DNA of 25,750 nucleotides from positions 1 to 25,750 of the IMG/VR virus record IMGVR_UViG_3300024273_000078; one strand, written 5' to 3'. The notes beneath the pieces are model-generated. The model did no database searches. It saw only the letters and a list, made by a program, of their open reading frames with translations, and had not been told where the DNA came from. Origin of the DNA: a virus. Shown in pieces: positions 1 through 25,750 of the stretch. A program made the translations under genes and the position numbers. Position 1 is the stretch's first letter, and each line of letters begins with the position of its first letter.

Positions 1-2
1 AG

Positions 3-1103
3 ACATTTAAGGATATCATCAATGAAGTCGCACAGCCTAAGGGCGGCGATGAAAAAGATTTTAAAGCGAAACACATAATTCAGAAAATCAACCACACTCC
101 TGCGGATGAGAAGCAATTCACTGCACCTAACGTAAAAAAAGACAAGTCAAAGCTATCAGGCTACAAAGACGGCGAAGATAAAGAAGTCTATGAAGCCACT
201 ATGTCCGATGACGACATGAAACAGCGTGAAAATATCGTAAAAGGTATGAAAAAGTCAAAAGCTGACATGCAAGATCGTTATGGCGATAAGTGGAAGTCTG
301 TCATGTATGCGACTGCTACGAAGAAAGCAATGGAAGCGGTCAACCTTGATGAAGTTTCCATTGATAAATTGACAAAATATCGTGCAGCAAATGAGAAAGA
401 TAGAGAGAGACTATCAAAAGAAATAGGTTTCATCAAGGGCGAACCGACCGAGACGCAGAAAAAACTAATCGCTAAACTTCAGAGTAGAAATACCGCTGAC
501 ATGTTGGCGTTCAAGAAAGATGCGCCATATCTGTTCAAGTCGATGGGTAAAAAAGCTGCGAAAGTTGATGCGTCTGATGCATATGATAATCCAAGAATCG
601 ATAAGTCCTATCTAAAGTATAAAGATCAGAAAGAATCGCTCGAAGTCGAACTTGACGAAATCTCGCCGGAAATGAAAGCCAGATACGCTAAGAAAGCGAA
701 CACTAGCTTAAAGCGGGCCACTACCACTCGTGACAATGCTACGCAAAGAGCGTCCGACGCCAGCGCACGTATTCAGAAAGCGTATGATAGAAATCGCAGC
801 GCAGAAACTGCGTATAGAGATCAGGACCGTGCAGCGACCCAAGCCGCTAACCAGAAGAAAGTTATGGCAAAAAGAACTGCTGGTCTAAAAAGAGCTAATG
901 AAGACCTCGATGAAGCATTCAAGATTGGCGAAATGAAACTGTCCGACGGAACATCTGCAAAGATGACCAAAGAAGACGTATCGGCACTCAATACTCTTTT
1001 CAAAGAACTTACTACTGCAAACCAAACAAAGATGCATGATCGTATGATGAAAGACAAAAAAAGTTTTGCTGAAATCGTATCGTTTGCGAAGGAAGCCCTC
1101 TAA
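3..1103 (+). CDS. Putative prohead core/structural protein, 5' end outside window
   Basis: The reading frame is already open at base 3 and stays coding-like into the methionine at 201, so the gene begins left of the window; 201 is not taken as the start. The product is highly charged and mostly helical, rich in Lys, Glu, Asp and Ala, with a long predicted coiled-coil middle. A segment reading DRYGDKWKSVMYATATKKAM resembles a motif I know from structural proteins encoded near gene 21 in marine T4-like phages, and the C-terminus (KMHDRMMKDKKSFAEIVSFAKEAL-like helix) is also typical of that group. It lies just before a small protein, the prohead protease and the scaffold, the slot where T4 has core genes 67 and 68. 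A role in the prohead core is inferred from position and composition; no enzyme motif is visible. The stop overlaps the next start (TAATG). Confidence 0.75.
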   Translation, partial: TFKDIINEVAQPKGGDEKDFKAKHIIQKINHTPADEKQFTAPNVKKDKSKLSGYKDGEDKEVYEATMSDDDMKQRENIVKGMKKSKADMQDRYGDKWKSVMYATATKKAMEAVNLDEVSIDKLTKYRAANEKDRERLSKEIGFIKGEPTETQKKLIAKLQSRNTADMLAFKKDAPYLFKSMGKKAAKVDASDAYDNPRIDKSYLKYKDQKESLEVELDEISPEMKARYAKKANTSLKRATTTRDNATQRASDASARIQKAYDRNRSAETAYRDQDRAATQAANQKKVMAKRTAGLKRANEDLDEAFKIGEMKLSDGTSAKMTKEDVSALNTLFKELTTANQTKMHDRMMKDKKSFAEIVSFAKEAL

Positions 1104-1333
1104 TGAACATCATTAAGATTAAAGGTGCTACAGTGGCTGTCACGGCTGCAAACACTGTTGGAGATTCCGCTCTTGTGCGAATCTATGCATCCGCAACGAC
1201 TGTAGTAACACACACCGGAGTAGGCTCAATTACCATGCCAGCCGACTCTGTTTTGCTTCTAGAAAAAGGTGCTACTGATACTCTAAGTGCAGACGTTGAA
1301 ATTCTATGTACTCCAGTAGCATATAAAGCGTAA
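1103..1333 (+). CDS. Small conserved phage protein, probably virion-associated
   Basis: This 76-residue protein starts at an ATG overlapping the previous stop (TAATG), which indicates translational coupling. It is rich in Ala, Thr and Val with alternating polar and apolar residues, suggesting a compact beta fold, and it lacks a signal peptide, a membrane segment or catalytic motifs. Similar short proteins (pattern IKGATVAVTAANTV near the N-terminus, LCTPVAYKA at the C-terminus) occur in many tailed phages beside head genes; from memory they have no firm function. Lying between a core-like gene and the prohead protease, a minor head or decoration role is plausible but inferred. SD complementarity is weak because the start sits inside the upstream gene. 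Confidence 0.7.
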   Translation: MNIIKIKGATVAVTAANTVGDSALVRIYASATTVVTHTGVGSITMPADSVLLLEKGATDTLSADVEILCTPVAYKA

Positions 1334-1343
1334 GGAAAAAACA

Positions 1344-2003
1344 ATGAAACTCATCTGCGAAGTAAACGAAGAAATTCATTGCATCACCGAAGCAAAAGAA
1401 GGTGGCGCAAAGCAATACTTTATCGAAGGCATCTTCATGCAAGGGGATGTCAAGAATCGTAACGGTCGCATCTATCCTTCTTCTGTTATTGCAAAAGAAG
1501 TAGATCGCTACAATGAAAACTTTGTAATGAAGAAACGTGCCTTTGGTGAACTAGGTCATCCAGATGGTCCTTCTATTAACTTAGATAGAGTTTCACACAT
1601 GATTACCGACCTTCGCCAAGAGGGGTCAAACTTTGTTGGTAGAGCAAAGATTATGGATACTCCCATGGGCAAGGTAGTTAAAAATCTTATGGACGAAGGC
1701 GCTACTCTTGGCGTTTCATCCCGAGGAATGGGTTCCATGAAAGCCAATAAGCAAGGCATCATGGAAGTTCAGAATGATTTTATGTTGGCTACGGCTGGTG
1801 ATATCGTCGCTGATCCTTCTGCGCCAATGGCATTTATGCGTGGCATAATGGAAGGCGTAGATTGGATTTACAATGTTGCTTCTGGATCATGGGTCGCACA
1901 GAACTCACTAGACCAGATTCATGAAGAAACAAAGAGCATGGATTCACAGCAATTAGAAGAGAACGCATACCGCTTATTTAATAAGTTTTTGAAGTCTCTC
2001 TAA
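1344..2003 (+). CDS. gp21: Prohead core protease (T4 gp21 family)
   Basis: This is the serine protease that, during T4-type head maturation, degrades the scaffold and trims the capsid protein inside the prohead. The 219-residue length is close to T4 gp21. Visible family blocks are an NRNGRIYP segment (residues 38-45), FGELGHPDGP holding the likely catalytic His72, TLGVSSRGMG with the candidate nucleophile Ser125 or Ser126, and DIVADPSAP with the candidate Asp153/157. The start at 1344 follows AAGGA at a good distance. The gene is directly followed by scaffold and major capsid genes, the invariant T4-like order. The C-terminal tail is probably removed on autoprocessing (family knowledge). No promoter is seen directly upstream, so it is likely transcribed together with the head genes before it. 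Confidence 0.95.
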   Translation: MKLICEVNEEIHCITEAKEGGAKQYFIEGIFMQGDVKNRNGRIYPSSVIAKEVDRYNENFVMKKRAFGELGHPDGPSINLDRVSHMITDLRQEGSNFVGRAKIMDTPMGKVVKNLMDEGATLGVSSRGMGSMKANKQGIMEVQNDFMLATAGDIVADPSAPMAFMRGIMEGVDWIYNVASGSWVAQNSLDQIHEETKSMDSQQLEENAYRLFNKFLKSL

Positions 2004-2022
2004 AAAGCGAATAATAAATTTT

Positions 2023-2030
2023 TATAAATA
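2023..2030 (+). promoter_or_regulatory. T4-type late promoter upstream of scaffold gene 22
   Basis: An exact TATAAATA box lies 43 bases before the gene 22 start and 20 bases after the gp21 stop. In T4 this octamer is recognised by RNA polymerase carrying gp55, helped by the sliding clamp, and this phage encodes both. Transcription should begin a few bases downstream, leaving room for the AAGGAGA ribosome site of gene 22. Confidence 0.85.
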
Positions 2031-2073
2031 ACTTTAACAATAATTGATGATTCATTTCAAAGGAGAAAACAAC

Positions 2074-3012
2074 ATGTCAGAGAAAGAATTAGACCAGTTA
2101 GATGAATTTAAAGCCGACGGCGAAGATTCAACTGCTGCTGACGCCGTAACTGGCGCAGGTGGTTCTGTAAAGAAGCGTATGGCAGACAAAGCCACCGCTG
2201 CTGAAAAGGCAGACAACATCGAAGACGATGTTAAAACACCACAAGGAACTGCTGGTAAAGTAGCACCAAAGCGTACCGCCGACCGTGGTATGAAAGAATC
2301 AGTAGAAGAAATGTTTGCTGGTTCAGACCTTTCAGAAGACTTCAAAGAAAAAGCAACTGTTGTTTTTGAAGCCGCTGTCCACGTAAAACTTACAGAAGAA
2401 GTTGCACGTCTAGAAGAAGAATTCGAAGCGAAACTTGATGAGCAAGTTGATATCGTCGTTTCAGAACTAACAGAAAAAGTAGACACGTATCTTGATTATG
2501 TTGTCGAAAACTGGATGGAAGAAAACAAAGTAGCAATCGACCGTGGCATTCGTGCTGAGATTGCAGAATCATTCATCAATGGACTACGTGATCTATTCGT
2601 AGAGCATAACATCAATGTTCCAGAAGATGAAATTAACGTTGTTGCTGATATGGCAGAACAACTTGAAGCAACCGAAAATCAGCTAAATGATGCAATCAAC
2701 GAAGCCATCGAACTTCGTGCCCAGCTAGAAGATTCCACGGTAGAGAAAATGGTTGAGTCCTATTCAAAAGGTCTTACTGAAACGCAAGCCGAAAAATTGT
2801 ATACTCTTGCAGAAGGTATTGAATTTTCAGACGTAGAAGAGTTTGAAAAGAAACTCAAAATCGTCAAAGAAAGCTATTTCGATAGCAAGAGTGTTCTTAG
2901 TGAAGGTCTAGATTCTCTTGATCCTATCGAAGATGCACAAACTTCGATGATTAAACATGATCCCTCGGTTTCAGCATATGTTGACGCTATTTCAAGATCA
3001 CTTAGAAAATAA
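2074..3012 (+). CDS. gp22: Major prohead scaffold protein (T4 gp22 family)
   Basis: The 312-residue scaffold protein guides capsid assembly and is later cut up by gp21. It is strongly acidic and helical with long heptad-like stretches (residues about 85-240, for example VARLEEEFEAKLDEQV), as expected for gp22. It contains several LxE/IxE-type sequences that could be gp21 cut sites. The ATG at 2074 follows AAGGAGA by seven bases and is preferred. An upstream in-frame ATG at 2044 lies only 13 bases after the late promoter box and lacks a ribosome site. The C-terminus with paired basic residues (SRSLRK) fits a capsid-interacting tail. Identity rests on position between genes 21 and 23 and on composition, since scaffolds diverge fast. 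Confidence 0.9.
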   Translation: MSEKELDQLDEFKADGEDSTAADAVTGAGGSVKKRMADKATAAEKADNIEDDVKTPQGTAGKVAPKRTADRGMKESVEEMFAGSDLSEDFKEKATVVFEAAVHVKLTEEVARLEEEFEAKLDEQVDIVVSELTEKVDTYLDYVVENWMEENKVAIDRGIRAEIAESFINGLRDLFVEHNINVPEDEINVVADMAEQLEATENQLNDAINEAIELRAQLEDSTVEKMVESYSKGLTETQAEKLYTLAEGIEFSDVEEFEKKLKIVKESYFDSKSVLSEGLDSLDPIEDAQTSMIKHDPSVSAYVDAISRSLRK

Positions 3013-3015
3013 TAA

Positions 3016-3023
3016 TATAAATA
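3016..3023 (+). promoter_or_regulatory. T4-type late promoter upstream of major capsid gene 23
   Basis: An exact TATAAATA lies 42 bases before the gene 23 start and immediately after the gene 22 stop. The spacing to the downstream SD and ATG is almost identical to that of the gene 22 promoter, which supports both. Confidence 0.88.
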
Positions 3024-3065
3024 AAGTTATATTGGTAAAACAAAACTCAAAGGAGAAACACCAAA

Positions 3066-4340
3066 ATGTCTATTGAATCTTTAAACGAAAAGTGGGGCCC
3101 TGTTCTAGAACATGCCGATCTTCCTAAAATTGCTGACGCTCACAAGAGAGCCGTAGTTGCACAGCTTCTAGAGAACACAGAAGCTGCGCTTAGAGAAGGT
3201 AATGCATGGACAACTTCTTCACTTATCAGCGAAACCACTAACGTTTCTGCCGATCTTAGCGGTCAGACAAAGGGCTACGATCCAGTTCTTATCTCTCTTA
3301 TTCGTCGTTCGATGCCAAACCTAGTTGCATATGATATCGCTGGCGTTCAGCCAATGACCGGTCCAACTGGACTTATCTTTGCAATGCGTTCCAAGTATGC
3401 AGTAACACCATCAAATACTGCAACATGGACAGAAGCATTCTATGACGAAGCCGATAGCGACTTCTCTGGCGCAGGCGCACAATCTGGTACAACTGGTACT
3501 GGCGCAACTGCACCCGCAGGAACTGGTATGGCCACTGCCGTAGCAGAAGCAAATAGCTCTTTCGCAGAAATGGGCTTCTCAATCGAAAAAGTTGCCGTAA
3601 CTGCAAAAAGCCGTGCGCTAAAAGCAGAGTACACAACTGAACTTGCACAAGACCTAAAAGCAATTCACGGTCTAGACGCAGAAACAGAACTAGCAAACAT
3701 CCTTACTTCGGAAGTTCTTGCAGAAATCAACCGTGAAGTCATTCGTACAGTATACACTACTGCTGTTACTGGTGCTGCAACGGGTACGACAACTGCTGGC
3801 GTATTCGACCTAGACGTTGACGCAAATGGCCGTTGGTCAGTTGAGAAGTTCAAGGGTCTTATGTTCCAACTTGAGCGTGAAGCAAACGAGATTGCAAAAA
3901 CTACCCGTCGTGGTAAAGGCAATATCATCATGTGTTCATCTGACGTTGCATCCGCACTTCAAATGGCAGGCGTTCTTGACTATACACCAGCGCTTAACAG
4001 CAACGGTCTAAATGTCGATGACACAGGCAACACATTCGCAGGCGTTCTAAACGGTCGCTTCCGTGTTTACATCGACCCATATTCCGGCGGCAACTACGCT
4101 GTTGTTGGTTATAAAGGTTCGAGCGCATTCGATGCGGGTCTGTTCTATTGCCCATACGTCCCACTTCAGATGGTTCGTGCTGTTGGTGAAAATGACTTCC
4201 AGCCAAAGATCGGCTTCAAAACCCGTTACGGCATGGTATCAAATCCATTCGCAGACGGCGCTGCCGGTGTTACTCAGGGCGCACTTACAGCGAACACGAA
4301 CTTGTACTACCGTAGAATGTTGGTCTCCAACATCCTATAA
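3066..4340 (+). CDS. gp23: Major capsid protein (T4 gp23 family)
   Basis: This 424-residue HK97-fold protein forms the capsid hexamers. Family blocks include KGYDPVLISLIRRSMPNL (near residues 74-91), YDIAGVQPMTGPTGLIFAMR, EMGFSIEKVAVTAKSRALKAEYT, and the C-terminal FKTRYGMVSNPF. The N-terminal region contains ISE at residues 54-56, a good match to the IxE site cut by the gp21 protease in T4, so mature protein probably starts near residue 57. A Gly/Ala/Thr-rich loop at about residues 136-162 is the variable insertion common in marine gp23. A strong AAAGGAGA ribosome site precedes the ATG. The gene has its own late promoter and a strong terminator. No gene 24 vertex homologue follows within the window. 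Confidence 0.97.
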   Translation: MSIESLNEKWGPVLEHADLPKIADAHKRAVVAQLLENTEAALREGNAWTTSSLISETTNVSADLSGQTKGYDPVLISLIRRSMPNLVAYDIAGVQPMTGPTGLIFAMRSKYAVTPSNTATWTEAFYDEADSDFSGAGAQSGTTGTGATAPAGTGMATAVAEANSSFAEMGFSIEKVAVTAKSRALKAEYTTELAQDLKAIHGLDAETELANILTSEVLAEINREVIRTVYTTAVTGAATGTTTAGVFDLDVDANGRWSVEKFKGLMFQLEREANEIAKTTRRGKGNIIMCSSDVASALQMAGVLDYTPALNSNGLNVDDTGNTFAGVLNGRFRVYIDPYSGGNYAVVGYKGSSAFDAGLFYCPYVPLQMVRAVGENDFQPKIGFKTRYGMVSNPFADGAAGVTQGALTANTNLYYRRMLVSNIL

Positions 4341-4368
4341 TAAGAATTGGGTTAACCAATCTACTAGA

Positions 4369-4392
4369 GGCAGCCTTCGGGCTGCCTTTTTT
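4369..4392 (+). terminator. Strong intrinsic terminator after gene 23
   Basis: A perfect 7-bp GC-rich stem (GGCAGCC/GGCTGCC) is closed by a stable TTCG tetraloop and followed by six T. It ends the capsid transcription unit and sits just upstream of the next late promoter. Confidence 0.95.
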
Positions 4393-4400
4393 CGTTCCTG

Positions 4401-4408
4401 TATAAATA
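4401..4408 (+). promoter_or_regulatory. T4-type late promoter for tail-tube-like gene
   Basis: An exact TATAAATA begins nine bases after the terminator U-tract. It lies 28 bases before the ATG at 4437 and only one base before an alternative ATG at 4410, which would therefore fall before the transcript start. Confidence 0.85.
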
Positions 4409-4436
4409 GATGATAGAACTGATAAGGGATTTAGTA

Positions 4437-4919
4437 ATGCAACAGAATTTTTTACCACAGAACGGATTCTCTTTTAATGTGGATCGTTTACCTAATATCT
4501 CTTTCTTTGCGCAGACAGCTAACATTCCTGGTGTATCGAAACAGTTTACCGAAGTTCTTACGCCATTCAAAACCATTTACAGACCAGGCGATAGACTTAC
4601 ATATGACGATCTAACTTTGACTATCAGAAGCGATGAAAATATGGAAGCGTTTCTTGAGATATTTAACTGGATGACAGCTTTGGCAAGAGTTGAGGGGTTT
4701 GCCAACTATAAGTCATTGTCCGCTGAACAAGGTCTTTACTCAGACGCTTCTCTCATGATTCTGAATACGAAAAAGAACCCAAAGATACAATTTACGTTTG
4801 AAGACCTGTTTCCAATTCAACTTGGACAGATGACGATGGACTCTTCTGCGTCCGATCTAACATACGCCACGTTCGATGTAACTTTCAAATATACCGGGTA
4901 CACGATAAAAACTCTTTGA
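4437..4919 (+). CDS. Tail tube-like structural protein (T4 gp19-like family)
   Basis: The 160-residue product begins MQQNFLPQNGFSFNVDRLPN and carries IPGVSK, a PFKTIYRPGD segment and an EIFNWM segment in order. This pattern resembles the tail-tube fold family (gp19-like proteins with an N-terminal beta strand, a PGD turn and a conserved helix). A late promoter directly upstream supports a virion role. The ATG at 4437 is chosen because AAGGGA sits seven bases upstream; the earlier ATG at 4410 is abutted by the promoter box and has no ribosome site. It could be the tube protein itself, a baseplate tube initiator or another gp19-fold paralogue; the main gp19 gene may lie elsewhere. Family assignment is from recognition of the pattern, not an alignment. 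Confidence 0.6.
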   Translation: MQQNFLPQNGFSFNVDRLPNISFFAQTANIPGVSKQFTEVLTPFKTIYRPGDRLTYDDLTLTIRSDENMEAFLEIFNWMTALARVEGFANYKSLSAEQGLYSDASLMILNTKKNPKIQFTFEDLFPIQLGQMTMDSSASDLTYATFDVTFKYTGYTIKTL

Positions 4920-4944
4920 CATTTCTATCTTAGTGTGTTATACT
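4916..4944 (+). promoter_or_regulatory. Sigma70-type (early) promoter for uvsY-uvsW
   Basis: Consensus -35 TTGACA (4916-4921), exactly 17 bases, then TATACT (4939-4944) preceded by TGt, an extended -10. The -35 overlaps the stop of the preceding gene. Transcription would begin near 4951, seven bases before the in-frame ATG at 4958, which supports the GTG at 4970 as the true uvsY start. Confidence 0.85.
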
Positions 4945-4969
4945 GAGTAAGAAATCTATGGAGTTGAAT

Positions 4970-5404
4970 GTGAAAGTCGAAGATATTTATTCAGAGTGGG
5001 CTAAAGACGGCGAGATTGACCAAGTAAACTTGTCACGAACTGCGTCCGATATTCCCAAACTACATAACAAGTATTACAGAATGTATGTAGAAGAAGGTAT
5101 GAAGTTGAAGAAGCAACGTGCCGACTATAAAGTCATGATCAAACTAAAGAACGATTACTACCGTGGTGATCTAGACAGTACAGAACTAAAGCAGTATGGC
5201 TGGGAACCACAGCCACTGCGCATACTCAAATCCGATATACCTACATATATAGATGCAGACAAAGACGTTATCGATGTCTCTCTTAAAATGGGTCTACAAG
5301 AGGCAAAGGTAGAATACTTGGAGTCTATCATAAGACAAATAAATAATCGGAACTTTATCATTAAGTCTATAATTGATTGGGAGCGATTTAGAACTGGAGC
5401 ATAA
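4970..5404 (+). CDS. uvsY: UvsY recombination mediator
   Basis: UvsY loads the UvsX recombinase on single-stranded DNA covered by gp32. The 144-residue product is close to T4 UvsY (137), and its beginning MKVEDIYSEW parallels the T4 start MRLEDL. The middle is basic and helical, with a conserved KNDYYRG segment and a C-terminal IIRQINNRNFIIKSIIDWERF helix typical of the family. The GTG at 4970 is chosen over the ATG at 4958: GGAG lies six bases before the GTG, and the mapped promoter would place 4958 almost at the transcript end. The stop overlaps the uvsW start (TAATG), so the pair is translationally coupled, as expected for partners in recombination-dependent replication. Confidence 0.88.
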   Translation: MKVEDIYSEWAKDGEIDQVNLSRTASDIPKLHNKYYRMYVEEGMKLKKQRADYKVMIKLKNDYYRGDLDSTELKQYGWEPQPLRILKSDIPTYIDADKDVIDVSLKMGLQEAKVEYLESIIRQINNRNFIIKSIIDWERFRTGA

Positions 5405-6858
5405 TGGAACTTGTTACTATTGAGAGAGTGAACGAATTATATGTAAGAGTTCGTGCCGAGCCGTCCACAAAAATGGAAATGTCCTCATACTTTGAGTTCG
5501 AAGTACCTGGTGCTAAGTTTTCGCCAGCCTTTCGAAACAAAGTATGGGACGGCAAGATAAGACTGTTCAACTATATGACCGGTCTTATCTATGCTGGCTT
5601 AATCCCTCACATTCTAAAGTTCTGTAATGATAGAGACTACGAGTGCGAAGTTGACGCAGCGCTAAGAAACGAAGAAAATGTTCAAGATACTGCCGGTTTC
5701 GATCTTGCAAAAGAGTTTGACTCTTCATATGAACCACGAGCATATCAGAACGAAGCAATCGTTCACGCAATCAAAAATCATCGCTCACTGTTGCTTTCTC
5801 CTACCGCTTCTGGCAAATCGTTTATCATCTATCTGTTATCTCGGTATCATGTAGAGCAAGATAGAAAAGTTCTAATCGTTGTTCCTACGACTTCTCTCGT
5901 GTCACAGATGACTTCGGACTTCATTGAATATAACAAGAACAGACCTCTTGACATACACCAAATCATGGGTGGTATAGACAAGAATGTAAATGCAGACTAC
6001 ACCATCACGACTTGGCAGTCTGTCTTCAAAGAAAAGAAAGCATGGTTTGACAAGTTCGACACTATCATAGTGGACGAAGCCCACCTTGCTAAAGCTAAGT
6101 CTATCACTGGTATTATGGAGAAAATGCCAGATTGCAAATATCGTTATGGTCTTACCGGCACACTTGACGGCACACAGACACATAAGCTGGTACTTGAAGG
6201 TCTGTTCGGAAAGGTGTTTCAAGTTGTAAAGACTAAGACGCTAATCGATGACAAGACTTTGGCCGAGTTCAAAATCAAAGCAATCGTTCTAGGTTACCAA
6301 GACCATATTCGTATACAGAATAAAGGCAAGAGTTACCCAGAAGAAATTGACTTCATTGTTCGTAACGAAGCAAGAAACAAGTTCATACGTAATCTAGCAT
6401 GGTCACTGCCTGGCAACACACTCATTCTATACCAGTTTGTAGAGAAGCACGGCAAAGTGGTTGCGCCGATGCTAAAGAAAGAGGGTAAATCTATCCACTT
6501 CGTACACGGCGGCATCAAAGCAGAAGAAAGAGAAGCGATTCGACACAAGACAGAAGCGACGGACAACAACATCATTCTTGCGTCGTATGGCACTTTTTCA
6601 ACCGGTATAAATATCAAAAAGCTAGATAACATCATCTTCGCATCGCCCTCTAAGGGAAAGATACGAAATCTACAGTCTATCGGGCGTGTTCTCAGAAAAG
6701 GCAACGGAAAAGAAACTGCCACACTTTACGACATCGTTGACGATCTACAGTGGAAAAACAAAAAGAACTTTGCGACCCTTCACTTCATGGAAAGAGTGAA
6801 GATATACACAGAAGAAGGTTTTGAATTCAAAATCTATAACGTAGATATAGAGGGTTAA
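5404..6858 (+). CDS. uvsW: UvsW RNA-DNA/DNA helicase
   Basis: A 484-residue SF2 helicase, near the 503 of T4 UvsW. In T4 it unwinds R-loops and branched DNA and switches replication from origin-dependent to recombination-dependent initiation. The N-terminal domain (residues 1-110) has the UvsW pattern EFEVPGAKFSPAFRNKVWDG. Motifs follow in order: Walker A PTASGKS at 133-139, VVPTTSLVSQM (motif Ia region), DEAH at 224-227, the GLTGTLDG motif III region, and QSIGRVLRKG (motif VI) near residue 424. It is fully intact. It is coupled to uvsY upstream and separated by two bases from the next gene. Confidence 0.96.
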   Translation: MELVTIERVNELYVRVRAEPSTKMEMSSYFEFEVPGAKFSPAFRNKVWDGKIRLFNYMTGLIYAGLIPHILKFCNDRDYECEVDAALRNEENVQDTAGFDLAKEFDSSYEPRAYQNEAIVHAIKNHRSLLLSPTASGKSFIIYLLSRYHVEQDRKVLIVVPTTSLVSQMTSDFIEYNKNRPLDIHQIMGGIDKNVNADYTITTWQSVFKEKKAWFDKFDTIIVDEAHLAKAKSITGIMEKMPDCKYRYGLTGTLDGTQTHKLVLEGLFGKVFQVVKTKTLIDDKTLAEFKIKAIVLGYQDHIRIQNKGKSYPEEIDFIVRNEARNKFIRNLAWSLPGNTLILYQFVEKHGKVVAPMLKKEGKSIHFVHGGIKAEEREAIRHKTEATDNNIILASYGTFSTGINIKKLDNIIFASPSKGKIRNLQSIGRVLRKGNGKETATLYDIVDDLQWKNKKNFATLHFMERVKIYTEEGFEFKIYNVDIEG

Positions 6859-6860
6859 AC

Positions 6861-7214
6861 ATGGCAAATATCGTAAACTTAAAACTAAAAAACGGATCAG
6901 ACTTGATCGCCATCCTTACAAAGGACGAAGACAAGTTTGTGGTAGTAGACAACCCAGTAGAAATACAGACCGATCCCACTCATGGATTCTACGCTAAGTC
7001 TTGGCTACTGTTCTCTGATGAAAGTCTCGTTACACTCGACCGGTCAGACATCTTCTACATTCAAACGGCTAACGAGAAGGCGATAGGTTACTACGAAGAC
7101 TTCATCGATAAAGTTAGTGCAGACAAGAGTCTCGTGACAGATGAGGACTTTACAAGTGATCTTGAAGATGTGTTCACAGCGATGATGGAGTCCAGAACCA
7201 CAGTGAAGCATTAA
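6861..7214 (+). CDS. Conserved phage protein of unknown function (small beta-rich, acidic)
   Basis: The 117-residue protein starts two bases after uvsW, so it belongs to the uvsY-uvsW operon. The N-terminal half alternates apolar and polar residues (VNLKLKNGSDLIAIL, KFVVVDNPVEIQ), suggesting a small beta barrel. The C-terminal third is acidic and helical (LVTDEDFTSDLEDVFTAMM). Proteins of this outline occur next to uvsW in marine T4-like phages, and I recall an Sm-like fold being proposed for such sequences, but nothing here proves RNA binding. No cysteine clusters, membrane segments or catalytic motifs are visible. Confidence 0.75.
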   Translation: MANIVNLKLKNGSDLIAILTKDEDKFVVVDNPVEIQTDPTHGFYAKSWLLFSDESLVTLDRSDIFYIQTANEKAIGYYEDFIDKVSADKSLVTDEDFTSDLEDVFTAMMESRTTVKH

Positions 7215-7298
7215 CATACTATAACATATCTTATATATTCTCATAAGCGCTATGTTTATTATACACCTACTGGGCCAAGAGTCAAGAGAAAAATGAGC

Positions 7299-7327
7299 TT
7301 GACAACAACTATTTTTTATGTTATACT
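7299..7327 (+). promoter_or_regulatory. Sigma70-type promoter for gene 55
   Basis: TTGACA (7299-7304), 17 bases, TATACT (7322-7327), with an extended TGt before the -10. It sits in the 131-base gap after 7214, which holds no other gene. Transcription would start near 7334, giving a very short leader before the GTG at 7346. Confidence 0.88.
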
Positions 7328-7345
7328 GAATAAAATGAGGTTAAA

Positions 7346-7930
7346 GTGATTAAAAAAGTAAAGAAGAACTACATCAACAACGCAGAATTCTTCGAGGCAG
7401 TCAAAGCCTACAAGAAACAGTGTGTCGAAGCCGAGAGTGCAGGCGAAAGCATTCCACGCATTCCCAACTATATTGGTGAGTGCGTATTCAAGATCGCAAC
7501 ACGACTTGCATCACGCCCGAACTTCTCAGGTTACTCGTACAAAGAGGACATGATTTCGGATGGTCTAGAGAACGCCATTCAAGCACTTGGTAACTTTGAC
7601 CCAGATAAGTCAAGCAACCCGTTCGCATATTTCACACAAATCATTTGGTATGCTTTTCTCAGACGTATTGACAAAGAGAAGAAGCAGATGTATATTAAGC
7701 ACAAGGTTGTTGAAAACTCAGTCATACATGGTACTGCTATCGAAAAGAACCAAGGTGATTCGGGCGAAGCTGCATTCATCGACCTAAACAATGACTACAT
7801 GAGTAACTTCGTACAGAACTTTGAAGACGCTATGGAACGCAAGAAAGTAGCGAAGAAAGAAAAAGAAGACGCCAAGGGCGTAGAACTATTTTATGACATT
7901 CCTGATGATCCTGTAGAGACAGAAGATTGA
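7346..7930 (+). CDS. gp55: Late-transcription sigma factor gp55
   Basis: gp55 directs host RNA polymerase to TATAAATA late promoters. The 194-residue protein (T4 gp55 is 185) has the recognisable core SYKEDMISDGLENAIQALGN then FDPDK and NPFAYFTQIIWYAFLRRIDKEKK at residues 64-113, equivalent to sigma region 2. The C-terminus ends in an apolar-acidic stretch (VELFYDIPDDP, residues 179-189) of the kind gp55 uses to contact the gp45 clamp. The GTG start is supported by TGAGG five bases upstream and by the promoter just before it. The exact late boxes before genes 22, 23, the tail-tube-like gene and hsp20 are its expected targets. Confidence 0.93.
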   Translation: MIKKVKKNYINNAEFFEAVKAYKKQCVEAESAGESIPRIPNYIGECVFKIATRLASRPNFSGYSYKEDMISDGLENAIQALGNFDPDKSSNPFAYFTQIIWYAFLRRIDKEKKQMYIKHKVVENSVIHGTAIEKNQGDSGEAAFIDLNNDYMSNFVQNFEDAMERKKVAKKEKEDAKGVELFYDIPDDPVETED

Positions 7931-7978
7931 TAGGATATACCGACTACATTTGAAATATTATGAAAAGGAATAGACTGA

Positions 7979-9046
7979 ATGAAAGTAGCGATAATCACCG
8001 ACTCACACTACGGTGTTAAAAATGACAGTCTGTCGTTTGCCAACTTTCAGAACAAGTTCTTCAACGAAGTTTTCTTACCGCATATCGTAGAGAACAAAAT
8101 CACCCACGTTCTACACCTGGGAGATTTGATGGATCGTCGTAAGTATGTCAACTACATGACTGCAAAGAATGTAGAAGACAACTTCGTTAAGCCACTCATG
8201 GACGCTGGCGTAGAGCTTCACATGGTAGCTGGAAATCATGACACATATTTCAAAAATACTAATGAGGTGAACAGCCTCCGTCAGTTGTATGGTAACAGCC
8301 ATTACGATAAATTTCACACTTACTGGAAAGACACCGTAGAGCTTGATCTTGACGGCTGCAAGGTCATGCTTTGCCCATGGATTTGCGATGAAAATGCAAG
8401 CCGAATCATGAAGAGTCTTGCAGCCACCGACGCACAGGTTCTCATGGGACACTTTGAAATCGCAGGCTTTGAAATGTATCGTGGTGCTGTATGTGAACAT
8501 GGCGAGAGCGTCAACACATTTAGCAAGTTCGATCTAGTCTGTTCCGGTCACTTCCATCACAAGTCAACACACGGAAACATCAACTATCTTGGTGCGCCGT
8601 ACGAAATGACTTGGTCGGACTACGATGATCCCAAAGGATTCCACATCTTCGACACGAGCGACCGCAGCTTAGAGTTTATCGTCAACCCTAACCGTATGTT
8701 CCACAAGATCGTGTATGATGATTCGGGCATGTCGATTGAAGATATTGCAGAACTTGACACTTCTCTCTTGACAAACACTCACATCAAGGTTATAATAAAG
8801 AACAAGGACAATCCTTACATCTTCGATCTTTTCATGGACAAGCTGTTGCAGTCTGGCGCATCTGACATCAAAGTGATCGATGACCTTGTTTTTCTTGAAG
8901 GTACCGACGATGACAGCTTGATCGATGAAGCACAAGACACCATGGCAATCCTGTCGAAATATCTAGATTCGATAGAGGTCAAGGGCAACAAGAAAAACGT
9001 AGAGAAGTTTATAAACGAGCTATACCAAGAGGCGATTAATTTATGA
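7979..9046 (+). CDS. gp47: Recombination nuclease subunit gp47 (Mre11-like)
   Basis: This is the metallophosphoesterase subunit of the gp46/gp47 complex, which resects DNA ends for recombination and breaks down host DNA. The 355 residues match T4 gp47 in length (339). Metal-binding motifs appear in order: DSHYG (Asp8, His10), HLGDLMDRR, AGNHDTYF, MGHFEI and CSGHFHHKS. The ATG follows AAGGA at a slightly long spacing. Its stop overlaps the gene 46 start (ATGA), coupling the two subunits. The coding sequence contains a perfect sigma70 promoter near 8768. Confidence 0.96.
   Translation: MKVAIITDSHYGVKNDSLSFANFQNKFFNEVFLPHIVENKITHVLHLGDLMDRRKYVNYMTAKNVEDNFVKPLMDAGVELHMVAGNHDTYFKNTNEVNSLRQLYGNSHYDKFHTYWKDTVELDLDGCKVMLCPWICDENASRIMKSLAATDAQVLMGHFEIAGFEMYRGAVCEHGESVNTFSKFDLVCSGHFHHKSTHGNINYLGAPYEMTWSDYDDPKGFHIFDTSDRSLEFIVNPNRMFHKIVYDDSGMSIEDIAELDTSLLTNTHIKVIIKNKDNPYIFDLFMDKLLQSGASDIKVIDDLVFLEGTDDDSLIDEAQDTMAILSKYLDSIEVKGNKKNVEKFINELYQEAINL
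8768..8796 (+). promoter_or_regulatory. Perfect-consensus sigma70 promoter inside gene 47
   Basis: TTGACA (8768-8773), 17 bases, TATAAT (8791-8796): both hexamers are perfect and the spacing is optimal. It lies within gene 47 about 250 bases before gene 46, so it could give extra gene 46 mRNA. It may be fortuitous, because the codons (Leu-Thr ... Val-Ile-Ile) are unremarkable, but it shares the exact architecture of the intergenic promoters here. Confidence 0.55.
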
Positions 9047-10749
9047 TAGAATTCCAGACAGTGAAATATAAGAATATCCTGTCAACCGGCAACTCTTGGA
9101 CTACTATTGACTTGAACGTTAACAAGTCAACATTAATCGTAGGTGAGAACGGCGCAGGCAAGTCTACTATGCTTGACGCCGTTTGTTTTGCGTTGTATGG
9201 TAAGCCCTTTCGTAAGATCAACAAGCCGCAACTTCTGAACTCTATCAACCAAAAAGAACTTGAGGTGGTGTTGTCATTCAAAATTGGTAATGCTGCATAT
9301 CGCATTCGTCGTGGTATCAAGCCCAATGTATTTGAAATCTGGAAGAACAACGAACTGCTGAACCAAGATGCTGCGGCTCGTGACTACCAAGCGTATCTTG
9401 AACAGAATATCTTAAAGATGAACTTCAAATCATTTGGTCAGATTGTAGTTCTTGGTTCTTCTACCTTCGTGCCATTCATGCAATTACCAGCCCAGCATCG
9501 CCGTGAAGTGATCGAAGACTTGCTCGACATTCAGATTTTCAGTACGATGAACACTCTGTTGAAAGATCGTGTATCTACCAACAAGACCATGTTTCAAGAA
9601 AACAAGTACGATATCGACATGCTGAAAGAGCGTATCCGCTCCGCCAAGGATCATAACCAGTCTATCCGTAAGATTATGTCCACAGAAGTTTCACGCATTA
9701 AAGAGAAGGTCAAAGAACAACTCGACTTAGTTCAAACTGCTGACCAAGAAATTGACGACCTATTAGAGAATACTGGTCTCATTCTAGATAGCTTGAAGGA
9801 CAAGCCTAACGTTAAAAAGAAGCATGATGAACTACTTGACTTTGACCGGAAACTGAATACAAAGAGCCTCAGCCTAAAGAAAGAAATGCTGTTCTATGAG
9901 AACCACGACAACTGCCCGACATGTAAGCAGGGTATCGAACATGCGTTTAAACAAGGTACTATTGATGCCCACCGAGTAAAACTTGAAGAGATTGAAGAAG
10001 GTAAGCGTCAACTAGAAAGCCGTAGTCTTGTTGTAGAGAAGCGACTAATAGAGATAGCTGAACTTGAAGCAGAAATTTCTAATAACAACATGAAGGTAAG
10101 TGAACTTCGTGCTAATATCAAGATTCGCAAACTCACTATGAATGGCTACAAGTCCGAACTAGAGAATGCTCAGAAAGAAGTCGAAGCGGTAGATACTAGC
10201 AAGATCACAGAACTAGAAGATAGTTTGAAAGCCGGTCATACCACGCAAGAGGGACTTTCTTCTGATCTAGAGACACTTGCAATCGTAGGTTCGATGCTGA
10301 AAGATGGCGGCATCAAGACACGAATCATCAAGCAATATGTGCCGGTGATGAACAAACTGATTAACAAATACCTATCAGCTATGGAATTCTTTGTTCAGTT
10401 TGAACTTGACGAAGCGTTTAACGAAACAATCAAGTCCCGCTTTCGTGACATATTCTCGTACGGTTCGTTCTCGGAAGGCGAGAAGTTGCGTATCGACCTA
10501 GCGCTGATGTTCACCTGGAGAACGGTGTCAAAGATGCGCAACTCGGTTTCTACCAATCTACTGATCATGGACGAGATTATGGACAGTTCATTAGATGACG
10601 CAGGCACCGAAGAGTTTCTAAAGATTATCAACGAACTTACTTCTGATTCTAACGTCTTTATTATCAGTCATAAAGGCGACCAACTACACGACAAGTTTGA
10701 CCACACTATCCGGTTTCAAAAACACAAAAACTTTTCACGCATGGTTTAG
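9043..10749 (+). CDS. gp46: Recombination nuclease ATPase subunit gp46 (Rad50/SMC-like)
   Basis: The 568-residue ABC-type ATPase partners gp47 (T4 gp46 is 560). Walker A GENGAGKST is at residues 34-42; a central coiled coil of about 250 residues is broken by a zinc-hook CPTC (Cys291, Cys294); the C-terminal lobe has the signature SFSEGEKLRIDLAL, Walker B LLIMDE and the H-loop IISHK. The protein is complete. The start is in ATGA overlap with gene 47. A DUF465 gene follows ten bases downstream. Confidence 0.96.
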   Translation: MIEFQTVKYKNILSTGNSWTTIDLNVNKSTLIVGENGAGKSTMLDAVCFALYGKPFRKINKPQLLNSINQKELEVVLSFKIGNAAYRIRRGIKPNVFEIWKNNELLNQDAAARDYQAYLEQNILKMNFKSFGQIVVLGSSTFVPFMQLPAQHRREVIEDLLDIQIFSTMNTLLKDRVSTNKTMFQENKYDIDMLKERIRSAKDHNQSIRKIMSTEVSRIKEKVKEQLDLVQTADQEIDDLLENTGLILDSLKDKPNVKKKHDELLDFDRKLNTKSLSLKKEMLFYENHDNCPTCKQGIEHAFKQGTIDAHRVKLEEIEEGKRQLESRSLVVEKRLIEIAELEAEISNNNMKVSELRANIKIRKLTMNGYKSELENAQKEVEAVDTSKITELEDSLKAGHTTQEGLSSDLETLAIVGSMLKDGGIKTRIIKQYVPVMNKLINKYLSAMEFFVQFELDEAFNETIKSRFRDIFSYGSFSEGEKLRIDLALMFTWRTVSKMRNSVSTNLLIMDEIMDSSLDDAGTEEFLKIINELTSDSNVFIISHKGDQLHDKFDHTIRFQKHKNFSRMV

Positions 10750-10759
10750 GGAGATAAAA

Positions 10760-10945
10760 ATGAGCATCGAAGGCAGAATGGAATCGTTACAGCGCAAACA
10801 TCAAGAACTGCATAACAAAGTGGAAGTTCTTGAAGCAGAGAAAGCACCCGAGAAGTATATCCTTCCTATCAAGAAACAAAAACTACATATCAAAGACGAA
10901 ATGTGTCATTTGAAAAAAAGACTTGACAGTCAACCAGTTCTATGA
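10760..10945 (+). CDS. DUF465/YdcH-like small coiled-coil protein
   Basis: The 61-residue product is almost entirely a helical hairpin: MSIEGRMESLQRKHQELHNK, a turn near residues 28-34, then KKQKLHIKDEMCHLKKRL. That layout matches DUF465 (YdcH) proteins, which are short, charged and of unknown function. The ATG at 10760 follows AGGGAG by six bases and is preferred to a longer frame starting inside gene 46 at 10697. It is probably co-transcribed with 47-46. Its 3' end contains the -35 of the next promoter. Confidence 0.75.
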   Translation: MSIEGRMESLQRKHQELHNKVEVLEAEKAPEKYILPIKKQKLHIKDEMCHLKKRLDSQPVL

Positions 10946-10951
10946 TATTGT
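10923..10951 (+). promoter_or_regulatory. Sigma70-type promoter for the DruA-like gene
   Basis: TTGACA (10923-10928), 17 bases, TATTGT (10946-10951), with TGa before the -10. The -10 begins at the first base after the DUF465 stop, and the DruA-like ORF starts 41 bases on. The -10 is weaker than those of the core genes. Confidence 0.6.
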
Positions 10952-10991
10952 AGGTTACAGGTTTGTGATAGAGTAAAGAATGGGTAAATGA

Positions 10992-12308
10992 ATGACGATT
11001 GAAGAACAGTGGGCGCTATGGCAGGAATCAAACTCGCTAGATGACATACCAAATGTCACAGAAGACCAAGTACGTGATGCTCTGATCAAAGATTTGACAG
11101 AAGTTTCGGCAATGACTGTAGGCGAATATACACTCTATGGCAAGTGGCTAGAAGTTCAAAACAAATATCCAACGCAGACTGTTAACACTCTCTTCGGTGA
11201 AGAGACGCAACTTCTGGACACAACACAGCAATTCTTGATCGATGAGGTCAAGTCCAACATCTGGCGACCTAGTTCGAACGATGATTATATGAATCTAAAG
11301 CCACGTCTGTTGTATACTGACGACAGCGGCGTCTTGAAAGGCAAAGGCGTTGACGGCAGTGACGTGGAATCTGTTATCAAGCGCACAAAGGACCTGCCAG
11401 AGAAGTGGAACACACTGCGCAACTTTATGTCTACCATGAAGAACAACTCTAATATCGGCCGCAATCTTAACTTTATGGTCGAAGACGAAGTGACTGGCAA
11501 GTATCTCGGTGTTATCTGTATTTCGTCCGACTTTCTTGACTTGACACCTCGTGATCAATGGATCGGTTGGGCAAGAGAGAATAAGACACAAGGACATATG
11601 ATCAACTATACTGCAATCGGGTCTACTATTGTACCTACGCAGCCGCTAGGTTATAACTATGTTGGCGGTAAGTTGCTTGCTCTGTTGTGTCTATCTGACA
11701 CTGTTCAACAGCTATGGAAAGAACAGTACGGCGATACTTTGATCGGTGTAACAACCACTTCGCTCTATGGCAAATCAAAAGCAGGCGGTCTATCCCAGTA
11801 TGACAATCTAAAACACTGGAAGAAAATGGGCTACACCTCTGGTTCTATGGCTTATGAGGCTACAAAAGCTACACAGTATATGATTCGACATTGGTTGCAA
11901 CGCAACCATACATACAAATACTTTGAATGGTATGGCGCAAAGAAAGAAACAGGTCAGCCTTATAAGCGTGATCATCGCAACCGTTCGTATCACTTCGCTT
12001 ACTCAAAGCTGGGTATCCCGAAAAACTTGGCAAGTGCGCCACATGCCCGAGGCATCTACTTTAGTCCCTTGTATGAAAACAGCCGTGAGTTCTTGCGTGG
12101 CGAGATAGCAGAAGACAAACTAGTCAAGTTATTTGACACCAGTGAAGCGTCTCTGACCGAGCTATGGAAAACAAAATATGCAGCCAAGCGCATAAGGAGT
12201 CTGGTTGAGAGGGATGCTGTGTCGGATGAGACACTGTTCTATGACGACCTGATTGGTATGTCGTGGCAGGACGTGAAAGACAAGTATCTCTCGCAAGTTG
12301 GCAGATAG
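10992..12308 (+). CDS. DUF4338/DruA-like protein
   Basis: The 438-residue protein has no T4 counterpart. Its centre resembles DUF4338, the family of DruA in Druantia anti-phage systems: YLGVICISS (171-179), RDQWIGWAREN (187-197), a YNYVGGKLLALLCLS block (221-235) and GVTTTSLYG (252-260), matching the DUF4338 order of GVI-S, RD-WIGW, a core small-residue helix and a catalytic-looking beta-Thr region. The C-terminal part has conserved-looking aromatic/basic stretches (ARGIYFSPLYENSREFLRGE, 352-371). The N-terminal 100 residues are unassigned. DUF4338 is thought to be DNA-associated, but its chemistry is not settled. The gene follows its own sigma70-like promoter, has a weak SD, and is followed 67 bases later by a DUF262-HNH gene. 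Family call is from motif memory; a phage-specific branch is likely. Confidence 0.65.
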   Translation: MTIEEQWALWQESNSLDDIPNVTEDQVRDALIKDLTEVSAMTVGEYTLYGKWLEVQNKYPTQTVNTLFGEETQLLDTTQQFLIDEVKSNIWRPSSNDDYMNLKPRLLYTDDSGVLKGKGVDGSDVESVIKRTKDLPEKWNTLRNFMSTMKNNSNIGRNLNFMVEDEVTGKYLGVICISSDFLDLTPRDQWIGWARENKTQGHMINYTAIGSTIVPTQPLGYNYVGGKLLALLCLSDTVQQLWKEQYGDTLIGVTTTSLYGKSKAGGLSQYDNLKHWKKMGYTSGSMAYEATKATQYMIRHWLQRNHTYKYFEWYGAKKETGQPYKRDHRNRSYHFAYSKLGIPKNLASAPHARGIYFSPLYENSREFLRGEIAEDKLVKLFDTSEASLTELWKTKYAAKRIRSLVERDAVSDETLFYDDLIGMSWQDVKDKYLSQVGR

Positions 12309-12320
12309 GTGGTTGCCAAC
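12297..12320 (+). other. Stem-loop straddling the DruA-like stop codon
   Basis: A 7-bp perfect inverted repeat (GTTGGCA/TGCCAAC) with a 10-base loop overlaps the TAG stop at 12306-12308. There is no T tract, so termination is doubtful; it may be an RNA processing or stability element. The rest of the 67-base gap shows no gene. Confidence 0.4.
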
Positions 12321-12375
12321 GACACGAATCGGTGCTACATTCAAGTAGTGATGTTAAACAACTAGGAATTATATT

Positions 12376-13758
12376 ATGAGCGTCTTGCGTATAATCAACT
12401 CGTACACAGACCAAATTGAACTTTCCCAATTCAAAGATATCAGCAACCAAATTTGCTGCGATCTTGCCTTCCAAGCAAATGAAACGACTCGCTGGTCAGA
12501 TGAACAGCGTTCCGCATTTATCACTTCGTTTATAACAAACAAAGCACCTTCGCCCTTAATCTTCGCAGATATCGCAGCCTGTTTGGCAAACGCAATCAAG
12601 TACGAAAATATTGCTGATATCGAATATTTCGAGCGCTGGAGCAAACTAGGCAAATACATGAACCTAGACGGCAACAACCGAGTGATCTGTTTAGGCGACT
12701 TCATTCAAGGCCGAGTAGCAATTCTGCCAGGTGTCTATTACGTTGGCGGCAGCTTCCATACAATCGTAGCAGGCAAGAATGATACCATTTCTACATTGCC
12801 AAAAGCAATGCTTGGCCGCTTTGAGAAAGCGATTTTGACAATCGTGGTTTACACAGATGCTTCTCGTGAAGAACTGTCAGACCTTTTTGGCAATGTTAAC
12901 GAAGGCTCTCCTTTAAATAACGCCGAGAAGCGCAATGCACGAACCTCTGATATTGCAGCCATGGTACGTGGTCTTGCAAAACAGTATCGCCCATTCTTCT
13001 CTCAAGCCAATACGAAGTGGTTCCCAAAGAAGCAAGTGAACCGACGTAGCATCGATGACTTCATTGCTTCGCTCTGCTTTGTCCACTTCAACGGTCTCGA
13101 AAAAACTATCGGCACCAAGTCACTGATGGATATGTACCGTGTTGGTTCCAATGAAGATGTTTACATCAAATCCTTCGAAAGTTCCTTCAAAAACTTCATG
13201 AAGGTGGTTGAGAATTACCCCGACTTATGTGCCTTGACAAACCGCAACTTGCTGCTTGATCTATACTACATCATCGAAACCTCTAAGAAAGATAGCCAAG
13301 AGTTCAAAGACAAAGCACACCGTGAGAAGTTTTTGCACCAGTTCATCGTGGCTTCTGGCGAACTGGTACACGAGCGCAAGCTGCATGTCATGGGCGTGGG
13401 TAAGAATGCCAAGGCAAAGACCTTTGACCACCTGGTAGGCGGTCAACAGATGGCAAACAACAAAAAGCGCCACGAGTTGTTGATGTCGAAAATTGATCTT
13501 ACCAACTACTTCAACACTATCAGCCCGACTCGCAGTGCAAGCGCTTTGACCCGCTTGGGTGCGGCAGTTCGTGACAACTTGAAGACGCCAGAAGGCAAGG
13601 ACATCGACTTGTCAAAACTGCATGACGGCAAGACCTATCACGGTGGCCACATCACGCCTTCTGCCGACGGTGGCAATGCCGACTTGTCGAACATCGCTAT
13701 CCAGGAAGCACGTGATAACCTGATCCTTGGTCGCAAACCTATCGAATATGCAAATTAA
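12376..13758 (+). CDS. DUF262-like protein with C-terminal HNH motif
   Basis: The 460-residue product has a DUF262 (ParB-like) pattern at the N-terminus: RWSDEQRSAFITSFITN (39-55), the hallmark DGNNR (98-102, usual form DGQQR) and VNEGSPLNNAEKRNA (174-188). The C-terminus carries a HNH-like nuclease motif, GGHITPSADGG (423-433) followed by SNIAIQEARDNL (438-449). DUF262 plus nuclease occurs in type IV restriction enzymes of the GmrSD group and in SspE-like defence proteins; other DUF262 proteins are phage-borne with unknown roles. The ATG follows AGGA by eight bases. Codon choice in the last third (many TTG Leu and C-ending codons) looks richer in GC than its neighbours, suggesting separate acquisition. 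Function as a nuclease is inferred; target unknown. Confidence 0.75.
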   Translation: MSVLRIINSYTDQIELSQFKDISNQICCDLAFQANETTRWSDEQRSAFITSFITNKAPSPLIFADIAACLANAIKYENIADIEYFERWSKLGKYMNLDGNNRVICLGDFIQGRVAILPGVYYVGGSFHTIVAGKNDTISTLPKAMLGRFEKAILTIVVYTDASREELSDLFGNVNEGSPLNNAEKRNARTSDIAAMVRGLAKQYRPFFSQANTKWFPKKQVNRRSIDDFIASLCFVHFNGLEKTIGTKSLMDMYRVGSNEDVYIKSFESSFKNFMKVVENYPDLCALTNRNLLLDLYYIIETSKKDSQEFKDKAHREKFLHQFIVASGELVHERKLHVMGVGKNAKAKTFDHLVGGQQMANNKKRHELLMSKIDLTNYFNTISPTRSASALTRLGAAVRDNLKTPEGKDIDLSKLHDGKTYHGGHITPSADGGNADLSNIAIQEARDNLILGRKPIEYAN

Positions 13759-13761
13759 CTC

Positions 13762-13790
13762 TTGACAAAGACTAAAAGTTGGTGTATAGT
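13762..13790 (+). promoter_or_regulatory. Sigma70-type promoter upstream of tRNA-like element and dexA
   Basis: TTGACA (13762-13767), 17 bases, TATAGT (13785-13790), directly after the DUF262-HNH stop. It should start transcription near 13797, just before the tRNA-like element. Confidence 0.85.
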
Positions 13791-13791
13791 A

Positions 13792-13799
13792 TATAAATA
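13792..13799 (+). promoter_or_regulatory. T4-type late promoter box adjoining an early promoter
   Basis: An exact TATAAATA, followed by C as in the T4 late consensus TATAAATAC, starts two bases after the sigma70 -10. A late start would fall near 13805, so both promoters could drive the same transcript at different times. Confidence 0.65.
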
Positions 13800-13809
13800 C
13801 ACTAACTAT

Positions 13810-13879
13810 GCGGGGTGTCACAGGAACAATCAAGAATACCCTTCTTGACAGAGTTGTGCGATACAACTACCCCGCTCCA
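13810..13879 (+). ncRNA. tRNA-like element with encoded CCA and reduced D arm
   Basis: Seven-bp acceptor-like stem GCGGGGT (13810-13816)/ACCCCGC (13869-13875), then T and CCA (13877-13879). A T-like arm AGTTG-TGCGATA-CAACT (13852-13868) abuts the 3' acceptor strand exactly as in tRNA and keeps the G53-C61 pair and U54, C56, G57, A58. An anticodon-like arm CAAGA-ATACCCT-TCTTG (13831-13847) has T33; read literally the anticodon would be ACC (Gly). Only 14 bases replace the D arm and no D stem forms; A32-T38 can pair, and C37 is atypical. It is therefore a degenerate tRNA, a tRNA mimic or a structured leader of dexA rather than a standard tRNA. Confidence 0.5.
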
Positions 13880-13902
13880 ATACATTATGAATAGGATTAT
13901 AA

Positions 13903-14541
13903 ATGAGTAGACATGATCTCATAATTGACTTTGAGACTATGGGTACAAATGCACAGAACTGTGCGGTTGTCGAACTATCAACCTTCGTGTTTGAATGGGA
14001 TCGTTTTGGTACCAATCCCTACAGTTACAACGAAGTTTTAGATAATGTTACAAAATACAAATTCGACGTTGAAGATCAAGTTCGTAACTACGGTTTCAAA
14101 CTTGAAAGAGAAACAGTCGAGTGGTGGTCGTCTTTACCAAAAGAAGTGCGTCAACTTGCTATACCTTCTGATAAAGACTTGACATTGCCTCAGTTCACCG
14201 AGGCGTTCATGAGAGACCTTTGCGATGGTCCCAAGATTGAATACTGGTGGTCACGAAACAACACATTCGATCCTACGGTACTTTGGCGACTTGTCTGGAC
14301 ACAAGACTCTAAGTATCGTCTAAACGAATATCTAATGCACTGGCGTGTACGTGATATTAAGACTTGGATTGATGCTAAGTTTGACTTCACAACTAGAAGT
14401 GGTTTCTGCCCGTTCGAGGACGAAAAACTATTCAATTCGCTGTTCAAACAACACGACAGCGCACATGATGTTGTTGCAGATGTTTTACGATTACAATCAA
14501 TTTTTAGAGCAGAGAATGGCTTGGAGCATATAAATAAATGA
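13903..14541 (+). CDS. dexA: DexA-like 3'-5' exonuclease (DEDDh)
   Basis: The 212-residue protein resembles T4 exonuclease A (DexA, 227 residues). Metal ligands of the DEDDh class are visible: LIIDFET (Asp9, Glu11), the TFDPTVLW motif with Asp123, and HDVVAD (His188, Asp193). Tryptophan-rich TVEWWSS and EYWWSRNN segments also fit the RNase T-like/Rv2179c-like branch. Substrate could be DNA or RNA; T4 DexA acts on DNA. The ATG has an AGGAT ribosome site. The transcript would begin with the tRNA-like element. The stop overlaps the next start (ATGA). Confidence 0.85.
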   Translation: MSRHDLIIDFETMGTNAQNCAVVELSTFVFEWDRFGTNPYSYNEVLDNVTKYKFDVEDQVRNYGFKLERETVEWWSSLPKEVRQLAIPSDKDLTLPQFTEAFMRDLCDGPKIEYWWSRNNTFDPTVLWRLVWTQDSKYRLNEYLMHWRVRDIKTWIDAKFDFTTRSGFCPFEDEKLFNSLFKQHDSAHDVVADVLRLQSIFRAENGLEHINK

Positions 14542-15017
14542 CAGACACTAAGTATAATGCGGCTGCATCGGGAGCAATGCGTGAAGCTCTAGGCGTGCCA
14601 TACTTTAGGCAAGTGCCACTAGAAGCTGTAGCAGCCGGTGCGACCTCTCTAGAATACGGTGCAAAGAAGTATGCTGACCGTAATTGGGAAAAAGGCTTGC
14701 CTTGGCAACAAATGATCGATAGTTTGAAGCGTCATATTGATGACTTTGAACGTAGGTCAGATTATGACAATGGACCTGACGGCTCTGGTCTGCACCAAGT
14801 CTGTATGATTATGGCTTCGGCTATGATGCTATCAGCTTCTGTGATTCGTAAAGTTGGACACGATGATAGAATGGAAGCTCCGGACGATAGCGCATATAGC
14901 TCTAAAGAAGCTGCAAAGTGGATGCAATCGCAGCTTGAATTTTCAGCCGCATTCAACCACAAGAATAATAATAAGGGCGAGCCAGCTAAAGATAATTATG
15001 AAAAAGAGAGTGAATGA
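14538..15017 (+). CDS. dATP/dGTP diphosphohydrolase N-terminal domain-like protein
   Basis: The 159-residue protein contains the block EYGAKKYADRNWEKGLPWQQ (39-58), then SLKRHIDDFERRSDYD (62-77) and SGLHQVCMIMASAMML (83-98). This is the all-alpha pattern of the phage dATP/dGTP diphosphohydrolase N-terminal domain (formerly DUF5664), a MazG-like fold that would hydrolyse purine dNTPs; Glu/Asp and His of these helices would bind metal. The C-terminal 45 residues are low-complexity and charged, so only the one domain is present. It overlaps dexA by four bases and is immediately followed by the glycosyltransferase gene, making a dexA-dNTPase-GT operon. Activity and nucleotide preference are inferred. 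Confidence 0.7.
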   Translation: MTDTKYNAAASGAMREALGVPYFRQVPLEAVAAGATSLEYGAKKYADRNWEKGLPWQQMIDSLKRHIDDFERRSDYDNGPDGSGLHQVCMIMASAMMLSASVIRKVGHDDRMEAPDDSAYSSKEAAKWMQSQLEFSAAFNHKNNNKGEPAKDNYEKESE

Positions 15018-15926
15018 ATGGATATTAAGATCACGATAGAAGACCTAAAAGACAAGAAACTATTTGTCGCTACGCCAATGTATGGCGGCATGTGTGCGGG
15101 CATGTATACTAAGTCCACTAACGACTTGGCTATGGCTTGTGCGAAATACGGTATCGAAGTTCGCTTCTACTACCTGTTTAACGAATCGCTTATTACTCGT
15201 GCTAGAAACTATTGCGTTGATGAATTCCTTCGCTCTGACTGCACTCATATGATTTTCATTGACGCAGACATCGGTTTCAACTACAAAGACGTATTCACTC
15301 TTATGCACCTGTGCGATGCTGACAAGGGTTATGACGTTATCACTGGCGCTTATCCTAAGAAGACTATCGCCTGGGAAAAGATCAAAATGGCAGTAGAGCA
15401 AGGCTATGCTGAGAATCCGTTCAACCTACAGAACTTCGTTGGTGACTACGTGTTCAATCCAGAACAAGGTATCAGTGAGTTCCGCTTAGATGAGCCAGTA
15501 CAGATTCGTGAAGGTGGCACTGGTTTCATGATGATGAACCGCAACACTTTTGAGAAGTATGCAGAAGCGTATCCTGAACTGAGTTACCTGCCTGACCACA
15601 TTCGCACTGAAAACTTTGATGGCACTCGTGAAATCACTGCGTTCTTTGATTGTGTTATTGAACCAGAGAGCAAGCGCTACCTGTCAGAAGACTACATGTT
15701 CAGCTACTACGCACGTAAGATTGGTCTGAAAATCTGGCTATGCCCTTGGATGCAACTGAGCCACGTCGGTTCTTACACGTTCGGTGGCAGTCTTGCAGCT
15801 ATGGCAGCCATTTCAGCCTCGCCAACCGCAAGTAAAGAATCAAACAAGAAAAACTACTTGACACCCGTTGATAAAGATGTTAATCTTAACAGACAACAAC
15901 GCCGCAGTCAGAAAAAAGGTAAATAA
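15018..15926 (+). CDS. GT-A type glycosyltransferase (Anp1/GT2-like)
   Basis: The 302-residue enzyme opens with FVATPMYGGMCAGMYTKST (16-34), an RARNYCVDEFLRS helix (61-73), then MIFIDADIGF (78-87) holding the DxD metal site (Asp82, Asp84). An EGGTGFMMMNRNTF block and SEDYMFSYYARKIG with a following SHVG complete a phage-type GT-A fold. No membrane segment is seen, so it acts in the cytoplasm. The acceptor is unknown: hydroxymethylated or otherwise modified DNA bases, virion protein or host surface sugar are possible. The C-terminus is basic (LNRQQRRSQKKGK), compatible with nucleic acid binding. It starts at the base after the previous stop and precedes the sliding clamp gene by one base. A promoter lies within its 3' end. 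Confidence 0.75.
   Translation: MDIKITIEDLKDKKLFVATPMYGGMCAGMYTKSTNDLAMACAKYGIEVRFYYLFNESLITRARNYCVDEFLRSDCTHMIFIDADIGFNYKDVFTLMHLCDADKGYDVITGAYPKKTIAWEKIKMAVEQGYAENPFNLQNFVGDYVFNPEQGISEFRLDEPVQIREGGTGFMMMNRNTFEKYAEAYPELSYLPDHIRTENFDGTREITAFFDCVIEPESKRYLSEDYMFSYYARKIGLKIWLCPWMQLSHVGSYTFGGSLAAMAAISASPTASKESNKKNYLTPVDKDVNLNRQQRRSQKKGK
15858..15886 (+). promoter_or_regulatory. Possible sigma70-type promoter for gene 45
   Basis: TTGACA (15858-15863), 17 bases, TAATCT (15881-15886) with a TGt extension, inside the end of the glycosyltransferase gene and 41 bases before gene 45. The -35, spacing and extension are ideal; the -10 matches only in part. Confidence 0.45.
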
Positions 15927-15927
15927 T

Positions 15928-16590
15928 ATGAAATTCAGTGGTACGACTCTCGCAGTTCTCAAGAACTTTGCATCCATTAATCCGAGTGTTATGTTCAAGT
16001 CGGGCAACACTATCCGGACTATTTCACCGCAGAAGACAGTAATGGCTTCTGCCACAATCGAAGAAAAGATTGAATCCAATGCTGGCGTATATGACCTCTC
16101 TCGTTTTCTTTCAACTCTGTCTCTTTTTGATGATCCAGAAGTTGAATTCCTCGACACCAAGTTTGTCATTAAAAGTGGCAAAAGTCGTGTAAGCTACACA
16201 TATGCTGCGGAGTCGATGATCGTCACTCCACCAGATAGTGATATCAAAATTCCTAATCCAGAAGTCCAAGTTCGTGTCACATATGATATCCTTGAAAAAG
16301 TTATCCGTGCAGCGGGCGTTCTTCAACTGGGAGAAATTGCTTTCAAGGGCGACGGCGAAACAGTTCGCCTCTCTGCTATTGATAGTAAGAATCCAACAGC
16401 CGATGCTTTTGACGTGGTCGTAGCAGAGGTTGATGGTCCTAAGTTTGAAATGATTATCAAAGTTGAAAATCTCAAACTTATGCCAGCCGATTATGACGTA
16501 TCTTTGTCGTCTAAAGGCTTGGCACATTTTAAAGCTGACACCGTTCAGTATTTCATTGCAATCGAAAAAAACAGTAAATTCGGAGTATAA
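15928..16590 (+). CDS. gp45: Sliding clamp gp45
   Basis: The ring-shaped processivity factor for DNA polymerase gp43, also the mobile enhancer of late transcription. At 220 residues it is near T4 gp45 (228). The start MKFSGTTLAVLKNFASINPS and internal FLSTLSLFDDPEVEF match the T4-like family, and the C-terminal HFKADTVQYFIAIEKNSKF is typical. The ATG at 15928 has AAGG nine bases upstream; a longer frame from 15868 lies inside the glycosyltransferase gene and is not used. Confidence 0.93.
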   Translation: MKFSGTTLAVLKNFASINPSVMFKSGNTIRTISPQKTVMASATIEEKIESNAGVYDLSRFLSTLSLFDDPEVEFLDTKFVIKSGKSRVSYTYAAESMIVTPPDSDIKIPNPEVQVRVTYDILEKVIRAAGVLQLGEIAFKGDGETVRLSAIDSKNPTADAFDVVVAEVDGPKFEMIIKVENLKLMPADYDVSLSSKGLAHFKADTVQYFIAIEKNSKFGV

Positions 16591-16593
16591 AAC

Positions 16594-16818
16594 ATGACAG
16601 ACCAAGTAGAAGCACAGGCACCAGGCCTTTCCCTTAATGATATCGCAAATGCGGTTTCTGTAATCGATATCGCTACATCACGTGGCTCAATTCGTGGCGA
16701 AGAGCTAACGCAAGTCGGTGCATTGCGTGACCGCTTCGTTGCATTTTTGAAAGCAGCACAGGAAGCGCAAGCGGCAGATGTGCAAGCGGCAGAAGTCGCA
16801 GAAGAAGTTACAGAGTAA
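16594..16818 (+). CDS. Small conserved phage protein between clamp and clamp loader genes
   Basis: The 74-residue protein begins three bases after gene 45 and ends before a hairpin. The core LSLNDIANAVSVIDIATSRG then EELTQVGALRDRFVAFLKAA forms two predicted helices joined by a turn; the tail is Ala/Glu-rich and disordered. I recognise this outline (a DL--A--IID-A-RG pattern) from small proteins of many T4-like marine phages and other tailed phages, without known function. T4 has rpbA in this slot, but there is no similarity to it that I can see. Confidence 0.75.
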   Translation: MTDQVEAQAPGLSLNDIANAVSVIDIATSRGSIRGEELTQVGALRDRFVAFLKAAQEAQAADVQAAEVAEEVTE

Positions 16819-16825
16819 GACAAAC

Positions 16826-16853
16826 AAGGGAGAGGTGTAAAAGCCTCTCCCTT
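16826..16853 (+). terminator. Hairpin ending the clamp transcript
   Basis: A perfect 10-bp stem AAGGGAGAGG/CCTCTCCCTT encloses an 8-base loop. Only two T of the stem and no U-run follow, so it is either a weak terminator or a 3' end stabiliser. It separates the gene 45 unit from the gene 44 promoter. Confidence 0.6.
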
Positions 16854-16875
16854 ACTACATTATGATATATTTTGC

Positions 16876-16904
16876 TTGACATGTCCCTCGTTTAGTGTTA
16901 TAAC
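16876..16904 (+). promoter_or_regulatory. Sigma70-type promoter for the clamp loader operon
   Basis: TTGACA (16876-16881), 17 bases, TATAAC (16899-16904) with a TGt extension. It is 72 bases before gene 44 and would give a leader of about 65 bases that includes a stem-loop. Confidence 0.85.
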
Positions 16905-16923
16905 GAAACATGTTCTATGATGA

Positions 16924-16948
16924 AGTATCTGCTATTGATGCAGATGCT
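16924..16948 (+). other. Stem-loop in the gene 44 leader
   Basis: AGTATCTGC/GCAGATGCT can form a 9-bp stem with one G-U pair and a 7-base loop. It lies between the predicted transcript start (about 16911) and the GAGG ribosome site at 16964-16967. A translational control element is possible; T4 gene 44 is a RegA target, but the RegA site is normally at the ribosome site itself. Confidence 0.45.
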
Positions 16949-16975
16949 CAATGAAATCTAACTGAGGTTTATATT

Positions 16976-17917
16976 ATGCTTAATGACTTTTTATGGGTAG
17001 AGAAATATCGCCCTAAGACAGTTCAAGACACTATCCTGACACCTGAACTGAAAGCCACGTTTCAGCAGTTCGTAGACCAGAAGAATGTTCCCAATCTAAT
17101 GCTGACTGGTCGTGCCGGTGTCGGTAAGACTACAGTAGCAAAAGCCATGCTCGGTGAGATTGGTGCTGACTATATCACAATCAACGGTTCGATGAATGGC
17201 AACATTGATACTCTTCGTATTGATATTTCAAACTTTGCATCGTCTATCTCGTTTACTGGTGGTCGCAAGTATGTCATTCTAGACGAAGCCGACTATCTAA
17301 ACCCCAACTCAACACAGCCTGCACTTCGCAACTTTATGGAAGAGTTCTCGAATAACTGTGGTTTCATTCTTACGTGTAACTTCAAGAACCGTATCATTGA
17401 ACCTCTTCATTCTCGGTGTAGTATAGTTGACTTTACTCTACCGAGCGCACAAAAGCCAAAACTTGCTTCGCAGTTCTTCAAGCGCACTTGTGGTATTCTT
17501 GACGGCGAAGGCATCCAATATGATCCGAAGTCTGTTGCTGAGTTCATTCAAATTTACTTTCCAGACTGGCGTCGTTGCTTGAATGAGTTGCAACGCTATG
17601 CCTCGACTGGTAAGATCGATGCTGGCATTCTGGCCAACAAGAGTGACGATTCTATCAACACTCTTATCAACTTCATGAAAGAGAAGAAGTTCACTGAGCT
17701 TCGCAAATGGGTTGCTGAGAACACCGATATTGACTCGGCTGTTCTGTATCGCCAACTGTACGACATTCTACCGCAAAAGATTCGCTCGACACAATCGGTT
17801 GCATCTGCTATCATCATACTTGCCGAATACCAGTACAAAGAAGCGTTTGTCGCTAACTCCGAAATCAATCGTGTTGCGGCGCTTGCTACTCTTATGGCAG
17901 AAGCAGATTGGAAATAA
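16976..17917 (+). CDS. gp44: Clamp loader ATPase subunit gp44
   Basis: The AAA+ subunit that, with gp62, opens and loads the gp45 clamp. The 313-residue protein matches T4 gp44 (319). Motifs: the N-terminal EKYRPKTVQDTI box, Walker A GRAGVGKTT (45-53), Walker B ILDEAD (101-106), and the SRC arginine-finger motif near residues 146-148. GAGG eight bases upstream supports the ATG. The next gene starts one base after the stop. Confidence 0.96.
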   Translation: MLNDFLWVEKYRPKTVQDTILTPELKATFQQFVDQKNVPNLMLTGRAGVGKTTVAKAMLGEIGADYITINGSMNGNIDTLRIDISNFASSISFTGGRKYVILDEADYLNPNSTQPALRNFMEEFSNNCGFILTCNFKNRIIEPLHSRCSIVDFTLPSAQKPKLASQFFKRTCGILDGEGIQYDPKSVAEFIQIYFPDWRRCLNELQRYASTGKIDAGILANKSDDSINTLINFMKEKKFTELRKWVAENTDIDSAVLYRQLYDILPQKIRSTQSVASAIIILAEYQYKEAFVANSEINRVAALATLMAEADWK

Positions 17918-17918
17918 T

Positions 17919-18128
17919 ATGTTTAATCTCTTCAAAAAGCCCAAAACATCGAAACAGCCGGTAAAAAAGTGTCTAGGTTGCAATGTTGCAGTTGATGAGT
18001 CTGCTCCACAGATGAAGTATCGATATGTTGAAAATGGTGAGGCGATGATCGCAACTGCGTTCCTCTGTAACACTTGTGCTGCGAACTTGAAGCCTGTAGA
18101 GGAGTCCGAAGATGGCGAGTCCCTTTGA
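17919..18128 (+). CDS. Small Cys4 (putative zinc-binding) protein
   Basis: The 69-residue protein is nested in the clamp loader operon: its ATG is one base after gene 44 and its end overlaps gene 62 by 17 bases in another frame. Two CxxC pairs (CLGC and CNTC, about residues 23-26 and 49-52) separated by some 22 residues suggest a zinc ribbon. The N-terminus MFNLFKKPKTSKQPVKK is basic. No function is recognised. The longer frame from 17712 lies within gene 44 and is not used. Translation is probably coupled to genes 44 and 62, so a replisome or RNA-polymerase partner role is conceivable. Confidence 0.7.
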   Translation: MFNLFKKPKTSKQPVKKCLGCNVAVDESAPQMKYRYVENGEAMIATAFLCNTCAANLKPVEESEDGESL

Positions 18129-18507
18129 CTATATCAACAGTGTAACCACCAACAAAAAGAACATGATGCGTGATAGTGAGAACGACACTCTTGCAGAAAA
18201 GGGCTACAATGCCTGGATCGTGGCAAAGGGTCTTTCTTACTTTCCAGACACCATCTTTCACGCAAATCTTGTTAACACGAACTACCATCTGGAAAATCGT
18301 CCACAGTATGAATTTTTACTAAATAGTATCAGACCCGGAAAGCGCTTTGCCAAGTGGTTCAAAAATGAAGGTGACGATGACCTAGATACTGTTTGCGCAT
18401 ATTATGTTTGTAATAAAAATGTCGGACGAGAGTATCTGTCCTTGTTGTCACCTGAACAAATCATGTTCATCAAAAAGCAACAAGAAACAGGTGGAACTAA
18501 AAAATGA
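18112..18507 (+). CDS. gp62: Clamp loader small subunit gp62
   Basis: This stator-like subunit completes the gp44/gp62 loader. The 131-residue protein shows the gp62 pattern SPFDYINSVTTNKKNMM (3-19), EKGYNAWIVAKGLSYFPDTI (29-48) and QYEFLLNSIRPGKRFAKW (65-82). It is shorter than T4 gp62 (187), like marine relatives. The ATG lies inside the end of the Cys4 gene, and its stop overlaps the regA start (ATGA). Confidence 0.9.
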   Translation: MASPFDYINSVTTNKKNMMRDSENDTLAEKGYNAWIVAKGLSYFPDTIFHANLVNTNYHLENRPQYEFLLNSIRPGKRFAKWFKNEGDDDLDTVCAYYVCNKNVGREYLSLLSPEQIMFIKKQQETGGTKK

Positions 18508-18893
18508 TAGATACCCTAGTAGAGGTAGAGTTACTGCACGATGAAAACTTTCTAAAGATCAAAGAAACGCTTACACGCATCGGCATCGCTTCCCGCAAAG
18601 ATAAAAAAATATACCAATCATGCCACATCTTGCATAAGCAGGGTAAATACTATATCGTACATTTCAAAGAGTTGTTTATGCTTGACGGCAAAATCAATAA
18701 CTTTGATGAAGAAGACAAGGGACGTAGAAACACTATCGTCAACTTGTTAGAAGAGTGGAAACTAATTCGCACCGTTGTACCTGCGATGATCCAAGACCCA
18801 GTATCTCTATTGTCTCAAATCAAAATTCTCTCGCATAAAGAGAAGGGTGAGTGGGAACTTATCGCCAAATACTCAATCGGTAAAAAGAAATAA
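18504..18893 (+). CDS. regA: RegA translational repressor
   Basis: RegA binds the ribosome sites of early phage mRNAs and represses translation. The 129-residue protein (T4 RegA is 122) carries the recognisable ETLTRIGIAS then KIYQSCHILHKQGKYYIVHFKELFMLDG and FDEEDKGRRNTIVNLLEEWKL. The ATG overlaps the gene 62 stop. It sits in its usual T4 slot after 44-62, but here dut and hsp20 lie between it and gene 43. Confidence 0.94.
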   Translation: MIDTLVEVELLHDENFLKIKETLTRIGIASRKDKKIYQSCHILHKQGKYYIVHFKELFMLDGKINNFDEEDKGRRNTIVNLLEEWKLIRTVVPAMIQDPVSLLSQIKILSHKEKGEWELIAKYSIGKKK

Positions 18894-18908
18894 ACAAAGG
18901 ACTATATT

Positions 18909-19430
18909 ATGTTTGAAACTGAAAATACTGACTTGAAAATCTATAAACTGTGGAAAGAAGCACATCTGCCAGAATACGGTACTGGACTGGCAGCTTGCTT
19001 CGATCTAAAAGCATCGTTGCGCATTGACGACATTGTGACGGTTTATGACGATAGAAATATCAAAGGTTCTAAGCGGGTTGACAGCAATCGAAGTATTACT
19101 GTATATTCTGGTCAAAGAGTGCTTTTTCCTACGGGACTCGTATTTGACCTAGATATCACCCAATCGCTTCGTATTCATCCTCGTTCTGGTCTAGCTCTCA
19201 AGAATGGTATCACGGTCGCTAACTGCGAAGGCGTCGTAGACCCTGATTATGTACAACAAAGTTATGTGATGCTGCACAATATCTCTACTGTGCCGTTCAA
19301 TGTCGTAGACGGTATGCGTATCGCACAAGGCGAGATTGTTCGTGCATTCCAAGTCAACTTAGTGGAAATCGATTATGAACCATCAGCTAAATCTGATAGA
19401 ACCGGTGGATTTGGCTCAACGGGAGTATAA
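18909..19430 (+). CDS. dut: Trimeric dUTPase
   Basis: Hydrolyses dUTP to dUMP and pyrophosphate, keeping uracil out of DNA and feeding dTMP synthesis. All five motifs are present in the 173 residues: AACFDLKA (28-35), PRSGLALKNG (91-100), GVVDPDY (108-114) with the catalytic Asp111, MRIAQGEI (136-143) and the C-terminal P-loop-like RTGGFGSTG (164-172). An insertion at about residues 40-66 makes it longer than the usual 150. T4 uses a different enzyme (gp56), so this gene marks a non-coliphage lineage. AAGGA eight bases upstream supports the ATG. The stop lies inside the next late promoter. Confidence 0.95.
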   Translation: MFETENTDLKIYKLWKEAHLPEYGTGLAACFDLKASLRIDDIVTVYDDRNIKGSKRVDSNRSITVYSGQRVLFPTGLVFDLDITQSLRIHPRSGLALKNGITVANCEGVVDPDYVQQSYVMLHNISTVPFNVVDGMRIAQGEIVRAFQVNLVEIDYEPSAKSDRTGGFGSTGV

Positions 19431-19433
19431 ATA
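19426..19433 (+). promoter_or_regulatory. T4-type late promoter for hsp20
   Basis: An exact TATAAATA overlaps the dut stop codon and precedes the hsp20 ATG by 54 bases. It gives the chaperone gene late expression separate from the early replication operon. Confidence 0.75.
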
Positions 19434-19487
19434 ATATTGAGTTGCCATAACGGGACTCACAATCAATTGCGCTTTAAGGAGGCAAAA

Positions 19488-19955
19488 ATGAATATTTCAC
19501 TAAACAGTCTGGCATACGAGCATTACGCTGTAGGCTTCGACGGCATCATCAATCGTCTTATGCTTATTAACGACGAAAATGCCAAAAAGAATACTGGCTA
19601 TCCGCCATATAACATTGCGAAAGTTGACGATACAAAATATTATATCGAAATAGCTGTCGCAGGGTTTACAGAAGACCGATTAGAACTTACACTAGAAGAC
19701 TCTGTTCTTACGGTAAGCGGCAACACCAGCATACATGAAGATACGAATCACTATATCCATCGTGGTATTGCTGCCCGTTCTTTTGTTCGCACCTTTACCC
19801 TCGCAGATAATATCGTGATTACTGGCGCATCGCTTAAAAACGGTATGCTGAGTATCGATCTTCTGCACGAGGTCGTAGACGAAAAGAAAAAGATAAAGAT
19901 TCCTATCTCTTCTTATTCTCTTCAACCAAACAATCCAGAGTATCTAGTCGAATAA
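19488..19955 (+). CDS. hsp20: Small heat-shock protein (Hsp20/IbpA family)
   Basis: The 155-residue protein has an alpha-crystallin domain: YPPYNIAKVDDTKYYIEIAV (start of the domain), GFTEDRLELTLEDSVLTVSG, RGIAARSFVRTFTLAD and GASLKNGMLSIDLLHEV. These are IbpA-type blocks. It would hold unfolded proteins in the cytoplasm. Such genes are common in marine T4-like phages. The ATG at 19488 follows AAGGAGG by about six bases; a TTG-initiated extension from 19437 is not used because it lacks a ribosome site and lies almost on the promoter. Confidence 0.93.
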   Translation: MNISLNSLAYEHYAVGFDGIINRLMLINDENAKKNTGYPPYNIAKVDDTKYYIEIAVAGFTEDRLELTLEDSVLTVSGNTSIHEDTNHYIHRGIAARSFVRTFTLADNIVITGASLKNGMLSIDLLHEVVDEKKKIKIPISSYSLQPNNPEYLVE

Positions 19956-19961
19956 TACCCA

Positions 19962-19984
19962 GCGGGAGGTCTAGTGCCTCCCGC
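19962..19984 (+). terminator. Hairpin after hsp20
   Basis: A perfect 8-bp GC-rich stem GCGGGAGG/CCTCCCGC with a 7-base loop follows the hsp20 stop. No U-run is present, so it may be a weak terminator or mRNA 3' end protector. Confidence 0.55.
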
Positions 19985-20010
19985 ACCCTCACACACACAG
20001 GAGAACTACT

Positions 20011-20229
20011 ATGACTAAGAACCCATTTGAAATCCGTGCCGATGTATTGCAACTCGCAAAAGAGTACATGGACCAGCAAGTTAAGATGGCCATCGATTTT
20101 GCTGAGAAAATGAAGACGTTAGGCACAATCGACACAGACGAATATTTGGCCGCCTTCAAGCCATACGACTTTGAAGAGTTGATGTCCAAGTCCCAAGAAA
20201 TGTACAGCTTCGTAACAAAAAAAGACTGA
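20011..20229 (+). CDS. Small conserved phage protein of unknown function
   Basis: The 72-residue protein starts after a good AGGAG site. It begins NPFEIRADVLQLAKEYMDQQ and continues as two helices (MAIDFAEKMKTLG; YDFEELMSKSQEMYSFV). Proteins beginning with NPFEIR-like sequence are frequent in marine T4-like phages, often near the capsid or replication genes, with no known role. No motif suggests an enzyme. It is bounded by a hairpin upstream and a terminator downstream, so it may be expressed with hsp20. Confidence 0.75.
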   Translation: MTKNPFEIRADVLQLAKEYMDQQVKMAIDFAEKMKTLGTIDTDEYLAAFKPYDFEELMSKSQEMYSFVTKKD

Positions 20230-20248
20230 CATACACCACTATGAGAAT

Positions 20249-20272
20249 AAAGGGCGCTTCGGCGCTCTTTTT
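20249..20272 (+). terminator. Intrinsic terminator before gene 43
   Basis: AAAGGGCGC/GCGCTCTTT pairs as 9 bp with one G-U, closed by a TTCG tetraloop and followed by further T. It insulates gene 43 from upstream transcription and is followed after two bases by its promoter. Confidence 0.9.
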
Positions 20273-20274
20273 GC

Positions 20275-20303
20275 TTGACACGAGTCGTTTCTTGTGTTAT
20301 CTT
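20275..20303 (+). promoter_or_regulatory. Sigma70-type promoter for gene 43
   Basis: TTGACA (20275-20280), 17 bases, TATCTT (20298-20303) with TGt extension. It would start transcription near 20310, just before the AAGGA site of the polymerase gene. Confidence 0.8.
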
Positions 20304-20329
20304 GAAGACTATACAATAAGGACAATGGC

Positions 20330-22840
20330 ATGACCTCTTTCTACACCGATGTGAAGCAGTATGGCAACCGTATGATGGTAAGAGCCATTGAAGATGGCAA
20401 GCGTGTAAAATATGAGTTAGACTACTCGCCTTACCTCTTCGTTAAGAGTAGAACTGGCAAAGGCAAATATCGGTCTGTCTATGGCGACGTGGCTGAGAAG
20501 ATGCAGTTCTCATCTATCAAAGAGGCCAAAGACTTCACTCAGAAGTATTCTGGTGTAGTTGGCTTCGAGTTCTATGGCATGACCCAGTTCGTGTATCCGT
20601 TTATCAACGACAAGTGGCCTGGTGAAATTGCGTATGATCGTGATCACATCAACGTTATGTCTCTTGATATCGAAACGATGTCTGATGATGGCTTTCCAGA
20701 TATCAAGACCGCAAACAAAGCCCTTACAGTTATCACAATCTCCGATGGTAAAAAGTTCGTCGTTATTGGCGTTGGTGACTATGTAGTCCACCGACCTGAT
20801 GTTGTGTACTACAAATGCACGACTGAGAAAGAGCTTATCGGTCGCTTCATTGAAGAGTACCGCAAGATGGACCCGGACATCTTGACTGGCTGGAACATTG
20901 AGTTCTTCGACATTCCATATCTGATCAATCGTATCAAAGTTGTTATGGGCGAGTCTTGGATCAAGATGCTTTCGCCTTGGAATATCGTTCGAGAAGGCAC
21001 CCAGAAACAGAACGGTACAGAGGTGCAGACGTTCGATATCGCTGGCGTTGCTGTCATGGATTATCTGAACATCTATAAGAAGTGGACATTCGTTCAGCGT
21101 GAATCGTATAAACTAGACTTCATCGCAAATGTCGAACTTGGTATTGGCAAACTCGACTACTCCGAGTATGGTTCGTTGCACGGTCTGTACGAAGGCAACT
21201 TCCAGAAGTATGTTGAATATAACATTCTTGACACCGACATCATCAACCAGCTTGACGAAAAGCTGAAACTCATTGACTTGATGCTTGCACTGTCTTATGA
21301 CGGCAAGCTGAACTATGCCGACTCTCTGACCTCTGTGCGTATGTGGGACGTTATTATCCACAACTATCTGATGAAAAGCAATATTGTTATTCCTCAGTTC
21401 GAGAAGAACATTGGCGACTACTCGTTTGTTGGTGGTTATGTGAAAGACCCTGTTCTCGGTCGTCACGACTGGGTATGTTCGTTTGACTTAAACTCTCTGT
21501 ATCCACACCTTATCATGCAATACAATATCTCGCCTGAGAAGTATATGGGCAAGATTGCCTTTGATGGTTGTTCTGTTGACGGCGTTCTCGGTGGCTCATT
21601 CAACGATACAGAAATTCGTGACTACATGACTAAAAACAATGTGACGCTTACGCCAAACGGTTGTGTGTGGAATAGAGACGCACAAGGCTTCTTACCGCAA
21701 CTGATGGAAAAGATGTATGTTGACCGCTCTAAGTTCAAAAAGATGATGCTTGCCGAGAAGCAGAAATACGAAGACACCGGCGTCATCGAACACAAGAAAC
21801 TCGCAATTCGCTATGACATGATCCAGATGGCAAAGAAGATTCAACTTAACTGTGCTTATGGCGCACTCGGTAACGAATGGTTCCGTTGGTTCAACCCTGA
21901 CTATGCTGAGAGTGTTACAACTGGCGGTCAAGTTTCTATTCGCTGGATCGAAGCCAAGATGAACAAGTTCTTGAACGAAAAGGCAAAGACGGACAACTAT
22001 GATTACATCGTAGCCTCTGACACCGACTCGATCTATGTTCGTCTTGAAAAGATTGTGACCGGTGTTTTTGGTGCCGATGTCGATATTCAAAAGGCAGTGT
22101 CGTATCTTGATAAGCTATGCTCTAAGGTAATCGAACCATATATCGATAAGTGCTATGTCGAACTTGCCGAATATGTTAACGCATATGACCAGAAGATGGT
22201 TATGAAGCGTGAAGCAATCGCAAACAAAGGCATCTGGACTGGCAAAAAACACTACATGCTAAACGTGTTCAACAACGAAGGCGTTCAGTATAGTGAGCCA
22301 CAACTCAAAGTTATGGGCATCGAAGCGGTTCGTTCTTCTACGCCAGCCGCTTGCCGTGATAACATTAGAGAGTCTATCAAGATCATCATGAACAAGTCCG
22401 AGTCTGACTTGATAAAGTTTGTGCAAGATTTCCGCAGCGATTTCGTCAAAATGCGATTTGACCAAGTTGCATCGCCTCGTGGACTCAATGGTCTACATAA
22501 ATACAAAGATAGCTCGGCTGGGTGGATAAAAGGCACTCCAATCCATGTTCGTGGCGCACTGGTCTATAATCAGATGATTGACAGACACTCTCTACAGAAG
22601 AAGTTAGAGAAGGCTCGTGATGGCGATAAGATCAAGTTTTGTTACTTGCTAACGCCTAACCCGACCAGAGAAAACGTAATAAGCATTACCGACACACTAC
22701 CAGAAGAGTTCTTTCTTGAAAAGTTTATCGACTACGAACTTCAATTCGAGAAGGTTTTCGCTGGCCCTCTTCGCTCTATCACCGACGTGATTGGCTGGAA
22801 ACTAGAAGAGACAAGTACACTAGAAGGATTTTTTGGATGA
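20330..22840 (+). CDS. gp43: DNA polymerase gp43 (family B)
   Basis: The replicative polymerase with 3'-5' proofreading. The 836-residue chain is slightly shorter than T4 gp43 (898). Proofreading motifs: LDIET with Asp113/Glu115 and TGWNIEFFDIPYL. Polymerase motifs: A FDLNSLYPHL with Asp386, B KIQLNCAYGALGNEW, and C SDTDSIY with Asp564/Asp566. The C-terminal GFFG-like end is a plausible clamp contact. AAGGA eight bases upstream of the ATG at 20330. The stop overlaps the next start (ATGA). No intein or split is seen. Confidence 0.98.
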   Translation: MTSFYTDVKQYGNRMMVRAIEDGKRVKYELDYSPYLFVKSRTGKGKYRSVYGDVAEKMQFSSIKEAKDFTQKYSGVVGFEFYGMTQFVYPFINDKWPGEIAYDRDHINVMSLDIETMSDDGFPDIKTANKALTVITISDGKKFVVIGVGDYVVHRPDVVYYKCTTEKELIGRFIEEYRKMDPDILTGWNIEFFDIPYLINRIKVVMGESWIKMLSPWNIVREGTQKQNGTEVQTFDIAGVAVMDYLNIYKKWTFVQRESYKLDFIANVELGIGKLDYSEYGSLHGLYEGNFQKYVEYNILDTDIINQLDEKLKLIDLMLALSYDGKLNYADSLTSVRMWDVIIHNYLMKSNIVIPQFEKNIGDYSFVGGYVKDPVLGRHDWVCSFDLNSLYPHLIMQYNISPEKYMGKIAFDGCSVDGVLGGSFNDTEIRDYMTKNNVTLTPNGCVWNRDAQGFLPQLMEKMYVDRSKFKKMMLAEKQKYEDTGVIEHKKLAIRYDMIQMAKKIQLNCAYGALGNEWFRWFNPDYAESVTTGGQVSIRWIEAKMNKFLNEKAKTDNYDYIVASDTDSIYVRLEKIVTGVFGADVDIQKAVSYLDKLCSKVIEPYIDKCYVELAEYVNAYDQKMVMKREAIANKGIWTGKKHYMLNVFNNEGVQYSEPQLKVMGIEAVRSSTPAACRDNIRESIKIIMNKSESDLIKFVQDFRSDFVKMRFDQVASPRGLNGLHKYKDSSAGWIKGTPIHVRGALVYNQMIDRHSLQKKLEKARDGDKIKFCYLLTPNPTRENVISITDTLPEEFFLEKFIDYELQFEKVFAGPLRSITDVIGWKLEETSTLEGFFG

Positions 22841-23103
22841 TCGATGAACTAAACGACTTCGGCTTCACTGCCGTTTATGAGGAAGAGCTTGATGCGGTGC
22901 GAGAGGCAAAGGAGCAGTTTGACGTAGCGATTGAACAAATAAAAACGGTTGACAACCGTGCAAAAAAGTTGTATGATGCTATATTACCATTGCTCAACAA
23001 CCTCAAGAAAAACCCCGAGAAGGACTACATCTTGTGGCCCAATAGAAATAGCAGGATCGAAGCATTCGAAGAAAAGCTCGCCAATATTATGAATGGAGAA
23101 TAA
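22837..23103 (+). CDS. Small conserved phage protein between gp43 and UvsX
   Basis: The 88-residue, mostly helical protein overlaps gene 43 by four bases and ends three bases before uvsX. A coiled coil (EEELDAVREAKEQFDVAIEQ) is followed by KKLYDAILPLLNNLKKNPEK, then DYILWPNR. That second block is a strongly conserved pattern in T4-like and other tailed phages; no function is established to my knowledge. AAGGA lies eight bases before the ATG. The 5' half also carries a likely promoter for uvsX. Confidence 0.8.
   Translation: MIDELNDFGFTAVYEEELDAVREAKEQFDVAIEQIKTVDNRAKKLYDAILPLLNNLKKNPEKDYILWPNRNSRIEAFEEKLANIMNGE
22949..22977 (+). promoter_or_regulatory. Probable sigma70-type promoter for uvsX
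   Basis: TTGACA (22949-22954), 17 bases, TATGAT (22972-22977) inside the 88-residue gene, 129 bases before uvsX. It shares the perfect -35 and 17-base spacing of the intergenic promoters. Confidence 0.5.
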
Positions 23104-23106
23104 TAT

Positions 23107-24189
23107 ATGTCATTAATGGATAAACTCATTAAGAACAGCACAATCAAACTAACCTCTGCTATCGGAGACTCAAAAGTCTTCGGTAAGAAAGAAATGGCAC
23201 CAACATCGGTGCCTATGATCAACGTAGCATTGTCCGGTCGTGTCGATGGTGGACTTGTACCAGGTCTGCTGATGCTTGCCGGTCCATCGAAACACTTCAA
23301 GTCGGCATTCGCACTACTGATGGCCGCAGCATATCAGAAAAAGTATCCCGAAGCTGTAGTTCTGTTTTATGACTCCGAGTTCGGTACTCCGCAAGCGTAT
23401 TTCGAATCGTTCGGCATCAACATGGCACAAGTCATTCACACGCCAATCACCGATGTAGAACAATTGAAGTTCGATATCATGAAGCAACTCGAAAGCATTG
23501 ACAAGAAAGACCGTGTCGTTATCGTTGTCGATTCGATTGGCAACCTAGCTTCAAAGAAAGAAGTAGATGATGCCATGAACGAAAAGTCTGTGGCAGACAT
23601 GACACGTGCAAAACAGATGAAGTCGCTGTTTCGTATGGTAACACCGCACTTGAACCTCAAAGATATTCCTTTGATTGCAGTCAACCACACTTACAAAGAA
23701 ATTGGTCTGTATCCGAAAGATATCGTATCTGGCGGTACTGGTGCTTACTACTCTTCTGATGCTATCTGGATCATCGGTCGCCAGCAAGAGAAAGACGGCA
23801 CTGAGATTGCAGGCTATCACTTCGTTATCAATATCGAAAAGTCACGTCATGTCCGTGAGAAGTCAAAGATTCCGATCACAGTCACATTCGAAGGTGGCAT
23901 TATGAAGTGGTCTGGACTGCTTGACGTTGCTGAGAAGGGTGGCTTCATTCGCAAGCCCAAAGTCGGTTGGTATGAGCCTATCAACCCAGAGACCGGCGAA
24001 GTTCTGACAGAGAAACTGATGCGAGCCAAAGAAATTGCCAACAGCGGTGAATTCTGGAAGATGATGTTCGAGAAAACAGAGCTTGCAAATTACATCAAGA
24101 TGCAGTATACTATGGGAACACGGTCGCTGATGTCTGATGACGATCAAGTAGCCACAACCAATGATGAGGAAGAGTTCGAAGATGATTGA
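23107..24189 (+). CDS. uvsX: UvsX RecA-like recombinase
   Basis: Strand-exchange protein for recombination and recombination-dependent replication, loaded by UvsY. The 360 residues (T4 has 391) show the UvsX-type Walker A GPSKHFKS (59-66), which lacks the usual GK glycine as in T4 UvsX (GPSKSFKS), the Walker B-like RVVIVVDSIGNL, and NHTYKEIGLYPKDIVSGG (DNA-binding loop region). The C-terminal tail is acidic (DEEEFEDD), as in other recombinases. GGAG precedes the ATG. The end overlaps the gene 41 start by eight bases. Confidence 0.96.
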   Translation: MSLMDKLIKNSTIKLTSAIGDSKVFGKKEMAPTSVPMINVALSGRVDGGLVPGLLMLAGPSKHFKSAFALLMAAAYQKKYPEAVVLFYDSEFGTPQAYFESFGINMAQVIHTPITDVEQLKFDIMKQLESIDKKDRVVIVVDSIGNLASKKEVDDAMNEKSVADMTRAKQMKSLFRMVTPHLNLKDIPLIAVNHTYKEIGLYPKDIVSGGTGAYYSSDAIWIIGRQQEKDGTEIAGYHFVINIEKSRHVREKSKIPITVTFEGGIMKWSGLLDVAEKGGFIRKPKVGWYEPINPETGEVLTEKLMRAKEIANSGEFWKMMFEKTELANYIKMQYTMGTRSLMSDDDQVATTNDEEEFEDD

Positions 24190-25597
24190 GAAAACAATTC
24201 TGTCTGGATTGCTTCATAATGAAGAGTATATCAGAAAAGTTATTCCGTTTCTGAAAGACGAATACTTTGACAACCTAGATGAAAAGTTACTATTCCAAAA
24301 TATCAAAACTTATGTAGACAAATACAACGGGCTTCCTACAAAGGAAGCCCTGCGTATTGCAGTTGAAGAAAACGAAACACTGAACGAAGATCGTTACAAG
24401 AGTATCAACGTTGCCATTGACGGTCTGAATTATGATGTCAAGACCGATATCGACTGGATCGTAGAGAAGACAGAAAAGTTCTGCCAAGATAAGGCACTGT
24501 ATAATGCGGTGCGTGAATCTATTCTCATTCTTGACGATAAGAATACCGAGACAGATCGTGGCTCTATTCCTGAGCTACTGACAAAGGCACTCGGCGTATC
24601 GTTCGATAGTAATATTGGTCACGATTTCATCGATGATGCTGACTCTCGCTTTGAATTCTATCACAGAACAGAAGAGAAGATTAAGTTCGACCTTGACATA
24701 TTCAACAAAATTACAAAGGGTGGCTTGTCTAAGAAGTCATTGAGTATCGCACTTGCCGGTACTGGCGTTGGTAAGTCACTGTTCATGTGCCATTGCGCAG
24801 CGGCAAATCTTATGGCCGGTATGAGTGTTCTCTACATCACATTAGAAATGGCAGAAGAACGTATCGCAGAACGTATCGATGCCAACTTGCTAGACTTCAC
24901 GTTAGACGAACTGAGAGAAATTCCAAAAGACGTATATCAAAAGCGTCTGGCGAGAGTAAGGTCGAAGACGAATGGCAAACTTATTGTCAAAGAGTATCCA
25001 ACCGCATCTGCTGGCGCTGGCCACTTTCGTCATCTGCTGAACGAACTTCGTTTGAAGAAGAACTTTGCTCCAGATGTCATCTATATCGATTATCTAAATA
25101 TCTGTATGAGTTCACGCCTCAAGGTCGGTGCAAACGTTAACTCGTATACATATATCAAGTCGATTGCAGAAGAACTACGTGGCTTGGCTGTAGAGTTCAA
25201 TGTGCCTATCATGTCCGCAACACAGACAACTCGTTCTGGTTTCGGTAACTCCGATGTCGGTCTTGAAGATACGTCAGAATCATTTGGTCTGCCAGCTACC
25301 GCAGACTTTATGTTTGCCCTGATTTCGAGCGAAGAACTAGAACAGCTTGGTCAACTTATGGTTAAGCAGTTGAAAAACAGATGGGGTTCTATTGACGATT
25401 ACAAGCGCTTCACGGTAGGCATTGATCGCTCAAAGATGAAACTGTTCGATGCCGAAGACAGCGCACAAAGCGGGCTAGTGTCAGATGTTCCTCTTATGAA
25501 CAACACTAACTTTGGTCATCGCATGGAGGAAGAAGAAGGTAGCAAAAAGTCTTTCGGCTCACGTAACGGTAAACCAAACTTTGCAGGATTTAGTTAA
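24182..25597 (+). CDS. gp41: Replicative DNA helicase gp41 (DnaB-like)
   Basis: The hexameric helicase that unwinds DNA 5' to 3' at the fork and binds primase. The 471-residue product resembles T4 gp41 (475): N-terminal IEKTILSGLLHNEEYIRKVI, DFIDDADSRFEFY linker, Walker A GTGVGKS (193-199), Walker B-type DVIYIDYLNIC, and ESFGLPATADFMFALI. The ATG at 24182, which lies within the uvsX end, is chosen over 24161: it follows GAGGAAGAG and aligns with the T4 N-terminus. The Ser/Gly-rich C-terminal tail is extended and polar. Confidence 0.95.
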   Translation: MIEKTILSGLLHNEEYIRKVIPFLKDEYFDNLDEKLLFQNIKTYVDKYNGLPTKEALRIAVEENETLNEDRYKSINVAIDGLNYDVKTDIDWIVEKTEKFCQDKALYNAVRESILILDDKNTETDRGSIPELLTKALGVSFDSNIGHDFIDDADSRFEFYHRTEEKIKFDLDIFNKITKGGLSKKSLSIALAGTGVGKSLFMCHCAAANLMAGMSVLYITLEMAEERIAERIDANLLDFTLDELREIPKDVYQKRLARVRSKTNGKLIVKEYPTASAGAGHFRHLLNELRLKKNFAPDVIYIDYLNICMSSRLKVGANVNSYTYIKSIAEELRGLAVEFNVPIMSATQTTRSGFGNSDVGLEDTSESFGLPATADFMFALISSEELEQLGQLMVKQLKNRWGSIDDYKRFTVGIDRSKMKLFDAEDSAQSGLVSDVPLMNNTNFGHRMEEEEGSKKSFGSRNGKPNFAGFS

Positions 25598-25750
25598 TGG
25601 AAGAATATAACGGTACAGGCGACGCTGACATTCGAGTCGAGCGGGAGGCGTTGATGGGGCAGCCTATTCAATTCACAGTGGCGGTGCAATATGGCTGGAC
25701 TATGAAAATAGGCGGCTTTCAAGTACATCATTTGAAGGGCAATGAACCAA
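25597..25750 (+). CDS. Partial unknown protein, 3' end outside window
   Basis: An ATG overlapping the gene 41 stop (TAATG), with AGGA eight bases upstream, opens a frame that stays open for 51 codons to the window edge (MEEYNGTGDADIRVEREALM at its start, then WTMKIGGFQVHHL). No family is recognised. Coupled translation with the helicase gene suggests an operon member; T4 has gene 40 or primase gene 61 near here, but no resemblance to either can be claimed from this fragment. Confidence 0.55.
   Translation, partial: MEEYNGTGDADIRVEREALMGQPIQFTVAVQYGWTMKIGGFQVHHLKGNEP

Follow-up and report, generated by a model that had tools for sequence, protein, structure and literature searches.

Results

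A DruA-like gene and a DUF262-HNH gene between gp46 and dexA

The stretch of DNA analysed here (the window) comprises 25,750 bases of a single IMG/VR viral record, IMGVR_UViG_3300024273_000078, and is a genome fragment of a marine T4-like myovirus. Its genes run in the order gp20-like, 21, 22, 23, 19, uvsY, uvsW, 55, 47, 46, DUF465-like, DruA-like, DUF262-HNH, dexA, MazG-like, 45, 44, 62, dut, hsp20, 43, uvsX and 41, where the names of the first gene and of the MazG-like gene rest on position and weak matches. At a GC content of 43%, the host of the virus need not be SAR11. An earlier note on this DNA had singled out the DruA-like gene and the DUF262-HNH gene (encoding D262) as a pair, and both reading frames, their shared strand and their position between gp46/DUF465-like on one side and dexA on the other are confirmed (Table 1). 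The same pair is found in a second contig (L002/L018), with 99.67% identity across 13,380 bases. The note had also given the pair its own promoter; a promoter-like site does lie ahead of the DruA-like gene and a weaker one ahead of D262, but neither is significant by itself, and both are candidates only. Stronger promoter-like sites are found at the equivalent place in L125, L128, L139, L145, L147 and L157, and the partner genes of several related loci are preceded by near-perfect ones.

Table 1. Features of the DruA-D262 locus (window coordinates)
Feature	Position	Strand	Basis
Promoter-like TTGACA-N17-TATTGT, before DruA-like gene	10923..10951	+	10/12 matches; shuffle p=0.08; candidate
DruA/DUF4338-like protein, 438 aa, putative DNA-marking GNAT (writer)	10992..12308	+	PF14236, PADLOC, AF2
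GNAT-like fold, about residues 103-382	11298..12137	+	VIA-align ranges
Promoter-like TTGCCA-N17-TACATT, before D262	12313..12341	+	9/12 matches; shuffle p=0.16; candidate
D262, DUF262/ParB-fold + HNH, 460 aa, putative mark-reading nuclease (reader)	12376..13758	+	AF2, Foldseek
ParB/DUF262-like nucleotide-binding domain, about residues 10-179	12403..12912	+	ParB Z 6.4-6.8, SspE Z 6.5
HNH domain, residues 389-460, H-G-G-H-I-T-P ... N ... N	13540..13755	+	Cas9 HNH 7mpz

The DruA-like protein is predicted to have a GNAT fold

The proposed DUF4338/DruA family membership of the first protein is borne out by a Pfam profile search, in which residues 148-370 match PF14236 well above the cut-off (E=1.2e-23; 84.2 bits, cut-off 27), and by a PADLOC match to DruA (2e-21). 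DUF4338 has been placed in the GNAT superfamily earlier (PMC10853773), and the AF2 model (pLDDT 85) indeed has the GNAT fold expected on that basis. Among 998 chains compared by VIA-align, the best match to the model is Mom, the DNA-modifying enzyme of phage Mu (8bv8_B; Z 9.7, 174 residues, 4.1 A), aligned over residues 97-371; nearly all top rows are GNAT-type acetyltransferases (Z 8-9.7), and SpeG and other GNATs, metabolic ones included, fall within 1 Z unit of Mom, which makes the first place a tie. At the profile level, PF14236 is the sole Pfam family matching the window protein at E<=0.1, with no match to the Mom profile PF25680, and a DruA-Mom profile comparison, with a single Mom sequence as input, gave a probability of 0.2%. 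Judged by its predicted fold, the DruA-like protein may act on DNA as a modifier. Foldseek also matches the model to proteins predicted from the giant viruses Faunusvirus, Yasminevirus and Dasosvirus (BFVD A0A3G4ZXG3 and others), with E-values down to 5e-19; the best match is 23% identical.

D262 is predicted to join a ParB/DUF262 fold to an HNH fold

For the second protein, the DUF262 label holds through the predicted fold but not through the Pfam profile, as PF03235 is matched below its cut-off (E=0.006; 17.2 bits, cut-off 33.2). Foldseek with the AF2 model (pLDDT 86) returns BrxU first (E=1e-3), ParB N-domains next and DndI further down, and VIA-align agrees, with a Z of 8.0 for BrxU, 6.5 for SspE (residues 3-179) and 6.4-6.8 for ParB. 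Within this domain lies a DGNNR motif (residues 98-102), of which D98, N101 and R102 are invariant in 16 diverse relatives. The HNH label is upheld by a predicted Cas9-like HNH fold (7mpz; Z 8.6, 1.9 A, 71 residues), whose H425, N439 and N448 are invariant in the same 16 relatives. In the branch of the window protein, the usual Asp directly before the His is replaced by Gly (H-G-G-H), while L132, a more distant relative, has D-R-G-H at the same place; judging from the residues, this replacement could alter or abolish cleavage. Some His-Me nucleases have this same order and hold the metal mainly by Asn, so activity of the HNH domain is plausible yet uncertain, and DNA cutting by D262 would be in keeping with the predicted model.

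In both genes, dN lies far below dS (for D262 pairs, dN 0.08-0.27 against dS 0.26 to about 2.5), and both are therefore under purifying selection. The nearest D262 relative outside the virus itself is 39% identical, and no bacterial relatives were found in the genome contigs or plasmids searched.

DruA is widespread in the phage group

Relatives of the window DruA are encoded by at least 152 viral contigs, from which 80 loci were kept. These match the query at near-full length with 57-73% identity, except for the near-identical contig of L018, and mostly lie right behind gp46, with or without an intervening peptide-deformylase-like gene. The closest named relatives are those of the Pelagibacter phages Mosig (59% identity) and HTVC008M (54%). 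In cyanophages, a second (cyanophage-type) subfamily with about 25% identity lies between gp44 and gp62. Both types are present in HTVC008M (L086:7974-9116 and L170:3007-4131), one downstream of gp46 and shorter than its relatives, the other between gp43 and uvsX. The note's description of the pair as an accessory island thus fits the nuclease but not DruA: D262, unlike DruA, is an accessory gene. DruA seemed to evolve more slowly than gp46 (median identity 59% vs 41%), but we do not count this as evidence, the loci having been picked by DruA similarity.

DruA is followed by D262 in a minority of its carriers; other relatives have MazG, nucleotidyltransferase-like, VWA-domain or further families behind it, and at a gp19-gp23 site DruA stands without a partner in L141 and L161. 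Several further arrangements were seen. Two differing DruA-like genes lie in tandem near gp43 in L168 (2280-4705) and L169 (969-3475), contigs that are binned as Thermoplasmata and are probably viral. A small family of about 142-181 aa, in which FGHCHTA or FGHCYHS is followed further on by WHWW/HWW, adjoins DruA of both subfamilies (L014, L019, L132, L158). Between gp46 and DruA, L053 and L068 carry a 176-aa protein (L053:5202-5732) with the motif TNPPW, which by eye only is of the adenine-methyltransferase type.

DruA and D262 are adjacent more often than by chance

For the adjacency statistic, we used loci found by D262 queries only, grouped at 50% identity into 13 groups; loci L124-L142, which came from a DruA query, were excluded because DruA is present there by design. 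DruA or, once, Mom lies directly upstream of D262 in 6 of the 13 groups, one of which is mixed (L096 adjoins DruA/Mom, L099 does not). The binomial tail is 1.6e-9 if adjacency is expected in 1% of cases per group and 9e-4 at 10%, figures that are rough because the groups partly depend on one another and the expected rate was set by assumption. The pairing of DruA and D262 thus recurs more than by chance, far from the near absence of adjacent homologues that the earlier note had named as evidence against it. For the gp46-linked type of DruA, adjacency to D262 is rare, being limited among the 80 kept loci to L053 and L068 besides the window's virus, but across the nuclease family at large it is common; the upstream genes adjoining D262 also include the second DruA subfamily and Mom. 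Most cyanophage D262 genes do not adjoin DruA, nor do those of L088-L093 and L099.

Two other neighbourhoods were observed. In the viral contigs L101 and L102, a Mom gene (PF25680, E=2e-49) lies directly upstream of a DUF262-HNH gene (in L101, Mom at 387-1193 and DUF262-HNH at 1290-2624). In L103 (2381-4377), the gene directly behind D262 encodes a dexA-like exonuclease, an arrangement shared with the window, and no DruA was found there.

Partners are swapped behind DruA as whole genes

Comparison of close relatives places sharp breaks just behind DruA. L124 and L125 are 99.7% identical across 7,195 bases, to 31 nt past the DruA stop, after which they carry differing D262s with 31% identity. 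L053 and L068 are 89.9% identical across 7,274 bases, to 17 nt past the DruA stop; beyond it come D262s that share 21% identity, and immediately downstream of these the two contigs match again at 98.8%. L126 and L128 agree at 98.1% as far as the DruA stop; there L126 continues with genes for 327 aa and 189 aa, L128 with one for a 343-aa ParB-like protein, and identity returns near the start of gp43 (85.8%). In L131 and L132, whose flanks are 97-98% identical and whose DruA genes are 91% identical, the pair was replaced together: one has DruA followed by a ParB-like gene, the other D262 followed by DruA. Over the 12 rows of the DruA tree we count at least seven partner changes, with the closest pairs bearing different partners. 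All of this evidence comes from metagenomic viral contigs, in which misassembly is possible in a single case but less so for a recurring pattern, and the window represents a single lineage.

The 343-aa protein (ParB-like-A) is linked to ParB by PHROG 1033 (E=0.0024) and by a tblastn match to a protein annotated ParB/RepB/Spo0J (E=7e-6), and hhalign detected no relation between it and D262. The 327-aa and 189-aa proteins of L126 had looked ParB-like and PD-(D/E)xK-like by eye only, and searches gave no support for this.

The ParB-like partner also permits a comparison between two genome sites. Between L128 (hsp20-gp43 site) and L157 (gp19-gp23 site, where the adjacent genes run on the other strand from the pair), it is mostly 85-98% identical per 100 columns, whereas the DruA beside it is 49-77% identical. 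As the partner is conserved across both sites and DruA less so, the partner follows DruA and not the site. That the pair always moves as a single unit is weakened by the lone DruA of L141 and L161, which shows that the two genes are not always one moving unit.

Discussion

A conserved writer with exchangeable readers?

From the gene order, the protein families, the predicted folds, the repeated adjacency, the exchange of whole genes at the DruA stop and the purifying selection, we propose that DruA and D262 form a writer-reader pair, with an exchangeable nuclease aimed at host or rival-phage DNA, a reading to which we give slightly less than an even chance. The DruA-like GNAT would mark DNA with an acyl-type group as Mom does and, since DruA is so widespread in these phages, the phage's own DNA would then be marked. 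D262 would act as a nuclease that is driven by a nucleotide and senses marks; it would spare or make use of the phage mark and cleave the other DNA present in the cell, be it the host chromosome or a competing phage. Which state of the mark is attacked can be put in terms of likelihood: that marked DNA is protected appears likelier than that marked DNA is attacked. The reader may cut unmarked DNA, comparable to the attack of T4 on host DNA, or take the mark as an activator. The writer, and with it the mark, would be kept and the reader exchanged wholesale, which agrees with a DruA that is conserved while the genes behind it are swapped. A modification-sensing pair, one of the roles considered in the earlier note, is the best-supported role, while the activity itself is something we infer.

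The main rival is an insertion hot spot after DruA, at which D262 would be one of several arrivals and the role of DruA unrelated; we regard it as a serious if somewhat doubtful explanation. It accounts for the sharp swap boundaries and for the MazG, nucleotidyltransferase-like, VWA-domain and other genes behind DruA, and it sits well with DruA standing alone at gp19-gp23 and with D262 relatives at other sites, such as that of L099, which shares 63% identity with its counterpart in L068 and does not adjoin DruA. It explains less well why Mom, another GNAT-fold DNA modifier, lies directly before D262 in L101/L102 and why close partner relatives are found behind DruA at two genome sites and on differing strands relative to their neighbours, and the joint replacement of DruA and partner in L131/L132 also speaks against it.

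Two further explanations carry less weight. DruA could acetylate a protein, such as host RNA polymerase, with D262 degrading host DNA on its own in the manner of T4 endonucleases II and IV. Many GNATs do target proteins or small molecules, SpeG and others tie with Mom in our structural comparison, and Rac is a precedent for a phage GNAT that targets host RNA polymerase (PMC7824862); however, the recurrent linkage to DUF262/ParB-type proteins, whose domain is that of modification-sensing nucleases (PMC10952713), and the Mom-D262 pair make this improbable. We hold it to be more improbable still that D262 is a selfish HNH endonuclease of the homing type, which spreads by cutting D262-less alleles beside DruA and brings the phage no benefit. 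In favour of this are the HNH domain and the fact that near-identical phages have, lack or replace the entire gene at a single point. Against it stand the large, conserved ParB/DUF262 domain with a nucleotide motif under purifying selection, the presence in the same slot of ParB-like-A, in which no nuclease domain was detected, and the spread of the D262 family over several unrelated sites.

If the writer-reader pair is taken one step further, a conserved DruA writer with swappable ParB/DUF262-type readers would constitute an inter-phage self/non-self system in marine T4-like phages, a generalization that we put forward tentatively and consider possible rather than probable. If true, the weapon varies under a constant mark, DruA, so far known from bacterial Druantia, gains a DNA-modifying GNAT role, and the function of DruA becomes testable in the cultured phages HTVC008M, Mosig and S-SSM7. 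The available portions of the literature on the family yielded no statement on the biochemical role of DruA. Marine T4-like phages include phages infecting SAR11 and marine Synechococcus, and the system would add a further layer of phage-vs-phage or phage-vs-host DNA discrimination in these abundant ocean viruses. In SAR11 hosts, restriction-modification systems are rare (PMC7029224).

Comparison with known systems

Finally, we would like to place the pair beside systems that are already known. DruA-like proteins of the same family have been noted in six Synechococcus phages (PMC12774648); DUF262/ParB-type partners and partner swaps are not mentioned in the available part of that work. The DruA of type I Druantia belongs to the same Pfam family, PF14236, whereas the DruA described here is a widespread gene of a phage group. 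The tie to Druantia drawn in the earlier note finds no support at the level of a system: within the window fragment, no YprA-type helicase (DruE) or other Dru gene adjoins DruA, the helicases of the window being uvsW and gp41.

BrxU and GmrSD cut modified DNA, and SspE is a nicking enzyme that senses a phosphorothioate mark (PMC10952713). It is these proteins that D262 is predicted to resemble most, sharing a predicted ParB/DUF262 NTPase domain, a helical middle and a C-terminal HNH, and the succession of a ParB/DUF262 fold and an HNH fold that defines the type is present in the predicted model. The differences lie in the details: in place of the (I/V)DGQQR and DHIYP-like motifs (PMC10952713), the window D262 has LDGNNR and GGHITP, the family having DGNNR or DSNNR instead of DGQQR and its HNH reading G-H here instead of D-H. 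D262 also lacks a significant Pfam DUF262 score, and it is phage-encoded and lies beside its own putative modifier.

The jumbo-phage fusions of Mom (momylation) to a nuclease are predicted to serve self-protection and attack on host or superinfecting DNA (PMC7824862). These share with our pair the tie between a GNAT modifier and a nuclease in a phage, as well as the predicted logic. They differ in that the modifier here is DruA/DUF4338 and not Pfam Mom, and in that the nuclease is a DUF262-HNH protein encoded by a separate gene, which is swapped among close relatives.
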